Positions 1 to 64,000 of a stretch of 64,000 nt of DNA are shown in pieces (position 1 is the stretch's first letter; every line of letters starts with the position of its first letter). Where the stretch lies: positions 496,001 through 560,000 of the forward strand of contig NZ_JAJSAP010000002.1 of the NCBI RefSeq assembly GCF_021729035.1, in the 5' to 3' direction. Under the pieces are notes generated by a model. It did no database searches. It saw only the letters and a list, made by a program, of their open reading frames with translations, and was not told the origin of the DNA. Source of the stretch: Microbulbifer sediminum. Lineage in GTDB: Bacteria; Pseudomonadota; Gammaproteobacteria; Pseudomonadales; Cellvibrionaceae. The translations under genes and the position numbers were made by a program.

Positions 1-1104
1 CTTTCCAATGGCCGTATGTTCGAAGAGCAGCAGTTCGATGGCTCCCCGATGACCAGTGAGTGGGCAGAGATGCGCGCGAAGTATGAGCCCCTGTTTGAAG
101 TCACCCAGATCAAGGGCCAGAGCGAATCCCACCCCTCCCTGTCACCGGAGGATGAGTTTGCCAACTGGGACCTATGGGATCGCGGTAACCTGATCCTAGT
201 CCCCAAGCCCAAGGGCGCGTTCAAGACCGAGTACTGGCGCGAGGCACTGAAATCCGGCCTCCGACTGCAGGCGGAACTGGGTACCAATCCCTTCCAGTAT
301 GGCGCTAATGGCGCCAGTGACACCCACACCGGCCTATCCACGACTGAGGAAGACAACTTTTTCGGCAAATTCAAGACACTGGAGCCCTCCAACAAGCAGC
401 GCTGGAACTTTCCCCTGCTCGAGGGCAAGAGCGGGGATTTCTACGGCTGGGAACAGGCAGCCTCCGGCATTATGGGTGTATGGGCGAAAGAGAACACCCG
501 GGAGGCCATCTGGGACGCCATGATGCGCAAGGAGACTTTTGCCACCACCGGCCCCCGGATCAAGGTACGCTTTTTCGCTAGCCACGACTTCACCAGGGAG
601 GATGCCGGGGATGACGTTGTTGCCATCGGCTATAAAAAGGGCGTCCCCATGGGTGGCAAACTCAAGGGCGCGGAGCGCGGCCAGCCCATGACTTTCCTGG
701 TGGCAGCGATGAAGGACCCCGAGGGCGCCAACCTTGACCGGATACAGATCATCAAGGGTTGGGTGGACGGCAACGGCGAAACCCACGAAAAAATATACAA
801 CGTCAAGTGGTCCGGCGAGCGCAGCAAGGATGGCAGGGGAAGGATCCAACATGTCGGTAACAGCGTTGACCTGAAGACCGCCGAGTACAAAAATGACATC
901 GGCGCCGAGCAACTGATCGGCTATTTTGAGGACCAGGAATTCAACCCCTTACACAAGGCGGTTTACTACGTTCGTGTCCTGGAGATCCCTACCCCGCGCT
1001 GGACGCTGTACGACAAGGTTCGCTTCGATATCGATATGGACAAGAAAGTCCCCATGGTCCACCAGGAACGCGCCTTTTCCAGCCCGATCTGGTATACGCC
1101 CTGA
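1..1104 (+). CDS. DUF3604 domain protein, C-terminal part (5' truncated by window edge)
   Basis: The reading frame is open from base 1 and ends at a TGA at 1102-1104, so at least 367 codons are present and the true start lies outside the window. The residues match my memory of the C-terminal half of the DUF3604 family: a 'NPFQYGANGASDTHTG' block, 'YGWEQAASGIMGVWAKENTREAIWDAM', 'ATTGPRIKVRFF', and a C-terminal 'AFSSPIWYTP'. DUF3604 proteins resemble PHP-type metal-dependent phosphoesterases and are often found beside sulfatases. The substrate is unknown. The gene runs into the convergent sulfatase with about 70 bp between stops. The first ATG in the window (base 16) is internal and should not be read as a start. 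Family assignment is good; function is not established from sequence. Confidence 0.85.
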   Translation, partial: LSNGRMFEEQQFDGSPMTSEWAEMRAKYEPLFEVTQIKGQSESHPSLSPEDEFANWDLWDRGNLILVPKPKGAFKTEYWREALKSGLRLQAELGTNPFQYGANGASDTHTGLSTTEEDNFFGKFKTLEPSNKQRWNFPLLEGKSGDFYGWEQAASGIMGVWAKENTREAIWDAMMRKETFATTGPRIKVRFFASHDFTREDAGDDVVAIGYKKGVPMGGKLKGAERGQPMTFLVAAMKDPEGANLDRIQIIKGWVDGNGETHEKIYNVKWSGERSKDGRGRIQHVGNSVDLKTAEYKNDIGAEQLIGYFEDQEFNPLHKAVYYVRVLEIPTPRWTLYDKVRFDIDMDKKVPMVHQERAFSSPIWYTP

Positions 1105-1122
1105 AGGCCCGGAAAGAGTGAT

Positions 1123-1154
1123 GAAGGCTGCCGTGCTGAAATCACGGCAGCTTC
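1123..1154. terminator. Hairpin between convergent genes
   Basis: An inverted repeat GCTGCCGTG (1127-1135) / CACGGCAGC (1143-1151), extended by GAA/TTC with one bulged base, sits between the DUF3604 stop and the sulfatase stop. There is no clear T tract on either side, so terminator function is inferred from position. Confidence 0.4.
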
Positions 1155-1174
1155 CACCGCCCCCTGCAAGAATA

Positions 1175-2722
1175 TCAATTACTCCCCGCTGCACCTGACT
1201 TCAGCTGTTCCTCGATTTTCTTCAGGTTGAACGCACCCGGTGTCTGGCTGGGAGGATACTCTTCCATGGTTTTCAGAAACTCTGCAGCCATCTGTTGCAA
1301 CGGAACCAATACGAAGGCCCGCTCCAGCAACCAGTCATAGTAAGTATTCGCGTTATGCTGGGCCCGCTCGAACGGATCCCGGCGCAGGTTGAATATCAAT
1401 GGCACCCGCAGCTCGGTGAAGGGCTCCATCCATACCCCGAATGCCTTGCCGCGATTCTCCAGAAATACCGCTTTCCATGGCTGGTAGCGCATTGCCACGA
1501 TCTGGCCGTCGTCATTGACATAGATAAACTCGTTACGCGGCGACTCTTCAGTCTTGCCGGTAAAGTAATCCAGCATGTTGTAGCCATCGATATAGTTGCG
1601 GTACTTGCGCCCCTCCAGGCGCACGCCGTTCAGCAGTTTCTCCTTGATATCATTATTACCGGCAGCAGCAGCCAGGGTTGGCAGCCAGTCCTCGTGGGAG
1701 ACAATACCATTCAGTGTCTTGCCAGCCGGGAATTTACCGGGCCAGCGGACAAAGGCCGGCACCCGATAGGCCCCCTCCCAGTTTGAGTTCTTCTCACTCC
1801 GGAACGGGGTAATACCCGCATCGGGCCAGGTATTGAAGTGGGGCCCATTGTCGGTGGAATAGAAGACAATCGTATTCTCGGCTATCCCGAGCTTGTCCAG
1901 CAGGTCGAGGAGCTTGCCCACATGCTGGTCGTGCTCGACCATACCATCGATATACTCGTTACTATCCGGTCCCCCCAGGTTCTTGTGCTCCTCCCGGACA
2001 TGAGTCCTGAAGTGCATCCTGGTCGCATTCCACCAGACAAAGAATGGTTTGCCCGCATCGTGGGCACGCTCGATAAAATCGATCGCAGCATTCACCGTTT
2101 CATCATCGATCGTCTCCATCCGTTTCTTCGTCAAGGGGCCGGTATCCTCGATCTCCCCGCCCGCTTTTGTACGGATAACCCCGCGTGGGCCAAATTTCTT
2201 GCGGAAATCCGGGTTTTTCGGATAATCCCGGTTTTCAGGCTCTTCCTCGGCGTTCAGGTGATACAGGTTGCCGAAAAATTCATCGAAACCATGATTTGTT
2301 GGCAGGTGCTCGTCCCGGTCACCCTGGTGGTTTTTGCCAAATTGCCCGGTGACATAACCCAGGCTCTTCATCACGGTTGCGATTGTGACATCGGACTCCT
2401 GCCACCCCTCCTTGGCACCGGGCAGCCCAACTTTCGTCATGCCGGTTCGGACTGGCACGTTGCCACCGAGGAATGCGGCACGACCCGCGGTGCATGACTG
2501 CTGGCCGTAGTAATCGGTAAATGAGAGCCCTTCCTTGGCGATGCGGTCGATATTCGGTGTCTGGTAGCCCATAAGGCCACGGCTGTTGAAGCTGATATTG
2601 GTGATACCAATGTCATCGCCCCAGATCACCAGGATGTTCGGTTTCTGCTGGGCCTGCACCACATTGTGATAACCAAGCAGCACGGCCACCGGAAGAACCA
2701 GAAGCCAGCGTAGTGAATACAT
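1175..2722 (-). CDS. Exported type I sulfatase (arylsulfatase family)
   Basis: A 515-residue sulfatase that should hydrolyse sulfate esters in the periplasm. A signal peptide (about residues 1-24, 'RWLLVLPVAVLLGYHNVVQA') is followed by 'PNILVIWGDDIG', the metal-binding Asp pair of alkaline-phosphatase-fold sulfatases. C77-T-A-G-R81 fits the formylglycine signature C-x-P/A-x-R, so the enzyme would need a formylglycine-generating or anaerobic maturase encoded elsewhere. 'FYSTDNGPHFNTWPDAG' supplies the second metal-site residues. The start chosen is the ATG at 2722, because AAGGAG lies 6-7 bases upstream; a longer frame begins at a TTG at 2743 without such support. It lies about 107 bp downstream of the HAD phosphatase gene on the same strand, a likely transcription unit. 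The sulfated substrate cannot be read from sequence. Confidence 0.92.
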   Translation of the reverse strand: MYSLRWLLVLPVAVLLGYHNVVQAQQKPNILVIWGDDIGITNISFNSRGLMGYQTPNIDRIAKEGLSFTDYYGQQSCTAGRAAFLGGNVPVRTGMTKVGLPGAKEGWQESDVTIATVMKSLGYVTGQFGKNHQGDRDEHLPTNHGFDEFFGNLYHLNAEEEPENRDYPKNPDFRKKFGPRGVIRTKAGGEIEDTGPLTKKRMETIDDETVNAAIDFIERAHDAGKPFFVWWNATRMHFRTHVREEHKNLGGPDSNEYIDGMVEHDQHVGKLLDLLDKLGIAENTIVFYSTDNGPHFNTWPDAGITPFRSEKNSNWEGAYRVPAFVRWPGKFPAGKTLNGIVSHEDWLPTLAAAAGNNDIKEKLLNGVRLEGRKYRNYIDGYNMLDYFTGKTEESPRNEFIYVNDDGQIVAMRYQPWKAVFLENRGKAFGVWMEPFTELRVPLIFNLRRDPFERAQHNANTYYDWLLERAFVLVPLQQMAAEFLKTMEEYPPSQTPGAFNLKKIEEQLKSGAAGSN

Positions 2723-2829
2723 AGATATCTCCTTGCTCCTCAAGGCTTTTCCAATATGTTCAAGTACCCGTGCTCTCCCGCCACATGGCGGCGAAACTTT
2801 CGGGATCGACCAGCTTCAGCAATAACTGG

Positions 2830-3837
2830 CTATTTTTTTTCGAACGGGAAAACGGTTCTCCAGTCATTCTGCATATCAACCACTGTCCAGCCACGCTCTG
2901 GCGCCGCTTTCAATGCCTCGTCAAGACGCCCGACATGGGAATTACGGTCGTAAGCCCACTCCCGGCCCGAGTCCGTATGGTGGAGCAACAGGCCAAAACG
3001 GGGACCCGGCCCGGCTGTGGTGTATTCCAGCATCTGCAGGTCGCCATCGGAGTTGCCAGCGGCAAAGATCGGGCGACGGCCTATGTACTGATAAATGCCG
3101 ACCGGCTTTCCCTCCTTGTCGTCGATCAGATTAATTTCCGGTATTTTTACCAGGACAGGTTGCCCGTCCTTTACCTGGTACTTTGCTTTCAGGCTGCTGC
3201 CCACCACCTGTTCCGGCGGGATTCCATAAGTTTCTTCTGAGAAAGCGCGGACAAAATCAACTCCGCCACCTGACACAATAAATGTCTTGAAGCCGTTGGC
3301 GCGAAGATGCCGGAGAAGCTCCAGCATTGGCTGATACACCATTTCTGTGTACAGCTGCCTGTACTTCGGGTGTCGGGCAGTGGCTAGCCAATTACTGACA
3401 CTTTCATGAAACTCATTGCCAGTCATGCCGCTGTGCGTGGCAGCCAGCAACTTCATCAGCGCCGGCTTGCCGCCCTCCAGCGCCTTACGCGGATCTCCTT
3501 CCAGTATCGATGCGAACGGTTCTTGTTTTTTCCACTCGGGATGCTCCGGAGCCTTCTCCTTGACCTTGTCGATCGCATAGAACAGCTGGAAGTACAATGG
3601 CTTTTCTGCCCATAGAGTGCCGTCGTTGTCGAAGACCGCGATCCGTTCTTCAGGGGGAACATAATCCGACCCACCCTCCTTCGTGACGTTCGCCACAAAC
3701 TCCATAATCGCGTCTTTGGTGGGCCCGTCGGCCCAGGACCGCAGGGGATCTGCTGCCTGGGCCGGTACCGCAGCAAGCAGATAGATTAGAAGAGTCGGTA
3801 TGCCACCCCAAATGCGTGCCATGCATCTCGACATCAT
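2830..3837 (-). CDS. Exported HAD-superfamily phosphatase
   Basis: A 335-residue haloacid-dehalogenase-fold hydrolase, probably a periplasmic phosphomonoesterase. Residues 10-28 form a signal peptide ending near 'AVPAQA'. Motif I is D70-N-D-G-T74 (D70 nucleophile, D72 acid/base), motif II is 'FIVSGGG', and motif IV is 'GNSDGD' near residue 265, the metal-binding loop. The overall arrangement resembles phosphoserine-phosphatase-like exported HADs. Two ATGs are adjacent at 3837 and 3834. The gene precedes the sulfatase on the same strand, with DUF3604 facing both. Sulfatase, HAD and DUF3604 genes are often neighbours in marine Gammaproteobacteria, which hints at a shared role in stripping sulfate or phosphate from an exported substrate (inference). 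Confidence 0.85.
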   Translation of the reverse strand: MMSRCMARIWGGIPTLLIYLLAAVPAQAADPLRSWADGPTKDAIMEFVANVTKEGGSDYVPPEERIAVFDNDGTLWAEKPLYFQLFYAIDKVKEKAPEHPEWKKQEPFASILEGDPRKALEGGKPALMKLLAATHSGMTGNEFHESVSNWLATARHPKYRQLYTEMVYQPMLELLRHLRANGFKTFIVSGGGVDFVRAFSEETYGIPPEQVVGSSLKAKYQVKDGQPVLVKIPEINLIDDKEGKPVGIYQYIGRRPIFAAGNSDGDLQMLEYTTAGPGPRFGLLLHHTDSGREWAYDRNSHVGRLDEALKAAPERGWTVVDMQNDWRTVFPFEKK

Positions 3838-4152
3838 GGGTACCTCAGGCTAAATGGAGAGCGCGCCCTGCAAAATGCGCCCTATTTCACCTTAGCTGCT
3901 GGTGGCGAATTGTGCCTACAGAGGAAAGAAGCGCCACCGGGTGCGAAGCTGCCAGCAGCTGACCTGAACCGGCTTCCCAGATGATTCTGACCGAGTACAG
4001 TGGGCTGCTCATATCTACCAGGTACCAATTTCATTCGCTGGTAACGCTGTTACGGTTGGTTCAGGGCCTGCCCCGGCTATATTGAATACCGGCGCTCACT
4101 TATTTGACATGAATCAGCCCTCGCAATTGCTAAAGAAGCAGAAAATAATGGC
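3838..4152. other. Intergenic region between divergent HAD and cytochrome genes
   Basis: This 315-bp stretch between divergently transcribed genes should hold both promoters. I see no convincing -35/-10 pair and no open frame worth calling. A short palindrome GTAACGCTGTTAC lies near 4040 and could be a regulator site, but nothing links it to a known factor. Confidence 0.4.
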
Positions 4153-6516
4153 ATGAAAATAGATCCCGGGAATTCGATGCCAGGCAAACTGTATCCCTGC
4201 GGGCTCGCGTTGTTGGCCCTTATGACATTGATTTCAGGCTGCGACAGGAACGCAGTACCTGTCGAGGGCAACGAAATTGATGCTTCCGATGCTGCCCCAG
4301 ACTCACCAGACCCAGAGACAGAGGTTGCGGTGGATCAGGTAACCGGGCGCGCAGCCCCTGCCGCTCAGGACCAGGCACAGTATGTCGGCTCCAGGCGCTG
4401 CGGCAGTTGTCACCAGGACCAGCTGCAGGCCTGGCAGGGCTCCCACCATGACCTTGCCATGCAGGAAGTCTCTGAGGAGTCTGTGCTCGGTGAATTTGAC
4501 GGGTCAGGATTCAGCTACCATGGCACCGTATCCCGCTTCTATAGAAAAGATGGCAGCTTCTTCGTCCAGACTGATGGTCCTGACGGCAAACTACAGCACT
4601 ACCCGATCGCCTATACCTTCGGCGCATTTCCCCTGCAGCAATACCTGGTGGAACTCCCGGGCGGCAGGCTACAGGCGCTCCCCCTCGCCTGGGACAGCCG
4701 GAGCGAGGCCGGGGGTGGCCAGCGCTGGTTCCACCTTTACCCGGACGAGGAGATCGCGCCCGGGGATCCTCTGCACTGGACCGGTATCAACCAGAACTGG
4801 AACTTCATGTGCGCGGACTGCCACTCGACGAACCTGCGCAAGAACTTTGATCGGGGCAATAACCAGTTTGCCACGCAATGGTCAGAGATCGACGTGGGAT
4901 GTGAGGCCTGCCACGGCCCGGGCGCGCGCCATGTTGAGTGGGCAGAAACCCGCAGCCCATCAATCAAGGACAAGGGCCTGAACACGGATTTCTCCGGCCG
5001 CATGGCCGTTGCCTGGCATATGGACACCGCCAGCGGGGTTGCCCACCCAGACAAACCCGAGCAGAACCAGGTTGAGATACAGGCCTGTGCGGGTTGCCAC
5101 GCCCGGCGCTCCACCGCCTACCCGGGCGCCAGCCCCGGCAGTGATCTGCTGGATTACTACAACCTCGCGCTATTGGAGGAAGGCCTGTATCACCCGGACG
5201 GCCAGGTTGACGGCGAGGTCTTTGTGTATGGTTCGTTCCTGCAGAGTAAAATGCACGCCGCCGGCGTGACCTGCAGTAATTGCCATGAACCGCACAGCCT
5301 GGAGCTGCGAGTGGAGGGCAATGGCCTCTGTACCCAGTGCCACCAGTCGGGCAGGTTCGATACCGCAGCGCACCACTTTCACCCGCCCGGCAGTAGCGCT
5401 AGCCGCTGTATCAACTGCCATATGCCCGCCAAGGATTTTATGGTGGTGGACACTCGCCGGGACCACAGCTTCCGCATCCCACGCCCGGACCTGTCAGAAG
5501 CGCTGGCCACACCCAATGTCTGTACCGATTGCCACCAGGATCGTGAACACAGCTGGGCTGCAGGTGTACTTGCAAAGAAGTTCGGCCCTCCCGAAGGGAG
5601 CCACTATGGGGAGGCCATTCACGCGGGGCGGCGCAACCTGCCCGGTGCCCCGGCGGCACTCAGCGCCCTGGTCGCCGATGAGTCACAACCATCCATTGCC
5701 CGTGCCACCGCGGTTGGCCTGCTGGGCCGTTATCCTTCCCGGGAATCCGCCCAACTGCTGCAGATGATCGCCCAGCAGGATGACCCGCTGCTGGAGCTTG
5801 GCCTGGCCCAGGGGCTGGAAGCGCTGCCGGAACAGCTACGCCCAGCCCTGGGGATTCCGCTGCTCTTCAGCCAGCAACGAGTGACCCGCGGCCTGGCCGC
5901 CAATGCTCTGGCCGGCACGCCAATCGAGCGGTACCCCCAATCGGTACAGGAACAATTCGCCATTGCGCTGCACGACTACCTGCAGTCCGAAACCTATAAC
6001 GCCGATCGTCCCGAGTCGCTGGTGAACCTGGCCGGCCTGCATGCCCAGCGCGGAAACGTGGACGAAGCAGAGCGCTTCTTTCGGCAAGCAATGTCAGGGG
6101 ATCCCACATACACTCCGGCCTACATCAACCTTGCGGAGCTCTATCGCACCACCGGGCGGGAACAGGCTGCCGAGCAATTGTTGAGGCAAGCGCTTGACCG
6201 GGCAGATGAAAAGGCGGCCGTACTACACAGCCTGGGCCTGTCCCTGGTTCGCCAGCAGCGAACCAGCGAGGCTCAGGAATACCTCCGGCGCGCCACCCGG
6301 GAACCGGCAGCGACTGCCCGCTATACCTATGTATATGCGGTAGCGCTGCACTCTTCCGGGAAACCTGGCCGCGCCCTGCAGGTACTGGAGCAAGGGCTTG
6401 GTCGGTATCCGGGCGATGCGGGCATCCTCAGCGCACTGGTCACCTATCACCGCGAGGCCGGCAACAGTGCGGAAGCCCGGACTTATGAGCAGCGACTACG
6501 CGCCCTGAGCCGCTGA
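4153..6516 (+). CDS. Octahaem c-type cytochrome lipoprotein with TPR tail
   Basis: A 787-residue protein beginning with a lipoprotein signal (lipobox L-I-S-G-C30). Eight CxxCH haem c motifs start near residues 83, 220, 250, 312, 374, 393, 419 and 457, the array typical of multihaem electron-transfer proteins. Residues about 490-590 look like alpha-helical HEAT-type repeats ('ARATAVGLLGRYPSRESAQLL'). From about 615 to the end there are TPR units ('LVNLAGLHAQRGNVDEAERFFRQAM', 'AYINLAELYRTTGREQAAEQLL'). The likely role is extracytoplasmic electron transfer with a protein-docking module; the redox partner is unknown. An alternative start is the ATG at 4177, which gives a more usual 22-residue lipoprotein signal; the upstream sequence does not decide between them. 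No other respiratory gene is adjacent. Confidence 0.88.
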   Translation: MKIDPGNSMPGKLYPCGLALLALMTLISGCDRNAVPVEGNEIDASDAAPDSPDPETEVAVDQVTGRAAPAAQDQAQYVGSRRCGSCHQDQLQAWQGSHHDLAMQEVSEESVLGEFDGSGFSYHGTVSRFYRKDGSFFVQTDGPDGKLQHYPIAYTFGAFPLQQYLVELPGGRLQALPLAWDSRSEAGGGQRWFHLYPDEEIAPGDPLHWTGINQNWNFMCADCHSTNLRKNFDRGNNQFATQWSEIDVGCEACHGPGARHVEWAETRSPSIKDKGLNTDFSGRMAVAWHMDTASGVAHPDKPEQNQVEIQACAGCHARRSTAYPGASPGSDLLDYYNLALLEEGLYHPDGQVDGEVFVYGSFLQSKMHAAGVTCSNCHEPHSLELRVEGNGLCTQCHQSGRFDTAAHHFHPPGSSASRCINCHMPAKDFMVVDTRRDHSFRIPRPDLSEALATPNVCTDCHQDREHSWAAGVLAKKFGPPEGSHYGEAIHAGRRNLPGAPAALSALVADESQPSIARATAVGLLGRYPSRESAQLLQMIAQQDDPLLELGLAQGLEALPEQLRPALGIPLLFSQQRVTRGLAANALAGTPIERYPQSVQEQFAIALHDYLQSETYNADRPESLVNLAGLHAQRGNVDEAERFFRQAMSGDPTYTPAYINLAELYRTTGREQAAEQLLRQALDRADEKAAVLHSLGLSLVRQQRTSEAQEYLRRATREPAATARYTYVYAVALHSSGKPGRALQVLEQGLGRYPGDAGILSALVTYHREAGNSAEARTYEQRLRALSR

Positions 6517-6583
6517 CGCTGTTTCCTGCACTGGCGCACGTCCATGTGCGTTGTGATTGCATGCCTCTCTTTAATATCATCCG

Positions 6584-7591
6584 TCAATCGTCCCCCCGGT
6601 TCCGCTCCCGCCACTGTCGTGGCGGCAGGCCTGTCCAGCGCTTGAAATTGCGACTGAAAACGGCGATATCCGCATAGCCCAGGTTCAACGCCAACTCGGT
6701 AATCGTCATTTCGCCATGTTGCAGATGCTGCCGCGCCAGCTCCTCCCGTGTGTCCCGGAGCAGTTGCCTGAAGCTGGTCCCCTCCCCTCGCAACCGCCGC
6801 TGCAACACCCGCGGGTGCAGATCCAGTGACGCCCCAACCCGCTCCAGGCTGCACTCCCCGCTGGCAAGCAACCCGCTGATCACATGGCGCACCTGTGTGG
6901 GCAGATGCCCCGGATGCCGAGCCTCCAGCTCTTCAATCCGCTGCCGGAAGTGATCGCGCAGCAGGTTTTCGTCGTCGCGGGGCTTGCGGTTGGTCCAGCT
7001 GGCGGGATAGCTGACGCCACAGAACTCACTGGCAAAGATCACCCGTTCCGCGTAGCGCTCGGGTACAGCATACCTGGTGGGAGGCTCCCACTGGGGCAGG
7101 TGCAGGCGGGGCTGGCGGGACGTCGTCTTCACCAGCTGCTGGATTGTGTTAAAGGCATGGGCTGCACTGAGCTGCATCAGCTGCAACAGCCCGGAAGCAT
7201 TGGTAAAGTCAAACTGCAGCTGCAACTCGACCCGGTCACCACTGGCCAGCTGCCGGATATGTAATCCCTCGGCATGCAGGCTGATATGGCTCTGCGCATG
7301 CTCCAACGCCTCCCACAGGGACGTCTGGTGCCGGATCGACAGGACAATTACCTCGCCCAGGGGCAGCGCCGGCTGGGCGGCAGCAAGTTGAAGGCCAAAC
7401 AACGGGGCGTCACAGGCCCGGGCGGCACTGTCCAGCAGGTCTGCGATCCGCACATAGGAAACATAGGTATCCGGATCGCGCAGCTGGACATCGCTGAAGC
7501 CCGTCGTACGCAATACCCGTGCCGGATTGCCGCCCAGCTTACTGACCAGTTGCTCAAACCCCTGGATGGCGCCTGCACGCACCAGAAACAT
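6584..7591 (-). CDS. AraC-family transcriptional regulator (OruR/ArgR-like architecture)
   Basis: A 335-residue regulator with an N-terminal 'arabinose-binding'-type ligand domain (about residues 15-205) and a C-terminal AraC double helix-turn-helix (about 235-330). The HTH signature is visible in 'SLERVGASLDLHPRVLQRRLRGEGTSFRQLLRDTREELARQHL' and 'ITELALNLGYADIAVFSRNFKRWTGLPPRQWR'. The protein should bind DNA and respond to a small effector. It is divergent from the SDR gene at 7909, with a 317-bp shared promoter region, and probably controls that gene. A second AraC protein of the same architecture lies at 9004-10020. Confidence 0.9.
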   Translation of the reverse strand: MFLVRAGAIQGFEQLVSKLGGNPARVLRTTGFSDVQLRDPDTYVSYVRIADLLDSAARACDAPLFGLQLAAAQPALPLGEVIVLSIRHQTSLWEALEHAQSHISLHAEGLHIRQLASGDRVELQLQFDFTNASGLLQLMQLSAAHAFNTIQQLVKTTSRQPRLHLPQWEPPTRYAVPERYAERVIFASEFCGVSYPASWTNRKPRDDENLLRDHFRQRIEELEARHPGHLPTQVRHVISGLLASGECSLERVGASLDLHPRVLQRRLRGEGTSFRQLLRDTREELARQHLQHGEMTITELALNLGYADIAVFSRNFKRWTGLPPRQWRERNRGDD

Positions 7592-7908
7592 ACTTGGCCG
7601 CCTCTGAAAAGCTGCACCGGGAACGATGGACCGACCCGAATCCCTGCCGTGACATTATGGTCCCACACCTTCCAGCATCCCTTTTCCGGCAGATGGCCGT
7701 CGGTTTTTTCGGACCAGGCAAACGGGTTCGCCAAAAATCAAAAAGTGGTCATAAATAATCAAGCTGTCAAATACCGCTTGTACTTAGACTTCTCCGCCCA
7801 AAGGCAGCCCTGGCCCCGCCTCGCGAACGATGAGCTGCCCCCTCCCCGGTCCGGGCAATGCCCGGGCCCGGCAATCCCGGTACTCCCTGATACAGAAACC
7901 GAGACCCG
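7592..7908. other. Divergent promoter region, AraC regulator / SDR
   Basis: This 317-bp region separates the divergent regulator and SDR genes. An AT-richer stretch at about 7735-7790 ('AAAAGTGGTCATAAATAATCA') is the likeliest place for promoters and an AraC operator. I could not define half-sites with confidence and see no open frame to call. Confidence 0.4.
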
Positions 7909-8892
7909 ATGTATCCATTGAATTCAGCCCTGGTCACCGGCGCAGGCGGCTTTATCGGCCGCTACCTAGTACAACAGCTGATCGCTGATGGCATCGAGGT
8001 AGTGGCCCTGCGCCAGCCTGGAGAGTTGCTACCACCCGAATGGCGGCGCCATGTGCGCATTGTCACCGGGGACATCCGTACCCTCACCGCCCTGGAGGCG
8101 CGGATTGGTCCGGTAGACGCCGTATTTCACCTCGCTGCGCTGGTGAGCGACTGGGGCCCCCGCAAAACACACTTTGACATCACCGTGGGCGGCACGGCCC
8201 AGGCAATCGAACTGGCCCTGCGCTGGAACGCCCGCTTCATCCTTGCATCCAGCATCTGCGTCTGGGGCGATGCCCTTTCCCGCGGTCGACTTGATGAGAA
8301 CAGCCCCCTGGGAAGGCCTACCGCTCCCTATGAGTTCTGCAAGCAGCAACAGGAGCGCCTGACCCGCCAGGCGGTCGTCCACGGGGGCCTGCGTGCCACC
8401 ATCGTGCGGCCGGGCAATGTCTACGGTCTCGGCAGCCCCCTCTGGGTGGAGACCCTGGCCGGGCTGCTGCGAAAACGCCGACCCTGCCTGCTGGGCAGCG
8501 GCGACTGGGATGCGGGCCTGGTACATGTGCGCAACCTGGTTGCCATCATGCTGGCCAGCGCACGTTCCAATTACTCCCGGGGCGACATTTTCCTGGCTGC
8601 AGACGGACTCGGTATTACCTGGCGAGAGTACCTGGATCACCTGGCGCATATTCTCAACGCCCCGGCACCAGTATCCATTCCCCGCGCCGCCGCCGTAGCC
8701 GCGGCACCGCTGCTGGAATTTGCCGCACGCCTGCTCGGTCGCCAGGAGCGGCCACTGTTCACACGCCAGGCCTGCCGGCTTGTCGGGGGACCCAACGAAT
8801 TCTATCCGGAGAAAGCAGAACGCCTCCTGGGATACACACCGGTGATCACTTTCGAGGAGGCCATGGACGAGCTGCGGCCCCACTTAAGCTGA
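7909..8892 (+). CDS. Extended SDR, NAD-dependent epimerase/3-beta-hydroxysteroid dehydrogenase-like
   Basis: A 327-residue Rossmann-fold oxidoreductase of the extended short-chain dehydrogenase type. The NAD(P) motif T10-G-A-G-G-F-I-G17 and the catalytic Y141-E-F-C-K145 (YxxxK) are intact, with an upstream Ser in 'ILASSICVWGD'. 'IVRPGNVYGLGSPLWVETLAGLLR' is the usual NAD-epimerase substrate-domain start. The family includes sugar-nucleotide epimerases and 3-beta-hydroxysteroid dehydrogenases; the lack of sugar genes nearby and the company of two AraC regulators and a Baeyer-Villiger-type monooxygenase favour a lipid or alicyclic alcohol substrate (inference). The gene stands between two leftward regulator genes. 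Confidence 0.83.
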   Translation: MYPLNSALVTGAGGFIGRYLVQQLIADGIEVVALRQPGELLPPEWRRHVRIVTGDIRTLTALEARIGPVDAVFHLAALVSDWGPRKTHFDITVGGTAQAIELALRWNARFILASSICVWGDALSRGRLDENSPLGRPTAPYEFCKQQQERLTRQAVVHGGLRATIVRPGNVYGLGSPLWVETLAGLLRKRRPCLLGSGDWDAGLVHVRNLVAIMLASARSNYSRGDIFLAADGLGITWREYLDHLAHILNAPAPVSIPRAAAVAAAPLLEFAARLLGRQERPLFTRQACRLVGGPNEFYPEKAERLLGYTPVITFEEAMDELRPHLS

Positions 8893-9003
8893 ATCCCCCG
8901 ACAATCACTCACAAACAGGATCGAGAGACTGGCCCGGACAATCCACTTTGGCGGGCTGTGCCAATGCACCCAGCGACCGGGCCATGCACCGGGGCAGTGG
9001 TGC

Positions 9004-10020
9004 TCATCGGCTCAGCAGTCGCGTCCGGCACATCCTGGGCGTCTCTCCATACCAGCGACGGAAGGCCCGATTGAACGTGCTCTGCTCGGCGTAACCCAGC
9101 AAGCCGGTGATCTGGGCCAGGCTAAGTCCGGGCTCAGCCAGGTACTCCCGGGCCAGTTCCCTGCGCACTCGCTCCAGCAGTGTTTCGAAGCGGCACTGCT
9201 CGCCCGCCAACCGGCGCTGCAGGGTGCGCGGATGAAGGGACATCTCTGCCGCCACTACCCCGATCTGGTATTTACCCGTGGGCAACAGCTGCCGGATCAA
9301 CTGTGTGACCTGCTCCGCCAGTAGCGTGTCCGGGGCGACAACCAGCTGTTCCAGGTAGCGGCTGGCCAGCTGGCGTGTCGCAGGATCGGCAGTGGGCACC
9401 GGCTGGTCCAGTAGCGACGCCGGGCACTCCAACGCACAGCAGGACTGGTCGAACTCCACCGGGCAGCCAAAATATTCCCGATAGTGCCGTTTATCCCCGC
9501 GGGGCCGGTGTGGCAGTAATACCAGCGATGGGGTGGCTTCGGGACCAGCCAGCACCGAGAGGATCTGTCGCGCGTTACCGAGCGTCTGCTCACATACCTG
9601 GTACATGTCCACCAGTGCGGGATCCTGCAGCTCGAATGAGAGGCGCTCGCTGCCCGGGGTAACCCCTCTGCCCAACGCTATCCGGACCGCCGGGCTATGC
9701 AGGGGCATAAACCGCTTTACCCAGGTCACAGCCTCGCGGGGCGTCGCGGAGTTACGGGCGATCACCGCGATACCACCCAGCATATCCGCACCCTGTCGTG
9801 CCGCCAGCCGCAAGGCAAAGTCCGGACAATCCAGCCGCTCTGCAGTCAGCTCCAGCAGTCGCGCCGAGTCCCGGAAGCGGATGAACCCGTCAAGCTGCTT
9901 TTCTATTCCGGCTGGAAGTTGCGCCAGATCCAGGAGCAACTCCGGTGCCCCACCCAGCTCTCGCACCAGTGCGCTGTACCCCGTCAGGACACTCGCGCGA
10001 ATCACACTGTGGACAGTCAC
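9004..10020 (-). CDS. AraC-family transcriptional regulator
   Basis: A 338-residue regulator with the same architecture as the protein at 6584-7591: an N-terminal arabinose-binding-type domain and a C-terminal AraC HTH ('IGVVAAEMSLHPRTLQRRLAGEQCRFETLLERVRRELAREYL' and 'LAQITGLLGYAEQSTFNRAFRRWYGETPRMCR'). I chose the GTG at 10018-10020 because GGGGGAG lies 6-7 bases upstream; the open frame continues to a GTG at 10053 but with no good ribosome site. It is divergent from the flavin monooxygenase gene with about 140 bp between them, so that gene is the probable target. Ligand unknown. Confidence 0.88.
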   Translation of the reverse strand: MTVHSVIRASVLTGYSALVRELGGAPELLLDLAQLPAGIEKQLDGFIRFRDSARLLELTAERLDCPDFALRLAARQGADMLGGIAVIARNSATPREAVTWVKRFMPLHSPAVRIALGRGVTPGSERLSFELQDPALVDMYQVCEQTLGNARQILSVLAGPEATPSLVLLPHRPRGDKRHYREYFGCPVEFDQSCCALECPASLLDQPVPTADPATRQLASRYLEQLVVAPDTLLAEQVTQLIRQLLPTGKYQIGVVAAEMSLHPRTLQRRLAGEQCRFETLLERVRRELAREYLAEPGLSLAQITGLLGYAEQSTFNRAFRRWYGETPRMCRTRLLSR

Positions 10021-10162
10021 CCTTGCTCCCCCATGATTACCGTAAAAAGCCACTTGTCGCCCAAAGATAAAAGGTTGTCGTGATAAATCAATATCTTGTC
10101 AGAGGGAAGCGGCATGCTGATACTCGCAGAAAACAAGAAACGGGTAGCGGAAGGGAAAAACC

Positions 10163-11668
10163 ATGCAAACCCAGCATCATGACGTGCTTATCATCGGCGC
10201 CGGCCTCTCCGGGATTGGTACCGCCTGCCACCTGAGACAGAAAAGCCCCGATCGGGACTTCGCCATCCTCGAGCGCCGCGACCGGATCGGCGGCACCTGG
10301 GACCTGTTCCGCTACCCGGGTATCCGCTCGGATTCGGATATGTTCAGCTTCGGTTTCAGCTTCCGGCCGTGGAATGGCTTCAAGGTGCTCGCGGATGGGG
10401 AGTCCATCCGCCGCTATATCAGCGACACCGCCGGGGAGTACGGCGTCACCGACAAGATCCACTTTGGCGTGGACCTGCAGGAAGCCAACTGGAACAGCAA
10501 GTTGCAGCGCTGGGAACTGCGAGGCGAGCAACGCGGGGCACCTGTTATGTATACCAGTGACTTCCTGATTTCCTGCACTGGCTACTATGACTACCGCCAG
10601 GGCTACCTACCGCCCCTCCCGGGTATCGAGCAATTCGGTGGCCAGGTTATACACCCGCAACAGTGGCCGGAAGACCTGGACTACACCGGCAAGCGGATCG
10701 TCGTGATCGGCAGCGGGGCCACGGCGGTGACGCTGGTTCCCGCCCTGACCGACAGGGCCGCCCATGTCACCATGCTGCAGCGCTCCCCCACCTATGTGCT
10801 TTCCGTCCCGGCCTGGGACAAGATTTCTGCGGTACTGGAGAAGTTCCTGCCCAAAAGCCTGGTGTACCGCATGGCGCGCAAGCGCAATATCAAGTTGCAC
10901 CGCTGGATCTTCAAGGCCGCCAGGCGCTGGCCAACACTCACCCGCCGCCTCATGTTGCGCGGCGTCCGCAGGGCACTGGGCAAAAACGCCGATATGCGCC
11001 ACTTCTCCCCGGATTACCTGCCCTGGGACCAGCGCCTGTGTGCCGTACCCGACGGCGACCTGTTCGAGGCCATCCGGTCCGGCCTGGCTTCGGTGGAAAC
11101 CGATGAAATCGCAACTTTCACTGCGGACGGTATTCGCCTGAAGTCCGGGAAAGAACTTGCCGCCGATATTGTCATTACCGCCACTGGCCTCAAGGTGCAG
11201 GTGCTGGGTGGCATGGATCTTCAGGTAGATGGCCAGTCGGTAGAGATCAATCGTCGCCTCACCTACAAGGGCGTTCTGATGGAAGGCGTGCCGAATATGG
11301 GCTGGGTGTTCGGCTATACCAACGCCGCCTGGACCCTCAAGGCCGACCTGTCCGCGGACTACCTGTGCCGCCTGCTGAACCATATGCAAAAAGAACAACA
11401 AACCGTATTTATGCCGGTGGACCGCGAGGGGTGCAAGGACGAAGAATCCGTCATGGCTGCCCTGAAGTCGGGCTATGTGCAGCGGGCAGATCATCTCCTG
11501 CCACGCCAGGGCACCAAGTATCCCTGGCGACTGGTGAACGATTATGAAAGGGATGCCAGGATCCTGCTCGAGTCGCCTATCGAGGACGGCATCCTCAGTT
11601 TCTCCAGCCAAGCCATGAGGCAGGACCCGGCAGTGAAGGCACCTGCACCAGAAGCTTGCAACGATTAA
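10163..11668 (+). CDS. Flavin-containing (Baeyer-Villiger type) monooxygenase
   Basis: A 501-residue class B flavoprotein monooxygenase, in the size range of the EthA group. The FAD-binding motif is G12-A-G-L-S-G17, and the NADPH-binding motif is 'VVIGSGATAVTLVP' near residue 180. The type I BVMO fingerprint FxGxxxHxxxW is present as F158, G160, H164, W168, followed by P. The enzyme would insert one oxygen atom into a ketone (giving an ester) or oxidise a heteroatom, using NADPH and O2. A good ribosome site (GGAAGGG) precedes the ATG. The adjacent SDR could supply the ketone from an alcohol, giving a plausible alcohol-ketone-ester sequence controlled by the two AraC proteins (inference). Confidence 0.88.
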   Translation: MQTQHHDVLIIGAGLSGIGTACHLRQKSPDRDFAILERRDRIGGTWDLFRYPGIRSDSDMFSFGFSFRPWNGFKVLADGESIRRYISDTAGEYGVTDKIHFGVDLQEANWNSKLQRWELRGEQRGAPVMYTSDFLISCTGYYDYRQGYLPPLPGIEQFGGQVIHPQQWPEDLDYTGKRIVVIGSGATAVTLVPALTDRAAHVTMLQRSPTYVLSVPAWDKISAVLEKFLPKSLVYRMARKRNIKLHRWIFKAARRWPTLTRRLMLRGVRRALGKNADMRHFSPDYLPWDQRLCAVPDGDLFEAIRSGLASVETDEIATFTADGIRLKSGKELAADIVITATGLKVQVLGGMDLQVDGQSVEINRRLTYKGVLMEGVPNMGWVFGYTNAAWTLKADLSADYLCRLLNHMQKEQQTVFMPVDREGCKDEESVMAALKSGYVQRADHLLPRQGTKYPWRLVNDYERDARILLESPIEDGILSFSSQAMRQDPAVKAPAPEACND

Positions 11669-11900
11669 AAAGTGCAGGGGCTTACCCGCCACTGCAATTG
11701 CGCGAATGGCAACCCGGCATTACTGTGCCGGGTCACACCGCTTCCCATGCAATGCATCCCCCCGCACTGCCCGAAAACTTGGCTAGTCTGTCTAAAAGCA
11801 AACACCGCACTTGAACTCGAGCGCTCCAACTCTCTGGCGGTCTAATCGACATCGGTTCGAAGGGGCGTCATCAACCAGACGGAAGGCTCCTCCGACAAGC
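11669..11900. other. Intergenic region before an AT-rich gene
   Basis: This stretch has no gene I can support. The open frame of the next gene extends into it to a TTG at 11811, but the first residues have no membrane character and lack a ribosome site, so I leave them out. Confidence 0.35.
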
Positions 11901-12419
11901 ATGTTCAAATCCAGAAAGTTAAATATCAACTATGTTTTTGGTCAGTTATTCTCATTTCTATTTATCGCTATTGCCGCGACTATTTTGGTCTCCACCATTT
12001 TCACCTTGCTGGAATTTATTGTTTCCTCTCCCGTCTTTTATAAGGAAAATGAAATTCCGGAGATCGTGGTCAATGCAATCAGCAATTTGATTATTGCCTT
12101 GGCGGCGTTCGAACTTCACGTAGTCATGAATGTAATCTTGTCTCAACCTGTGAACGAAGAAAGAACGTTGCGTGTACTATTGGAGTATGGGCCGAGATTT
12201 ATCATTGTCGTTAGTGTTGCTTTATGTCTTGAGGGGTTAGTACTGGTTATCAAATTCAGCCAGGCAAATACGGCCGAGAATCTCATCTACGCGATTGTGG
12301 TTGTGCTAAGCGCATCGCTACTGCTACTCAGTCTGGCCATCTATGTCAAATTGGTCAGTCGGGCCGCACTGGCCGAAGAGAAAAGGGCCACCAACCCTCT
12401 GCCGAATAAAGCTGACTAA
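11901..12419 (+). CDS. Small multipass membrane protein of unknown function, AT-rich
   Basis: A 172-residue protein with four predicted membrane helices: about 11-40 ('FLFIAIAATILVSTIFTLLEFIV'), 53-75, 95-117 and 130-160. The layout (four helices, short cytoplasmic ends, basic N terminus) resembles PsiE-like proteins, but the match is too weak to name. I start at the ATG at 11901; a frame extends to a TTG at 11811. The base composition is clearly lower in GC than its neighbours, with codons such as TTA, ATA and AAT, suggesting later acquisition. It is flanked by gene-poor stretches on both sides. No function can be assigned. Confidence 0.6.
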   Translation: MFKSRKLNINYVFGQLFSFLFIAIAATILVSTIFTLLEFIVSSPVFYKENEIPEIVVNAISNLIIALAAFELHVVMNVILSQPVNEERTLRVLLEYGPRFIIVVSVALCLEGLVLVIKFSQANTAENLIYAIVVVLSASLLLLSLAIYVKLVSRAALAEEKRATNPLPNKAD

Positions 12420-12977
12420 CCTGGCGGGCCCTGCTTTTCGGCCCGGGGTATTTCACCAGACCATATTTGGGTAATTCCCTGAAGAGCATTGCATAAAACC
12501 AGTCCGCGCGAGCTTGAGAAAGCGCACTGCCCCCGAGGTCACTCTTTTCGCATTAGATATGCATTATTCCGCGGGGAGCAGGTTGAGAATTTTCTCATGC
12601 CAGCTGCGTATGGAGGGATATCACCGATAAGTCGCCCCTTCTCACTACCCTTTTTCTGATGCTGGCGGCCAGGCCGCGGCTGGCCATCCATGACTCCGCT
12701 GATCTACCACTGGAACCCTATAGGCGACTTGATGAGAGAAAAGCCAGGCATCCAGCCCCTGCTAGGCTTTCGAGTAGACACCTTTGACCTAACCTGACTA
12801 ATGGCAACATCAGCCTGCATATCCGGTGCCCATGAACACAGTAAAAACAACGCCACTCCCAGGGATGATAGTCATTTGCCCACGGACTCCTGGCTCATCG
12901 ATATATCAACCCGTTGACACTACCTGCTGCCAGGTGACCTTTGCCGCCCAAGTGAGAACCGGAAGGGCTGGATCGAT
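12420..12977. other. 558-bp gene-poor region
   Basis: No open frame with coding character was found on either strand, and no tRNA or transposon end. A TTGACA at about 12914 could be a -35 element for the downstream phospholipase-D-like gene, but no matching -10 is evident. With the preceding AT-rich gene this may be a remnant of an insertion. Confidence 0.35.
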
Positions 12978-14561
12978 ATGAAAAGCAGTCTCCCCCCCAA
13001 GTGGCAGAGGATGCCCTGGCCCGCTGCGCTGTTGTCCAGCGCCATTCTGGTCAGCGCCTGTAACAGCGAGAACCCTCAATACAATCCCGACGCAAGAACA
13101 GCATCCCATGCCCTCCCTCCCGGGACCGGCTCTCCCATGGCCCAGGCAGTCATCCGTGAAAGCGAGGGCAAGTCACCTGAACACTCGGGTTTCATGCTAC
13201 TGCCGGAAGGATTAGCGGCCTATGTAACCAGGGTTGTCCTTATAGAGCAGGCGCGAGTCTCCCTGGACCTACAGTACTACGCCTTCAAGGACGATACTGC
13301 CGGCAACCTGATGACCAGTAAGCTATTGGAAGCTGCTGACCGGGGCGTGCGCGTCAGGCTGCTCGTGGACGACCTGGCCACTCGCGTCGATAATCCCCAG
13401 GTGGTCAAACTGGCCGAACACCCCAACATGGAAGTCCGGGTATTTAACCCGGTAGCGGGCCGGAGCGGACTGAAAAGGGCGCTCGAGCAGATAAGGAATC
13501 TGGGCCGCATCAATCACCGCATGCACAACAAGCTGTTGATTGCCGACAGCCTCGCGCTGATTACCGGGGGCAGGAATATTGCCGACGAGTACTTCTCCTC
13601 CGGAGCCATAAAGTTCCTTGATACAGATATCCTGATTATCGGAAACCTGCTGCCCAAGGCAGCTGCTGCATTCGATGTGTACTGGAATCACCCGGTATCC
13701 GTACCTGTATCAGAACTGATGCTGGATGATGATGACTCCCGGACCCTGGAGGACATCCGCCACCGGGTGCGAGAATTCCTGCGGAAGGAATCCAGGGACG
13801 AATTCAACGAGGCACTGGATGAATCCGACTTTGCCCACCGGCTGCTGAAGAGGAAACTGGATTTCCAGTGGGGACCGGCCCAGCTCTTCACCGATCCACC
13901 GGAAAAGGCCCTGGGCCGGGACATTCCAGAGCATGAATTGCCCGGCTACCAGCTGAAACAGGAACTGGCCGCCACTCACTCGCGAATAAGGGTCAGTTCA
14001 GCATACTTCGTACCCCGGGACCGGGGAGTCGAGTTCTTTACCGGGCTGGCGAGAAATGGGGTGGACGTCGGAATCCTGACAAACAGCCTGAGCAGCACGG
14101 ATGTAGCGGCTGTTCACAGTGGCTACGCGCCGGACCGGGCACGCCTGCTCAAGGGCAATGTGCGCCTATGGGAGCTCCGGCCGGGCGCAGACCAGGAAAG
14201 GCGCCGGCACTGGTTTCAGGGAAGTGCCAACTCCGCGCTACACGCAAAAACCTATATCATCGATAGCAACCGGGCGTTTATCGGCTCCATCAATATGGAC
14301 AGTCGCTCCCTGCGACAGAATACGGAAATCGGCGTACTGGTCGAGAACCCAGCCATCAACTCTGAGCTTTCCAGGCTATTTGAAGACTGGGTTGCGCCGG
14401 ATTCAGCCTGGAAGCTGGGTCTGGACGAAAACGGCGAGCTGCAATGGACTGGCAAGGAAGACAGCAAGACAGTTACCGTGCACCAGGAGCCTGACACCTC
14501 GCGCTGGGATCGCTTCGTCGTGTGGCTGCTTTCCTTCCTGCCGATCGAATCGCAGGTCTGA
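12978..14561 (+). CDS. Phospholipase D / cardiolipin-synthase-like lipoprotein
   Basis: A 527-residue PLD-superfamily protein with a lipoprotein signal (lipobox L-V-S-A-C, about residue 28). Both HKD motifs are intact: H183-N-K185-xxxx-D190 and H422-A-K424-xxxx-D429, each followed by the usual Gly-Ser/Gly-Gly and Asn. Two HKD motifs make one active site that transfers phosphatidyl groups or cleaves phosphodiesters. As an exported lipoprotein it resembles the YmdC/ClsC-type and related periplasmic PLD proteins rather than membrane-embedded ClsA. It is preceded by a GGAAGG element about 14 bases before the ATG. It stands alone between a gene-poor region and a convergent osmC-type gene. The phospholipid substrate is inferred. 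Confidence 0.88.
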   Translation: MKSSLPPKWQRMPWPAALLSSAILVSACNSENPQYNPDARTASHALPPGTGSPMAQAVIRESEGKSPEHSGFMLLPEGLAAYVTRVVLIEQARVSLDLQYYAFKDDTAGNLMTSKLLEAADRGVRVRLLVDDLATRVDNPQVVKLAEHPNMEVRVFNPVAGRSGLKRALEQIRNLGRINHRMHNKLLIADSLALITGGRNIADEYFSSGAIKFLDTDILIIGNLLPKAAAAFDVYWNHPVSVPVSELMLDDDDSRTLEDIRHRVREFLRKESRDEFNEALDESDFAHRLLKRKLDFQWGPAQLFTDPPEKALGRDIPEHELPGYQLKQELAATHSRIRVSSAYFVPRDRGVEFFTGLARNGVDVGILTNSLSSTDVAAVHSGYAPDRARLLKGNVRLWELRPGADQERRRHWFQGSANSALHAKTYIIDSNRAFIGSINMDSRSLRQNTEIGVLVENPAINSELSRLFEDWVAPDSAWKLGLDENGELQWTGKEDSKTVTVHQEPDTSRWDRFVVWLLSFLPIESQV

Positions 14562-14621
14562 CGTACCCAGTTCCCAACTGGGCCTCGCGAGTGTGGGACC
14601 GGGGCGAACCGGCCTCACCCT

Positions 14622-15068
14622 TCAGGCGGAAGAGAGACGCGACCGGACCACAATCTCCGATGTCAGCGTGCGGTGTACCGGACAGTGATTGGCAATATCG
14701 AGCAGCTTTTCCCGCTGCTCGCCGGTCAACCGCCCTTCCAGTGTAATCTCGCGCACGATCTCGTCGATCTTGCCCTCTTTTGTCTCACAGTCCTGGCAGT
14801 CCTCGGCATGCACCTTGCGGTGTGAAAGTATCACCCGGACACGGTCCAGTGGGATTTCCTTGCGCTCCGCGTACATACGAATGGTCATGCTGGTACATGC
14901 CCCCAGCCCCATCAGGACGTACTCATAAGGACCCGGCCCAAGGTTATCACCACCGAAATCCTCCGGCTCGTCGGCGACAAGTTGGTGCGGCCCGGAATGC
15001 ATTGTCTGCGTGAACTTGCCGTCACCGCTCTCTTCTACGGTGACTACCGTTGGTGTGGGTCCGCTCAT
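14622..15068 (-). CDS. OsmC/Ohr-family protein
   Basis: A 148-residue OsmC-like protein. The two family cysteines are present, one in 'LGACTSMTIRMYAERK' and one in 'IANHCPVHRTL', the thiols used to reduce organic or fatty acid hydroperoxides. 'GPGPYEYVLMGLGACT' is the characteristic motif of the YhfA-like OsmC branch. I chose the ATG at 15068; an extension to a GTG at 15128 adds an unrelated 20-residue head. It converges on the phospholipase-D-like gene. Role: probably peroxide detoxification in the cytoplasm, by family. Confidence 0.88.
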   Translation of the reverse strand: MSGPTPTVVTVEESGDGKFTQTMHSGPHQLVADEPEDFGGDNLGPGPYEYVLMGLGACTSMTIRMYAERKEIPLDRVRVILSHRKVHAEDCQDCETKEGKIDEIVREITLEGRLTGEQREKLLDIANHCPVHRTLTSEIVVRSRLSSA

Positions 15069-15143
15069 GACAGTTTTCTCATCCGCAATGACTGTCCAGC
15101 ATAATGCCAGCATGCACCAAGGATGCACAACGCCGGCCTCTCT

Positions 15144-16439
15144 TTACAGGTCAAATTGTATGGAGCCACCGAAGAAGTTCAGTGAATAATCATCATAACT
15201 ACCCTGTAGCCGCGGACTGAACGGCGGTCCTCCCTCCTGATCGATGGGGACATCTCCCATCCACACCAGCGTGTAACCAACATCCAGTCTCAGGCCCGGG
15301 CAGAGCTCCTTTCGGGCACCAAGCCCCAGGCGCCACTGCTTGTCGACGACCACGTCGGCAGTGCGAGAGCTGAGATCCTCAATGCTGCTGTCGTAAGCGA
15401 TACCGGCCGACAGCGCCCACCCCGCCAGGGTGCCGGTGCGGTACTGGTGGCGCACGCCGAGGGCACCGTGCCAGCTGTCATCGTACTCCCGGTCGATGGT
15501 GACACTGGTCTGGTTCGGATTGTCTATCCGGAAACCGATGAGCCCAAACTCTGACCACTCCTGCCAGTTCGCATTGGCGTACACAGTGGTCGATGCAGTG
15601 AGGTGCTGTTGCATGCTGATGGTCAGGGTCTGCGGGGCATTCATGTCGAAACCGGTGCGAGCGCCGTCCAGTCGCTCTACCAGACGTGTGAACAACGGAC
15701 CGAACCCGTCGAGCCGCAGGTCATCGCGGAATTCCCAGTCGACCCGTGACGTATAGCTGAGCCCCAGGGTTGTGGCTGCAGTGGGCTTGTAGATAATGCC
15801 CAGGTTGCCGCCGTAGCCGATATCCTTGTCATCGTATTTCAGTCGGGCGTCGCCGCCCGCGAGGCCGGCACGGGGACGGGATTCGTACTTGTAATAGGCG
15901 CCCATCACATTCAGGCCCAGCCCGATTGACAGGCAGTCACTCGCCTTCCAGCTCAGCGAGGGCAACAGGCTCATGCCAATGAGACTGGTCTCGGTCACGA
16001 AACGGCGACCCTGCCAGTTTTTGCCGTAATCCAGCACACCGCCGAAATTACCGGCCATGGCGAAGCCCCAGCCGATTCGATCGGAGAAGCGACCCGCGGC
16101 AAAAAAACCACCACCAGGAAACCACTCGATCGCGTTGCCACCATCGTTGCCCGGCACATTACTCTCACCACCGTCACTGAATTCCAGGTTGCCGTAGAGA
16201 AGCTGTCCCGATGCCATCAGCTGGGTGCCCTCGCGCCAGACAGTTCCAGCAGGGTTCGTATACGCGGTCGAGGCATCCTCGGGCATCGCCGCCCACCCGG
16301 CACCGGCGGTACCAAGGCTCGGGGTCCCGATTTCCCAGACCATCAGGCCAGCGGCATTTGCCTGTCGGGCCAGCCCCATCGCACCAATCGTCAGTGCCAC
16401 TGGCAGAATCACAGCGTTAAATCTCTGCACCTGTCGCAT
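15144..16439 (-). CDS. FadL/OmpP1-family outer-membrane transporter
   Basis: A 431-residue outer-membrane beta-barrel of the FadL family, which takes up long-chain fatty acids or aromatic hydrocarbons. The signal peptide ends at 'GLARQANA', and the mature protein starts 'AGLMVWEIGTPSLGTAGAGWAAMPEDASTAYTNPAG', a typical hatch-domain opening with the conserved NPAG. The C terminus is 'FGGSIQFDL', with the terminal aromatic two residues before the end, close to the usual barrel signature. The ATG at 16439 is chosen because GAAGGAA lies just upstream; the longer frame to 16493 adds a non-secretory head. The acyl-CoA dehydrogenase at 16967 is a possible partner in lipid use, but a 500-bp gap separates them. 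Confidence 0.88.
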   Translation of the reverse strand: MRQVQRFNAVILPVALTIGAMGLARQANAAGLMVWEIGTPSLGTAGAGWAAMPEDASTAYTNPAGTVWREGTQLMASGQLLYGNLEFSDGGESNVPGNDGGNAIEWFPGGGFFAAGRFSDRIGWGFAMAGNFGGVLDYGKNWQGRRFVTETSLIGMSLLPSLSWKASDCLSIGLGLNVMGAYYKYESRPRAGLAGGDARLKYDDKDIGYGGNLGIIYKPTAATTLGLSYTSRVDWEFRDDLRLDGFGPLFTRLVERLDGARTGFDMNAPQTLTISMQQHLTASTTVYANANWQEWSEFGLIGFRIDNPNQTSVTIDREYDDSWHGALGVRHQYRTGTLAGWALSAGIAYDSSIEDLSSRTADVVVDKQWRLGLGARKELCPGLRLDVGYTLVWMGDVPIDQEGGPPFSPRLQGSYDDYSLNFFGGSIQFDL

Positions 16440-16966
16440 GGTCAGTTCCTTCTGATCGGTTCGGTTAGTTCGCTGCCGGAAGCAGCAAAACACTGTTCAG
16501 GTGAAAGCCCGGACTGACTGTCAGTAGCGATATCCAGGCCCTCGTCGTAGTAACGGGGACGGCCTTGGAACTGCAACTTTGCTGACCGATCCGGAACGCG
16601 TTTCCTCCCACCTGGTCCGCGCAGGCCTGGGTGTGAGCGCCGGCAACCAATACCACGCAACGACAGCACCCAATACATCCTGTACATCATCGACTTCCGT
16701 TTTGGGCCCAGCAACGTCAAAAACGATGTACCTTCAGTCTAGACGGCGATTCAATTGGGCAGATACTGCAACAAAGCTGCCACACCGGAAGGTTGTAGAG
16801 CGGTTAAAGGGAACCTGGAGGTCAAAGGGGGTGCCGGATGGCAGGTAATTTGCGCTTTCGTGCGGGAATGCGGGGGCACGAGCGTGCACCAGGGAAGTGT
16901 GGCCAGAGGGAAGAAAGAACAGGCTACCCCGCCACACTGCGATGGCGGGGCACTTCATGCCTTCGT
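16440..16966. other. 527-bp gene-free region between fadL-like and acyl-CoA dehydrogenase genes
   Basis: The region holds the promoter for the leftward FadL gene and the 3' flank of the acyl-CoA dehydrogenase gene. Short open frames exist on both strands, but none has a recognisable product or ribosome site. I see no further structure. Confidence 0.4.
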
Positions 16967-18124
16967 TCAGCGCATGCCGTCCAGCAGGTGGCGGGCGATG
17001 ATCAGGCGCTGGATCTCACTGGTACCTTCATAAATAGTGGTGATGCGCACATCCCGCGCCATCCGCTCCAGTGGGTAATCGCGGGTGTAGCCGGCGCCAC
17101 CGTGCATCTGTAGCGCGGTATAGCAGGCTTCGTTGGCTTTCTCCGTGGCATACAGTTTCGCCATTGACGCTGCCGGGCCAAAGTCCACCCCGGCGTCTTT
17201 CTGCCAGGCTGCCTGCATCAGCAACAGGCGTGCAGCTTCCATCTCGGTGTACTTGTCGGCGAGCTGCCATTGCAGGCCCTGGAATTTCGCCAGCGGCTGC
17301 CCGAACTGTTCGCGTTCCTGGATAAAGGCGCGCGCACAGTCCAGCGCCTCCAGCCCGACACCCAGCCCCAGGGAACCGATACCGATACGGCCACCAGCCA
17401 GTTCACCGGCCGCGATGCGGAAACCGCGATTCTCCTCGCCCATGAGATTAGCGGCCGGGATACGGCAGTCGTCGAATGAAACCTCGTTGGTGACCGAGGC
17501 CTTCTGTCCCATCTTCTCTTCTGCCTTGCCAATCACCAGGCCGGGGGTGCCCGCCTCCACCAGGAAACAGGAGATGCCCTTCCCTTTCGGCGCCTCGGGA
17601 TCGGTCACCGCCCATACCACGAACACGCCGGCGAACTCGGCACTGGAAATGTACAGCTTGCTGCCATTCAGGACATATTCGTCGCCGTCCCTTACCGCCC
17701 GCGTGCGCATGGCAGCGGCATCGGACCCGGAACTTGGCTCGGTGAGACAGAAGGAGCCCGCGGGGTACTCACCACTGCAGATTTTCGGCAGGTATTTCGC
17801 CTTCTGGTCATCATTGCCCACCGCCTGGATCACCTCCGCCACCATATTGGTCACAGACGTGGTGGTGGCAGTGGAGGCGCAGCCCCGCGCCAGCTCGGTG
17901 ATCGCCAGGCTGAAGGCCACGGTGCCGGCACCGGTGCCGCCGAAATCGGGATCGATATTGATTCCCATAAAGCCCAGCTCGGCCAGCTGTTTCAATTTAT
18001 CGAGCAACAGCTCGCGATTGCCGGTTTTATCCAGCTCTGCCGCCACTGGCTTCAGTTCACTCTCGGCAAACTGGCGCGCGGCATCCTGGATCATCTGTTG
18101 TTCTTCGGTGAGGGAGAAATCCAT
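16967..18124 (-). CDS. Acyl-CoA dehydrogenase
   Basis: A 385-residue FAD-dependent acyl-CoA dehydrogenase of normal family length, catalysing alpha,beta-desaturation of an acyl-CoA and passing electrons to ETF. The start 'MDFSLTEEQQMIQDAARQFAESEL' and the motifs 'CLTEPSSGSDAAAMRTRA' and 'YTRDYPLERMARDVRI' are standard. The catalytic base is E366 in 'IYEGTSEIQR', the position used by short- and medium-chain enzymes (MCAD/SCAD group). It resembles butyryl-/short-branched-chain enzymes, but exact chain preference cannot be set. AAGCAGGT upstream acts as the ribosome site. Upstream on the same strand is an EamA exporter, with a REP-like element between them. Confidence 0.92.
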   Translation of the reverse strand: MDFSLTEEQQMIQDAARQFAESELKPVAAELDKTGNRELLLDKLKQLAELGFMGINIDPDFGGTGAGTVAFSLAITELARGCASTATTTSVTNMVAEVIQAVGNDDQKAKYLPKICSGEYPAGSFCLTEPSSGSDAAAMRTRAVRDGDEYVLNGSKLYISSAEFAGVFVVWAVTDPEAPKGKGISCFLVEAGTPGLVIGKAEEKMGQKASVTNEVSFDDCRIPAANLMGEENRGFRIAAGELAGGRIGIGSLGLGVGLEALDCARAFIQEREQFGQPLAKFQGLQWQLADKYTEMEAARLLLMQAAWQKDAGVDFGPAASMAKLYATEKANEACYTALQMHGGAGYTRDYPLERMARDVRITTIYEGTSEIQRLIIARHLLDGMR

Positions 18125-18173
18125 GGGGTACCTGCTTATCTTTATCGCTTTTCAGTTTCTCTCAATCATCAAC

Positions 18174-18246
18174 GTAGGAGCGGCCGTTGGCCGCCACCCG
18201 GTCACGAACGGACCGGGGAAACATCGCGGCAGCGGCCGCTCCTGCC
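18174..18246. repeat. REP-like palindromic pair (REPIN/BIME type)
   Basis: Two inverted copies of a GTAGGAGCGGCC...GGCCGC-type palindrome: one at 18174-18197 reading rightward and one at 18231-18246 reading leftward (AGGAGCGGCCG pairs with CGGCCGCTCCT). The core resembles Pseudomonas REP sequences (GTAGGAGCGGC...). It lies between same-strand genes. Related single copies are at 23191-23230 and 37927-37951. Confidence 0.6.
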
Positions 18247-18253
18247 GGATTCA

Positions 18254-19165
18254 TCATCGTTTCAGGAGCGCCCGGCGCAGCACGCCCTGCTGCACGGCCA
18301 CCCCGAGCATAATCAAAACCAGGCCAACAATGGTTGCCATCTGGATCGTTTCACCCACCAGCAACGCAATAAATACCAACGATAACGGTGGCGAGAGATA
18401 AATCAGGTTACTGATCCGCGCCGTGTTATCACAGGCCATCAGCGCCGCCTGCCACAGCAGGAAGGCGATACCCATCTCAAACAGGCCCACGTAGAGCGCA
18501 CCGACCCAGCCGGCCAGCGGTGGCCACTGCCAGTCACCCTGCACTACCAGGGCTGCACCCAGCCAGGGCAGCCCGCAGAGAAAGCTCAATAGCAGGTTGA
18601 CCGGTGCGCTGCCCCCGATGCGGGTGTTCAGCAGCCAGAAACTGCACCAGATCAGGGTGCTGAACAGGGCCAGCCCCACACCCAGCGGGTCGGCAAATTC
18701 CAGTGCCAGTGGCCGCCCGCTGGTTGCGATCACCACCACCCCGCTGTAACACACCAGCGCGGCCACCAGGTCCTGGGTGCGCAGTTGCTGCTTGAGTACC
18801 GGCACAGACAAGAGTGCCAGCAGGACCCCCCAGGTGTAATTGAGGGGCAACACCTGCTGGGCCGGCAGCAGGTCATAAGCGGTGAACAGTACCAGGTAAT
18901 AAAGGAAGGGATTGCAAAACCCCAGGGCCAGATACCAGTGGCGGTTCCGGGCCCAGGCCGTGGCGAGCTCGCGCCAGCGCCCCTCCCGGGTAACCACCGC
19001 TGCCATCAGCAGGGTCGAGACCGCCGCCGCGATACTGACCAGCTGTAGCGGCGATACATACTGGAGGGAAATCTTGAATGCACTGGCCACAGTAGACCAG
19101 CAGAGCACAGCTGCCAGGGCGAGCAGGACGGCACGGCGATTGTCCGGCAGTGACGATTCGGTCAT
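18254..19165 (-). CDS. EamA/DMT-family transporter
   Basis: A 303-residue inner-membrane protein with about ten hydrophobic helices arranged as two EamA repeats (about residues 10-145 and 155-295). The drug/metabolite transporter superfamily includes amino-acid and metabolite exporters. The repeat end 'LSVPVLKQQLRTQDLVAALVCYSGVVVI' and its second copy 'LSLVFIALLVGETIQMATIVGLVLIMLGV' are characteristic. Substrate unknown. It lies upstream of the acyl-CoA dehydrogenase gene and downstream of the Lrp gene, all leftward, but REP elements and gaps make a single operon doubtful. Confidence 0.85.
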   Translation of the reverse strand: MTESSLPDNRRAVLLALAAVLCWSTVASAFKISLQYVSPLQLVSIAAAVSTLLMAAVVTREGRWRELATAWARNRHWYLALGFCNPFLYYLVLFTAYDLLPAQQVLPLNYTWGVLLALLSVPVLKQQLRTQDLVAALVCYSGVVVIATSGRPLALEFADPLGVGLALFSTLIWCSFWLLNTRIGGSAPVNLLLSFLCGLPWLGAALVVQGDWQWPPLAGWVGALYVGLFEMGIAFLLWQAALMACDNTARISNLIYLSPPLSLVFIALLVGETIQMATIVGLVLIMLGVAVQQGVLRRALLKR

Positions 19166-19229
19166 TCAGGCTACTTTGATTTGGGGGATGTTCAAGGCAC
19201 GGGCGGGCCGCGAGGCCCGCGCTGTCGGC

Positions 19230-19742
19230 CTAGCGCTTGGAGGATTTGGCCTTTTTGGGCTCGGGATCCGGCACCGCAACCGCGGTATCGGTCTTTACTT
19301 CCTCTATCACTACATAGGTATGGGTCTCCCGTACCCCAGGGACGGAGGCCAGCTTTTCGCCGAGGAAACGGCGGTAGCCGAGCATATCCTTGATCCGGAT
19401 CTTGATCAGGTAGTCAAAGCCGCCCGCCACCATATGGCACTCCTGCACCTCTTCGAGGCTGGAGACATGTGAGTTGAAGGCCTCCAGGGCTTCGGTGGCA
19501 GTGTCCGTCAGGGTCACCTGGACATACACCACCAGGCCGGCGTGGACCTTGAGCGGGTCCAGCAACGCCACGTAGTCGCGGATAAACCCCTCCCGCTCGA
19601 GGCGCTTGACCCGCTCGAGGCAGGGGGTGGGACTGAGATTCACGCGCCTTGCCAGCTCCACATTGGGCAGGCGCCCTTCGCGCTGGAGGATGCGCAGGAT
19701 CTGGCGGTCGATACGGTCCAGGTCTTCCATCTGACGAGACAT
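19230..19742 (-). CDS. Lrp/AsnC-family regulator, probable putA regulator
   Basis: A 170-residue Lrp-type regulator. Residues 1-65 form the HTH ('LDRIDRQILRILQREGRLPNVELARRVNLSPTPCLERVKRLEREGFI'), and residues 70-150 the RAM/AsnC ligand domain ('VQECHMVAGGFDYLIKIRIKDM'). A lysine-rich tail of about 20 residues is beyond the usual family end. It is divergent from putA with 138 bp between starts. Lrp-type activators of putA (PutR in Agrobacterium and Rhodobacter) sit in the same arrangement, and the adjacent PutA lacks its own DNA-binding domain, so control by this protein is a reasonable inference. A second possible start is the ATG four codons in. Confidence 0.9.
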   Translation of the reverse strand: MSRQMEDLDRIDRQILRILQREGRLPNVELARRVNLSPTPCLERVKRLEREGFIRDYVALLDPLKVHAGLVVYVQVTLTDTATEALEAFNSHVSSLEEVQECHMVAGGFDYLIKIRIKDMLGYRRFLGEKLASVPGVRETHTYVVIEEVKTDTAVAVPDPEPKKAKSSKR

Positions 19743-19880
19743 AGCAACATACCCTACTGGTGATCATGCAAATAGGCGCTACATTTAACCACAACCGGAG
19801 GCAAAATGGCGATTAATTCTGAGCGAAATCGCACATAATCCGACTTTTCTTCTGGTCCAACTTAGAGCTTTGGAGTCACC

Positions 19881-22800
19881 ATGCCAACACAATTCGCCGG
19901 AGACCTGCACAGCGCGCGCGAGAAGGCCCGCGAGTACCTGCACGCCGACGAAAACCAGTGTGTGAGCGAGCTGCTGGCCGCCCCACGTCCCAGCGACACA
20001 CTGCGCCAGAAAATCCTCGCCACCAGCCGCACGCTGGTCGCCGAGTCCCGCAAGGAACGCAGCAAGCGCGGAACACTGGATGCCTTCCTGCAGCAGTTCG
20101 GCCTGTCCAACAAGGAAGGGGTGGCCCTCATGTGCCTGGCCGAGTCCCTGCTGCGGGTCCCGGATGCGGATACTGCCGACAAACTGATCGCCGAGAAAGT
20201 GCATTCCGGCAACTGGGCCAGCCACCGTGGCCAATCCGACTCCCTGTTCGTTAATGCGTCCACCTGGGGCCTGATGCTCACCGGCAACATCGTCGAACTG
20301 GATCCGGATATCACCGAGCGGCCCTCCCACTGGATGAAGCGCATGGTGAGCCGCATGGGCGAGCCCATGGTGCGCGCCTCCATGATGCAGGCCATGAAGA
20401 TCATGGGTGGCCAGTACGTGCTGGGGCGCACCATCGAGGAAGCACTGAAGCGCGGCCCCGCAGAAAACATTCCCGGCACCCGCTTCTCCTTCGATATGCT
20501 CGGCGAGGGCGCCCGCACCATGGCCGACGCCAGGCGCTACTTTGACTCCTACATGATGGCCATTGAGGCGATCGGCAAGAGCAACGACAAACGCGACGTG
20601 ATCGAGGCCAACGGTATCTCCATCAAGCTGTCCGCCCTGCACCCCCGTTACAGCGTGTTGCAGCGGGAGCGCGTGATGACCGAGCTGCTGCCGAGCGTGA
20701 AAGAACTGTGCATCGCGGCCGCCAAGTACGATATGGGCCTGAACATCGATGCCGAAGAAGCCGAGCGACTGGATGTCTCCATGGACATCTTCGAAGAACT
20801 GGCCCGCGCGCCGGAGCTGGGCAACTGGCAGGGCCTGGGCTTCGTACTACAGGCCTACCAGAAGCGCGCCCCCTACGTGGCGGACTGGTTGATCGCCCTC
20901 GGCCGCGACACCGGACGCAAGATCATGGTGCGCCTGGTAAAAGGGGCCTACTGGGACACCGAAATCAAGCACGCCCAGCAGATGGGCCTGACCGATTACC
21001 CGGTATATACCCGCAAGTGCCACACCGACCTGTCTTACCAGGTCTGTGCCAAACAACTGCTGGACAACCGCGATGCGGTCTACCCGCAATTCGCCACCCA
21101 CAATGCCTACACCGTAGGCCTGATCCTGGAGCTGGCGGGCGACGCCAACAACTACGAGTTCCAGCGCCTGCACGGCATGGGCCACCTGCTCTACGCCCAG
21201 CTGGAAAAGGTACACGGCAAGCGGGTGCCTGTGCGCGTATACGCGCCGGTGGGCGCCCACAGGGACCTGCTGCCCTACCTGGTGCGCCGCCTGCTGGAAA
21301 ACGGCGCCAATAGTTCTTTCGTAAACCGCTTTATGGACGAGGAGACTCCCATCGACGAACTGGTACAGGACACAATCGAACAGAGCGAAAACTGCCAGCC
21401 CTACCGCCATCCGCAGATCCCGGTGCCGGAGGACATTTACCTGGGCGGCGAACCCCTGCCCCGCAAGAATTCCCACGGTATCGAGCTGACCGACCCGGTA
21501 GCCGTGGAGCCGCTGCTACAGAGCATCGAGAAACTGAAAGGCAAGCAATTCAAGGGCGGCCCCATCATCAATGGCAAGATGGGCAAGACCGACGAGCCGG
21601 TCCACAACCCCGCTACCGGCGAGGTAATCGGCCATACCGCCAATGCCGACAAGCACCAGATCGATGCCGCCTATAGCGCTGCAACAGAGGCCCAGGTGGC
21701 CTGGGACCGCCTGGGTGGCAATGAACGCGGCCGGATCCTGGACCGCATTGCCGACCTGTACGAACAGCACCTGAACGACCTGACAGCCCTGATTTGCCTG
21801 GAGGCCGGCCGAACCCTGAATGACGGTATCTCGGAGGTGCGCGAGGCGGTGGACTTCTGCCGTTATTACGGCAATGGTGCACGCCGCCACTTTAGCGAGC
21901 CGCATGAACTGCCCGGCCCCACCGGTGAGAGCAACGAGCTGTACCTGACCGGTCGTGGCGTATTCGTGGCGATCAGCCCCTGGAACTTCCCGCTGGCCAT
22001 CTTCACCGGCCAGGTCGTTGCCGCCCTGGCGGCGGGTAATGCCGTGCTGGCCAAGCCCGCCGAGCAAACCCCGCTGATCGCCGCACGTGCCATCGAGCTG
22101 ATGCACGAGGCGGGCGTACCGAAAGAGGTCCTGCACCTGGTTACCGGTACCGGTGCCGCCGTCGGCGCGCCGCTGATCGAGGATCCGCGCCTGTCCGGCG
22201 TGGCCTTCACTGGCTCCACCGAAACCGCACGCCTGATCAACCGGCAGCTGGCTGACAAAGACGGTCCTATCACGCCGCTGATCGCCGAGACCGGCGGCCA
22301 GAACGTGATGATCGTGGATTCCACTGCCCTGCCCGAGCAGGTGGTGGACGATGTCATCCAGTCCGCCTTCCTGAGCGCCGGGCAGCGCTGTTCCGCCCTG
22401 CGCATCCTGTGCGTGCAGGACGTGATCGCCGACAACCTCCTGAAGATGCTCAAGGGAGCCTGCGAGGAACTGACCCTCGGCAATCCCGCATTACTCTCCA
22501 CCGATATCGGCCCGGTGATCGACGAGAAGGCCCTGGGCACGCTGGAGAAACACCGCGAGCGTATGGCCCAGGAGGCCAAGCCCCTGTTCGCCTTTGACCG
22601 CAGCAAGCTCCCGGCGAAAGGCACGTTCTTCGGCCCGCAGGTGGTCGAGATCGAGGACTTCTCCGTGCTGGAGCGCGAGGTGTTCGGTCCCTTCCTGCAC
22701 GTGGTGCGCTTCAAGGCCGGCGAACTGGAAGATGTGATCCGCCGGATCAACGCCACCGGCTACGGCCTGACCTTCGGCCTGCATTCTCGTATCGAGGGAC

Positions 22801-23027
22801 GTGCCGGCGCAGTGTTCAAGCGCGTGAATGTGGGCAACACCTACGTCAACCGCGATATGGTGGGTGCCGTGGTGGGCGTCAACCCATTCGGCGGCCAGGG
22901 ACTGTCCGGCACCGGCCCCAAAGCCGGTGGCCCGCACTACCTGTTCCGTTTTGCTGATGAGAAGACCAAGACCATCAATACGGTGGCAACCGGCGGGAAC
23001 ACACAGCTGTTCTCCCTCGCCCAGTAA
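19881..23027 (+). CDS. putA: Bifunctional proline dehydrogenase / 1-pyrroline-5-carboxylate dehydrogenase
   Basis: A 1048-residue PutA that converts proline to glutamate in two steps. The FAD-dependent PRODH domain spans about 170-470 ('YDMGLNIDAEEAERLD', 'IMVRLVKGAYWDTEIKHAQ', 'FATHNAYTVG'). The NAD-dependent P5C dehydrogenase spans about 545-1030, with general base E803 in 'AETGGQN' and catalytic C837 in 'SAGQRCSALR'. E. coli PutA has an N-terminal ribbon-helix-helix DNA-binding domain; this protein starts directly with the helical arm domain, so it cannot self-repress. The C-terminal extra domain of long PutAs is also missing. A ribosome site GGAG is 6 bases from the ATG. A strong hairpin follows at 23083. 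Confidence 0.97.
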   Translation: MPTQFAGDLHSAREKAREYLHADENQCVSELLAAPRPSDTLRQKILATSRTLVAESRKERSKRGTLDAFLQQFGLSNKEGVALMCLAESLLRVPDADTADKLIAEKVHSGNWASHRGQSDSLFVNASTWGLMLTGNIVELDPDITERPSHWMKRMVSRMGEPMVRASMMQAMKIMGGQYVLGRTIEEALKRGPAENIPGTRFSFDMLGEGARTMADARRYFDSYMMAIEAIGKSNDKRDVIEANGISIKLSALHPRYSVLQRERVMTELLPSVKELCIAAAKYDMGLNIDAEEAERLDVSMDIFEELARAPELGNWQGLGFVLQAYQKRAPYVADWLIALGRDTGRKIMVRLVKGAYWDTEIKHAQQMGLTDYPVYTRKCHTDLSYQVCAKQLLDNRDAVYPQFATHNAYTVGLILELAGDANNYEFQRLHGMGHLLYAQLEKVHGKRVPVRVYAPVGAHRDLLPYLVRRLLENGANSSFVNRFMDEETPIDELVQDTIEQSENCQPYRHPQIPVPEDIYLGGEPLPRKNSHGIELTDPVAVEPLLQSIEKLKGKQFKGGPIINGKMGKTDEPVHNPATGEVIGHTANADKHQIDAAYSAATEAQVAWDRLGGNERGRILDRIADLYEQHLNDLTALICLEAGRTLNDGISEVREAVDFCRYYGNGARRHFSEPHELPGPTGESNELYLTGRGVFVAISPWNFPLAIFTGQVVAALAAGNAVLAKPAEQTPLIAARAIELMHEAGVPKEVLHLVTGTGAAVGAPLIEDPRLSGVAFTGSTETARLINRQLADKDGPITPLIAETGGQNVMIVDSTALPEQVVDDVIQSAFLSAGQRCSALRILCVQDVIADNLLKMLKGACEELTLGNPALLSTDIGPVIDEKALGTLEKHRERMAQEAKPLFAFDRSKLPAKGTFFGPQVVEIEDFSVLEREVFGPFLHVVRFKAGELEDVIRRINATGYGLTFGLHSRIEGRAGAVFKRVNVGNTYVNRDMVGAVVGVNPFGGQGLSGTGPKAGGPHYLFRFADEKTKTINTVATGGNTQLFSLAQ

Positions 23028-23082
23028 GGCAAAACGGGCTCCCGGGGAAACCGCCGCCTGCGGCGCCCCCGGGAATTCATTC

Positions 23083-23119
23083 ACGATCGCGGCCAGCGAC
23101 CGCTGGCCGCGATCGTTTT
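23083..23119 (+). terminator. putA terminator (16-bp perfect stem)
   Basis: ACGATCGCGGCCAGCG (23083-23098) pairs perfectly with CGCTGGCCGCGATCGT (23101-23116) and is followed by TTTT. Its core (CGCGGCCA...TGGCCGCG) resembles the REP-like palindromes elsewhere in the window, so it may be a REP copy recruited as a terminator. Confidence 0.7.
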
Positions 23120-23190
23120 ACCCTGCCTGCCTTCATTTCTTCACGGTCACAGGCCGCCCCTGCATCACCTCCGGCGATTGCACCGCACCT

Positions 23191-23230
23191 TTGTGGGAGA
23201 GGCCCCTGGCCAAAGGGGATTGGGCGACAA
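23191..23230. repeat. REP-like palindrome, variant copy
   Basis: TTGTGGGAGAGGCCCCTGG... continues to ...GGGGATTGGGCGACAA; GCCCCTGGCCAAAGGGG forms an imperfect stem. The GTGGGAG-GGCC-...-GGCGA layout is that of REP-type elements. It lies between putA and the lipoprotein gene. Confidence 0.45.
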
Positions 23231-23250
23231 GCCAACTTTCCCGGCACATA

Positions 23251-23278
23251 AAAAAAGAGCCGGGCGACTGCCCGGCTC
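23251..23278 (-). terminator. Rho-independent terminator of the glycine-zipper lipoprotein gene
   Basis: GAGCCGGGC (23257-23265) pairs with GCCCGGCTC (23270-23278), loop GACT. On the minus strand the stem is followed by a run of about eight T, so it terminates leftward transcription from the gene at 23352-23744. Confidence 0.85.
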
Positions 23279-23351
23279 AAGCCAAGTCCTGTGAGATTGC
23301 CGAATATCAACAGGCTGTGATGAATCTTTGACCGCCACTAATCGAAAAAGA

Positions 23352-23744
23352 TCAATTTAGGACGCGATATCCGCGACCGCGCAGACAATTCCTGACAATG
23401 CGCCCTTCCTCGCTGTAGGAGCTGCCCACGCCGGAAACCCCACCCAGCAGGGCACCGGCGCCGGCGCCAGCTGCCGCCGCGCTACTGGAATCCCCGACAA
23501 TTGCGCCCAGGGCACCACCCAAAAGTGCCCCACCCGCAGCCCGGGTCACTCCACGGCGCCCGGCATCGGCTCGGGCGTAATAGGCCGTCGAACGACAATC
23601 CGCCAGGTCAAGCTGGTACTGACGCATATTTACACCATAAGTATCAATCACGACTCCGCCGGCCCCGGGAACCTGTTCCTGGGTAACACACCCAGCTGCC
23701 AGCATCGTGCTGAGCCCTACGGCAGAAAGAAATGCAGACTTCAT
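23352..23744 (-). CDS. Glycine-zipper lipoprotein
   Basis: A 130-residue lipoprotein (lipobox M-L-A-A-G-C19). The central part (about 70-110) is a glycine-zipper segment rich in Gly/Ala ('AAGGALLGGALGAIVGDSSS', 'GAGAGALLGGVSG') like that of the SlyB/17-kDa antigen-type proteins. Three further cysteines include 'IVRNCLRGRGYRVLN' at the end, a C-terminal motif common to these small envelope proteins. Likely an outer-membrane-associated envelope protein of unknown exact role. GAGGT precedes the ATG. It has its own terminator, so it is transcribed alone. Confidence 0.82.
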   Translation of the reverse strand: MKSAFLSAVGLSTMLAAGCVTQEQVPGAGGVVIDTYGVNMRQYQLDLADCRSTAYYARADAGRRGVTRAAGGALLGGALGAIVGDSSSAAAAGAGAGALLGGVSGVGSSYSEEGRIVRNCLRGRGYRVLN

Positions 23745-23991
23745 CGCGTTACCTCAATTGAAGAGTTGATGCCTGCCACCGTGCGCCGGGTTCAGCCCCT
23801 GCGACGCGGCCAGTGCAAACATGTCGCCTCTTTCTACTTAGGTTTAGCTGTAAGTCGAAGTTCGCGCCAGTCAGCACAACAAAAAAATTGCCTGCCTGGT
23901 ATCGGAAAAACGGGTTTCGGGTGAAATTGGCTTGTCTGTAACGGCAGTGCCGCCACCTGCCAGGAATCGCCTTGCGGAGATGCCCACCAGC

Positions 23992-24696
23992 CTATTGGTA
24001 GAAGTAGTCAATACGCAGGCGCTGGCTCTCGCCACGGTCATCCAGAAGATTGACGATGCCTTCAAACCGCTGCAGCTGGCGCTGATCTGCTCCGTAAACG
24101 AGGTAGAGGTGTCCTGCGAACATCCGCAGCAGCGCCTGCGCCAGGTCTATCCGGAGGCACAGGTTTCCCTGGGCCTCGCCCTGGCACTCCGCCTTTCGCG
24201 CACGCAGGGTGACGGCACGGCCATGCAGGGGCGAGGCAAACTTGAACTCCACCGATTCCCCTGCCGAAAGCCGGTCCCAGTTGTTCCTGACAAATGGATC
24301 GAAACCGGCATCGATCACATCGATATCATTACCATCGACACTCTCGGTCTCCCAGCCTGAGTCCCGGCTCTCGCGGTAGCGCATTTCCCACTGGCCGTCC
24401 CGGCGACGAACAATACGCTCCTCACCATGGCGGTAATCGCGCTGGATTACTTCCGGCCGCGGTGTATTACGCGGCTCTTCGCCGGGGCGGGTAACAAGGG
24501 ACTTTTCCGCAATGCGATGCCCGCGGGGATTGTAGTAGAGAACCCGGGTCCGGTTATTCCGGGTCGGGAGGTAGTACTCGCAGTAGACGAGCTGATCGCG
24601 GCCGGGCTCGCGGGCCAGGCCGATGGCCTGTACCTCGCCCTGGTAACCGCAGTGCGCCGCCGCATTCACAGCCATTGCCGCCAACAGACTAAGCAT
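23992..24696 (-). CDS. Exported protein of unknown function, last gene of the lipid cluster
   Basis: A 234-residue protein with a short signal peptide (about 1-14, 'MLSLLAAMAVNAAA'). The body is polar and rich in Arg/Glu, with cysteines at 'HCGYQG', 'VYCEYY', 'KAECQG' and 'NLCLRID' that could form two disulfides in the periplasm. I do not recognise a family. Its ATG overlaps the end of the DUF2878 gene by 8 bases, with GAGG in the upstream gene, so it is translationally coupled and belongs to the sigma/ChrR-linked cluster. It should act in the envelope alongside the lipid enzymes, but no reaction can be proposed. Confidence 0.8.
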   Translation of the reverse strand: MLSLLAAMAVNAAAHCGYQGEVQAIGLAREPGRDQLVYCEYYLPTRNNRTRVLYYNPRGHRIAEKSLVTRPGEEPRNTPRPEVIQRDYRHGEERIVRRRDGQWEMRYRESRDSGWETESVDGNDIDVIDAGFDPFVRNNWDRLSAGESVEFKFASPLHGRAVTLRARKAECQGEAQGNLCLRIDLAQALLRMFAGHLYLVYGADQRQLQRFEGIVNLLDDRGESQRLRIDYFYQ

Positions 24697-25204
24697 AACC
24701 AGCCTCGGTAAAAATCCGGCGCCGCGATAACCAGGTGGTAAACGGCAGGAACAGTACCCAGATACATACGAGGACGAGCACAGGAACGATCACCGGCTGG
24801 CTGAACTCCACCGTGCCATTGAGCCAGGCGCCGGTCCAGTAGCTGAACGGCCCAAATATGCCGCCAAGTACTGCCGCCAGCCATCCGCTCTTCTGCAGGA
24901 AAAACATGCTGTACCGGAGCGCCGTGGCAAAGTTTACCCAAAGTAATAATAGCCAGGCAGGAGGAAAGGGTGAGCCATTATCATTGCTCAGCAGGCCACT
25001 GGAGAATACCAGCGTATCCACACTGGCTCCGCAGAGCCAGACAGTGGCAACCCAGAGCCATTCATTGCGCTTGTTGGCAACGATTCGGAGGTGAAAAAAG
25101 AGATTGGCCGCGGTGAACGCAACAATCACCCAGACACTGTTCACCAGCACACACAGTGGCCACGCAACGTCGAACAGCACGGCGTTCGCAATAATCCGCC
25201 ACAT
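24689..25204 (-). CDS. DUF2878 family membrane protein
   Basis: A 171-residue inner-membrane protein with about five to six helices and the DUF2878 pattern ('IIANAVLFDVAWPLCVL', 'GASVDTLVFSSGLL', 'GPFSYWTGAWL'). The family is repeatedly found next to cyclopropane-synthase-like and DUF1365 genes; its function is not known. I chose the ATG at 25204 because GGGAG precedes it; the open frame reaches a TTG at 25228. The stop of the upstream methyltransferase gene is 24 bp away, and the next gene overlaps by 8 bp. Confidence 0.85.
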   Translation of the reverse strand: MWRIIANAVLFDVAWPLCVLVNSVWVIVAFTAANLFFHLRIVANKRNEWLWVATVWLCGASVDTLVFSSGLLSNDNGSPFPPAWLLLLWVNFATALRYSMFFLQKSGWLAAVLGGIFGPFSYWTGAWLNGTVEFSQPVIVPVLVLVCIWVLFLPFTTWLSRRRIFTEAGYA

Positions 25205-25228
25205 GGCCAGCTCCCGTGCGCTGCGCAA

Positions 25229-26494
25229 TCAGCCCGGTAGCGCCCGGCAGCGCGGCTTGGCAAAGACAAACTGGGCCGTGCTGATCACGCGCTCGAGGAA
25301 GCCTCCTTCGCAGTAACAGAGGTAAAAATCCCACATACGGATAAAACGATTGTCAAAGCCCTGGCGGCGAACCTCATCGATACGGGCGAAGAAAGCATCG
25401 CGCCAGGCACTCAGCGTGCGCGCGTAATGAAAGGTAATGTCCTCAAGGCCGACAACCTGCATATCCGTATTCTCAGCGATATGATCCGCCACCACCTGGT
25501 TGGACGGCAGGCAGCCACCGGGGAAGATATAACGCTGGATAAAATCCACCTGCTTGCGATAACGATGGTATCGCTGGTCCTGGATTGTAATGGCCTGCAT
25601 CACCATCAACCCGTCTTCTTTCAGCAGGCGACTGCAACGGGAGAAGAAATCCTTGTGATACTCATGGCCCACAGCCTCGATCATCTCGATGGAAACCAAC
25701 TTGTCGTACTGCCCCTCTAGGTCTCGATAATCCTTCAGCAGCAACGTGACCTGTTCCTGCAGTCCCTCGCGCTCCACCCAGGCGCGCGCATGCTCGTACT
25801 GTTCCCTGGAGATGGTTGTGGTGGTCACGCGGCACCCATAGTTCTTGGCCGCATAGACCGCCATGCCACCCCAGCCAGTGCCGATCTCGAGCAGGTGGTC
25901 ACCCTCATGGAGCTGCAACTTGTTACAGATTCTTTCCAGCTTGTTCAGGGATGCCTCTTCAAGGCTCGCTGATGAAGACGGAAACACCGCCGATGAGTAC
26001 AGCATGGTGGGATCGAGAAACAGCTTGAAGAAATCATTGCCAAGATCGTAGTGGGCGGAGATATTCTTACGAGAGCCGGCGCGGGTATTGGCATTGAAGC
26101 GGTGCAGGATACGCAACGCAAATTTCTGCAGGAAACTCCAGCGGGAATCCATATTCTCCAGCATGGCCATGTTGTTGACCATCAACCGGATAACATCCAC
26201 CAGGCAGGGAGAGGTCCAGGCACCCTGCATATAGGCCTCACCCGACCCGATGGTGCCATTGAAGAGTACGTGTGTATACGTCACCTCATCCTGGACGCAG
26301 ATCCGGGCGCAAACCTCCGCGTCCTGCTCCGCCTCGCCAAAACGGTATATTTCACCGCCCTCTTCCACCACCAGGTGTCCGCGCTTGATCCCAGCGAGCT
26401 TGCCCAGCACCAGCCTCCGGGCGAGCTGCGTGGTCCAGTTCGACTGTGCGGAGTCTTCAATTGTACCGGGCTGGCCCGCTTCAACAGATTTCAT
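25229..26494 (-). CDS. Cyclopropane-fatty-acyl-phospholipid synthase-like SAM methyltransferase
   Basis: A 421-residue enzyme of the CFA synthase family, which modifies double bonds of membrane phospholipid acyl chains with a methylene or methyl group from S-adenosylmethionine. 'ISAHYDLGNDFFKLFLDPTMLYSSAVF' is the family hallmark, and the SAM motif I is 'LLEIGTGWGGMAVYA'. 'IEAVGHEYHKDFFSRCSRLLKEDG' and 'FIQRYIFPGGCLPS' follow in order. The start is the ATG at 26494, which overlaps the stop of the DUF1365 gene (ATGA) and follows AGGAG; the longer frame to 26584 lies inside that gene. The cluster contains oxidoreductases, so the product may be a further-modified lipid rather than plain cyclopropane (inference). 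Confidence 0.93.
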   Translation of the reverse strand: MKSVEAGQPGTIEDSAQSNWTTQLARRLVLGKLAGIKRGHLVVEEGGEIYRFGEAEQDAEVCARICVQDEVTYTHVLFNGTIGSGEAYMQGAWTSPCLVDVIRLMVNNMAMLENMDSRWSFLQKFALRILHRFNANTRAGSRKNISAHYDLGNDFFKLFLDPTMLYSSAVFPSSSASLEEASLNKLERICNKLQLHEGDHLLEIGTGWGGMAVYAAKNYGCRVTTTTISREQYEHARAWVEREGLQEQVTLLLKDYRDLEGQYDKLVSIEMIEAVGHEYHKDFFSRCSRLLKEDGLMVMQAITIQDQRYHRYRKQVDFIQRYIFPGGCLPSNQVVADHIAENTDMQVVGLEDITFHYARTLSAWRDAFFARIDEVRRQGFDNRFIRMWDFYLCYCEGGFLERVISTAQFVFAKPRCRALPG

Positions 26495-27282
26495 TGGCGT
26501 TTTTCTCCTGCATCGGCCCGAACGCTGCGATTCGGATGGGTGAATATCGGCACGCGCTTGAGCCACAACCTTAATGCCTGCCAATAAATAGCAGTGATGA
26601 CCTTTACGGTCATCAGTGGATATTGGATTAGCGTGAGATTCAACGTGCGCGGGGAGAGCTCCTCGCGTTTAAGGCTCAGGGTGGCGTCAAAAACAGGCTT
26701 ACCGTCCTGCAGGTTCTGCAGGAAAATCGACAGGCGCTCCCCCGGGGTGACACTGCGCCAGCGGTATGCCTGCTCCATAGGCATGAACGGGGAGACATGA
26801 AAATCCTTGTCGAACTCCCCCTTCTGGACACTCGATGACCTGCCGCGTATCCCCCCGTCGCGACAATCAAGTACATAACTGTGACGCTCATTCCAGGGCG
26901 TGTTGTGCACATCCAGCATCACCCATTGAACATCCTTGCCACTGCGATCAAAACAGTAATAAGTACTGATCGGGTTCATGTTGTACCCAAAATACCGCCA
27001 GTTGGCTAACACCCGCACTGGCCCCTGCGGACGCTCGCCGGTTTCCTCCTGCACACGACGACGCACCGCCTCGTCGACACCGAGGGCCGGATCACCGAAG
27101 AAGTCCTCACGCCGGAAACGTGCCGGTGCCCACCGACTGCGCGACCACAACGGGCTCATGGCCAGCACCTGCTCCAGCTCTCCCAGGTCGAGATATACCA
27201 TGAAAACACGGTAGCGAAACCGGTGCCCCCGCGGTGCGAGGCGACGGTGCTGCACCCAGCCACTGTAGATGGCACTCTCCAT
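26491..27282 (-). CDS. DUF1365 family protein
   Basis: A 263-residue DUF1365 protein: 'SAIYSGWVQHRRLAPRGHRFRYRVFMVYLDL' at the N terminus and 'RYFGYNMNPISTYYCFDRSG' in the middle are diagnostic. The family's biochemical role is not established, but it is strongly linked to CFA-like methyltransferases and FAD oxidoreductases. The ATG at 27282 overlaps the stop of the upstream FAD oxidoreductase (TGATG), and its stop overlaps the methyltransferase start (ATGA), so the three genes are tightly coupled. Confidence 0.9.
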   Translation of the reverse strand: MESAIYSGWVQHRRLAPRGHRFRYRVFMVYLDLGELEQVLAMSPLWSRSRWAPARFRREDFFGDPALGVDEAVRRRVQEETGERPQGPVRVLANWRYFGYNMNPISTYYCFDRSGKDVQWVMLDVHNTPWNERHSYVLDCRDGGIRGRSSSVQKGEFDKDFHVSPFMPMEQAYRWRSVTPGERLSIFLQNLQDGKPVFDATLSLKREELSPRTLNLTLIQYPLMTVKVITAIYWQALRLWLKRVPIFTHPNRSVRADAGEKRQ

Positions 27283-28532
27283 CAGAGCGTTACCCCGAAC
27301 GCCTCGGCAACCCGCATAGCACTGTTCACGCCATCCTCATGAAAGCCGTTATCCCAGTAAGCACCGCAGTACCAGGTGTGATTCTGCCCATTGATCGACT
27401 CCCACTGTTTCTGTGCCTGCATCCCCGCCACCGAAAACTGGGGGTGGGCGTATTCGAACCGCCGGATCACCTTCTCCGGATTGATCTTATCGTCCGCATT
27501 CAGGGTGACACAATAAGTCTGCTCACACTCCAGTCGCTGCAGGATATTCATGTTGTAAGTCAGCACAGGCAGCCTGTCCTTGTCCCCCTGGAGGCGATAA
27601 TTCCAGCTGGCCCAGCTCCGTTGACGCCGGGGCAACAGGTCGGTGTCGGTATGTAACACCACCGAATTCTCGGCGTACGGAATGGCTCCCAGAACATCGC
27701 GCTCTGCGTGCGTCGGTGTATCCAGGCATGCCAGGGCCTGGTCGGAATGGCAGGCCAGGACCACGGCATCAAAATCCAGGGCCTCACCAGCGGCCGTGTG
27801 CACGGTCACTCCATCAGAGCCACGAATGACACTGGCAACTGGCGTGGAGAGCCGGATTCGCCCGGTAAACTCCTTCACCATGGGCCCGATATATTTCCGC
27901 GAGCCCCCCTTGATCACCCGCCACTGGGGCCGGTTGGTGATGTTCAGCAGGCCGTGATTGAAAAAGAAGCGCACGAAAAAACTGACAGAGAAATCCAGCA
28001 TCTGTGACATGCTGGCCGACCAGATGGCCGATCCCATCGGTACCAGGTAGCGGTCGGTGAATTCGGCAGAGTAGCCGTTGTCCCGCAGATACTGCCCCAG
28101 GGTTAATTGGTCGCCGAGCCTGCCGTCGCGCCAGTCGCGCACAGCTGCGCGATTGAAGCGCACAATATCCCGCAGCATTCGCCAGTGCCCAGCACTGAAC
28201 AGGTTACGGCGCTGGGCGAACAGGCTGTCGAGGTTGTTGCCAGCGTACTCAAAAGACTCCCGGTCGGAACAGACGCTGAAGCCCATGTCCGTGGGCTGGG
28301 AATCCACGCCCAACCGCTCCATCAACTTGATGAAGTTGGGGTAAGTCCAGTCGTTGAAAACGATAAAGCCGGTATCGATGGCCAGGCGATGATCGCCCTC
28401 ATCGACATCCACGGTGGCGGTATGCCCTCCCAGGCGATCCGCAGCCTCAAACAGGGTGATGTCGTGCCTCTTGTTCAACAGGTAGGCGGCGGTCAGGCCG
28501 GAAATACCGCTGCCTACAATCGCTATGCGCAT
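27282..28532 (-). CDS. FAD-dependent amine-oxidase-fold oxidoreductase (COG2907-like)
   Basis: A 416-residue flavoprotein. It opens with the dinucleotide-binding motif 'MRIAIVGSGISGLTAAYLLNKRHDITLFEAADRLGGHT' and ends with the typical 'WYCGAYWDNGFHEDGVNSAMRVAEAF'. It resembles desaturase/isomerase-type amine-oxidase-fold enzymes acting on hydrophobic substrates. The ATG at 28532 is chosen because AAGGA lies upstream; the longer frame to 28604 adds a non-family head. It is separated from the SDR gene by about 158 bp, so a secondary promoter there is possible. The probable role is redox modification of a fatty acyl chain together with the methyltransferase (inference). Confidence 0.88.
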   Translation of the reverse strand: MRIAIVGSGISGLTAAYLLNKRHDITLFEAADRLGGHTATVDVDEGDHRLAIDTGFIVFNDWTYPNFIKLMERLGVDSQPTDMGFSVCSDRESFEYAGNNLDSLFAQRRNLFSAGHWRMLRDIVRFNRAAVRDWRDGRLGDQLTLGQYLRDNGYSAEFTDRYLVPMGSAIWSASMSQMLDFSVSFFVRFFFNHGLLNITNRPQWRVIKGGSRKYIGPMVKEFTGRIRLSTPVASVIRGSDGVTVHTAAGEALDFDAVVLACHSDQALACLDTPTHAERDVLGAIPYAENSVVLHTDTDLLPRRQRSWASWNYRLQGDKDRLPVLTYNMNILQRLECEQTYCVTLNADDKINPEKVIRRFEYAHPQFSVAGMQAQKQWESINGQNHTWYCGAYWDNGFHEDGVNSAMRVAEAFGVTL

Positions 28533-28690
28533 CCAGGATTCCTTATTATTCAACCAGCCACCACCGCCATCCCCGGCTGCGCTGACTTCACGTCCAAAAT
28601 ACAAGCGCAGGAGTACCTGCCCTCATGCGAAGCAGGCCGGCCTGCAGCCGGCAACGAAGCATCCCTGTTCCGCAACTCCCCATGACTCTG

Positions 28691-29470
28691 TCACTGCCGC
28701 GCCGCCAGGGATCTGATCCGGGTCATCCTGGGCGCGGAAAAACGAAACCAGAGGGAACGGAAAAAGCCGAAAAACCGCAGTGGCCAACTGAGCCGCCAGG
28801 GAAAATCGATTGTGCTCTTGCCACGCAACAGGCCCCTCTCGATGCACTCAGCAGCTTCTTCCGGGGTCATCAGGAAAGGCATCTCGAAATCATTGCGCTC
28901 TGTCAGCGGTGTATCGATAAACCCCGGACGGATATGCACCACTTTCAGGCAGGTGCGGGACAGGTCTGCACGCACGGCGTCGAGGAAATAACCCAGCGCC
29001 GCCTTTGAAGCGCCATAGGCTTCGGCCCGGGGAAAACCAACCACTGACGACAGGCTCCCGACCGCGGCGAAGACCGGCGCCTTGCTCCGGGCGAGCAACG
29101 GCAGGGCCTGACGGAGGGTGTTGATAGCCCCAAAAAAATTGGCGTCGAAAACCCGCCGGTAGCTGGCGCTGTCGAGCCGCAGGCCATCGTCGTATTCGCA
29201 AGTGCCGGCACACGCCACCACCATATCCAGGTGATCGGTGAGCTCTGCCAGCTCTGCGCCCACACGGTCCATACCCTCATCGTCGCTCACGTCACAGGAA
29301 AGCAGGCGAATCCGCGTGGGTGCTGCCTTCTGAACCTCCGACAGGGACTCCTTGCCGCGACTGCTGATGATGACAAAGTTGTTATGTTCCGCCAGGCGCC
29401 GGGCCAGGGCCTCACCGATTCCGGAGCTGGCGCCGGTAATCCAGACAGTTTTCCCTTCTATTGCGGTCAA
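28691..29470 (-). CDS. Short-chain dehydrogenase/reductase
   Basis: A 259-residue classical SDR. The NAD(P) motif is T12-G-A-S-S-G-I-G19, and the catalytic residues are Ser in 'AVGSLSSVVGFP' and Y152-G-A-S-K156. The C-terminal 30 residues ('LSWPLRFFGFFRSLWFRFSAPRM') are hydrophobic and basic and could dock the enzyme at the membrane, fitting a lipid substrate. It starts 21 bp downstream of the SnoaL-like gene, in the same transcription unit driven by the promoter at 29951-29979. Confidence 0.9.
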   Translation of the reverse strand: MTAIEGKTVWITGASSGIGEALARRLAEHNNFVIISSRGKESLSEVQKAAPTRIRLLSCDVSDDEGMDRVGAELAELTDHLDMVVACAGTCEYDDGLRLDSASYRRVFDANFFGAINTLRQALPLLARSKAPVFAAVGSLSSVVGFPRAEAYGASKAALGYFLDAVRADLSRTCLKVVHIRPGFIDTPLTERNDFEMPFLMTPEEAAECIERGLLRGKSTIDFPWRLSWPLRFFGFFRSLWFRFSAPRMTRIRSLAARQ

Positions 29471-29491
29471 AAAAACCTCCTGTCGCTAACG

Positions 29492-29926
29492 TCAGCCGGC
29501 CGCACGGGCCATGCGCGCCTTGATGCCTCGCACAAGGGCACCAACTACGGGCACACGCTCGTACACCATGGCGCCGACATCGTAAAAGTCTTCGTGGTAG
29601 TGGATACGCTTACCGAAACGCAACAGGCTGCAGCCCCGTAATTGCAGCGGCCGCCCACCATTCAGCGAGTGGTGTGCGTAATGCATCACCCACGGCAGGC
29701 AGGCACTATCATCGGCATCGACAACCTGCCCGAACTCGAACCGGCAGCTCTTGAGCCCCCGGCTCATACCGTCGAAATACGCCTGCAGTGCCTCCAGTCC
29801 CTCCACCCGGTGTATGGGATCACAGAACACGACCGAAGGGTCATAGATCTGGCCCAGATCTCCTGTATCCGCCTCGAGAAAGTCCCGGTAAAACGACTGC
29901 AGCTCCCCGATCAGGCCGTTCATGCT
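29492..29926 (-). CDS. SnoaL/NTF2-like fold protein, first gene of the sigma-linked cluster
   Basis: A 144-residue single-domain protein of the SnoaL-like/NTF2 fold ('LQSFYRDFLEADTGDLGQIYDPSVVFCDPIHRVEGLEALQAYFDGM'). Such proteins bind hydrophobic ligands or act as cyclases or isomerases; the substrate is not known. The ATG at 29926 is the only start compatible with the promoter at 29951-29979, since the GTG at 29968 lies inside the promoter itself. Spacing to a predicted transcription start near 29944 leaves a short leader. Confidence 0.82.
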   Translation of the reverse strand, partial: SMNGLIGELQSFYRDFLEADTGDLGQIYDPSVVFCDPIHRVEGLEALQAYFDGMSRGLKSCRFEFGQVVDADDSACLPWVMHYAHHSLNGGRPLQLRGCSLLRFGKRIHYHEDFYDVGAMVYERVPVVGALVRGIKARMARAAG

Positions 29927-29950
29927 GTCACCCTGTTGATATTTCCGGAA

Positions 29951-29979
29951 TAGTACGCCGATGGCCACTTATCGGATCA
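29951..29979 (-). promoter_or_regulatory. ECF-sigma-type promoter for the lipid cluster
   Basis: On the minus strand TGATCC (29979-29974) is followed after 16 bases by CGTACTA (29957-29951). This matches the divergent promoter at 30026-30054 in both elements and spacing. The -35 TGATC element is the one known for ChrR-linked sigma factors. Confidence 0.7.
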
Positions 29980-30025
29980 TCACCGAACTGATAGCCGATT
30001 TAAACGGAAATTCCCATATAAACGG

Positions 30026-30054
30026 TGATCCACCCGCCTCCACCCCACGTATCC
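30026..30054 (+). promoter_or_regulatory. ECF-sigma-type promoter for the sigma/chrR operon (autoregulation)
   Basis: TGATCC (30026-30031), 16 bases, then CGTATCC (30048-30054). The same elements and spacing occur on the other strand at 29951-29979. Transcription would start near 30061, 24 bases before the ATG at 30085, so the upstream GTG at 30025 cannot be the start. Confidence 0.7.
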
Positions 30055-30084
30055 GGGATCGACAAACGCGGAAAGACCGATAAG

Positions 30085-30720
30085 ATGGCTCTAGCAACAC
30101 GGAAAGACACCAACACCGGAACCACTGTGCAGCAGACCCAGAATCGCGATGATGACTGGAGCAAATTGCTTGTACTGGTCGGCACCCGCCAGGACCGATC
30201 AGCTTTCGAGCGCCTGTTCCATCATTACGCTCCCCTGATCAAGGGCTTCCACTACAGTCGCAGCGCCCAGGCTTTCTCCTCAGAGGCAGCCGACGAGCTG
30301 GTGCAGGAAGTCATGTTCCGGGTCTGGCGCAAGGCGGCCAGCTTTGACCCTTCCCGGGCATCGGCCAATACATGGATTTACACCATCATGCGTAATTGCC
30401 GGATCGACATGCTGCGCCGCAACAGCCGGCGGCAGGATGCGGATGGCTGTGATGTGGAAGTGGACGATATCTGGGACGAGTCGCCGGAAAGCCAGCCACT
30501 GCTGGTGCTGCAGCACAGGCGCAGCCAGAGGGATATCTCTGAAGGCCTGCGCAGTCTCCCGGCCGAGCAGAGTCACGTGCTGGAGAAGGCCTATATGGAA
30601 GGCAAGTCTCACAGTGAAATTTCCACTGAACTGGGACTACCGTTGGGTACGGTCAAATCCCGCGTAAGACTGGCTTTAAAGAAGCTTGAAGCGATCTTGA
30701 GCAAACAGGGTGCATCATGA
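30085..30720 (+). CDS. ECF RNA polymerase sigma factor (ChrR-linked, ECF11-like)
   Basis: A 211-residue sigma factor. Region 2 spans about 40-105 ('FERLFHHYAPLIKGFHYSRSAQAF', 'ELVQEVMFRVWRKAASFDPSRASANTWIYTIMRNCRIDMLRR') and region 4 about 150-205 ('LPAEQSHVLEKAYMEGKSHSEISTELGLPLGTVKSRVRLALKKLE'). The anti-sigma gene overlaps its stop (ATGA). The architecture and partner match the RpoE-ChrR pair of Rhodobacter sphaeroides, which is released by singlet oxygen. It probably directs transcription of its own operon and of the lipid cluster. The ATG at 30085 is chosen over a GTG at 30025 on promoter grounds. Confidence 0.92.
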   Translation: MALATRKDTNTGTTVQQTQNRDDDWSKLLVLVGTRQDRSAFERLFHHYAPLIKGFHYSRSAQAFSSEAADELVQEVMFRVWRKAASFDPSRASANTWIYTIMRNCRIDMLRRNSRRQDADGCDVEVDDIWDESPESQPLLVLQHRRSQRDISEGLRSLPAEQSHVLEKAYMEGKSHSEISTELGLPLGTVKSRVRLALKKLEAILSKQGAS

Positions 30721-31424
30721 TTCGACACCATCCCGACAACAACCTGCTGGTTGAGTACGCCTCCGGCAGCCTGCCCTGGGCCATGAGCCTGGCAGTGTCA
30801 GCGCATCTGCAGCTGTGTCCGCAGTGCCGGAGGGAGAACGAGCACCTGAACCATATTGGCGGCGGCCTGCTGGAAGGGTGCGAACCCCAGGAAACGACAG
30901 GCGATGCCCTGGATCGACTGATGCAGCGCATCGATGCCGAGCCGACTGCCGGTGGCGCCACGGGGCCCGAGCGGGCACCAGAGTCGCCAAAAAGCCGCTC
31001 ACGCAATACCCGGGATGATCGCGACCCGGCCCTGGCGCGCCTGCCCCGGGTAATCCGCAAGCTGATTGGCGACAACCGACCGCTGAAATGGCGCCGCGTG
31101 TCCCCGTCCCTGAAGACCACACGGCTAACGACCGGGCAGGACCGCTATGAAGTAGCGTTCCAGCGTATCTGCCGCGGCGGTAAGGTGGTCGAACATGACC
31201 ACCGGGGGCGCGAGGTTACCCTGGTGTTGTACGGCAGCTTTTCCGATGCCGACGGCGTCTACACCCCCGGAGACTTCCTCCTGCGGGAGCCCGGCGAGGT
31301 ACACCAGCCCATTGCCACCCAGGACCAGGAATGCCTGTGCCTGTCGGTGGTGGAGGCTCCCGTGCACGTGAAGGGGCCCCTGGGCTGGCTGGTGAACCCA
31401 CTGCTTTCCTTCCGACCTGCATAA
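30717..31424 (+). CDS. chrR: ChrR-type zinc-binding anti-sigma factor
   Basis: A 235-residue anti-sigma factor. The N-terminal ZASD zinc site is intact: H5, H30, C34 and C37 ('SAHLQLCPQC'), in the pattern H-x24-H-xxx-C-xx-C of ChrR. The C-terminal half (about 130-215) is a cupin domain with 'VVEHDHRGREVTLVLYGSFSD' and 'REPGEVHQPIA'; in R. sphaeroides ChrR the cupin domain is needed for response to singlet oxygen. The linker (about 75-115) is charged and low in complexity. The ATG overlaps the sigma stop. By homology it holds the sigma factor inactive until the signal appears. Confidence 0.92.
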   Translation: MIRHHPDNNLLVEYASGSLPWAMSLAVSAHLQLCPQCRRENEHLNHIGGGLLEGCEPQETTGDALDRLMQRIDAEPTAGGATGPERAPESPKSRSRNTRDDRDPALARLPRVIRKLIGDNRPLKWRRVSPSLKTTRLTTGQDRYEVAFQRICRGGKVVEHDHRGREVTLVLYGSFSDADGVYTPGDFLLREPGEVHQPIATQDQECLCLSVVEAPVHVKGPLGWLVNPLLSFRPA

Positions 31425-31471
31425 TGGCCTGCGCCCGGGATTAAGCCATTTCCCGGGGGTAAAAAGGCAAC

Positions 31472-31507
31472 AAAAAGGGCGGGCCGCGCAAGCGGCCCGC
31501 CCTTTTC
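31472..31507. terminator. Bidirectional terminator between chrR and IOR
   Basis: AAAAGGGCGGGCCGC (31473-31487) pairs with GCGGCCCGCCCTTTT (31492-31506), loop GCAA. A runs before and T runs after make it functional in both directions, which fits the convergent chrR and indolepyruvate oxidoreductase genes. Confidence 0.88.
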
Positions 31508-31530
31508 ATTCCGCCGATCACTATTTCGCC

Positions 31531-34500
31531 CTATGGTGACTTTTCCGCCTCGGCCGGGGAACGGGTCATAACCGTGGCACCACCCCGGGCCTGGTGTTTA
31601 CCGGAAGTGAACTGTTCCAGCAGCTGCTCCCAGCGGCCACGCACAGCGGAGAACTTTCGCTCACGCACATGGCCATAGCCACGCACCTGTTGCGGCAATG
31701 ACAACAGCTCGAGGGCTGTATCCAGGTTATCCGCACGCAGCTCCTGCGATACCACCTTCACCGCCCGCGCCACCTGGCGCGCCCAGCGGCGCTCCTCGCG
31801 GCGCTCACGGGTATAGCCGAAGATATCGAATACCGTCCCACGCAGCACACGTCCCTTCGCCAGCAGTGGCATCAGCTTGCCCACCCAGGGCCCCAGCACC
31901 ATCTTTTGCACGCGCCCGGCACTGTCCGGCCGCGCCAGCAGTGGTGGCGCCATATGAAAGCGCAACTTGTAGTCGCCGGTAAACGTCTCCCGCAGCTGGC
32001 GCTGGAAATCCTCGCCACTGTAGAGCCGGGCCACCTCATACTCGTCCTTGTACGCCATAGCCTTGAACAGGCTGCTGGCCGCCGCGCGGGTCAGGCGCCC
32101 ATCCCCCTGGGCCATCGACTGCTCGGCCCGGCGCAGCCGGTCCAGGGTACGGGTGAAAAACGCCGCGTAGGATTCGCTCTGGTAGGCAGTCAGCTCAGCA
32201 CTCAGGCGTGCCAGCAGCGCGTCCAGGCTCTCTTCCGCTTGCTGGATCTGCACCGGTTGCTCGGGCACCAGCAAACGGTCGATGGCCCCGGGGTTGGCCA
32301 CCAGCAGGCGGCCTGCCCGGAAGGCCCGCAGGTTGTTTTCCACCGCCACACCATTCAGCTCGATGGCACGCTCCAGGGCCGCATCGGCAATCGGCAGCAG
32401 GCCCTGTTGGCAGGCGTAGCCCATCAGCATCAGGTTACTGGAGACGGTATCGCCAAACAGTGCCTGGGAGTAACGGTTGGCATCGAAGGCAAAGTATTCG
32501 GCGCACAGCGACTCGATACTCTGCTGGGTGGCATCTGCCGGGAATGCCAGCTCGTTGTCCCGCACGAAAGCCGCCACCGGCACTTCGGCAGTATTGACCA
32601 GGGCTCGCACCCTGCCCTCGGCCATCTTGGTTCGCTGGCCGGCAGCAGTCACCATATCGCAACCCAGCACCAGCTCGGCGGCGCCATCGCGAATACGCGC
32701 GGTGGTAATGTCCTCCGGCCGCGCCGCCACTTTCACGTGCGCCACAACGGCACCGTTCTTCTGGGACAGACCGGTAAAGTACAACGTGGTACTGCCCTTT
32801 TCTTCCAGGTGCGCGGCCATGCCCAACAGGGCCGCCACCGTAAGCACCCCGCTGCCACCAATACCGGCCACGAGGATACTCAGGGGTTGCTGCAACTGCG
32901 GCTGCGGCGCCTGCGGCAGGCGGGCGATTTCCGCGTCCAGGGATTCGGCCAGCGACTGCACCGGAGGCTTTTTCAGTTCGCCGCCTTCCACGCTGACAAA
33001 GCTGGGGCAGAAACCGTCGGCACAGCGCATGTCCTTGTTGCAGCTGGACTGGTTTACCTGGCGCTTGCGGCCATAGGCTGTCTCCAGGGGCTCCACCGCA
33101 ATACAGCTGGATTGCTCACTGCAATCGCCGCAGCCCTCGCACACCCGGTGGTTGATCAACAGGCGGGTCGCCGGGTCGGGCATCTGCTTTTTCTTGCGCC
33201 GGCGGCGCTTCTCCGCCGCGCACACCTGCTCGTAAATAATGGCGGTAACGCCCTCCACTTCCCGCAGGCGACGCTGGACCGCGTCGAGGTCCGCGCGGGG
33301 CACGACCTGCAATGCACCCGGCAACTCGCTCCTGTGCTCTCGCCAGTGGTCCTCGTGCTCGGTGACCAGCACCACTTCCCCGACACCCTCCGCCAGCAAC
33401 TGGGCTGCCAGCGTGGGCGCGGTGACCTCTCCATCAGCCGGCTGGCCACCGGTCATGGCCACCGCGTCGTTGAGCAGGATCTTGTAGGTGATATTGACCT
33501 TGCTGGCCACCGCCTGGCGGATGGCCAGCAGGCCGGAATGGTTATAGGTGCCATCGCCCATATTCTGGAAAATATGATTGGCACTGGAGAAACGGTGCAG
33601 GCCCACCCACTGGGCCCCCTCGCCGCCCATATGGGAGTAGGTGTCGGTGCGCAGCCCCTTGCCCAGCGCCATGATATGACAGCCGATCCCGGCACTGCCC
33701 AGGCTGCCCTCCGGCAGCTTGGTGGAGGTGTTGTGCGGGCAGCCGGCGCAGAAAATTGGCTCACGGGCCAGCAGCCCGGCGGCTTTCGCCGGGGTATCAG
33801 CACCCAGTTTCTGTGCCACCGGCAGCAGCTTCGCGGCCAGCTCGGTATCTCCCAGCCAGCGGGCGATGGCTTTAGCCACCTGGTCCGGGCCAAACCCCCA
33901 GATCGCCGGTAGCAGGTCATTGCCGGCCAGGTCTTTCTTGCCCACAACCTTTGGGCGTTCTCCGTCCGCCCACCCGTACATCAGGTTCTTGAGCTGGTCC
34001 TCAACCAGCGGGCGCTTCTCCTCCACTACCATCAGGCGCTCCATGCCCGCGGCAAACTCACGCATGCCACGTGGCTCCAGCGGCCAGCTCATGGCCACTT
34101 TGTAGATGGAGATTCCCGCCCGCTGCAGGTCCGCCTCGGTCAGGTTCAGCAATTTCAGCGCCTCCAGCAGGTCACCGTGGGCCTTGCCCACAGTGACGAT
34201 ACCGAAGCGCTTGCGCGCCGCTTCCACTACGGTCTTGTCGAGGCGGTTGGCATAGGCGAAGGCCTGCGCTGCCGGCAACCGCTCCTCCAGCATACGGCGC
34301 TCGTATTCGAGCCGTTCCGCCGGCCAGTTCAGGTGCGGGTCGTAATTGAGCCCATGGGGCGGGACAGTAAAATCGTTGGGTAAGACGAATTGCGGCAGGT
34401 CAGGCACCAGCAGTGAGGCACCGCTTTCCACCGTCTCGGTGATGGTCTTGAAGCCCACCCACAGCCCTGAGTAGCGCGACAGGGCAATGCCGGCCAGGCC

Positions 34501-35079
34501 GAGGGTCAGGTATTCGTCTATGGTTGCCGGGAACAGGAGCGGCATCATCACCGACTCGAAGATCTGGTCGGTGTTGTGGGAGAACATTGAGGACTCGGCC
34601 GTGTGGTCGTCGCCGCAGAGGGCCAGCACACCACCGAGACGGGATGTACCCTGGACATTGGCCTGGCGGAAGACATCGGCACTGCGGTCCACACCGTGCC
34701 CCTTGCCGTACCAGATGGCAAAGACCCCGTCGCGGGTAGCCTGCTGGCGATAGTGGTCCAGCAGCTGGGTTCCCCAGATATTGGTGGCCCCCAAATCCTC
34801 GTTGATACCGGGCTCGAAATGGATGTCGCGCTCCGCCAACAGCGCCTTGTGGCGCCAGAGGGCCTGGTCGTAGCCGCCCAGCGGAGAACCGCGGTAGCCG
34901 GAGATATAACCGGCGGTGTTAAGACCCGCCTGCTCGTCCAGCTGCTTCTGCATGATCGGCAACCGCACCAGCGCGTCTATGCCGGTGAGAAAGACCCGCC
35001 CCTCGTCGCGGGTAAATGCCGCCTTGAGGGAATACTCGCGATCGAAGCCCAGCTCCTGGTCGCTCTCTACCATTGCCAT
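31531..35079 (-). CDS. Indolepyruvate:ferredoxin oxidoreductase, fused subunits
   Basis: An 1182-residue fusion of the alpha and beta subunits of IOR, which decarboxylates aryl-2-oxoacids to aryl-acetyl-CoA using thiamine diphosphate and reduces ferredoxin or a similar acceptor. The N-terminal part has the pyrimidine-binding fold ('AGYISGYRGSPLGGYDQALW', 'GKGHGVDRSADVFRQANVQGTS'), followed by a TPP-binding region ('HIFQNMGDGTYNHSGLLAIRQAV'). One ferredoxin-type cluster is at C647, C650, C653 and C659. From about 740 is the gamma-type domain ('ILVAGIGGSGVLTVAALLGMAAHLEEKG'). The ATG at 35079 is chosen; AAGCAGGT upstream is the ribosome site. It is divergent from an Lrp regulator. Substrates are probably aromatic 2-oxoacids from transamination. 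Confidence 0.94.
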   Translation of the reverse strand: MAMVESDQELGFDREYSLKAAFTRDEGRVFLTGIDALVRLPIMQKQLDEQAGLNTAGYISGYRGSPLGGYDQALWRHKALLAERDIHFEPGINEDLGATNIWGTQLLDHYRQQATRDGVFAIWYGKGHGVDRSADVFRQANVQGTSRLGGVLALCGDDHTAESSMFSHNTDQIFESVMMPLLFPATIDEYLTLGLAGIALSRYSGLWVGFKTITETVESGASLLVPDLPQFVLPNDFTVPPHGLNYDPHLNWPAERLEYERRMLEERLPAAQAFAYANRLDKTVVEAARKRFGIVTVGKAHGDLLEALKLLNLTEADLQRAGISIYKVAMSWPLEPRGMREFAAGMERLMVVEEKRPLVEDQLKNLMYGWADGERPKVVGKKDLAGNDLLPAIWGFGPDQVAKAIARWLGDTELAAKLLPVAQKLGADTPAKAAGLLAREPIFCAGCPHNTSTKLPEGSLGSAGIGCHIMALGKGLRTDTYSHMGGEGAQWVGLHRFSSANHIFQNMGDGTYNHSGLLAIRQAVASKVNITYKILLNDAVAMTGGQPADGEVTAPTLAAQLLAEGVGEVVLVTEHEDHWREHRSELPGALQVVPRADLDAVQRRLREVEGVTAIIYEQVCAAEKRRRRKKKQMPDPATRLLINHRVCEGCGDCSEQSSCIAVEPLETAYGRKRQVNQSSCNKDMRCADGFCPSFVSVEGGELKKPPVQSLAESLDAEIARLPQAPQPQLQQPLSILVAGIGGSGVLTVAALLGMAAHLEEKGSTTLYFTGLSQKNGAVVAHVKVAARPEDITTARIRDGAAELVLGCDMVTAAGQRTKMAEGRVRALVNTAEVPVAAFVRDNELAFPADATQQSIESLCAEYFAFDANRYSQALFGDTVSSNLMLMGYACQQGLLPIADAALERAIELNGVAVENNLRAFRAGRLLVANPGAIDRLLVPEQPVQIQQAEESLDALLARLSAELTAYQSESYAAFFTRTLDRLRRAEQSMAQGDGRLTRAAASSLFKAMAYKDEYEVARLYSGEDFQRQLRETFTGDYKLRFHMAPPLLARPDSAGRVQKMVLGPWVGKLMPLLAKGRVLRGTVFDIFGYTRERREERRWARQVARAVKVVSQELRADNLDTALELLSLPQQVRGYGHVRERKFSAVRGRWEQLLEQFTSGKHQARGGATVMTRSPAEAEKSP

Positions 35080-35085
35080 GGGTAC

Positions 35086-35141
35086 ACCTGCTTATGATTA
35101 TTACTATCGGCACAAAATTAACACCGCCCCCATAAGCAGGT
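35086..35141 (-). promoter_or_regulatory. Inverted repeat spanning the IOR ribosome-binding site
   Basis: ACCTGCTTATG (35086-35096) and CATAAGCAGGT (35131-35141) are perfect 11-base inverted copies, 34 bases apart. In the leftward IOR message the 3' arm contains the Shine-Dalgarno AAGCAGGT seven bases before the ATG, so pairing would hide it. The repeat could instead be an Lrp-type operator. Confidence 0.5.
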
Positions 35142-35310
35142 CATACCAAATTGAACAGGAATACGGCATAATACAGCCACAAGTCACCAAAGACTGTCGA
35201 GTAGCTGCAACAAATCATCAATTTAAGGCGCTTAACGGACACTTGCGAAGACACTGGAGACAGACTACCGCAGGCCGGTCGCGCCCCCCGGAGAGAGAAT
35301 CAGCAACACC

Positions 35311-35796
35311 ATGGCCTACGTTCTGGACGCCATCGACAAGAAGATCCTGGAGATACTGCAGGAAGACGCCACCATCCCCAATATCGAGTTGGCGGAAAAA
35401 GTGTGCCTGTCCCCTTCCCCCTGCTCCCGCCGGGTAAAGAACCTGCATGAACAGGGCTTTATCAAGCGTGCAGTGACCCTGCTGGAACCGCAGATGGTGG
35501 GCCTGCCGGTCAGTGTATTTATCCAGGTGACCCTCAACCACCAGGTCAAGAAAGAGCTGCAGGACTTCGAGTCAGTGATCGAAAAGTGGCCCGAGGTCAT
35601 GGAGTGCTACCTGATGACCGGTGATTTCGACTACCTGTTGCGGGTGGTGGTACCGAACCTGCAGGCATACCAGGAATTCCTCGACAAGAAGCTGACCGAA
35701 TTGCCGGGTATTGACCATATCAAGAGCAGTTTTTCCCTGAAACAGGTGCGCTACCGCACCGAGCTGCCGCTGGAACAACTGCTGGAACAGGAATAA
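35311..35796 (+). CDS. Lrp/AsnC-family regulator, divergent from IOR
   Basis: A 161-residue Lrp-type regulator: HTH at about 1-60 ('LDAIDKKILEILQEDATIPNIELAEKVCLSPSPCSRRVKNLHEQGFI') and a RAM ligand domain from about 65-150 ('EVMECYLMTGDFDYLLRVVVPNLQAYQEF'). It is 231 bp from the divergent IOR start. It probably controls IOR in response to an amino acid, perhaps aromatic. A weak GAGAGAGAA element lies before the ATG. It is clearly a different paralogue from the protein at 19230-19742. Confidence 0.9.
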   Translation: MAYVLDAIDKKILEILQEDATIPNIELAEKVCLSPSPCSRRVKNLHEQGFIKRAVTLLEPQMVGLPVSVFIQVTLNHQVKKELQDFESVIEKWPEVMECYLMTGDFDYLLRVVVPNLQAYQEFLDKKLTELPGIDHIKSSFSLKQVRYRTELPLEQLLEQE

Positions 35797-35870
35797 CACT
35801 CCCACCGGGCCGCCCCGCTGCGGCCCTTCCCTTTCCTTACTTGCGGGCCAACAGCATCGCCGTCCCACGC

Positions 35871-36077
35871 TCAGCGCCGGAACAGGTTGAGCAACAGGCT
35901 CAGTACCACACTGATGACAATCATCGATGTGATGGGAATAAATACCCGACTGCGCCCCGACTCAAAGCGGATATCCCCGGGCAGGCGACCGAACCAGGTG
36001 AACAGCCCCGGCGCAAAATGCATCAAGACCCCAATCACCAGCAAAATACAGCCGGCAACAATAAACCAGCGCGACAT
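35871..36077 (-). CDS. DUF2905 small membrane protein
   Basis: A 68-residue protein with two membrane helices separated by 'FGRLPGDIRFESGRSRVFIPITSMI', the DUF2905 signature. Function is unknown. I take the ATG at 36077 because GGGAG lies 5 bases upstream; ATGs at 36080 and 36101 are also in frame. The family is usually 65-70 residues, which supports the shorter form. Confidence 0.82.
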   Translation of the reverse strand: MSRWFIVAGCILLVIGVLMHFAPGLFTWFGRLPGDIRFESGRSRVFIPITSMIVISVVLSLLLNLFRR

Positions 36078-36194
36078 CATTTCTCCCGTATCTATGGCCA
36101 TGTCCTGTCAGGCTCCTCCGCAATTGCCACGTAAAAGCAGCCATTGCTACTATCGGACACACCCACATGCAGGTCAAAAACAAGGCTAATAACC

Positions 36195-37865
36195 ATGCAC
36201 CGATCCCGACCAATCACCGCGATGGTGGCTGCACTCGCGCTTACTGCCATCTCCGGCGGTACTTACGCCACCACCCTGATCCACAATGTCAGCGGCTACC
36301 AGGCCACCGAGCATAAACTGGAGCGTTTCGAGGCGCTCGCGTTCGACGAGGGCAAGGTCCTGGCAACCGGGAATTACTCAGCGCTGGCAAACCGCTTTCC
36401 GGACGCCGACAAGATTGATGGCCAGGGTAAGACGCTCATACCGGGCCTGATAGACGCCCACGGCCACGTGCTGGAACAGGGCCTGCTGCAGCAACGGCTG
36501 GAACTTCGCGATCTCAGGCTTGAAGAGACTCTCGATGCAATCGTGGAATTCTCTAAAGGCCTGGAGCCCGGAGACTGGCTGATAGGGCGCGGCTGGAACC
36601 AGGTGCTCTGGCCCGGCAAGACGTTCCCCACCCGTGCCCAGCTCGATGCGCTGGAAATCGACAACCCCATATGGCTGCGCCGTATTGACGGCCACGCGGG
36701 CTGGGCCAACAGCGCGGCACTGGAGCTGGCCGGTATCGACCGCGACACCAGGGCGCCAGACGGCGGCGAAATCCACCGACTGGAGAATGGTGAACCCAGC
36801 GGCATACTGGTGGACAACGCCATGGCCCTGCTGGAGCAAGCCATCCCCGCACCATCACTGCAGGACAAGAAAGCCGCACTGTCCGAGGCGTTCGAGCTAT
36901 CGCTGTCTTTGGGCCTGACGGGTATCCACGATGCGGGCATCGACCGGGAAACCCTGGCAGCGTATCGCCAGCTGGCAGCAGATGACGCGATTCCGCTCCG
37001 CGTCTACCCGATGATCTCCGTGGAAAGCGACAACCTGCGCGAACTGCTGGCCGCGGGCCATATCGGCAAACCCGAGGACCGGCTTTACGTGCGCAGCATC
37101 AAGCTGTCAGCCGACGGCGCCCTGGGCAGCCGCGGCGCAGCCCTCCTGGAGCCATACCATGACCGCCCCGGCGAGAAGGGGCTGCTGCTCTACCCGGAGA
37201 GTGAAATCCTCTCGCTCCTCGAGCTGGCCACCAATAATGATTTCCAGGTCAACGTCCACGCCATCGGTGATCGCGCCAACCATATTGTGCTCGACCACCT
37301 GCAGACGCTGCACAAAAAACGCAACCAGAAACCCTTCCGCCACCGTGTGGAGCACGCCCAGGTACTGAAGCTGGAGGATATTGCCAGGTTCCCCGCCCTC
37401 AACCTGGTTGCCTCCATGCAACCAATCCATGCCACCAGTGACAAGAACATGGCTGGGGATCGCCTGGGCGAAAAGCGTCTGGAGGGCGCCTACGCCTGGC
37501 AGAAATTCCTGGACCAGGGCACCCGTATCGCCTCAGGTTCTGACTTTCCGGTGGAACCGGTCAACCCGCTTTACGGTATTCACGCCGCTGTGACACGCCG
37601 GGACCGGCAGGGCCAGCCGGCAAAAGGGTGGCGCATGGAGGAAGCGATGGACCTGGAGGAGGCCCTGCGCTCATTCACTCTCGACGCCGCCTATGCCAGC
37701 CACCAGGAAGCGCTAACCGGCAGCCTTGAGCCCGGCAAGTTCGCCGACTTTGTATTGCTCGAGCAGGATATTTTCAAAATCGACCCGCAGGATATCTGGC
37801 AGGTGAAAGTCGCAGAAACCTGGGTGGAGGGCGAGCGGGTTTATCGCCACAACAAGCAGCAATAG
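36195..37865 (+). CDS. Exported amidohydrolase (YtcJ-like, Amidohydro_3)
   Basis: A 556-residue metal-dependent amidohydrolase with a signal peptide (about 1-27, 'MVAALALTAISGGTYA'). 'LIPGLIDAHGHV' gives the first metal ligands (HxH), 'NVHAIGDRANHIVLDHL' and 'HRVEHAQVL' give the later His ligands, and 'ASGSDFPVEPVNPLYGIHAAVTR' gives the catalytic Asp. This is the pattern of YtcJ-like enzymes that remove acyl or amide groups from unknown substrates. The ATG at 36195 is chosen over a TTG at 36144, which would put 17 non-secretory residues in front. It converges on the M3 peptidase gene. Confidence 0.88.
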   Translation: MHRSRPITAMVAALALTAISGGTYATTLIHNVSGYQATEHKLERFEALAFDEGKVLATGNYSALANRFPDADKIDGQGKTLIPGLIDAHGHVLEQGLLQQRLELRDLRLEETLDAIVEFSKGLEPGDWLIGRGWNQVLWPGKTFPTRAQLDALEIDNPIWLRRIDGHAGWANSAALELAGIDRDTRAPDGGEIHRLENGEPSGILVDNAMALLEQAIPAPSLQDKKAALSEAFELSLSLGLTGIHDAGIDRETLAAYRQLAADDAIPLRVYPMISVESDNLRELLAAGHIGKPEDRLYVRSIKLSADGALGSRGAALLEPYHDRPGEKGLLLYPESEILSLLELATNNDFQVNVHAIGDRANHIVLDHLQTLHKKRNQKPFRHRVEHAQVLKLEDIARFPALNLVASMQPIHATSDKNMAGDRLGEKRLEGAYAWQKFLDQGTRIASGSDFPVEPVNPLYGIHAAVTRRDRQGQPAKGWRMEEAMDLEEALRSFTLDAAYASHQEALTGSLEPGKFADFVLLEQDIFKIDPQDIWQVKVAETWVEGERVYRHNKQQ

Positions 37866-37926
37866 AACACAACGCAGGTAAGCGCAGCCCGTAGCGGCGA
37901 TCAGCCCACTGCCTCGATTCCACTCA

Positions 37927-37951
37927 TTCGCGGCCATGGGCCGCGCCTACA
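37927..37951. repeat. REP-like palindrome, single copy
   Basis: On the minus strand it reads TGTAGGCGCGGCCCATGG, continuing CCGCGAA; GCGGCC and GGCCGC pair. It is the same type as the pair at 18174-18246 and lies 3' of the amidohydrolase gene, in a typical REP location. Confidence 0.5.
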
Positions 37952-37993
37952 ATTGTGGCGGAGCTGTTGCCGGCCCCCTCCTGAGACGGGCGC

Positions 37994-38033
37994 AAAAAAA
38001 AGCCGCGGCGCTTGCGCACCGCGGCTTTTTTGG
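37994..38033. terminator. Bidirectional terminator
   Basis: AGCCGCGG (38001-38008) pairs with CCGCGGCT (38019-38026), extended by A7/T6 runs on either side (37994-38000, 38027-38031). It serves both the rightward amidohydrolase gene and the leftward M3 peptidase gene. Confidence 0.88.
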
Positions 38034-38049
38034 GGCGGAATACCTATCC

Positions 38050-40287
38050 TCAGTCTTTTACTGCAATGGTGGTATTTTCCTTTTCAGACTCCTTCCCCGG
38101 CACCGGGAAACCTCGATCGCGCATCAGCGCGCCGATCTCGGCGTCGCGGCCGCGGAACGCGCGGTAGGCTTCGGCCGGATCGACCGCGTTACGCGGCGCG
38201 AACAGGTGCTTGACCAGCTTGTCTGCCACTTCCGGATCGTAGAAACCACCTTCGGCTTCGGCGAAAGCCTCTGCCGCATCGGAGGTCAGTACGTCAGCCC
38301 ACATGTAACCATAGTAACCGGCGGAGTAACCCTCACCGGAGAAGATATGGCCAAAGTGCGGGGTACGGTGACGCATTACCAGCTCGTCCGGCATGCCCAG
38401 CTCTTCCAGGGTCTCGCGCTCAAACTTGTCCGGATCGATACCCTCCGGGTCTGCAGTGTGCAACTTCATGTCCACCAGCGCGGAAGCCAGGTATTCGGTG
38501 GTGGCGAAACCCTGGTTGAACTTGGAAGCCTTCTTGATCTTGGCCACCAGTTCCTCGGGTATCGGTTCACCGGTCTTGTAGTGCACCAGGTAGTTATCAA
38601 TCACCTCGTCGGTGGACAACCAGCGCTCCAGCAACTGTGACTGGAACTCGGTGTAATCGCGCACGCCACTGTTCAGCGTCGGGTAGGTGACGTTGGAGGA
38701 CAGGAAGTGAAGCGCGTGACCGAACTCGTGGAAGAAGGTCGAGGCATCGTCCCAGCTCACCAGTACCGGCTCGCCCGGGGCACCCTTGATAAAGTTGGAG
38801 TTATTGGATGCAAGGACATTGGTCTTGCCATCGAAAGTGGTGTGGTCGCGGTACATGGTCGCCCAGGCGCCGGACCGCTTGCCGGCACGGGCAAACGGAT
38901 CCAGGTACCACAGACCGATGTGTTCACCGGAAGACTTGTCGGTTACTTCCCAGACTTTTACGTCCTCGTGGAAAACCGGCACGCTGCCCTCTTCTACCGG
39001 GCTGAACTCAAAGTTGAACAATTCGCCGGCAACATAGAACATCGCCTCGCGCAGCTTGTCCAGCTGCAGGTACTGCTTCACTTCGTCAGAGTTCAGGTCG
39101 TACTTGGCCTTGCGTACTTTCTCGGCGTAGTAACGGTAATCCCACGGCTTGATGGTGATATCCGCACCGGACTCGTCAGCCAGCGCCTGCATGTCGGCCA
39201 CTTCTTCCTCGACGCGGGCCACTGCGGCAGGCCAGACGGCCTCCATCAGCTCCATGGCACGCTGTGGGGTCTTGGCCATACGGTCCTGCAGGCGCCACTG
39301 GGCGTAATTCTCGAAGCCCAGCAGTTCCACACGCTCATCGCGCAGCTTCAGGATCTCGGCAATGATCGCGTTGTTATCGTGTTCGCCACCATTGTCACCA
39401 CGGTTGTAGTAATTGCGCCATACTTTCTCGCGCAGTTCGCGGTTCTCCGAATAAGTCAGGAACGGGTCCATTGAGGAGCGGGTATTGGTGATGGCGTACT
39501 TGCCCTTCTCACCCTTCTCTTCCGCCAGGGCCGCCGCAGCTTTCACAAAAGATTCCGGCAGGCCCGCCAGCTGGTCATCACTCAGGAACAGGGTGTAACC
39601 CTCTTCGTCGGCGAGTACATTATTGGCAAACTTGGTATGCAGCTCAGCCAGGCGCTTGTTGATTTCCGCGTAGCGTTCCTTCGCTTTTCCATCCAGGGTC
39701 GCACCATTATTGGCGAACTGGTTGTAGGTCAGCTCAACCACACGCTTTTGCTCGCTATCCAGGTCAGAATCATTACGCGCATCGTAAACAGCCTTGACCC
39801 GCTGGAAGAGCGCATCATTCTGGATGATCTTGGACTGGAAAGAGGCCAGCTTTGGCGCCAGCTCACCCTGCACTTTGCGGAACTCCGGGGTCGACTTGTT
39901 GGCCGCCCAGATGCCGTAGTAGGCAAAAACGCGGTCCAGCTCTGCACCGCTGCGCTCAAGCTCGGCAATGGTGTTCTCAAAGGTGGCCGGTTCCGGGTTG
40001 GCGGCAATGGCGTCGATCTCGCGCAGGTTTTCCGCCATGGCGAACTCCATCGCCGGCTTCAGGTCCTCGACCCGCATCTTGTCGAACGCCGGCACACCGC
40101 CATAGGGCCCGGTCCACTCGGCCAGCAGCGGATTGCTGGCAACCACAGAGCTCTTCGCGTCGGCAGCTGCACTCGCCTGGACCTGTGCATTCTCGTCGAC
40201 TGCCGGGGCCTGTGCGGCCTCCTTGCTACAACCCGCAGCAGCGGCAATGGCTGCTGCGACGGAAAGCGCGATCAGTGATTGGCGCAT
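38050..40287 (-). CDS. M3-family metallopeptidase lipoprotein (Dcp/PrlC-like)
   Basis: A 745-residue thimet-oligopeptidase-family zinc peptidase with a lipoprotein signal (lipobox A-A-A-G-C20). The zinc motif is H520-E-F-G-H524 in 'FFHEFGHALHFLSSN', with the downstream Glu ligand expected in 'DYTEFQSQLLERW'. The C-terminal 'IFSGEGYSAGYYGYMWADVLTSDAAEAF' is the substrate-binding loop shared by Dcp and oligopeptidase A. As a lipoprotein it should trim short peptides in the periplasm. A low-complexity Ala/Gln-rich linker (about 22-50) separates the lipid anchor from the catalytic body. Confidence 0.93.
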   Translation of the reverse strand: MRQSLIALSVAAAIAAAAGCSKEAAQAPAVDENAQVQASAAADAKSSVVASNPLLAEWTGPYGGVPAFDKMRVEDLKPAMEFAMAENLREIDAIAANPEPATFENTIAELERSGAELDRVFAYYGIWAANKSTPEFRKVQGELAPKLASFQSKIIQNDALFQRVKAVYDARNDSDLDSEQKRVVELTYNQFANNGATLDGKAKERYAEINKRLAELHTKFANNVLADEEGYTLFLSDDQLAGLPESFVKAAAALAEEKGEKGKYAITNTRSSMDPFLTYSENRELREKVWRNYYNRGDNGGEHDNNAIIAEILKLRDERVELLGFENYAQWRLQDRMAKTPQRAMELMEAVWPAAVARVEEEVADMQALADESGADITIKPWDYRYYAEKVRKAKYDLNSDEVKQYLQLDKLREAMFYVAGELFNFEFSPVEEGSVPVFHEDVKVWEVTDKSSGEHIGLWYLDPFARAGKRSGAWATMYRDHTTFDGKTNVLASNNSNFIKGAPGEPVLVSWDDASTFFHEFGHALHFLSSNVTYPTLNSGVRDYTEFQSQLLERWLSTDEVIDNYLVHYKTGEPIPEELVAKIKKASKFNQGFATTEYLASALVDMKLHTADPEGIDPDKFERETLEELGMPDELVMRHRTPHFGHIFSGEGYSAGYYGYMWADVLTSDAAEAFAEAEGGFYDPEVADKLVKHLFAPRNAVDPAEAYRAFRGRDAEIGALMRDRGFPVPGKESEKENTTIAVKD

Positions 40288-40676
40288 CGGCTAAATCCTC
40301 TCTTGTTAGAATACCGTCACATGTAAAGCCTCGAGTTTAACCGGATTTTTGCGCCAGCCGCCATTCACCCGGTCGCGATCCCCCTCCCGGCGCGCTAAAA
40401 GGACACTTTTTCAGGATGACTCCCCCTGTGGTGGCAAACAATTGCGCAGGAGGTTTGTTTCGGCGTTAGTTGTGTCTTATGATAACGACTTAACAAGTGC
40501 CTATATAAAGGGTTGCGCATAAAGGCTGCGAGGGCCCACCGTTACAGCCCTGGCTCCATCCAGCGGGTTGCTGGCCAGGTAACCCGGTACATTAGTGCCC
40601 CCGAGCCAGCTTCCTGACTCGAGTAAAAGACCCGGTAAGCCTGGCAGTGCATCACCCGGCTCCCAGCCGGGCCCCA
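40288..40676. other. Promoter region of the M3 peptidase gene and cassette boundary
   Basis: This 389-bp stretch has no gene I can support. It carries the first copy of the 31-bp direct repeat (40479-40509) and otherwise the 5' flank of the leftward peptidase gene. The 3' end of the glycosyltransferase gene follows at 40677. Confidence 0.5.
40479..40509. repeat. 31-bp direct repeat, copy 1 (near-palindromic core)
   Basis: Begins ATGATAACGACTTAACAAGT and ends ...CTATATAAA. It matches copy 2 at 43669-43699 at 27 of 31 positions in the same orientation. The core TGATAA-CGAC-TTAACA is an imperfect palindrome. It lies about 190 bp upstream of the M3 peptidase start. Confidence 0.6.
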
Positions 40677-41729
40677 TCACGGCCTGAGCTTCAGCGTACT
40701 GAAGAGTTCCAGGTACTGCCTGATAATCACCTCCCGGCTGAACTCTTTCGAGTAGCGCGAGAGCCCCGCCTCTGAGAACTGTCTACGCGCGGCCTCATTC
40801 CTGATCAACCCGTTAATTGCATCAGCCAGGAGGCGCGGTTGATCCACAGGGGTGATAATGCCGGTCTCCCCGGACTCGATTAACTCTCCCGGACCCTGTG
40901 AGTCGGTGGCAATTACCGGGCAGCCATGGGCCCATGTCTCCATAATCACGGATCCCAGTCCTTCGTATCGTGAAGGGCAGACGAAGATGTCGGCGGTCCG
41001 CATCAGCGCAGTCACATCCTCACGCCAGCCAAGGAAACGGACTCGCTCACTCAGCCCGAGTTGCCGGCTCAGCGCCTTCAGCGACCTTTCCTCCGGACCG
41101 CCCCCGGCCAGCCAGAGGATGGCATCCGGCACCTCTGCAAGTGCCTGCAGTAACGTGTCGAACCCCTTGTTGACATGGAGGCGGCCGGCGGCAAGCAGTA
41201 GCGGTCGATCAGGGGGCGTATCAAAACTGTCCCGTGGCAGCGCCTTCACCTCCCCCTCATCCGCGAAATTGGGGATATGGAAGACACGATCCGCAGGCAC
41301 CCCACCACGAACAAGGTAATCGCATATCCCCCTGGAAATACCGACCCAGTAATCACAATGACGATAATATTTCAGGTTGTAGTAGTGACCGAGCCTACTG
41401 ACAAGGGTGTAGTCGCCCCGGGGGGTCAAGTTGGTGGCACGGCTCATCCAGGTGAGCACAATATCCGGCCGGAAGGCATGCAATGCCCGGCGGAACCGAA
41501 AACGGTCAAGCTGGTGAAGTGGGCCACCAAAACGGAAGCCCTCCGCGCTCACGCCGCCACTTCTCAGTGCCTGCAGGCGGTGATCGTGACCCCGGATAAA
41601 GGCTTTCTGGGTAATCGCGCCCGTTTGCTCCAACCCCCTGGCCAGGCGCGTAAAGAAGTTTTCAGCCCCGCCCTGGTAGGCTCCCGCAAGAGCCTGGGCA
41701 ATGCGTAGGGGTTCCTTGCTTGCAGCCAT
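40677..41729 (-). CDS. Family 4-type glycosyltransferase (surface polysaccharide/LPS)
   Basis: A 350-residue GT-B-fold retaining glycosyltransferase. The N terminus 'EPLRIAQALAGAYQGGAENFFTRLARGL' is characteristic, and the nucleotide-sugar site is in 'LLLAAGRLHVNKGFDTLLQALAEV' and 'CPSRYEGLGSVIMETWAHGCPVIATDSQGPGELI', with the E-x7-E motif. It would add a sugar to an envelope glycan such as LPS core. Two starts are possible: ATG at 41762 (20 bp overlap with the upstream stop) and ATG at 41729, which I chose; neither has a strong ribosome site. It is the last gene of a three-gene leftward operon. Confidence 0.88.
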   Translation of the reverse strand: MAASKEPLRIAQALAGAYQGGAENFFTRLARGLEQTGAITQKAFIRGHDHRLQALRSGGVSAEGFRFGGPLHQLDRFRFRRALHAFRPDIVLTWMSRATNLTPRGDYTLVSRLGHYYNLKYYRHCDYWVGISRGICDYLVRGGVPADRVFHIPNFADEGEVKALPRDSFDTPPDRPLLLAAGRLHVNKGFDTLLQALAEVPDAILWLAGGGPEERSLKALSRQLGLSERVRFLGWREDVTALMRTADIFVCPSRYEGLGSVIMETWAHGCPVIATDSQGPGELIESGETGIITPVDQPRLLADAINGLIRNEAARRQFSEAGLSRYSKEFSREVIIRQYLELFSTLKLRP

Positions 41730-41742
41730 GTAGATATCCGTA

Positions 41743-42435
41743 TCATCGGGTAGACAGGCCATCGTGCATCAGCAGCCCGTGATATCCGGGAAACCTGTCC
41801 TGGTGCCGCTGGCCAAGTAATGTCTCGATGCGTCCGTGCATGACGGCCACTTTTTTTTGTATTTTTTTCCGCTGGAAAACGGTTGGTAGCAAGCGCATCG
41901 GCACCAGTCCCGCGCTGCCCAGCCCATCAATGACAACCAGCCGCCTTATGCGGCCCTGGTCGTCTCGTTGCACCACAATATTGTGGAGAAGGAGATGCCT
42001 TGAAGGCACAAGGTTTTTCTCCCAGAAAACAGCCAGGGCCTCTACTGCCCCACGGCATTCTTCAGTCAACCCTTCATCCCAGATCACCTTTTTCAGGGTC
42101 TGGGAAATTGCCCCATTCGCATCCCGAATCAATTCCGAGACCAACCCCGGCCCCATGTCGGTCTCGACAAACCCGAAGCAGCGGCTTACATGCCGGAAAA
42201 CAAGCTCACCGTATTGCTTCCGCAGAGCAGTCATCACCCGCATTTCCTCAAGGTTGTCATCAAAAGAAGACAGCGGCTTGAGATTTTTAGGAAAACCTTT
42301 CTTACGCCGGCGATCTGCCAGCGTGAAATCCGGGCGCCTGACCTTGATACATCGCGAGGCGTCCCCGGGGTGAATAAAGCACAGGCGGTTACCGCCCTGG
42401 GCGAAAGGTTTTTCAGGAGTCAGCAGGATGCTCAT
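41743..42435 (-). CDS. YrbL-PhoP_reg family protein (kinase-like)
   Basis: A 230-residue member of the YrbL family: 'FAQGGNRLCFIHPGDASRCIKV' is a kinase-like phosphate-binding N-lobe start, with 'RHLLLHNIVVQRD' and 'LVVIDGLGSAGLVP' as the catalytic and Asp-containing loops of the protein-kinase-like fold. In E. coli yrbL is controlled by PhoP, hence the family name; the reaction is not established, though LPS/Kdo-kinase-like activities occur in related folds. The ATG at 42435 overlaps the upstream stop (ATGA). Its place between two glycosyltransferases suggests LPS core phosphorylation (inference). Confidence 0.85.
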   Translation of the reverse strand: MSILLTPEKPFAQGGNRLCFIHPGDASRCIKVRRPDFTLADRRRKKGFPKNLKPLSSFDDNLEEMRVMTALRKQYGELVFRHVSRCFGFVETDMGPGLVSELIRDANGAISQTLKKVIWDEGLTEECRGAVEALAVFWEKNLVPSRHLLLHNIVVQRDDQGRIRRLVVIDGLGSAGLVPMRLLPTVFQRKKIQKKVAVMHGRIETLLGQRHQDRFPGYHGLLMHDGLSTR

Positions 42436-43472
42436 TGAGTTGCCGCTCCCGGGATGATATCGCGGGCCCACACATAATCGTGGGAAAATGGGCGCAGCAG
42501 GGATGCCTCGACGATATATTGCGCGTACAAGCGGGAATTCATCTCCGTATGGAAGAAGTCCCGTGCCCGCGCGGCCCAGGAGCGCCGCTTTGCGTCATCA
42601 TTGTGGAACTCCCGTACCTTTCTCAGCAGATCCTCACGGTCATCAAAATACACAACAGACTCCGCGGGCAATAGCTCATCGAAGCGAGGGCTGCTATGGG
42701 TGAACTGGAGAATACCATTACCTGCCAACTGGGCCATGCGGGCAGAAGAATACCAGTAATGCCCCTCCTGCCGGTTCAGGTTAAGGCCCATCCGGGTGTT
42801 TGCCAGCGCCCGGTCGTAGTCGCGGCCCCAGACCGGTGGTTCGCCGAAACTGCCATACGTCCTGAAATTCAACTCACCCTGAAGGGAGTCCCTGAGCCAC
42901 TTCACCAGCTCCAGGCGCTTCGTAAGGTTGGTGCTATTGCTACAGAAAAGCAGGTCAGTTCCGAGGTCCGCCTTAGCGGCGTTATTCATGCCTTCTTTCG
43001 CCGGGTCCACCGGGTTGGGCATATGGTAGATCCGCGCCCCAAGGCCTTCGAACTGGGTGAGCTCCGGGCGCCCGGTAGACACGAACACCGCATCCACGAT
43101 CCGGGCGCGATGCCTGATGCGCTCTACATTGCTGGGCACAAACAGCGGGTCGTTATTGCAGTGAGCGATGGCCACGGAGGAGTTACGCTTACGAATTTCA
43201 GCCAGCGTGTCGTTGGTGATAATGTCGCAATGCCCGGCAATTACCAGGTCCGGCTCGACCGCTTCCACGGTCTCCAGCAGTCGTCGGTTCGCCCTGCCCT
43301 TGCCCAGGTCACGAATGCCCATGGGCGCCTCGAAGGCGGCAACATCACGATCACTGAAGGTGTGGACGAAATGATCATTCTTGATCAGGCCATTGGTAAG
43401 CTTCTGCGCCCAGCTGACTCGCGTCCTGCCGTAACGACGCAGTTGCTGGTAGGCGATATGGAGCACGCGCAT
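42432..43472 (-). CDS. Glycosyltransferase (CgeB-like / DUF3880-type GT-B)
   Basis: A 346-residue GT-B-type glycosyltransferase: 'MRVLHIAYQQLRRYGRTRVSWAQKLTNGLIKNDHFVHTFSDRDVAAFEAP' at the start and the C-terminal 'YWYSSARMAQLAGNGILQFTHSSPRFDELLPAESVVYFDDREDLLRKV', like the CgeB and spore-coat-type glycosyltransferase families seen in capsule and LPS loci. It is the first gene of the cassette; the YrbL start overlaps its stop by four bases. Copy 2 of the 31-bp repeat lies about 197 bp upstream, where its promoter should be. Confidence 0.85.
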   Translation of the reverse strand: MRVLHIAYQQLRRYGRTRVSWAQKLTNGLIKNDHFVHTFSDRDVAAFEAPMGIRDLGKGRANRRLLETVEAVEPDLVIAGHCDIITNDTLAEIRKRNSSVAIAHCNNDPLFVPSNVERIRHRARIVDAVFVSTGRPELTQFEGLGARIYHMPNPVDPAKEGMNNAAKADLGTDLLFCSNSTNLTKRLELVKWLRDSLQGELNFRTYGSFGEPPVWGRDYDRALANTRMGLNLNRQEGHYWYSSARMAQLAGNGILQFTHSSPRFDELLPAESVVYFDDREDLLRKVREFHNDDAKRRSWAARARDFFHTEMNSRLYAQYIVEASLLRPFSHDYVWARDIIPGAATQ

Positions 43473-43668
43473 AAACCGTGGTCCCTGTACGGTGGAAAAC
43501 GTAATCCTGGCACTGATTTAACCGGATTCTTTCGCAGAATGCCACCTGTCGACCGTGTCACTCCGCCACTTGCTGCCAATCCAGCCCTTGCTGCGCGCCT
43601 TTTTGTCAGAACCGCTGGCTGGTGGCAGGTTTGCCACAAGAGGGGGGGGTGCTGCCTGATCACCCTGC

Positions 43669-43699
43669 ATGATAACGACTTATCAAGTTCCTTAATAAA
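43669..43699. repeat. 31-bp direct repeat, copy 2 (perfect palindromic core)
   Basis: Begins ATGATAACGACTTATCAAGT and ends ...CTTAATAAA. The core TGATAA-CGAC-TTATCA is a perfect 6-bp palindrome, a plausible dimer-binding site. Copy 1 is 3190 bp away, on the other side of the three-gene cassette. Confidence 0.6.
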
Positions 43700-43769
43700 C
43701 ACACTGGTCCGCGGGGATGCACTATCCAGGAAGTTGCAGTGAAGTCTCTTTTCGCAGGGCGGAGGATAC

Positions 43770-43793
43770 GCCGGCGCCCGGACGGGCGCCGGC
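43770..43793 (-). terminator. GC-rich hairpin after the glutathione transferase gene
   Basis: GCCGGCGCCC (43770-43779) pairs with GGGCGCCGGC (43784-43793), loop GGAC, 12 bp past the leftward stop. There is no T run, so termination is tentative. Confidence 0.5.
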
Positions 43794-43804
43794 CCGAATC
43801 GGGT

Positions 43805-44494
43805 TCATGCCGGCTCGATGCGACGGTCCTCAACCAGGGTGCCGGACTGCAGCAGCTCCTGTTCGTGGCCACTTTCACGCCATGGCTCCTGCAGGGCCTC
43901 CGCCACCCACTCCCCCAGCGCAGGCAAGTCCAGCAGGCGCCGGGCGTAGGCCGCCGGGGCCTCCGGTAACGACAGGCGGAACCCCTGCACGCGCAGGGCG
44001 ACGGGTGCAAAGAAGGCATCGACCGCGGTAAACGTTTCCCCGGCCAGGAAAGGGCCACCAAAGCGCTGCAGCCCCTCTTCCCAGAGTTCCGCGATACGAG
44101 CCAGGTCTTTTTCCAGTGACGCGGTCATGGCATCCAGCTCAATGGTCACGCCACAATTCATCGGGCACTGTTCACGCAGGGCGGCAAAGCCGGAATGCAT
44201 TTCCGCTGCGGCACAGCGGGCCCACGCACGGGCAGCGGCGGATTCCGGCCACACGCGGGGATAGCGCTCAGCGATGTATTCGACGATTGCCAGTGAATCC
44301 CACACAGTAACCTCGCCATCTCCCAGGCAGGGCACCAGGCCATTGGGGGCAAACTGGCGGAACTTCTCCCAGCTACCACCTTCATCGAAGGGTACCAGCT
44401 GCTCGTCGAAGGGAATCCCCAGCTGGCGCAGCAACACCCACGGCCGCAGTGACCACGAGGAATAGTTCTTGTTGCCAATAAAGAGCCTGTACAT
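43805..44494 (-). CDS. Glutathione S-transferase family protein
   Basis: A 229-residue GST: thioredoxin-like N domain ('YRLFIGNKNYSSWSLRPWVLLRQLGIPFDEQLVPF', with cis-Pro loop 'NGLVPCLGDG' and 'WDSLAIVEYIAERYP') and an alpha-helical C domain ('AAEMHSGFAALREQCPMN'). It belongs to the YncG/YfcF-like branch by its 'NKNYSSWSLRPW' start. The substrate is unknown. A strong ribosome site (GGAGGAGGGT) precedes the ATG at 44494. It lies downstream of the DAHP synthase gene, same strand, 30 bp apart, and may share its transcript. Confidence 0.9.
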   Translation of the reverse strand: MYRLFIGNKNYSSWSLRPWVLLRQLGIPFDEQLVPFDEGGSWEKFRQFAPNGLVPCLGDGEVTVWDSLAIVEYIAERYPRVWPESAAARAWARCAAAEMHSGFAALREQCPMNCGVTIELDAMTASLEKDLARIAELWEEGLQRFGGPFLAGETFTAVDAFFAPVALRVQGFRLSLPEAPAAYARRLLDLPALGEWVAEALQEPWRESGHEQELLQSGTLVEDRRIEPA

Positions 44495-44524
44495 ACCCTC
44501 CTCCCTGGTTCCAGTTTTATGATT

Positions 44525-45916
44525 TCAGCTGGCCCGGCCGCTGCGCAGCCAATCTGATACACGGAAGGCCAGCTCCAGTACCTGGTCGGCGTTCAGTCGC
44601 GGGTCGCACTGTGTTTCGTAACATGTGGCCAGGTCGTCCTCGGAAATTTTCCAGGCACCACCGGTGCACTCGGTGACATGCTGGCCGGTCATCTCCAGGT
44701 GGATACCGCCGGGATGGCTGCCCTCGGCGCGATGCACCGCGAAGAAGTCGCGGATCTCCCGCAGGATTTTGTCGAAGTCCCGGGTCTTGTAGCCGCTGCT
44801 GGCCTTCACAGTATTGCCATGCATGGGATCTGTACTCCAGACCACCTTGCGCCCTTCCCGCTGCACTGCCTGTACCAGGGCAGGCAACTTGTCCCCCAGG
44901 GTATCGGCTCCCATACGCGTAATCAGGGTCAGCCGCCCGGCATCATTGCCGGGGTTGAGCCGGTCAATCAGCCGCAGCAGCTCATCCGGGTGCATACCCG
45001 GGCCCACCTTCACTCCAATGGGGTTCCACACACCAGAAAGGAATTCCACATGGGCACCGTCAAGCTGGCGGGTGCGTTCGCCGATCCACAGCATATGGGC
45101 AGAGCAGTCATACCACTTGCCGGTCAGGCTGTCGGTGCGGGTCAGCGCCTGTTCGTACTCGAGCAACAGCGCCTCGTGGGAGGTGTACAGCACCGTTTCA
45201 CGGATCGCCGGAGTGTTCTCGGAAGTCACGCCACAGACCGCCATAAACTCCAGGGCATCCTGCAGCCGCTCAGCTAACTGGGCATAGTTTTCCCGCTGGG
45301 GATTGTTCTCAAGGAAGCTCAGGTTCCAGCCGTGCACCTGGTGGAGGTCAGCCAGACCACCCTGGGCAAACGCACGCAGAAGGTTGAGTGTGGCCGCCGA
45401 CTGGTTGTAGGCCGTGAGCATGCGCTGCGGGTCCGGCCGGCGGGCCGCCGCACTGAAGTCAATGCCGTTGATAATATCGCCGCGGTAGCTGGGCAGCTCG
45501 ACGCCACCCACCACCTCGGTATCCGATGACCGAGGCTTGGCGTACTGTCCCGCCATACGCGCCACTTTCACCACCGGCATATTGCCGGCGAAAGTGAGTA
45601 CTACCGCCATTTGCAGCAACACCTTGAAAGTGTCGCGAATCCGGTTGGCGTTGAAATCGGCAAAGGACTCGGCACAGTCGCCGCCCTGCAGCAGGAATGC
45701 CTTGCCCTCGGCCACCTGCGCCAACTGGCGGCGCAGCTCACGCGCTTCTTCCGCAAAGACCAGTGGCGGGTAACCGGACAGCTGGCCGGTTACCTGGCCG
45801 AGTTCACCGGCAGATTCATAAGTGGGTTGCTGGTGGGCGGTAAAGTTGCGCCAGCTGTCGGGATTCCATTCTTTAGCTGCTGACCGGGACACTTTTGACT
45901 TTACCTCCACTTCCAT
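44525..45916 (-). CDS. Class II 3-deoxy-7-phosphoheptulonate (DAHP) synthase
   Basis: A 463-residue class II DAHP synthase that condenses phosphoenolpyruvate with erythrose 4-phosphate, the first step of the shikimate pathway. Family blocks include '[15 protein letters not shown]', '[21 protein letters not shown]', '[17 protein letters not shown]', '[16 protein letters not shown]' and '[15 protein letters not shown]'; the metal ligands Cys (GGDC), His (MHGNT) and Glu lie within these. The length is normal for the class. GAGGTAG precedes the ATG. Together with the aminotransferase upstream it may supply aromatic amino acids; feedback regulation cannot be judged. Confidence 0.93.
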
Positions 45917-46012
45917 TGCCTACCTCACTCCAGTACAACTTATCCGGTTTGCCACGACCATCGGGTGACGGTCCGCCGGGCTGTGCCAGAAGCGCAGCCC
46001 GGACACCGGATA

Positions 46013-47203
46013 TTACAGCACGCTGGCGACTGCTTTACAGAAGTATTCCATATTGGACTGGCTCAGGCCGGCAATACTGATGCGGCTGGAATCCACCATG
46101 TAGATGGAATATTCCCTCTGCAGGCGCTGCACCTGCTCCGGGGTGATACCGAGGAAGGAGAACATTCCCTTCTGTTCACGGATAAAACTGAAGTCGCCTG
46201 CTGCACCCGCCCCGGCCAGGCTCTCCACAACGCCTGCTCGCAGGCCGTTGATGCGCTCGCGCATCTCCGTCAGCTCGGCCTCCCAGTTCGCTCGCAGGCT
46301 GGCATCGGTGAGAATCGATTCGACGATAGCCGCCCCATGCGAGGGCGGCATCGAGTAATTGCCCCGCACCGCGCTCAGCATCTGGGTCTGGCCGGTTTCG
46401 GCAGCCGCACTGTCATTGTAAATCACCATGGCCAGGCCGACGCGTTCGCGATAGAGCCCGAAGTTCTTGGAACAGGATGCCGCCACCAGCAGCTCCGGCA
46501 CCGATTCCGCCATCAGGCGCAGGCCCCAGGCATCGTCATCCAGTCCGTCGCCAAACCCCTGGTAGGCCATATCGATAAACGGCGTGAAGCCCTGCTTCTG
46601 CGCCATTTCCACCAGGACCTGCCACTGCTCCCGGTTCAGGTCAGCACCACAGGGGTTATGGCAGCAGGCATGCAGCAGCACCACATCGCCCTCACCCACG
46701 TTTTTCAGGGTTTCCACCATGGCATCAAACTGGAGGCTGCCGGTGTTACGGTCGTAGTACGGGTAGCTCTTGATCTCGAGGCCGGCATTGCCCAGCAGCG
46801 GCACATGGTTGGCCCAGGTAGGATCACTCACCCAGACTGTAGCGCCGGGCTTGGCGCGATTGACCAGTTCTGCCAACACCCGCAGGGCGCCGCAGCCACC
46901 GGGGGTCTGGGCAGAACGCACGCGGTTTGCCACCAGTGCCGGGTGACCGGCACCCAGTACCAGCTCCTGCATCGCGGCATTGAAACCCGGGGTTCCCGCC
47001 GGGCCGATATAGGCCTTGGTATCTTCGCTCTGCAGCAGCCGTGTCTCGGCCTCCTTCACGGCCTGCAGGATGGCAGTATGGCCCGCCTCGTCCTTGTATA
47101 CACCAACACCCAGGTCAATCTTGTTCGGGTTCTCATCGGCGCGGTAACTGGCCAGCAGGCCCAGGATAGGGTCCGGCGGCAGGCTGCTCAGGTGTTCAAA
47201 CAT
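46013..47203 (-). CDS. Aromatic/aspartate aminotransferase (TyrB/AspC-like)
   Basis: A 396-residue fold-type I aminotransferase of normal length. The PLP lysine is K246 in 'AASCSKNFGLYRERVGLA', and 'DPTWANHVPLLGNAGLEI' and 'HACCHNPCGADL' are the standard PLP and carboxylate-binding blocks. The protein starts at an ATG with GAGGAG upstream. It interconverts aromatic or dicarboxylic amino acids and 2-oxoacids; the neighbouring DAHP synthase and the IOR gene suggest an aromatic role (inference). The MarR gene is 80 bp upstream on the same strand. Confidence 0.93.
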   Translation of the reverse strand: MFEHLSSLPPDPILGLLASYRADENPNKIDLGVGVYKDEAGHTAILQAVKEAETRLLQSEDTKAYIGPAGTPGFNAAMQELVLGAGHPALVANRVRSAQTPGGCGALRVLAELVNRAKPGATVWVSDPTWANHVPLLGNAGLEIKSYPYYDRNTGSLQFDAMVETLKNVGEGDVVLLHACCHNPCGADLNREQWQVLVEMAQKQGFTPFIDMAYQGFGDGLDDDAWGLRLMAESVPELLVAASCSKNFGLYRERVGLAMVIYNDSAAAETGQTQMLSAVRGNYSMPPSHGAAIVESILTDASLRANWEAELTEMRERINGLRAGVVESLAGAGAAGDFSFIREQKGMFSFLGITPEQVQRLQREYSIYMVDSSRISIAGLSQSNMEYFCKAVASVL

Positions 47204-47282
47204 GCGGGTACTCCTCGGGTACTTTGATGTCTCGGTTACAGGCCCCCGGCAACCCAGTCGCCAGGGTGCGATTAGTAGTAAT

Positions 47283-47777
47283 TCAGTCGATCAGGCCGCG
47301 TTCGGCCCAGGCCTGCGCGCGCTCCATCAGCTTGTCGATAATGCTTTCCAGCTGGGCCCGCTCGTCGGGAGAGAGAGAGGACATCAGGTCGTCCTCATAC
47401 TGCTGGGCCAGGGGCACGATGCGCTCATAGACATCCCGCCCCAGCTCGGACAGGTTCAGCACCTGCCGGCGGCGGTCGGCGGGGTCTTCACTGCGGGTGA
47501 TGTAATCGTTGCGCATCAGTACGGACACCGCGCGGCTGATGGCCACCTTGTCCATGGCGGTCTGCTCCACCAGTTCGGCGGCGGAAAGATCCGGGAAACG
47601 CCCCAGTATCGCCATCACCCGCCAGGCCGGGATGGTCAGGTCGAAGCGGCTGCCGTAGGCCTGGGCAATGGCATTACTGACCCGGTTCGAGAGCACCGAC
47701 AGGCGGTAAGGCAGGAACTTCTCCAGGTGCAGGTCGTCCCGCACCGCGTCATCAGCCTGGGTCTTCTCGGTTGTCAT
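47283..47777 (-). CDS. MarR-family transcriptional regulator
   Basis: A 164-residue winged-helix regulator: 'LTIPAWRVMAILGRFPDLSAAELVEQTAMDKVAISRAVSVLMRNDYITRSEDPADRRRQVLNLSELG' is a complete MarR wHTH with the basic wing (DPADRRR). It probably represses genes for aromatic compound or drug handling. It is upstream of, and on the same strand as, the aminotransferase gene, so it may control that transcription unit. AAGCAGGT upstream is the likely ribosome site. Confidence 0.9.
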   Translation of the reverse strand: MTTEKTQADDAVRDDLHLEKFLPYRLSVLSNRVSNAIAQAYGSRFDLTIPAWRVMAILGRFPDLSAAELVEQTAMDKVAISRAVSVLMRNDYITRSEDPADRRRQVLNLSELGRDVYERIVPLAQQYEDDLMSSLSPDERAQLESIIDKLMERAQAWAERGLID

Positions 47778-48621
47778 ACGGCTAGTCCACCTGCTTTTGC
47801 CATGGATGTTACAAATGTAACTAAAATTGGTTTCAATTGTAACCGCCTTCCCCGGATTCGGGTAGCTGGCAGGACGGGCAACGGCGTCCCGGCGCCACCG
47901 GGTACGGGCGTGACAACCGGTTCACCATCTGCCCGCCCGGTAACAGCCAGGGCGGTACTGATGTGCTGCAAAACCGCACGGCATTATAAAGCCATGTCAT
48001 TTTTATTTGGTATCGGGCTGCTAACATGGGCGCTTATGCAGGGAATTCCTGCGGGCAAGCGACATTTTCCAAGCAGGACAGACGTGAAGGTCCCACCGGT
48101 GCGCGGGCACATTGACACGACGCCCAGCACCGATGCTTTTGAGCCTGGGGGATGTTTGGCCGCAGCCGCCACGCGCCCTGTTCGCATGCGTCGGTGTTCC
48201 TCCACAGCCAGGGCCGCATAGACTGTACCATCAGTGCAGAGCCGGTAGCAGTTGCCATGCAGCATGCCCGGGCGACGAATACGAAAAACTGGCCGCATGG
48301 TAAAAACGCACCGCGTGGACAGCATTGCGGCTGGAGCCAGTATTCCTGAACACTGCGCCCCACCGATGAACCGGGACTGCCGATACAGATTTTCACCCGC
48401 AATATACCCGGCGCGATCATTTTCAGGTTCTTCCATCCCAGGGGCCACCCAGAGCTCCGGGGAGTCCGCGAAGGTGATCCGGGCTGAAGCCACGGCCGGG
48501 CCACTTCACTGGCGCGGGCCCGCGACAGATGTTGAAATAGCCTCGACAAAACTTACTACCCAGCCTTCCGGGAACTGCCACAATAGTGGGTGCCCGGCGG
48601 TCTCATCGATAAAGGTTATTT
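47778..48621. other. 844-bp region without a supportable gene
   Basis: Several open frames of 100-170 codons exist on both strands, but their translations are rich in Arg, Cys and Gly, overlap each other, and match no family I know. An AT-richer stretch near 47980-48030 could be promoter material. It might hold a degraded gene or a small RNA; I see no clear hairpin. Confidence 0.4.
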
Positions 48622-49251
48622 ATGGAACTACACGGTTATTTTCGCTCTTCAGCCACTTATCGCGTACGTATCGGCCTCAACCTGAAGGGACTGCAGTACG
48701 ATTACCGCCCGGTTAACCTGCTGAAAAACGAGCAGCGGGAGGGGGAATACCGGAAACTGAATCCACAGGGCCTGGTGCCTGCGCTGGTAGAGGGCGACAC
48801 GGTTCTCACCCAGTCGCTGGCGATTCTCGAGTGGCTGGAAGAGACCCACCCGGAGCCCCGGCTGCTGCCCTCTGACCCCGTACAACGCGCCCATATCCGC
48901 GCCCTGTGCCATACCAGCGCCAGCGATATCCAGCCACTACACAACCTGCGCGTACTGCGGTACCTGCAGGGCCAGCTTGGCCTGTCAGACGAGCAGAAAA
49001 CCGGCTGGATCCGGCACTGGATTCATGAGGGGTTCAGCGCCCTGGAGCAGCAACTCAACCCGGCCCCCTTTGCCGCTGGGGAGCAACCGGGGATGTTCGA
49101 GTGTTGCCTGATGCCACAAATCTACAGCGCGGAGCGCTTTGGACTGGAAATTGCCGAGTACCCGGCCATTCACCGGATCATGCTGGCGTGTAATGAAATT
49201 CCCGCGTTTATTGAGGCACGCCCGGAAAACCAGCCGGACAGCACGCTCTGA
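48622..49251 (+). CDS. maiA: Maleylacetoacetate isomerase (zeta-class GST)
   Basis: A 209-residue zeta-class glutathione transferase that isomerises maleylacetoacetate to fumarylacetoacetate in tyrosine/homogentisate breakdown. The signature SSxxYRVRI is present (S9, S10, Y13-R-V-R-I17), and 'NPQGLVPALVEGDTVLTQSLAILEWLEETHP' and 'CLMPQIYSAERFG' are diagnostic. AAAGGTT precedes the ATG. No homogentisate dioxygenase or fumarylacetoacetase gene is adjacent in this window. Confidence 0.93.
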   Translation: MELHGYFRSSATYRVRIGLNLKGLQYDYRPVNLLKNEQREGEYRKLNPQGLVPALVEGDTVLTQSLAILEWLEETHPEPRLLPSDPVQRAHIRALCHTSASDIQPLHNLRVLRYLQGQLGLSDEQKTGWIRHWIHEGFSALEQQLNPAPFAAGEQPGMFECCLMPQIYSAERFGLEIAEYPAIHRIMLACNEIPAFIEARPENQPDSTL

Positions 49252-49752
49252 GTCTTGCAGCACCCCATACCCGGAAGCACGCCCTGACGGGTTTCCGGGT
49301 ATGAACCCACACCCGCAAATGCCACGGTGCTCACCCCCAGACCACCTGAACCAATGTGGGCAATAGCCTTACAACCCACCTGACTGGGAAAATGCCATCG
49401 GGGTGCCCGGGCGCCTCCCTTTGTCCCTTACCAGATTAATAAGCGACCAGAGTAATCAGTGTCGGAAGCGGTCAGGCCGGGCGCCACACAAGCGGGTGTT
49501 CAGGGCTCGCTGATTCCCGTGCAAAAAGAAGACTCTGGGCGCCGTGGCACCCCCAAAATGATGCAGAGACATTGCGCCCCGTCCCTGACCAGGTCATTTC
49601 ACAGTCACTCACCAACAATTCGTATATCGACAGTTTCCGGTGGCCAAAGCAGCAGCTTTGGGCAACCGCCCCGCAGGTTTCGTCATGGCAGGACGCTCCC
49701 ATACCCCTTACGCTATACGGAAACCATTTAGCCGTTTACTGAGGAAGGGGCC
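49252..49752. other. 501-bp intergenic region with one hairpin
   Basis: No gene is supported. An inverted repeat ATACCCGGAA (49267-49276) / TTCCGGGTAT (49293-49302) shortly after the maiA stop may end its transcript, though no T run follows. The rest is featureless. Confidence 0.4.
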
Positions 49753-50856
49753 ATGCCTGCACCAAAGCTTTTTGAACCATTGACTGCGGGCCCGCTGACA
49801 CTCCCCAACCGGATCGTGATCGCCCCCATGTGCCAATACTCGGCCGAGGATGGCTGCATGACCGACTGGCATCTCATCCACCTGGGGCAGCTGGCCCTTT
49901 CCGGTGCCGGGCTCCTCACGATCGAGGCCACCGCAGTTATGCCGGAGGGGCGCATCAGCTATGCCGATGTGGGCCTGTGGGACGACAAGACCGAGGCGGC
50001 GATGGCCCGTACGCTGCAATCAGTCCGGCGCTGGTCGGACATGCCCATTGCCATCCAGCTGGCGCACGCCGGTCGCAAGGCGTCAACGGACCTGCCGTGG
50101 CTGGGTGGGCAACAGATCCCTCCCGGGGAAACCAATGGCTGGCAGACAGTTGCGCCGTCGGCGCTGCCTTTCGAGCAGGGAGAGCAACCGCCAGAGGCAA
50201 TGGACCGGGAAGCAATGGCGCAGGTGCGTGATGCGTTTGCGGAGTCCGCACGCCGATCGGTGCGCCTTGGGATCGACGCGATACAGATCCATGCCGCCCA
50301 CGGTTACCTGCTACACCAGTTCCTCTCCCCGCTGTCCAACCAGCGCGATGACGATTATGGCGGCTCACTCGAGCACCGGATGCGCTTCCCCCTCGAGGTC
50401 TTCGAGGCAGTGCGCGATGCCGTGCCGGACGATTACCCGTTATCGGTCCGCGTCTCAGGCACCGACTGGGTAGCGAACGGCTGGGACCTGGAACAGACCA
50501 TCACCTTCGCCCGGGCTCTCGAGCAGCGCGGCTGCGGGGCGATTCACGTATCCAGCGGCGGCCTGGACCCGGCGCAAAAAATTCCGGTGGGACCCGGCTA
50601 CCAGGTACCCCTGGCCCGCGGCGTGAAAGAGGCGGTCTCCATACCCGTGATTGCGGTGGGACTGATTACGGATTACGACCATGCCGAGGCAATCGTCAGT
50701 ACCGGCGATGCCGACCTGGTGGCCCTGGCACGGGGAATGCTTTACGACCCGCGCTGGCCCTGGCATGCCGCGGCGCACCTGGGAGCCTCGGTGAAGGCCC
50801 CGAACCAGTACCTGCGATCACAGCCACGGCAGTTTCCCGGCCTCTTCGATGAGTGA
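49753..50856 (+). CDS. Old yellow enzyme-family NADPH dehydrogenase (XenA/YqjM-like)
   Basis: A 367-residue FMN-dependent ene-reductase reducing activated C=C bonds or nitro compounds. The class II OYE motifs are 'NRIVIAPMCQYSAEDG' (with the FMN-tuning Cys), 'IAIQLAHAGRKAST' and 'IQIHAAHGYLLHQFLSPLSNQRDDDYGGSLEHRMRFPLEV' containing the active-site His pair. GAGGAAGGGG precedes the ATG. The gene is monocistronic or co-transcribed with the MFS gene, 147 bp downstream. Its physiological substrate is not known. Confidence 0.93.
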   Translation: MPAPKLFEPLTAGPLTLPNRIVIAPMCQYSAEDGCMTDWHLIHLGQLALSGAGLLTIEATAVMPEGRISYADVGLWDDKTEAAMARTLQSVRRWSDMPIAIQLAHAGRKASTDLPWLGGQQIPPGETNGWQTVAPSALPFEQGEQPPEAMDREAMAQVRDAFAESARRSVRLGIDAIQIHAAHGYLLHQFLSPLSNQRDDDYGGSLEHRMRFPLEVFEAVRDAVPDDYPLSVRVSGTDWVANGWDLEQTITFARALEQRGCGAIHVSSGGLDPAQKIPVGPGYQVPLARGVKEAVSIPVIAVGLITDYDHAEAIVSTGDADLVALARGMLYDPRWPWHAAAHLGASVKAPNQYLRSQPRQFPGLFDE

Positions 50857-51003
50857 TCGGCGAAATACCACACGGCAATGTGACTGTATCCCAGTCATTG
50901 CCCGGAAGAATTCGCCTCCGGTTAGCGAGCCCCGATATTACCCAGGCACCAGCTTTCGCGCCCCACCGGCACCAGGGGATGCGAAAGTATTGGGTGGACC
51001 CCG

Positions 51004-52185
51004 GTGATAGAGGCCAATACCAGTACCTTCTGGCGCGCCACGGTCGCGCTCAGCATCGGCTCTTTTATGGTGTTTGCCAATGTATACCTGACGCAACCAT
51101 TGTTGCCAGAACTGGCGCGGGAATTTGGCGTCAGCGCCCTGCAGTCCAGCTGGACATTTACCGTTACCACCCTGACGCTCGGCCTGTCGTTACTCGCTTA
51201 CGGCGCACTCTCCGATGCCCTGGGGCGTCGCAACATCATGGTTCTTACCCTGGTGGCCGTGGTGGTCCTGGGAATCGCCCTGAGTGTTGTCCGGGGTTAC
51301 ACGGGCCTGCTGGTATTGCGCGGGCTGCAGGGCCTGATGCTGGGCGGTCTGCCGGCAATCGCCATCGCCTATATGAGCGATGAGTTCTCGCCCCGCGCCC
51401 TGGCGCTGGCCGTTGGACTCTATATTGGTGGAAATACCCTGGGCGGGATCAGCGGGCGCCTGATTGGTGGATTTGTCGGCGAGTGGCTCGGCTGGCAGGG
51501 TGCTTTTATCGCAATGACAGCCATCAGCGCGCTGTGTGCCAGCGCGTTTGTCCTGCTCCTGCCCCCATCCCGGCATTTCGAAGCCAGGCCCCTGCACCCG
51601 GGGGCGATGGCCGGGGCCATTGTCAGACACCTGCGAAACCCCGTGCTGCTGGTAGCGTATATCATTGGCGGCCTCAACTTCTTTATCTTTATCAACCAGT
51701 ACTCCTACATCACGTTCGTGCTGGCGGATGCACCCTATTCCCTGCCCGCCAGCATGCTGGGCCTGCTGTTCCTGACCTACCTGAGCGGCACTTTTGGCTC
51801 AGTGGTCTCCGGTAAGGCCGCAGATCACCTGCCGCAGCCCCGCGCCATGAGCCTCGGCATACTGGTGTTTATCGGCGGTTCACTGATTACCCTGGGCGAG
51901 TCATTGTGGTTGATTGTATTGGGCCTCCTGCTCAACAGCCTTGGATTCTTCTTCTGCCACTCAACCGCCAGCAGCTGGGTCAGTCGCCAGGCAACATCGG
52001 CCAGGGCCAGCGCCTCATCCCTGTACCTGGTGTTTTACTACCTGGGAGCGAGCACGGGCGGCTTTTACCTCGAGCCTTTCTGGGCTTCCTGGCACTGGCC
52101 GGGCGTGGTACTGGGCTCCGTCCTGGTGTTGCTTTGCACCCTGGGCTTCAGTATCCACCTCAACAAATACACTGAGGTTCGCTGA
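51004..52185 (+). CDS. MFS transporter (YnfM-like)
   Basis: A 393-residue major facilitator protein with 12 predicted helices. Motif A-like 'GALSDALGRRNIMVLTLV' follows helix 2, and 'RGLQGLMLGGLPAIAIAYMSDEFSPRALALAVGLYIGGNTLGGISGRLIGGF' is highly characteristic of the YnfM/YdhP-type subgroup. The start is GTG at 51004. Substrate unknown; the position after an ene-reductase gene suggests export of a xenobiotic or metabolite (inference). Confidence 0.88.
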   Translation: MIEANTSTFWRATVALSIGSFMVFANVYLTQPLLPELAREFGVSALQSSWTFTVTTLTLGLSLLAYGALSDALGRRNIMVLTLVAVVVLGIALSVVRGYTGLLVLRGLQGLMLGGLPAIAIAYMSDEFSPRALALAVGLYIGGNTLGGISGRLIGGFVGEWLGWQGAFIAMTAISALCASAFVLLLPPSRHFEARPLHPGAMAGAIVRHLRNPVLLVAYIIGGLNFFIFINQYSYITFVLADAPYSLPASMLGLLFLTYLSGTFGSVVSGKAADHLPQPRAMSLGILVFIGGSLITLGESLWLIVLGLLLNSLGFFFCHSTASSWVSRQATSARASASSLYLVFYYLGASTGGFYLEPFWASWHWPGVVLGSVLVLLCTLGFSIHLNKYTEVR

Positions 52186-52305
52186 GATGGGCGCGGGCCC
52201 TGCCAGCGGGTGCAGCTCCACCGTCCGGGGCGATCTTCTCTGGAGGTGAGGATTTGCCACCCGCGCAGCTCCTCCGGCAACAGCCCGAGACTGGCACACC
52301 GGGCG

Positions 52306-53316
52306 CTATTCCACAGTCCCTGCAGAGGGAGCTTCCCCCTCCACGCGCAGGGAATCCTTGAACGTCAGCGTACGGTAGGGGAACGGAATCTCGATACCGG
52401 CTTCGTCCAGAGCCAGCTTGATGGCGGTAACCACCTCGCCCCTGGACTGGCGGACATCAAAGGGCACCGAGCCGGTCCACCAGGTGACCTCGATATCGAT
52501 GCTGCTGTCACCGAAACCCGCGGGAAACACTTGCACCGGGTCCTCCTGGCGAACTGTCTTCAGGGGTTTCATGGCCTCCTCAATCACTTTCACCCCTTCC
52601 CGTACATCCTCGCCATAGGCGATACCCACGGTGATGGTGACACGGCGCTTGATCCGGTTGGTCAGGATCTCGCAGGGATTCTTGAACAGGAAGAGGTTGG
52701 GCACGATCACCAGCTCGCCGGTGAGCTTGCGTATCGTCGTGTTACGCACTTCCACCGACTCCACGCGGCCACAGACCCCCTCGCACTCGATGACATCCCC
52801 CTCTTCGAACGGGAAGCGCCACAGGATCAGGATGCCGGCAAAGAAGTTCTCGAAAATATCCTTGAAAGCCAGGCCAATCGCCACTGACAGCAGGCCTACC
52901 GCGCCCAGCGCCCTGGCCGGGGTAAGCCCGGGGAACAGTACCATAGCCGCAAACAGCAACCCCAGGAGCCAGATGACAATGGTCAAAAGGCGGACCATCA
53001 GGTCCTGGAGAGATTTTTTCGCGGCAAACCGGCGAAAGATACGACTGCCAAAGTGTCGCACCGTCAGGACAATCAGCCAGGTGACAAACAACACCATGAA
53101 ACTGGCAATTACAAAGGGGGTATGGTTGAGGAAATTACCCCAGACCGTGTCCAGGGAACGGACTACGGTCTCTGCCGCCTCGGATACCGGCTCGGGTGTG
53201 ATTTCCTGCAGGGCGGGCTTCTCTTCCGTTCCCTCACCAGCCTCCTGCACCAGGAGCGGGATCGGGGAGTTCAGCACCTGGCTGAGAATAGATATGAGGC
53301 CGGTCACGGGCAGCAC
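52306..53316 (-). CDS. Small-conductance mechanosensitive channel (MscS family)
   Basis: A 336-residue MscS-type channel. Two N-terminal helices precede the pore helix ('LGAVGLLSVAIGLAFKDIFENFFAGILIL') and the beta domain ('PFEEGDVIECEGVCGRVESVEVRNTTIRKLTGELVIVPNLFLFKNP'), followed by the C-terminal alpha/beta vestibule. An Asp/Glu-rich start precedes the first helix. The start codon is a GTG at 53316 with GGAG four bases upstream. The protein opens under membrane tension to release solutes. It is convergent with the MFS gene and monocistronic. Confidence 0.92.
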   Translation of the reverse strand: MLPVTGLISILSQVLNSPIPLLVQEAGEGTEEKPALQEITPEPVSEAAETVVRSLDTVWGNFLNHTPFVIASFMVLFVTWLIVLTVRHFGSRIFRRFAAKKSLQDLMVRLLTIVIWLLGLLFAAMVLFPGLTPARALGAVGLLSVAIGLAFKDIFENFFAGILILWRFPFEEGDVIECEGVCGRVESVEVRNTTIRKLTGELVIVPNLFLFKNPCEILTNRIKRRVTITVGIAYGEDVREGVKVIEEAMKPLKTVRQEDPVQVFPAGFGDSSIDIEVTWWTGSVPFDVRQSRGEVVTAIKLALDEAGIEIPFPYRTLTFKDSLRVEGEAPSAGTVE

Positions 53317-53445
53317 GCAGCTCCGGTTTCAGTACACCACCCCTTTTTATAGTTGAAAGACCAAATCCCCCGCGTCCCACCGCGAGCCACCGCGACGGAA
53401 AGGCATGTACCTCTACCCCACCATCGCGATAAGTGGAAAATGACG

Positions 53446-54615
53446 TCATGAAGCGGGCAAATGCGCCAGGAAGAAATCCCGCAGGTTCTCGCCCATGACC
53501 CGCCGGATTTCATGCTCACTGAAGCCCTGGCGCAGCATCTCCTGCGTCAGCACCCAAAGCTCTCCCGCGTCGAACGCAACTTCCACAGTGCCGTCGTAAT
53601 CCGAGCCCAGCGCCACATGCTCCACCCCCAACAGGTCGATGGCATAACGCATGGTGCGCACAATATGTTCCGGGCTGGGATCACAGACAGCCCCACCCCA
53701 GTAGCCGATGCCCACCAGGCCACCGGCCGCCGCGACAGCCTGCATCAGCTCGTCACTGATGTTCCTCGGCGTATCGCACATACCCTTGAGCCCCGTATGG
53801 GAAACAATCAACGGGCGATCCACCAGGGCCAATACATCCCGGACAACCGCCTCCGAGGAATGTGCCACATCAATAATGATCGAGCGGGCCGCCATCTCTT
53901 TCACCGCGGCGCGCCCGAATTCACTCAGGCCTGCCCCGCTCTGCCCATGCAGCGAGCCGCCCAGCTCATTGTCAAAGAAGTGTTGCAACCCCATCACCCG
54001 GTATCCCGCATCGTAGAGCCGGCCAATATTTGCCAGTCGGCCCTCGAGTGGATGGGCGCCCTCGATACCCAGGATCGCCGCCAACTGCCCACTCCCATCG
54101 GTCCGGGAAGCCATGACCTGGCGCAGGTCACCGGCACTGCGAATCACACGGATCTGTCCCGGCACATCTGAGGCCAGGGCGTGCACCCTTCCGGCGTGGT
54201 ATAGCGCCCGCTCAAGCAGGCTGTCCCAGGTACGGGGTGGCCAGGCCTGGGCCACGGCCAGCAAGGTGATATTGTCCGGCGCATCACTGGCATTGCTGGC
54301 GTAATTCTGCCCCCGGGGCGACTTGGTCACCGCGGTGAAGACCTGTATCGCCAGGTTACCGTCCCTGGCTCGCGGCAGGTCCACATGGCCGTAGTCGGCG
54401 CGGGCGTCGAGATCCCGTGCCCAGAGGAAGCTGTCGGCGTGCAGGTCGCCAACCACCAGTGATTCATGCAGGGCACGCGCCCGCTCCGACAGCACCGGCA
54501 GCGAGGCGCCGGTACGGGTATTCATGCTTTTTTCCACTCCCGGCAACAGCAACCACTTCCAGGCTGTGAACAAAACCAGCGCCACGGGGGTCAGGATAAT
54601 GAGAAACTTCTTCAT
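53446..54615 (-). CDS. Membrane-anchored dipeptidase (M19 family)
   Basis: A 389-residue zinc dipeptidase of the renal dipeptidase family with one N-terminal membrane anchor or signal (about 5-25). 'SLVVGDLHADSFLW' gives the first zinc ligands (HxD), 'IEGAHPLEG' the bridging Glu, 'GLQHFFDNELGGSLHG' and 'SIIIDVAHSSEAVVRDVL' the His ligands, and 'ALGSDYDGTVEVAFDA' the active-site Asp. The reaction is hydrolysis of dipeptides, including D-amino-acid-containing ones, in the periplasm. A ribosome site GGGAA precedes the ATG. The 102-bp gap to the divergent lipoprotein gene must hold both promoters. Confidence 0.92.
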   Translation of the reverse strand: MKKFLIILTPVALVLFTAWKWLLLPGVEKSMNTRTGASLPVLSERARALHESLVVGDLHADSFLWARDLDARADYGHVDLPRARDGNLAIQVFTAVTKSPRGQNYASNASDAPDNITLLAVAQAWPPRTWDSLLERALYHAGRVHALASDVPGQIRVIRSAGDLRQVMASRTDGSGQLAAILGIEGAHPLEGRLANIGRLYDAGYRVMGLQHFFDNELGGSLHGQSGAGLSEFGRAAVKEMAARSIIIDVAHSSEAVVRDVLALVDRPLIVSHTGLKGMCDTPRNISDELMQAVAAAGGLVGIGYWGGAVCDPSPEHIVRTMRYAIDLLGVEHVALGSDYDGTVEVAFDAGELWVLTQEMLRQGFSEHEIRRVMGENLRDFFLAHLPAS

Positions 54616-54716
54616 AAGGATTCCCGGAATTCCACGTTATTATTCCTGTCCGCAGATTATTCCACTATCGCGGACCTGCATCACCGTCCCAAGGGGACAG
54701 AACCGAGGAGCTTTAC

Positions 54717-55193
54717 GTGCAGTTTTTGCAGTCATTCAATCGGATTGTTGCTTTATTGTTGGTCGCGGCCCTGTTCCAGGGATGCACCGTACTCACACCG
54801 GACTTCGAGGAGCCATCGGTCCAGGTAACCGGCCTGGAGCCCCTGCCGGCCAACCGGGCCGGAGATCTGCGGTTCCGTATCCACCTGCGCGTGGACAACC
54901 CCAACGCCGTTGCCCTCTCCTTGTCGGGCCTCTACTACACCCTGGACCTGGCCGGCCACAAAGTGGTGACCGGCACCGCCAGCAACCTGCCGCAGATTCC
55001 CGCCTACGGCGGTGACGATATCTCGGTCGAGGCCTCTGCCAACCTGATGGGTTCGTTCATGGCCGCCGCGGAACTGATGTCCATGCGCGGTGACACCGTG
55101 CCCTACTCGCTGGAGGCGAAGCTGGGCCTGGAACGCACATTCCCGCCCTCCATCAAGGTGCGCAAGAGCGGTGAGATCCGCCTTAACCGCTGA
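54717..55193 (+). CDS. LEA14-like lipoprotein (WHy domain)
   Basis: A 158-residue lipoprotein (lipobox L-F-Q-G-C23) with a water-stress/hypersensitive-response (WHy/LEA type 2) beta-sandwich from about 33 to 150: 'LRFRIHLRVDNPNAVALSLSGLYYTLDLAGHKV' includes the conserved NPN. Such exported proteins are linked to desiccation and envelope stress, but no reaction is known. The start is GTG at 54717 with a perfect GAGGAG site. An 11-bp GC-rich hairpin follows at 55201-55228. Confidence 0.88.
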   Translation: MQFLQSFNRIVALLLVAALFQGCTVLTPDFEEPSVQVTGLEPLPANRAGDLRFRIHLRVDNPNAVALSLSGLYYTLDLAGHKVVTGTASNLPQIPAYGGDDISVEASANLMGSFMAAAELMSMRGDTVPYSLEAKLGLERTFPPSIKVRKSGEIRLNR

Positions 55194-55200
55194 CTACGCG

Positions 55201-55228
55201 TTGCCCGGGCGCTGAATCGCCCGGGCAA
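55201..55228 (+). terminator. Hairpin after the LEA14-like lipoprotein gene
   Basis: TTGCCCGGGCG (55201-55211) pairs with CGCCCGGGCAA (55218-55228), loop CTGAAT. No T run follows, so termination is inferred from position. Confidence 0.5.
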
Positions 55229-55360
55229 CCCACCGGGGCCCGGACAGGATTGTTTATGGGCAACAGCGGTTACCGGTGCGGGAAGACGGGAGCGTGGAGT
55301 GAACTGGATCGGGGACCGGGAGGCCCCCAACAGGAAAGAAATTCAGTAGTGGTGCACGGC

Positions 55361-55747
55361 TCAGCGGCGTGCGGCAACGATACCACCGAACATGGCAGCG
55401 ACTGAGGACAGCACTCCCAGGCCCAGCAGGCTGTAGAGGCTGATTGACTGGCTGGCCGCCTGGGACACCACCTCAGCGAAGGGGAACTGCCAGGCGACAA
55501 TGGCAGAGGCCAGCACCACCGCAGCATACTGTGTGTGTGTCACGCGCTTCTCGGAACGCCGGGTGGGCGCCGGCAGCCGCTCCATGACACCGTCACAGAA
55601 GCCGTCATCATCCAGGTAGGGCTCGCTGAACTGAAGCTGCTGCCCCAGCCAGGCATCGAAATCCGGATCACTGTTGCGCAACTGGGCTTCACTCAAGGTT
55701 CCAAACCCCTGTCCCCGATTCTGGGGATCCCGATCAAACTTATCCAC
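55361..55747 (-). CDS. Probable anti-sigma factor partner of the sigma gene (membrane protein)
   Basis: A 128-residue protein whose start overlaps the sigma-factor stop by 8 bases, the usual arrangement of anti-sigma factors. The N-terminal cytoplasmic part is acidic ('PDFDAWLGQQLQFSEPYLDDDGFCDGVMERLPAP'), followed by two membrane helices (about 70-92 and 100-124). There is no zinc ZASD motif, unlike ChrR, so it is a different class. No family name is certain; the role as anti-sigma is inferred from context. Confidence 0.7.
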   Translation of the reverse strand: MDKFDRDPQNRGQGFGTLSEAQLRNSDPDFDAWLGQQLQFSEPYLDDDGFCDGVMERLPAPTRRSEKRVTHTQYAAVVLASAIVAWQFPFAEVVSQAASQSISLYSLLGLGVLSSVAAMFGGIVAARR

Positions 55748-56294
55748 TTACTACCTCCTCGCGCCACGCCTGCAACAACGTCTGCAACTTGGCCCGCGCG
55801 CGGTTGACGTGGGACTTTACCGTACCGAGTGGCAGCTTCATGATACTCGCGGCCTCCTCATGTGAAAAGCCACGCTGCATGCACAGGTGAATGGCCTGCC
55901 GCTGCGGCTCGCTGAGTTCCTGCATGGCTGTATCCAGGTCCCGGGCCATGCCGAGCTGCTGGGCCTCCTCCACCGTCTCCTGGGCCTGGGCCCGGTCAAC
56001 GGCCTCCTGGTCCACCTCCGGCGCGTTCTTGCGCCGGTGACTCATGACGAGATTGTAGGCGATCCGGTACAGCCAGGTGCTGAAACGCGCATCCCCACGA
56101 AATGCCGGCAGCGCCTTGTAGGCCTTGATAAAGGCCTCCTGCGCCATATCGTCGGCGAGGGCCTGGTCACCATCGCACAGCTGGCGGAGCGAGAAACGCA
56201 GCTGTGACTGATAGCGCCGAACCAGCTGGGCATATGCCCGCTGGTCCCCGTCTTCGACGATACGCCGGATCAAATCCCCGTCATTGAGGTCCAT
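55740..56294 (-). CDS. ECF RNA polymerase sigma factor (second, RpoE-like)
   Basis: A 184-residue ECF sigma factor: region 2 at about 15-85 ('YAQLVRRYQSQLRFSLRQLCDGDQALADDMAQEAFIKAYKALPAFRGDARFSTWLYRIAYNLVMSHRR') and region 4 at about 125-178 ('LSEPQRQAIHLCMQRGFSHEEAASIMKLPLGTVKSHVNRARAKLQTLL'). It is 12 bp downstream of a membrane protein gene and overlaps the anti-sigma gene, so it is the third gene of a four-gene leftward operon. It is unrelated in detail to the ChrR-linked sigma at 30085. Confidence 0.92.
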   Translation of the reverse strand: MDLNDGDLIRRIVEDGDQRAYAQLVRRYQSQLRFSLRQLCDGDQALADDMAQEAFIKAYKALPAFRGDARFSTWLYRIAYNLVMSHRRKNAPEVDQEAVDRAQAQETVEEAQQLGMARDLDTAMQELSEPQRQAIHLCMQRGFSHEEAASIMKLPLGTVKSHVNRARAKLQTLLQAWREEVVSG

Positions 56295-56306
56295 AAACCG
56301 CTGTCC

Positions 56307-57191
56307 CTAGCCTGCCCGGTTAACTTCCTGGTGTTCCAGCTTCCAGTTGATAAAGCGCGCGATACCGATGAACAGCGGGATCAGGCCCAGGCTACCCACA
56401 CCCACGCCCACGGCGAGGGAAAGCCAGATAAAGAGCGCCAGGCCCACAGCGATCAGGGTGAAACCGCGGTCTTTCAGGTTGCTGGGCGACTCGCCCTGCA
56501 TGGCATCCAGCAACTCCGGCGGGATATCACGCCCCTCGGCCACCATACGGTTGATGTTGTCCATCATCAGCTGCTTCTTGCGGTAGCTGTTGCGGGTCAC
56601 CAGCCACACGATCAGGATCGGCATGCCGAAGACGCCGAGCACCGCGATGAGGCCGATGGTCAACTCCATGGAATCGTCATCGCCGCCACTCCGGTGTTCC
56701 CAGTGGCGGCCGCCATTGCTGCCGAATTCCCTGGCCATATCGCGGGAGATGTCGCGGGAAATATCCCTGGAAATGTCCCTCGACATACTGATCTTGATGT
56801 TATCCGGGATGCCCTCCATCGCTTCCTCGATGACCAGGCCGGACTCGTCGAGAATGCCCTTCTTCTCCAGCTTCTCGTAGATTCGCCGGGACAGGGCCCC
56901 GCCGAACTCCTCACCCAGGTCCACTTCAACTTCGGAACGCTGGCCATCGGCGTCGCGGGTCTTGATCCGCAGGGTACCGTCCTCACCACGGATAATACGC
57001 ACCTGCTTCTCAACGCGTTCTTCAACTTCCTCTGCCTGCGGTGGCTCGGGTGGAGCCGGGGGCTTCTCGCGACGGGCCTCCGGCGCGGTTGCCGGCTGCT
57101 CCGCCGGCGTCTCCTGGGCAAAGGCCAGGCCGGTGCCCAGCACCGCGGCCAGTCCCAGTACCAGGGGGGATATCAGGTTTCTCGCTCTCAT
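56307..57191 (-). CDS. Exported/membrane protein with DISR repeats, DUF6249-like
   Basis: A 294-residue protein with a signal peptide (about 1-25), a Pro/Glu-rich stretch (about 28-55, 'PATAPEARREKPPAPPEPPQ'), an acidic/basic region, and a fourfold S-R-D-I/M repeat at residues about 137-152. Two membrane helices follow about residue 180 ('LTIGLIAVLGVFGMPILIVWLV') and at 245-280. The C-terminal half resembles DUF6249-type membrane domains that neighbour ECF sigma factors. Function unknown; likely an envelope sensor or effector for the sigma operon. The start at 57191 is chosen from the signal peptide. Confidence 0.75.
   Translation of the reverse strand: MRARNLISPLVLGLAAVLGTGLAFAQETPAEQPATAPEARREKPPAPPEPPQAEEVEERVEKQVRIIRGEDGTLRIKTRDADGQRSEVEVDLGEEFGGALSRRIYEKLEKKGILDESGLVIEEAMEGIPDNIKISMSRDISRDISRDISRDMAREFGSNGGRHWEHRSGGDDDSMELTIGLIAVLGVFGMPILIVWLVTRNSYRKKQLMMDNINRMVAEGRDIPPELLDAMQGESPSNLKDRGFTLIAVGLALFIWLSLAVGVGVGSLGLIPLFIGIARFINWKLEHQEVNRAG
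56736..56786. repeat. Four 12-bp tandem repeats within the coding sequence
   Basis: Four near-identical 12-bp units encode M-SRDI-SRDI-SRDI-SRDM on the minus strand. The first and second differ from the third and fourth by a few bases, so the expansion is not recent. It is a site where repeat number could vary. Confidence 0.6.
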
Positions 57192-57257
57192 TAGTGACTC
57201 TCTGCTTGCTGTCAGTATTCTTTTAAGTCGCGTTGCGGTAACTGTCGATGGCACTTC

Positions 57258-57530
57258 TCAGAAGGCCACCATAGGGGACCCGGTCAGCGAAGGGCCGGCG
57301 ATACGCACCGGGTAGCGCACCTCTTTTTCTTCCTCGCGGGACTCCCGCTCCCGGCACTCGCGGAGCTTGTCAGACACCGCCCGCTCGGCTTTCTCGGCCA
57401 GTTCCTGCTGGACCCTGGCGATCGGGAGTTCCGGCGCCTCGCCAGACATGGCCGGGGCCGATGCCAGGATCGCAACCAGTACGACGTAAAATTTAACCTT
57501 TTTCACACATCCTGTCTCAGGGGTTACCAT
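57258..57530 (-). CDS. Small exported protein of unknown function
   Basis: A 90-residue protein with a signal peptide (about 8-29, 'VKFYVVLVAILASAPAMSG') and a charged, helical body ('VQQELAEKAERAVSDKLRECRERESREEEKEVRYPVRIAGP'). It has one internal Cys. I do not recognise a family. The ATG at 57530 has TTGGAGG upstream. It is the first gene of the leftward sigma operon and may be exported to the envelope that the operon monitors. Confidence 0.72.
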   Translation of the reverse strand: MVTPETGCVKKVKFYVVLVAILASAPAMSGEAPELPIARVQQELAEKAERAVSDKLRECRERESREEEKEVRYPVRIAGPSLTGSPMVAF

Positions 57531-57626
57531 GGTAGCCTCCAAATAATTTCCGTATTCAGCCTTAAGATGCCGCCGGGAGGGCCAATGGATGCACCGGCGT
57601 GCAAAAAAATTTCGGAGACCCCGCTA

Positions 57627-58229
57627 ATGACGCAGCCCACTGAAGTCCTGCGCTTCTGGTTTGGCAGTGAACACCTGGACGCCGCGGTGGACGACAACCA
57701 CCGGCAGCTCTGGTTTACCAGTGATGAGGCGCTCGACCGGCAGATCGAGGAAGCGTTCGGCCCCACCGTGGAGGCCGCGCTGGCCGGGGAACTGGATGAC
57801 TGGCGGACCACCCTGGCCGGAGAGCTGGCCCTGGTCCTGCTATGCGACCAGTTCACCCGCAACATCTACCGGGGCACGCGCCGCGCCTTTGCCGGCGATC
57901 CCGTAGCGCGGGAGGTTGCCCTTGCGGTGATCGAGCGCGGCGATGACAGCCGGCTGGGGCTTTACCAGCGGGCCTTCCTGGGGATGCCGCTGGAACACGA
58001 TGAGAGCCTGGAGATGCAGCAACGGTCGATCGAGTACTTCGACCGGCTGCGCAAGAGCCACCTGGACGGTGCTGAAGGCGCCGCCCAGGCTGAGAACTTC
58101 TACCAGTATGCCCTCGCCCACCGGGATGTGATCGAGGAATTCGGCCGCTATCCGCACCGCAATGCGGCACTGGGCCGGGCCTCCACACCCGCGGAACAGG
58201 CCTGGCTCGAGAAAGGGGGCGGTTTCTGA
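57627..58229 (+). CDS. DUF924 family protein
   Basis: A 200-residue all-alpha DUF924 protein: 'VLRFWFGSEHLDA', 'LVLLCDQFTRNIYRGTRRAFAGDP', 'FLGMPLEHDESLEMQQRSIEYF' and 'FGRYPHRNAALGRASTPAEQAWLEKGGGF' are diagnostic. The fold is TPR-like; the function is unknown. I start at the ATG at 57627, with GGAG upstream; the open frame extends to 57567. The LysE gene overlaps its stop (TGATG), so the two are co-transcribed. Confidence 0.88.
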   Translation: MTQPTEVLRFWFGSEHLDAAVDDNHRQLWFTSDEALDRQIEEAFGPTVEAALAGELDDWRTTLAGELALVLLCDQFTRNIYRGTRRAFAGDPVAREVALAVIERGDDSRLGLYQRAFLGMPLEHDESLEMQQRSIEYFDRLRKSHLDGAEGAAQAENFYQYALAHRDVIEEFGRYPHRNAALGRASTPAEQAWLEKGGGF

Positions 58230-58846
58230 TGGATCTTGTTGCCTGGCTGTCACTGGCCGGAATCTGTGCCCTGGGAGCCATGTCTCCCGGTCCCAGCCTG
58301 CTGATTATCCTGCGCGGGGCCGCCACAGGTGTGCGCCCCGGCATCGCCGCAGCGCTGGCCCACGGGGCGGGGGTGGGCATCTATGCGGTGCTCACGGCCC
58401 TGGGCCTGGCGGTACTGATTACCCAATCGCCGCTGCTGTTCGGCATCCTTCAGTGGGGTGGCGCCGCCATGCTGCTCTACCTGGGCTGGAAGGCCCTCCG
58501 GGCCAGGGCGCCGGACCCGGACCGCAAACCGGCCGAGGTTGCCCCCCTCAGCAGCCGTCGCGCCGCGTTACAGGGTTTTGGTATCGCCTTCTTCAACCCC
58601 AAGATTGCCGTCTTTTTTACCGCACTGTTCAGCCAGTTTGTGGCAGAGCAGCAGGCATTCGGGGTCAAGCTGGGCATGGCTGCACTGGCTGCGGGCATCG
58701 ATGCCATCTGGTACAGCCTGGTGACCCTGGTGGTATCTGCGGGCCGTCGCCGCAATTGGTCCGGAGGCCCGGTTGCCCACCGCTTACAACAGCTGTTCGG
58801 CGTAGTGCTGATGGCACTGGCGGCGAGACTGATCCTCACTATCTAG
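58229..58846 (+). CDS. LysE/RhtB-family translocator
   Basis: A 205-residue inner-membrane exporter with six helices. The family motif is 'LGAMSPGPSLLIILRGAATGVRPGIAAALAHGAGVGIYAVLTALGLAVL', and 'GFGIAFFNPKIAVFFTALFSQF' is the second conserved block. It should export amino acids or related compounds. It overlaps the DUF924 gene by one base. Confidence 0.9.
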   Translation: MDLVAWLSLAGICALGAMSPGPSLLIILRGAATGVRPGIAAALAHGAGVGIYAVLTALGLAVLITQSPLLFGILQWGGAAMLLYLGWKALRARAPDPDRKPAEVAPLSSRRAALQGFGIAFFNPKIAVFFTALFSQFVAEQQAFGVKLGMAALAAGIDAIWYSLVTLVVSAGRRRNWSGGPVAHRLQQLFGVVLMALAARLILTI

Positions 58847-58908
58847 GGGCACGGCCTTATCTAGAGTCACGGCCTTAAACCGGGCCCGAACCCGCCGCCA
58901 ATAAAAAA

Positions 58909-58930
58909 AGGCCCGCCGGAAGGCGGGCCT
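58909..58930. terminator. Rho-independent-type hairpin
   Basis: AGGCCCGCC (58909-58917) pairs with GGCGGGCCT (58922-58930), loop GGAA, with an A run just before it. The poly-A/T tract serves leftward transcription; no leftward gene reads into it directly, so it may act as an insulator or end the LysE transcript weakly. Confidence 0.6.
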
Positions 58931-59134
58931 CAATCTCACACTGCGGGTCTGTTCCGGGCGCTTACTGGGGGGGGGAGGAAGCGCCCGGTTACAGGACTAT
59001 TATGGCAGTCGTGGACAGCCAGGGGGGCGCTGCATAACGCAGCCCGGCATCGTTTTATCGCAATCCCGCCCCCCTTGGGCCTCCCTGGACTCGCCATTTT
59101 CTCCGCCATATTTCCTCTCCAGCGAACCCGGCAG

Positions 59135-59163
59135 TTGACACTGGACACCCATACAGCTACTGT
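59135..59163 (+). promoter_or_regulatory. Sigma-70 promoter of yebG overlapped by LexA box
   Basis: TTGACA (59135-59140), 17 bases, then TACTGT (59158-59163). The -10 lies inside the LexA box, the classic layout for SOS repression. Confidence 0.75.
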
Positions 59164-59177
59164 ACGTGCACACAGTA
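59158..59177 (+). promoter_or_regulatory. LexA box (SOS operator)
   Basis: TACTGTACGTGCACACAGTA is a full LexA site: CTGT-N8-ACAG with flanking TA. It covers the -10 of the yebG promoter, so repression by LexA is expected and induction after DNA damage follows. Confidence 0.92.
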
Positions 59178-59207
59178 TGAATACTTGAACAATAACCGGA
59201 GGCACAC

Positions 59208-59525
59208 ATGGCCGTAGTTGCTGTTTGGAAATGCGATAGAGACGGAGCTATGTTCGACAACAAGAAAGATGCGGAAGAACACGACAAGATGCTGGAGCTC
59301 GCCGCCAATATTACCTCACTGATTGAGCGCAATATTGATGGCATTTCCGAAGCCGCCGGCGAGGAAATCGGCCTGCTGCTGGCAAAACGCCGCGAAGTAC
59401 TCGCCAAGGCCTGCAAGGGCAAGCCCGAAATGCTGCTGGAAGCAGAAGAAGAGAAGGCTGGCGAGAACAACCAGGAGCAAGGCGAGGCCGACGATCGCGT
59501 GACTCCGCTGGCCGCAAACCAGTAA
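59208..59525 (+). CDS. yebG: DNA-damage-inducible protein YebG
   Basis: A 105-residue homologue of E. coli YebG, an SOS-regulated protein of poorly known function. 'MAVVAVWKCDRDGAMFDNKKDAEEHDKMLELAANI' is characteristic, with a conserved 'CDRDG...F' start. The C-terminal tail is acidic and low in complexity. GGAGG lies 8 bases before the ATG, and a LexA box sits 31-50 bp upstream. A strong terminator follows at 59611-59636. Confidence 0.92.
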   Translation: MAVVAVWKCDRDGAMFDNKKDAEEHDKMLELAANITSLIERNIDGISEAAGEEIGLLLAKRREVLAKACKGKPEMLLEAEEEKAGENNQEQGEADDRVTPLAANQ

Positions 59526-59610
59526 CTCCCGTGAAGCAATAGCTTCCACAAGGAAGAGTTTCCCGCAGGAATCCCCCCTGGGGGGTTCACGCAAACCATC
59601 CCTGTACTGT

Positions 59611-59636
59611 GCCCGGTATCGACCGGGCTTTTTTTT
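59611..59636 (+). terminator. Rho-independent terminator of yebG
   Basis: GCCCGGT (59611-59617) pairs with ACCGGGC (59622-59628), loop ATCG, followed by eight T (59629-59636). Confidence 0.92.
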
Positions 59637-59669
59637 GCCGGTTCAGGAATGGCCAGAACCAGGGGCCGC

Positions 59670-60059
59670 TCAGAATGCCCCGATGATATTGATCAAGGCG
59701 TAGGCAGTGATCACGATCCAGGTCAGCGTCGTACCCCAGAAGCGGCCGTAGTGGTAACCGCCCTTGCCTGCCGTCAGGCCCCAGGCGTGCAGGAAGCGAC
59801 CCAGCACCAGCAGGCTGCCCAGGATGTGCAGCCAGAAAGCCGACAGGCCATTGATTTCCGCCACCAGCATCATCAGCAGTGCAATGGGCACATATTCAAC
59901 GGCGTTGGCATGAGTACGGATCAAAACCTCGGCATAGTGCTTGCCGCCACTGCCCACCCCCACCTTTTCGCTGCGGCGAAATCGCACCACACGAAAAGCC
60001 AGGGCCAGGATCAGCAATGCACAGAGGCCGCCATACAGGCCTGTAAGGGGAACCATCAT
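59670..60059 (-). CDS. MAPEG-family membrane protein
   Basis: A 129-residue membrane-associated protein in eicosanoid and glutathione metabolism (MAPEG) with four helices. 'GLYGGLCALLILALAFRVVRFRR', 'RTHANAVEYVPIALLMMLVAEI' (with the conserved R..AN..E..P motif) and 'LGRFLHAWGL' are diagnostic. Bacterial members have peroxidase or glutathione-transferase activity, but the substrate is unknown. GGAG precedes the ATG at 60059. Confidence 0.9.
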   Translation of the reverse strand: MMVPLTGLYGGLCALLILALAFRVVRFRRSEKVGVGSGGKHYAEVLIRTHANAVEYVPIALLMMLVAEINGLSAFWLHILGSLLVLGRFLHAWGLTAGKGGYHYGRFWGTTLTWIVITAYALINIIGAF

Positions 60060-60166
60060 TGGAAAATCTCCATTAAAAAGGGCGAAACTCGGTCCCGCCC
60101 TACTCTTTTATCGATATCAATTTTGCCCGGTGAAACTTACCGGCAAGTCCATCCCTATCGACAGGC

Positions 60167-61465
60167 TCAGAACCTGTACCCCATTTCATGGCCCTGCTCG
60201 GGCTTCAGGTAGCGGTCACGCAGGCGCGTCGAGCGGTTCACCAGGGACTGAGGCTGGCCACCGATCAGAACCTGCTCCGGGTAGCTGGTGACCTCCAGGG
60301 GATCGCCGTTCCAGACGACGATATCGGCGATGACGCCTGGCTGCAGTACCCCGCCTTCCAGCCCGAAGATACGCGCGACGTTGGCAGTGATAGCCTTGAG
60401 CGCCTCCTCGTAGGGCATTCCGTGGACAACCGCGTTGCCAGCAGATTGCCGCGCCAGGTGCACCAGGTGGGTGGATCCGTAGCCGGGACCACCGATCGCC
60501 ACGGTGACGCCGGCACTCTGCAGCCGTGCCGCGTTGTCGGAGCGGGCCCCCAGGCTCTCGAAACTGATCGGCAGGTTGTTGACAGCGTCAATCACCACCG
60601 GCACCTGGGCCGCAGCCAGCTCATCGGCCACCATCCAGCCTTCGGCCGCGCCCTGGATAATCAGGCGCAACTCGTATTCCCGGGCCAGTTCCAGCGCCTG
60701 CAGGATATCACTGGCACGGTTGGCCGTGACGATCAGTGGCTGCTGGCCCTGGATAACCGGCTGGAGTGCCTCCAGGTCAGCGAGGGAATGGCTCAGCTCA
60801 CGCCAGTTGCCGCGACGGATTGCCTCACGATTGTTGAGGTACTCGCGGGCTTCACCCAGCGCGTTCTCGATCCGGGCATAGGCGTTGGCGCGACTGCCGC
60901 CGGCCAGCTGGCTGCCCATCTCACCCAGGTAGGCTTTCTGCCCCAGTCCTTCGGCGACCACACTGTCGAACCCACCGTTCAGGGTGATGGCAAAGCCCTG
61001 CCCCGCGAATACGCGATGCAGTTTACCGGCGTCCTCGCCCCAGGTGCTGATTGACGGGAATACCACTGCGCGGGTTACCCCGTGGGCACGGTTGTAGGGA
61101 ATCAGGGTCGATTTCGGGTTATAGGCCGGGCGCGGGTCAAAGCCACTGCCGATACTCTCGCCACTGACGGCGTGATCGTTGGTGGAACTGGCGGCACTGA
61201 TCTCGGTCAGGCCCAGCTCCGATTGTGGCGCGATGACGCCAGGCGTCACCACCTTGCCGCGGGCGTCGATCACCCGGTCTGCGCGCTCATTAATGGCGGG
61301 GGCCACCGCCTGCACCTTGCCGTCGCGCACCAGGACATCCCCCTGGGCCAGTGTGCCGATGCCGGACAGGGTATGGACCTTGCCCCCCTTGATCAGCACA
61401 GTCTCTGCATGGACCGGGCCCGCCAGCAGGCCGAGAAACGCCAGTTGAATCAGGAATCTGGTCAT
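60167..61465 (-). CDS. Exported amidohydrolase-like protein lacking the HxH metal motif
   Basis: A 432-residue protein with an amidohydrolase fold and a signal peptide (about 1-20). In place of the usual PG-x-ID-x-H-x-H, it has 'VVTPGVIAPQSELGLTEIS', so the first metal-binding histidines are absent, while the C-terminal strand ('ALKAITANVARIFGLEGGVLQPGVIADIVVWNGDPLEV') is intact. It may be a pseudo-enzyme or partner of the adjacent active amidohydrolase. Its ATG at 61465 overlaps the upstream stop (TGATG); a GTG directly before it is also in frame. Substrate unknown. Confidence 0.82.
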   Translation of the reverse strand: MTRFLIQLAFLGLLAGPVHAETVLIKGGKVHTLSGIGTLAQGDVLVRDGKVQAVAPAINERADRVIDARGKVVTPGVIAPQSELGLTEISAASSTNDHAVSGESIGSGFDPRPAYNPKSTLIPYNRAHGVTRAVVFPSISTWGEDAGKLHRVFAGQGFAITLNGGFDSVVAEGLGQKAYLGEMGSQLAGGSRANAYARIENALGEAREYLNNREAIRRGNWRELSHSLADLEALQPVIQGQQPLIVTANRASDILQALELAREYELRLIIQGAAEGWMVADELAAAQVPVVIDAVNNLPISFESLGARSDNAARLQSAGVTVAIGGPGYGSTHLVHLARQSAGNAVVHGMPYEEALKAITANVARIFGLEGGVLQPGVIADIVVWNGDPLEVTSYPEQVLIGGQPQSLVNRSTRLRDRYLKPEQGHEMGYRF

Positions 61466-62892
61466 CACAGTCGCTCCCCCTCTGCCTCAATTATCCCCAG
61501 CTCGAAATCCGATCGCGGCTGGCGCGCGGGGTCGTCGCGATCGTACATCAGCTCGCCATCGATAAAGACTTTTTCTGCTTGTGCATAGACGCTGAACGGG
61601 TTGCCCGACCAGACCACCACGTCCGCCATCTTGCCCTTTTCCAGGCTGCCGGTGCGATCATCGATGCCCAGGGCCTTCGCCGGATTCAGGGTCATCCAGG
61701 TGACGGCATGCTCAGGCCCGATATCAAAGCCCGCGCGCTGTCCCGCCGCCATCGCCTTGGCCGTTTCCTCGTTCAGGTGCTGGATCCCCACCGCGGAATC
61801 AGAGTGGATCATGGCACAGGCCTTGGCCTGGTCGACGATGGCAATATTGGCCTCGGTCATATCGAAGGCTTCGTGCTTGAACCCCCACCAATCGGCCCAC
61901 ATGGCCGCACAGACATTGTTCTCCGCCAGCAGGTCCGCAACCTTGTAGGCTTCCACTGCGTGATGGAAGGTGGAAATCTGGAAATCGAACTCTTTGGCGA
62001 TATCCATCATCACCGCCATTTCCTCGCCGCGATAACAGTGGTTGTGCACGAGGATATCCCCGTTCAGTACGCCCGCCAGGGTCTCAAGCTCCAGGTCGCG
62101 CTCCGGCTGCTCTCCGCCCACCTCGGCATATTTTTCCCACTTCTCCTTGTACTTGCTGGCTGCGATCCAGGCCTTGCGGTAACCGGCCACATTACCCATC
62201 CGCGTCGAGGGGGCCTGCCCCTTGCCGCCGTAGACCCGCTTTGGGTTCTCGCCACAGGCCATTTTCAGGCCATAGGGTGCGCCCGGGAACTTCATATCCT
62301 GGACGCGACGCCCGGGTACATTCTTGAGCGTCACACTGCGACCGCCGAACAGGTTAGCCGAGCCGGGCAGGATCTGCAGCGTGGTTACGCCACCGGCCAG
62401 GGCCAGGGGGAACTGCGGGTCCTGGGTCCAGACCGAATGCTCGGTCCAAACCTCGGCGGTATTGGGGGAGGTCATCTCATTGCCGTCCTGGGACGACTCG
62501 ATTGCCGGCGCGGGGTAATTGCCCAGGTGGGAATGCACATCAATGATCCCCGGCGTCACCCACTTGCCCTCGCCGTTGACGACCAGTGCATCACGCGGGG
62601 CCTTGAGACCATCGTCGATACGCGCGATCTTGCCGTCCTTGAGCAGTATATCGGTGTTTTCCAGCATCTCGCCGGTACCGGTAAGCAGCGTAGCCCCGGA
62701 AATCAGTACCGGCCGGGACTGCTCAACAGAATAAGTGGACGGGAAGGCGTCGAGGCGGGCGAAGTCCGCGGCATCTTTTTTACCTGCGGCATCGTCACCA
62801 CCACAGCCTGTCAGCAGGAAGGTCGCGGTAAAGGCGGCCGCGAGAGCGCGCGGCGACAGGAGCCCCCCGCGGCAAAGTGCGTGCAACTGCAT
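61465..62892 (-). CDS. Amidohydrolase lipoprotein (imidazolonepropionase-like family)
   Basis: A 475-residue lipoprotein (lipobox L-L-T-G-C30) with a complete amidohydrolase site: 'PGIIDVHSHLGNY' (HxH), 'DILVHNHCYRGEEM' and 'ISTFHHAVEAYKVADLL' as later His ligands, and 'IHSDSAVGIQHLNEETAKAM' as the Asp strand. It ends in the expected 'GKMADVVVWSGNPF' block. The pair with the downstream HxH-less paralogue suggests they function together in the envelope; substrate unknown. GGAAATATCGCT precedes the ATG. Confidence 0.9.
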   Translation of the reverse strand: MQLHALCRGGLLSPRALAAAFTATFLLTGCGGDDAAGKKDAADFARLDAFPSTYSVEQSRPVLISGATLLTGTGEMLENTDILLKDGKIARIDDGLKAPRDALVVNGEGKWVTPGIIDVHSHLGNYPAPAIESSQDGNEMTSPNTAEVWTEHSVWTQDPQFPLALAGGVTTLQILPGSANLFGGRSVTLKNVPGRRVQDMKFPGAPYGLKMACGENPKRVYGGKGQAPSTRMGNVAGYRKAWIAASKYKEKWEKYAEVGGEQPERDLELETLAGVLNGDILVHNHCYRGEEMAVMMDIAKEFDFQISTFHHAVEAYKVADLLAENNVCAAMWADWWGFKHEAFDMTEANIAIVDQAKACAMIHSDSAVGIQHLNEETAKAMAAGQRAGFDIGPEHAVTWMTLNPAKALGIDDRTGSLEKGKMADVVVWSGNPFSVYAQAEKVFIDGELMYDRDDPARQPRSDFELGIIEAEGERL

Positions 62893-63009
62893 AGCGATAT
62901 TTCCGTTGTTATCCGTTGCGGGTAGAACTGGTTTAATCGCTTATGCTATCAGGCCGGAATGCTTTGCACACGTCCGGGGAGGAGCGACAGTCTCCCCCCG
63001 GTGGGTTTT

Positions 63010-63333
63010 TCAATCGACCGGGGTCTCTTCGATGGACTTACGCGGCGCTGAGGCACGTCGCCGATCGGTCATGATGTCGTCGCTCTGCTGTGTCGCCTCA
63101 CTGGCCAGATGGGCGAGAAACTGTTCCAGCCGGCCGGAATATCCCAGCGCTGCGAGCAACTGCAACATTGCGGACAGGTTGCAACCGCGGCCATTCTCCA
63201 GCCGCTTGACCGTACTCAGGCCCAGGCCCGACTCCACCGCCAGTGTCTCCTGGGGAATATTGCGTGCGAGCCGCAGGCGCCGGAAGTGCTCCCCGAGTTG
63301 TGCCAAAGATTGTCTTTGATCAAACGTACTCAT
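63010..63333 (-). CDS. XRE-family HTH regulator (HipB-like)
   Basis: A 107-residue protein with an XRE-type HTH at about 12-60 ('LGEHFRRLRLARNIPQETLAVESGLGLSTVKRLENGRGCNLSAMLQLLAALG'). The C-terminal part is basic. HipB proteins have this form, but no hipA gene is next to it in this window. The ATG at 63333 is chosen; the frame runs on to 63453. Targets unknown. Confidence 0.82.
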   Translation of the reverse strand: MSTFDQRQSLAQLGEHFRRLRLARNIPQETLAVESGLGLSTVKRLENGRGCNLSAMLQLLAALGYSGRLEQFLAHLASEATQQSDDIMTDRRRASAPRKSIEETPVD

Positions 63334-63567
63334 TTTACCGTGACCAGTTTCCTTCCAATTTGACGCAGGTACGGCACAGGTGCCCACACCGTGGTTGAGC
63401 ACTGTACCCCGGGCTCCCGCTGGAGAGCTCTGTCGGAACTGCAGGCTGAACATTACAGGCCCCGTGGGCGGGAGGACCGCCGGCGCCCGGTGACTGCCAA
63501 CGGTGGGGTATACGCAGGGGTATCCGGATTGGATGACCTGTCGGCGGACGAGCCTCTACCAGCTGGC

Positions 63568-63864
63568 TCAGTAGTGCAGCAACTTGATAATGGTCTCACC
63601 ATTATCGCATTCGCCGACGACTTCCGGTTCGCGAATCTTTGAACCCGCCTGGATCACCTTGTTGGAGGGGTAGGAAACAAAACAGGCGAAGTTGAAGTTC
63701 ACCGCCCAGTTGCAGCGCAGCAGGCCGTCATCCTCCTCATAAAAGCGTTCCTGGCAGAAACTGAGGTACGGGCTGCCCGATGCGCCCTGCTCCGGACCGA
63801 TCGTAATCTGTGTATCGTATGCCACCGGCAGCATCAGCCCTGTAGCCAACACCCACTGCCACAT
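63568..63864 (-). CDS. Small exported protein of unknown function
   Basis: A 98-residue protein with a weak N-terminal hydrophobic stretch ('MWQWVLATGLMLPVAYD') that may be a signal peptide. Four cysteines ('FCQERF', 'LRCNWAV', 'FACFVSY', 'GECDNG') could form disulfides. AGGAGG lies upstream of the ATG at 63864. I recognise no family. The window ends soon after, so its 5' neighbours are not seen. Confidence 0.65.
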   Translation of the reverse strand: MWQWVLATGLMLPVAYDTQITIGPEQGASGSPYLSFCQERFYEEDDGLLRCNWAVNFNFACFVSYPSNKVIQAGSKIREPEVVGECDNGETIIKLLHY

Positions 63865-64000
63865 AGCGCCTGCCTCCTGTTCGGGAGCTTCGCGGGGCCC
63901 CGTGGACAACCCCATGCATCCCCGGTTACCAGGGAAAGGCCATGGATTTGTTTGCAAGTCCCCCTCAGTCTAGCAGCTTCTGGCGCCTCTTCCCTCTTGA

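Follow-up and report, generated by a model that had tools for sequence, protein, structure and literature searches.

The rpoE-chrR locus and its divergent gene cluster

The window, which here means the whole 64-kb stretch of Microbulbifer sediminum DNA that was analysed, contains a sigma factor operon read rightward and a cluster of seven genes read leftward, and Pfam and TIGR02451 matches bore out the sequence-only reading of these flanking genes. The first rightward gene (30085..30720, plus strand) encodes an ECF sigma factor of the R. sphaeroides RpoE type (ECF11) with Sigma70 r2 and r4 Pfam domains, its best PDB match being R. sphaeroides RpoE (2q1z, E 5e-35). It is followed by chrR (30717..31424, plus strand), whose start overlaps the sigma stop and whose product, an anti-sigma factor with a zinc anti-sigma domain and a cupin domain (Cupin_7), scored 171.5 bits against TIGR02451 (cut-off 124.5). 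All eight zinc ligands of ChrR (H-H-C-C and H-H-E-H), the first of which we take to be number 6, were kept in an alignment to the R. sphaeroides protein (2z2s). The ligand list for the latter follows PMC6852236. Sigma regions 2 and 4, the relationship to RpoE and the co-encoded ChrR are the features of an ECF11 sigma/ChrR pair, and at the sequence level the pair also has its own promoter motif, TGATCC-N16-CGTA. After chrR lies a terminator-like hairpin of 19 pairs (31469..31510, listed on the minus strand with a stem that also reads on the plus strand), identified in a terminator scan in which terminator-like sites were overall no commoner than in shuffles. In five relatives (L022, L023, L024, L037 and L046) the sigma and chrR genes were found in one reading frame with a single stop codon between them, an arrangement that probably reflects tight coupling and nothing more; a sigma-ChrR fusion was considered for these loci and rejected, their long open frames being two genes.

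The leftward cluster, all on the minus strand, begins with a gene for a SnoaL_2-like protein (29492..29923 in its ATG form; PF12680). Next come an RSP_1087-like short-chain dehydrogenase/reductase (SDR; 28691..29470; PF00106), sharing 32-33% identity with the SDR of two R. sphaeroides-like loci from Cereibacter johrii (L232) and Luteovulum azotoformans (L233), a FAD amine-oxidase family protein homologous to UfaD (RSP_1091; 27282..28532; PF01593), which aligns over 416 aa with the protein encoded beside rpoE in the same two loci at 38-39% identity, and a DUF1365 protein homologous to UfaO (RSP_1090; 26491..27282; PF07103), about 30% identical to its counterpart beside rpoE there. The fifth gene encodes a CMAS-family SAM methyltransferase (25229..26497; PF02353), assigned to the UfaM type by its residues and its position in a tree, as detailed below. 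The last two conserved genes encode a DUF2878 membrane protein (24689..25228; PF11086) and an exported protein (23992..24696), with homologues in 35 and 33, respectively, of 63 related loci. The exported protein matched nothing in Pfam at E up to 1, and AlphaFold2 run on the single sequence gave a poor model (mean pLDDT 47.9). Downstream of the cluster and on its strand is a glycine-zipper lipoprotein-like gene (23352-23744), with homologues in only the five same-genus loci of the 63, and beyond it a strong terminator-like hairpin (23278-23257).

Two divergent copies of the promoter motif

The divergent spacer between the SnoaL-like and sigma genes (29954-30051) holds one copy of the motif TGATCC-N16-CGTA on each of its strands. 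The plus-strand copy (30026..30051), a predicted ECF11-type promoter of rpoE-chrR with TGATCC as -35 element, a 16-bp spacer and CGTA as -10 element, and the minus-strand copy (29954..29979), a predicted promoter of the same type for the leftward cluster, are both exact matches. The pair had been noted from the sequence, one copy per strand between the two gene groups; both sites are real, each being 26 bp long, and the coordinates first given for them overshot each CGTA by 3 bases. No other exact match occurs in the 64 kb; dinucleotide shuffles of the window had a mean of 0.12 copies, and two copies were reached in 1 of 100 shuffles. A search of the genome, suggested alongside the sequence-only reading, yielded just 10 exact copies in 3.85 Mb (among 18 matches with a spacer of 15-17), five of them placed as promoters on our reading, including the window pair; with two of so few copies lying within a 100-bp spacer, the pair is not attributable to chance. 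The motif corresponds to the known promoter of the RpoE/ChrR sigma family, since the consensus has been published for several members: TGATCCnnnnnnnnnnnnnnnnCGTA for the autoregulated PSPTO_1043 of Pseudomonas syringae, as derived from ChIP-seq (PMC5507510), TGATCC/CGTA upstream of the mapped starts of Shewanella rpoE2 and pgpD (PMC4336711), and TGATC-N16-18-CGTAW for Vibrio cholerae (PMC5241685).

The position of the motif also bears on the start codons. The longest sigma frame starts at a GTG (30025) that abuts the -35 element, and the longest SnoaL frame at a GTG on the minus strand (29968) between -35 and -10, so that both codons would precede the transcript. Translation is therefore more likely to start at the next ATG in each frame, 30085 for the sigma gene and 29923 for the SnoaL-like gene; in alignments with its two nearest homologues, which are 93% and 88% identical, the sigma protein read from the 30085 ATG is matched from its first residue. 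The earlier proposal that the motif excludes both upstream GTG starts and gives shorter proteins is thus favoured by the GTG positions and by the sigma homologue alignment.

Conservation of the promoter pair

Of 81 family genomes sampled, 64 had a match to the sigma factor (E up to 1e-30), its own genome included, and the loci of the 63 relatives were analysed. Strict sites, defined for this count as TGATC-N17-CGTA, numbered 96 in the 500 bp preceding the sigma match where 1.15 were expected from the 32 strict sites in the remaining 1,754,328 strand-bases of the same loci, an enrichment of about 80-fold. In 48 of the 63 loci, a strict plus-strand site lay no more than 300 bp ahead of the sigma gene. 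Homologues of SnoaL, UfaD, UfaO and CMAS were all present in 51 loci, and in 49 they were divergently adjacent to the sigma gene as here; these 49 had a plus site in 35 cases, a minus site (within 500 bp) in 34, both in 24 and at least one in 45, leaving 14 without a strict plus site, 15 without a strict minus site and four with neither. The latter four carried a one-mismatch plus site with a spacer of 16 or 17. Where the full cluster was missing from the sequence examined, the plus site was kept in 11 of 12 loci; the twelfth (L080) is on a contig of 3.6 kb that breaks off inside the cluster. A second set of 27 loci from the genus had an exact plus-strand site in 10 cases, one with a single mismatch in nine and none in eight; for the minus-strand site, the corresponding numbers were 12, seven and eight. 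Both sites were exact in the two closest relatives (L321 and L322). Six nearer relatives (L323-L327 and L329) had no minus site, even with one mismatch, and control of the cluster may therefore have been lost or moved there. In the Cereibacter and Luteovulum loci the motif was present on both strands between the sigma gene and the UfaD homologue, which argues that the divergent layout is the ancestral, textbook one.

These data leave very little room for the alternative that the two copies are a coincidence or are sites of an unrelated regulator, which we consider extremely improbable. Exact copies do arise by chance or inside genes, as seen from the ORF context of the genome matches, where five of the 10 N16 copies fall within coding frames, and from several genus loci that carry a copy within the DUF1365 gene. 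Against this stand the enrichment directly upstream of the sigma gene and the agreement with the published consensus of the sigma family; a chance origin of the pair was ruled out by its genus- and family-wide enrichment. The published consensus, the conservation in the family and the pair in the Cereibacter and Luteovulum loci together support the proposal, already made from the window, that the ChrR-linked sigma factor would autoregulate rpoE-chrR and control the leftward cluster.

As a separate observation, motif copies at the DUF1365 gene position lay roughly 3.3-3.5 kb ahead of the sigma gene in L057-L061 and L073, and in several cases overlay a conserved coding stretch; exact genic copies need not be promoters.

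A probable furan fatty acid operon

The sequence-only reading had described a lipid-modification cluster. The lipid genes are indeed there, and Ufa homology, active-site residues and a tree allow a more specific description, namely that the cluster is probably a furan fatty acid operon (UfaD-UfaO-UfaM). UfaM, UfaD (RSP1091) and the DUF1365 protein UfaO (RSP1090) are reported to convert vaccenate to the 9M5 furan fatty acid (PMC7380195), and homologues of all three are found together in the cluster. The methyltransferase was compared across 50 of the 51 cluster CMAS frames (the short frame of L057 was left out), using as references the photolyase-adjacent CMAS of the two R. sphaeroides-like genomes, the second CMAS of the M. 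sediminum genome and two solved Cfa structures. At four positions of the active-site region, the three Cfa have G, H, H and C, against E, A, Q and S in the Cereibacter UfaM; all 50 cluster enzymes showed the G-to-E, H-to-A and H-to-Q changes, with S or A in place of the active-site C. Of the Cfa active-site set C139, E239, H266, I268 and Y317 (E. coli numbering), the window enzyme has S, E, Q, I and Y. In a 19-row tree in which the Lactobacillus row was long, the window CMAS and 13 relatives grouped with UfaM and apart from Cfa with 98/95 support. The assignment to UfaM rather than Cfa is of moderate strength, with three Cfa and two UfaM references.

The promoters and the sigma control could be as proposed and the cluster still make a cyclopropane or another modified fatty acid instead of furan fatty acids. 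Overall identity does not discriminate, as the window CMAS is 37-38% identical to UfaM and, nearly as high, 35% to E. coli Cfa. Cotton enzymes described as cyclopropane synthases share the C-to-S and H-to-Q changes (PMC3132707), and the Halomonas UfaM, encoded beside UfaD and UfaO, gave cyclic fatty acids as well as 11-methyloctadec-12-enoate when overexpressed in E. coli (PMC12089945). We nevertheless judge a cyclopropane product improbable in view of the residues shared by every cluster enzyme and unlike those of the three Cfa, the grouping with UfaM in the tree, the UfaD and UfaO homologues in the same cluster and the presence in the genome of a separate classical Cfa, its second CMAS, 52% identical to E. 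coli Cfa. On the furan fatty acid reading, the membrane response of these bacteria would probably be furan fatty acid synthesis and not cyclopropanation.

Candidate regulon members elsewhere in the genome

The 18 genome matches with a spacer of 15-17 were all inspected by ORF context. Apart from the window pair, the promoter-placed N16 copies precede DCC1-like, BLUF and ferrochelatase genes, as identified by Pfam. There were 21 further matches in which the sixth base was not C, and the two TGATCT ones examined lie before a gene for an MHYT-domain membrane protein and before an acyl-CoA dehydrogenase gene (L146). The DCC1-like, BLUF, ferrochelatase and MHYT sites were then followed in relatives across 48 genomes of the genus.

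The gene for a BLUF blue-light receptor (L144:4990-5556) has TGATCC-N16-CGTA just upstream of its likely ATG (C11:202001-202026). Of 17 orthologues in the genus, 14 carry a strict site, placed 55-75 bp ahead of the match, and the other three have a site with one mismatch. Outside the genus, a TGATC[CT] site occurred in three of 13 BLUF loci examined, from two other genera of the family (g14 and g29), with one more locus showing a one-mismatch site. The MHYT gene (L147:1658-2425) is preceded by TGATCT-N16-CGTA (C10:195459-195484), with a site in 14 of 28 genus loci examined, a set that includes some paralogues but neither half of a split copy. The ferrochelatase gene (L145:3485-4501), the only one matched in the genome, has its site between adk and hemH (C11:239176-239201); a site was kept in nine of 30 genus loci examined among 48 matches. 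In none of these three gene sets did a site appear on the opposite strand or in a control stretch further upstream, and the mean number in shuffles was 0.025 to 0.06. The sigma factor is absent from seven of the 48 genus genomes; in such genomes the site was found in none of five ferrochelatase loci and none of four MHYT loci, and all 17 BLUF genomes carry the sigma factor (hypergeometric 0.036). The fourth site precedes a row of DCC1-like, flavin-reductase-like and DUF4174 genes (L143:3617-5153) and was strict in three of seven DCC1-like orthologues, two others having one mismatch and two none, so that the DCC1-like gene is a possible regulon member.

Taken together, the motif distribution tips the balance, though not heavily, towards direct transcription of the BLUF gene, the gene for the MHYT sensor-like membrane protein and the only ferrochelatase gene by this sigma factor in the genus. 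A literature search, mostly outside subscription journals, brought up no BLUF or MHYT target of this sigma factor in the accessible text of PMC5241685, PMC3818230, PMC8307010 and PMC3320616, and neither did PMC8508746 as regards ChrR or the accessible literature on ChrR with ferrochelatase.

Proposed mechanism and inducing signal

The motif, its conservation, the gene identities and the UfaM-type residues were established in this analysis. On the reading that we prefer, with a probability of roughly 0.86, two divergent ECF11 promoters would be served by a ChrR-held sigma factor that responds to photo-oxidative stress and drives a furan fatty acid operon, with extra regulon sites elsewhere in the genome; sigma dependence, signal, transcription starts, operon structure and lipid product are what we infer. 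At rest, the zinc- and cupin-domain anti-sigma factor ChrR would keep the sigma factor inactive. Under photo-oxidative stress, with singlet oxygen or organic hydroperoxides as the probable agents, ChrR would be lost, and the freed sigma factor would transcribe rpoE-chrR, its own operon, rightward and the seven-gene operon leftward. The latter would probably convert membrane vaccenate to furan fatty acids, with UfaM methylating, UfaD desaturating and UfaO inserting the oxygen, and with auxiliary roles for the SnoaL, SDR, DUF2878 and exported proteins. Copies of this predicted promoter also lie ahead of the BLUF, MHYT and ferrochelatase genes in the genus.

The proposal of singlet oxygen as the signal comes by analogy from relatives, and the same sigma/anti-sigma machinery could instead answer naturally to organic peroxides, metals or nitrosative stress, a possibility that we hold to be the less likely one. 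Relatives are described as responding to tert-butyl hydroperoxide as well as to singlet oxygen (PMC5507510), hydrogen peroxide is reported to induce Shewanella rpoE2-chrR (PMC4336711), and an NCBIfam model for ChrR carries cadmium, peroxide and UV in its name, although the window ChrR scores below the cut-off of that model. Pointing away from such signals are the inferred regulon, with its blue-light receptor and ferrochelatase, and the conservation of the eight ChrR zinc ligands, although neither is proof of the signal.

Under a photo-oxidative signal, the locus provides a concrete stress regulon for a gammaproteobacterial family, with the genes of the sigma factor and the expected transcript starts. 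If the promoters of the BLUF, MHYT and ferrochelatase genes are real, damage sensing would be wired to light sensing in these bacteria. Protoporphyrin IX is an endogenous photosensitiser. Oxidative damage would then cause a light detector to be made and protoporphyrin IX to be removed, a feed-forward circuit from damage to light sensing in a bacterium not known here as phototrophic.

Comparison with known systems

The locus resembles the RpoE-ChrR system (ECF11) of Rhodobacter/Cereibacter sphaeroides in its sigma factor, its zinc/cupin anti-sigma factor and a divergent operon running from UfaD and UfaO to an SDR, with TGATCC-N16-CGTA on both strands of the spacer in the two close relatives of that system. 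Unlike there, where UfaM lies beside a photolyase gene, UfaM is encoded within the operon, and the SnoaL, DUF2878 and exported proteins had no match in the two R. sphaeroides-like loci. The published account of the core RpoE-ChrR regulon includes photolyase (PMC5507510). In contrast, both photolyase genes of the M. sediminum genome were rejected as regulon members, as no motif with up to one mismatch was found on the coding strand in about 3 kb upstream of either.

The contiguity of the UfaM, UfaD and UfaO homologues is shared with Halomonas sp. YLGW01 (PMC12089945) and consistent with the consecutive R. palustris loci RPA2569-2571 (PMC7380195); the present cluster differs from the published furan pathway in having four extra genes. 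The PSPTO_1043/1042 system of P. syringae has an identical consensus, is autoregulated and is described with a target operon that includes, as here, SDR, amine oxidase, DUF1365-type and cfa orthologues, but its lipid genes are at a separate locus with phrB (PMC5507510). The rpoE2-chrR system of Shewanella oneidensis likewise combines TGATCC/CGTA and mapped starts with a regulon containing cfa and hemH2, whereas its lipid operon also contains phrB (PMC4336711). The candidate light-receptor and ferrochelatase targets differ as well: in P. syringae the receptor target is the bphO-bphP (bacteriophytochrome) locus (PMC5507510), compared with the candidate BLUF gene in M. sediminum, and the S. oneidensis regulon includes the paralogue hemH2 (PMC4336711), compared with the only matched ferrochelatase gene in the present genome. 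The system and its promoter are thus already known in type, and the locus is a further member; what looks new, on comparative sequence evidence, is that a blue-light receptor and the only matched ferrochelatase appear to have been recruited to the regulon.
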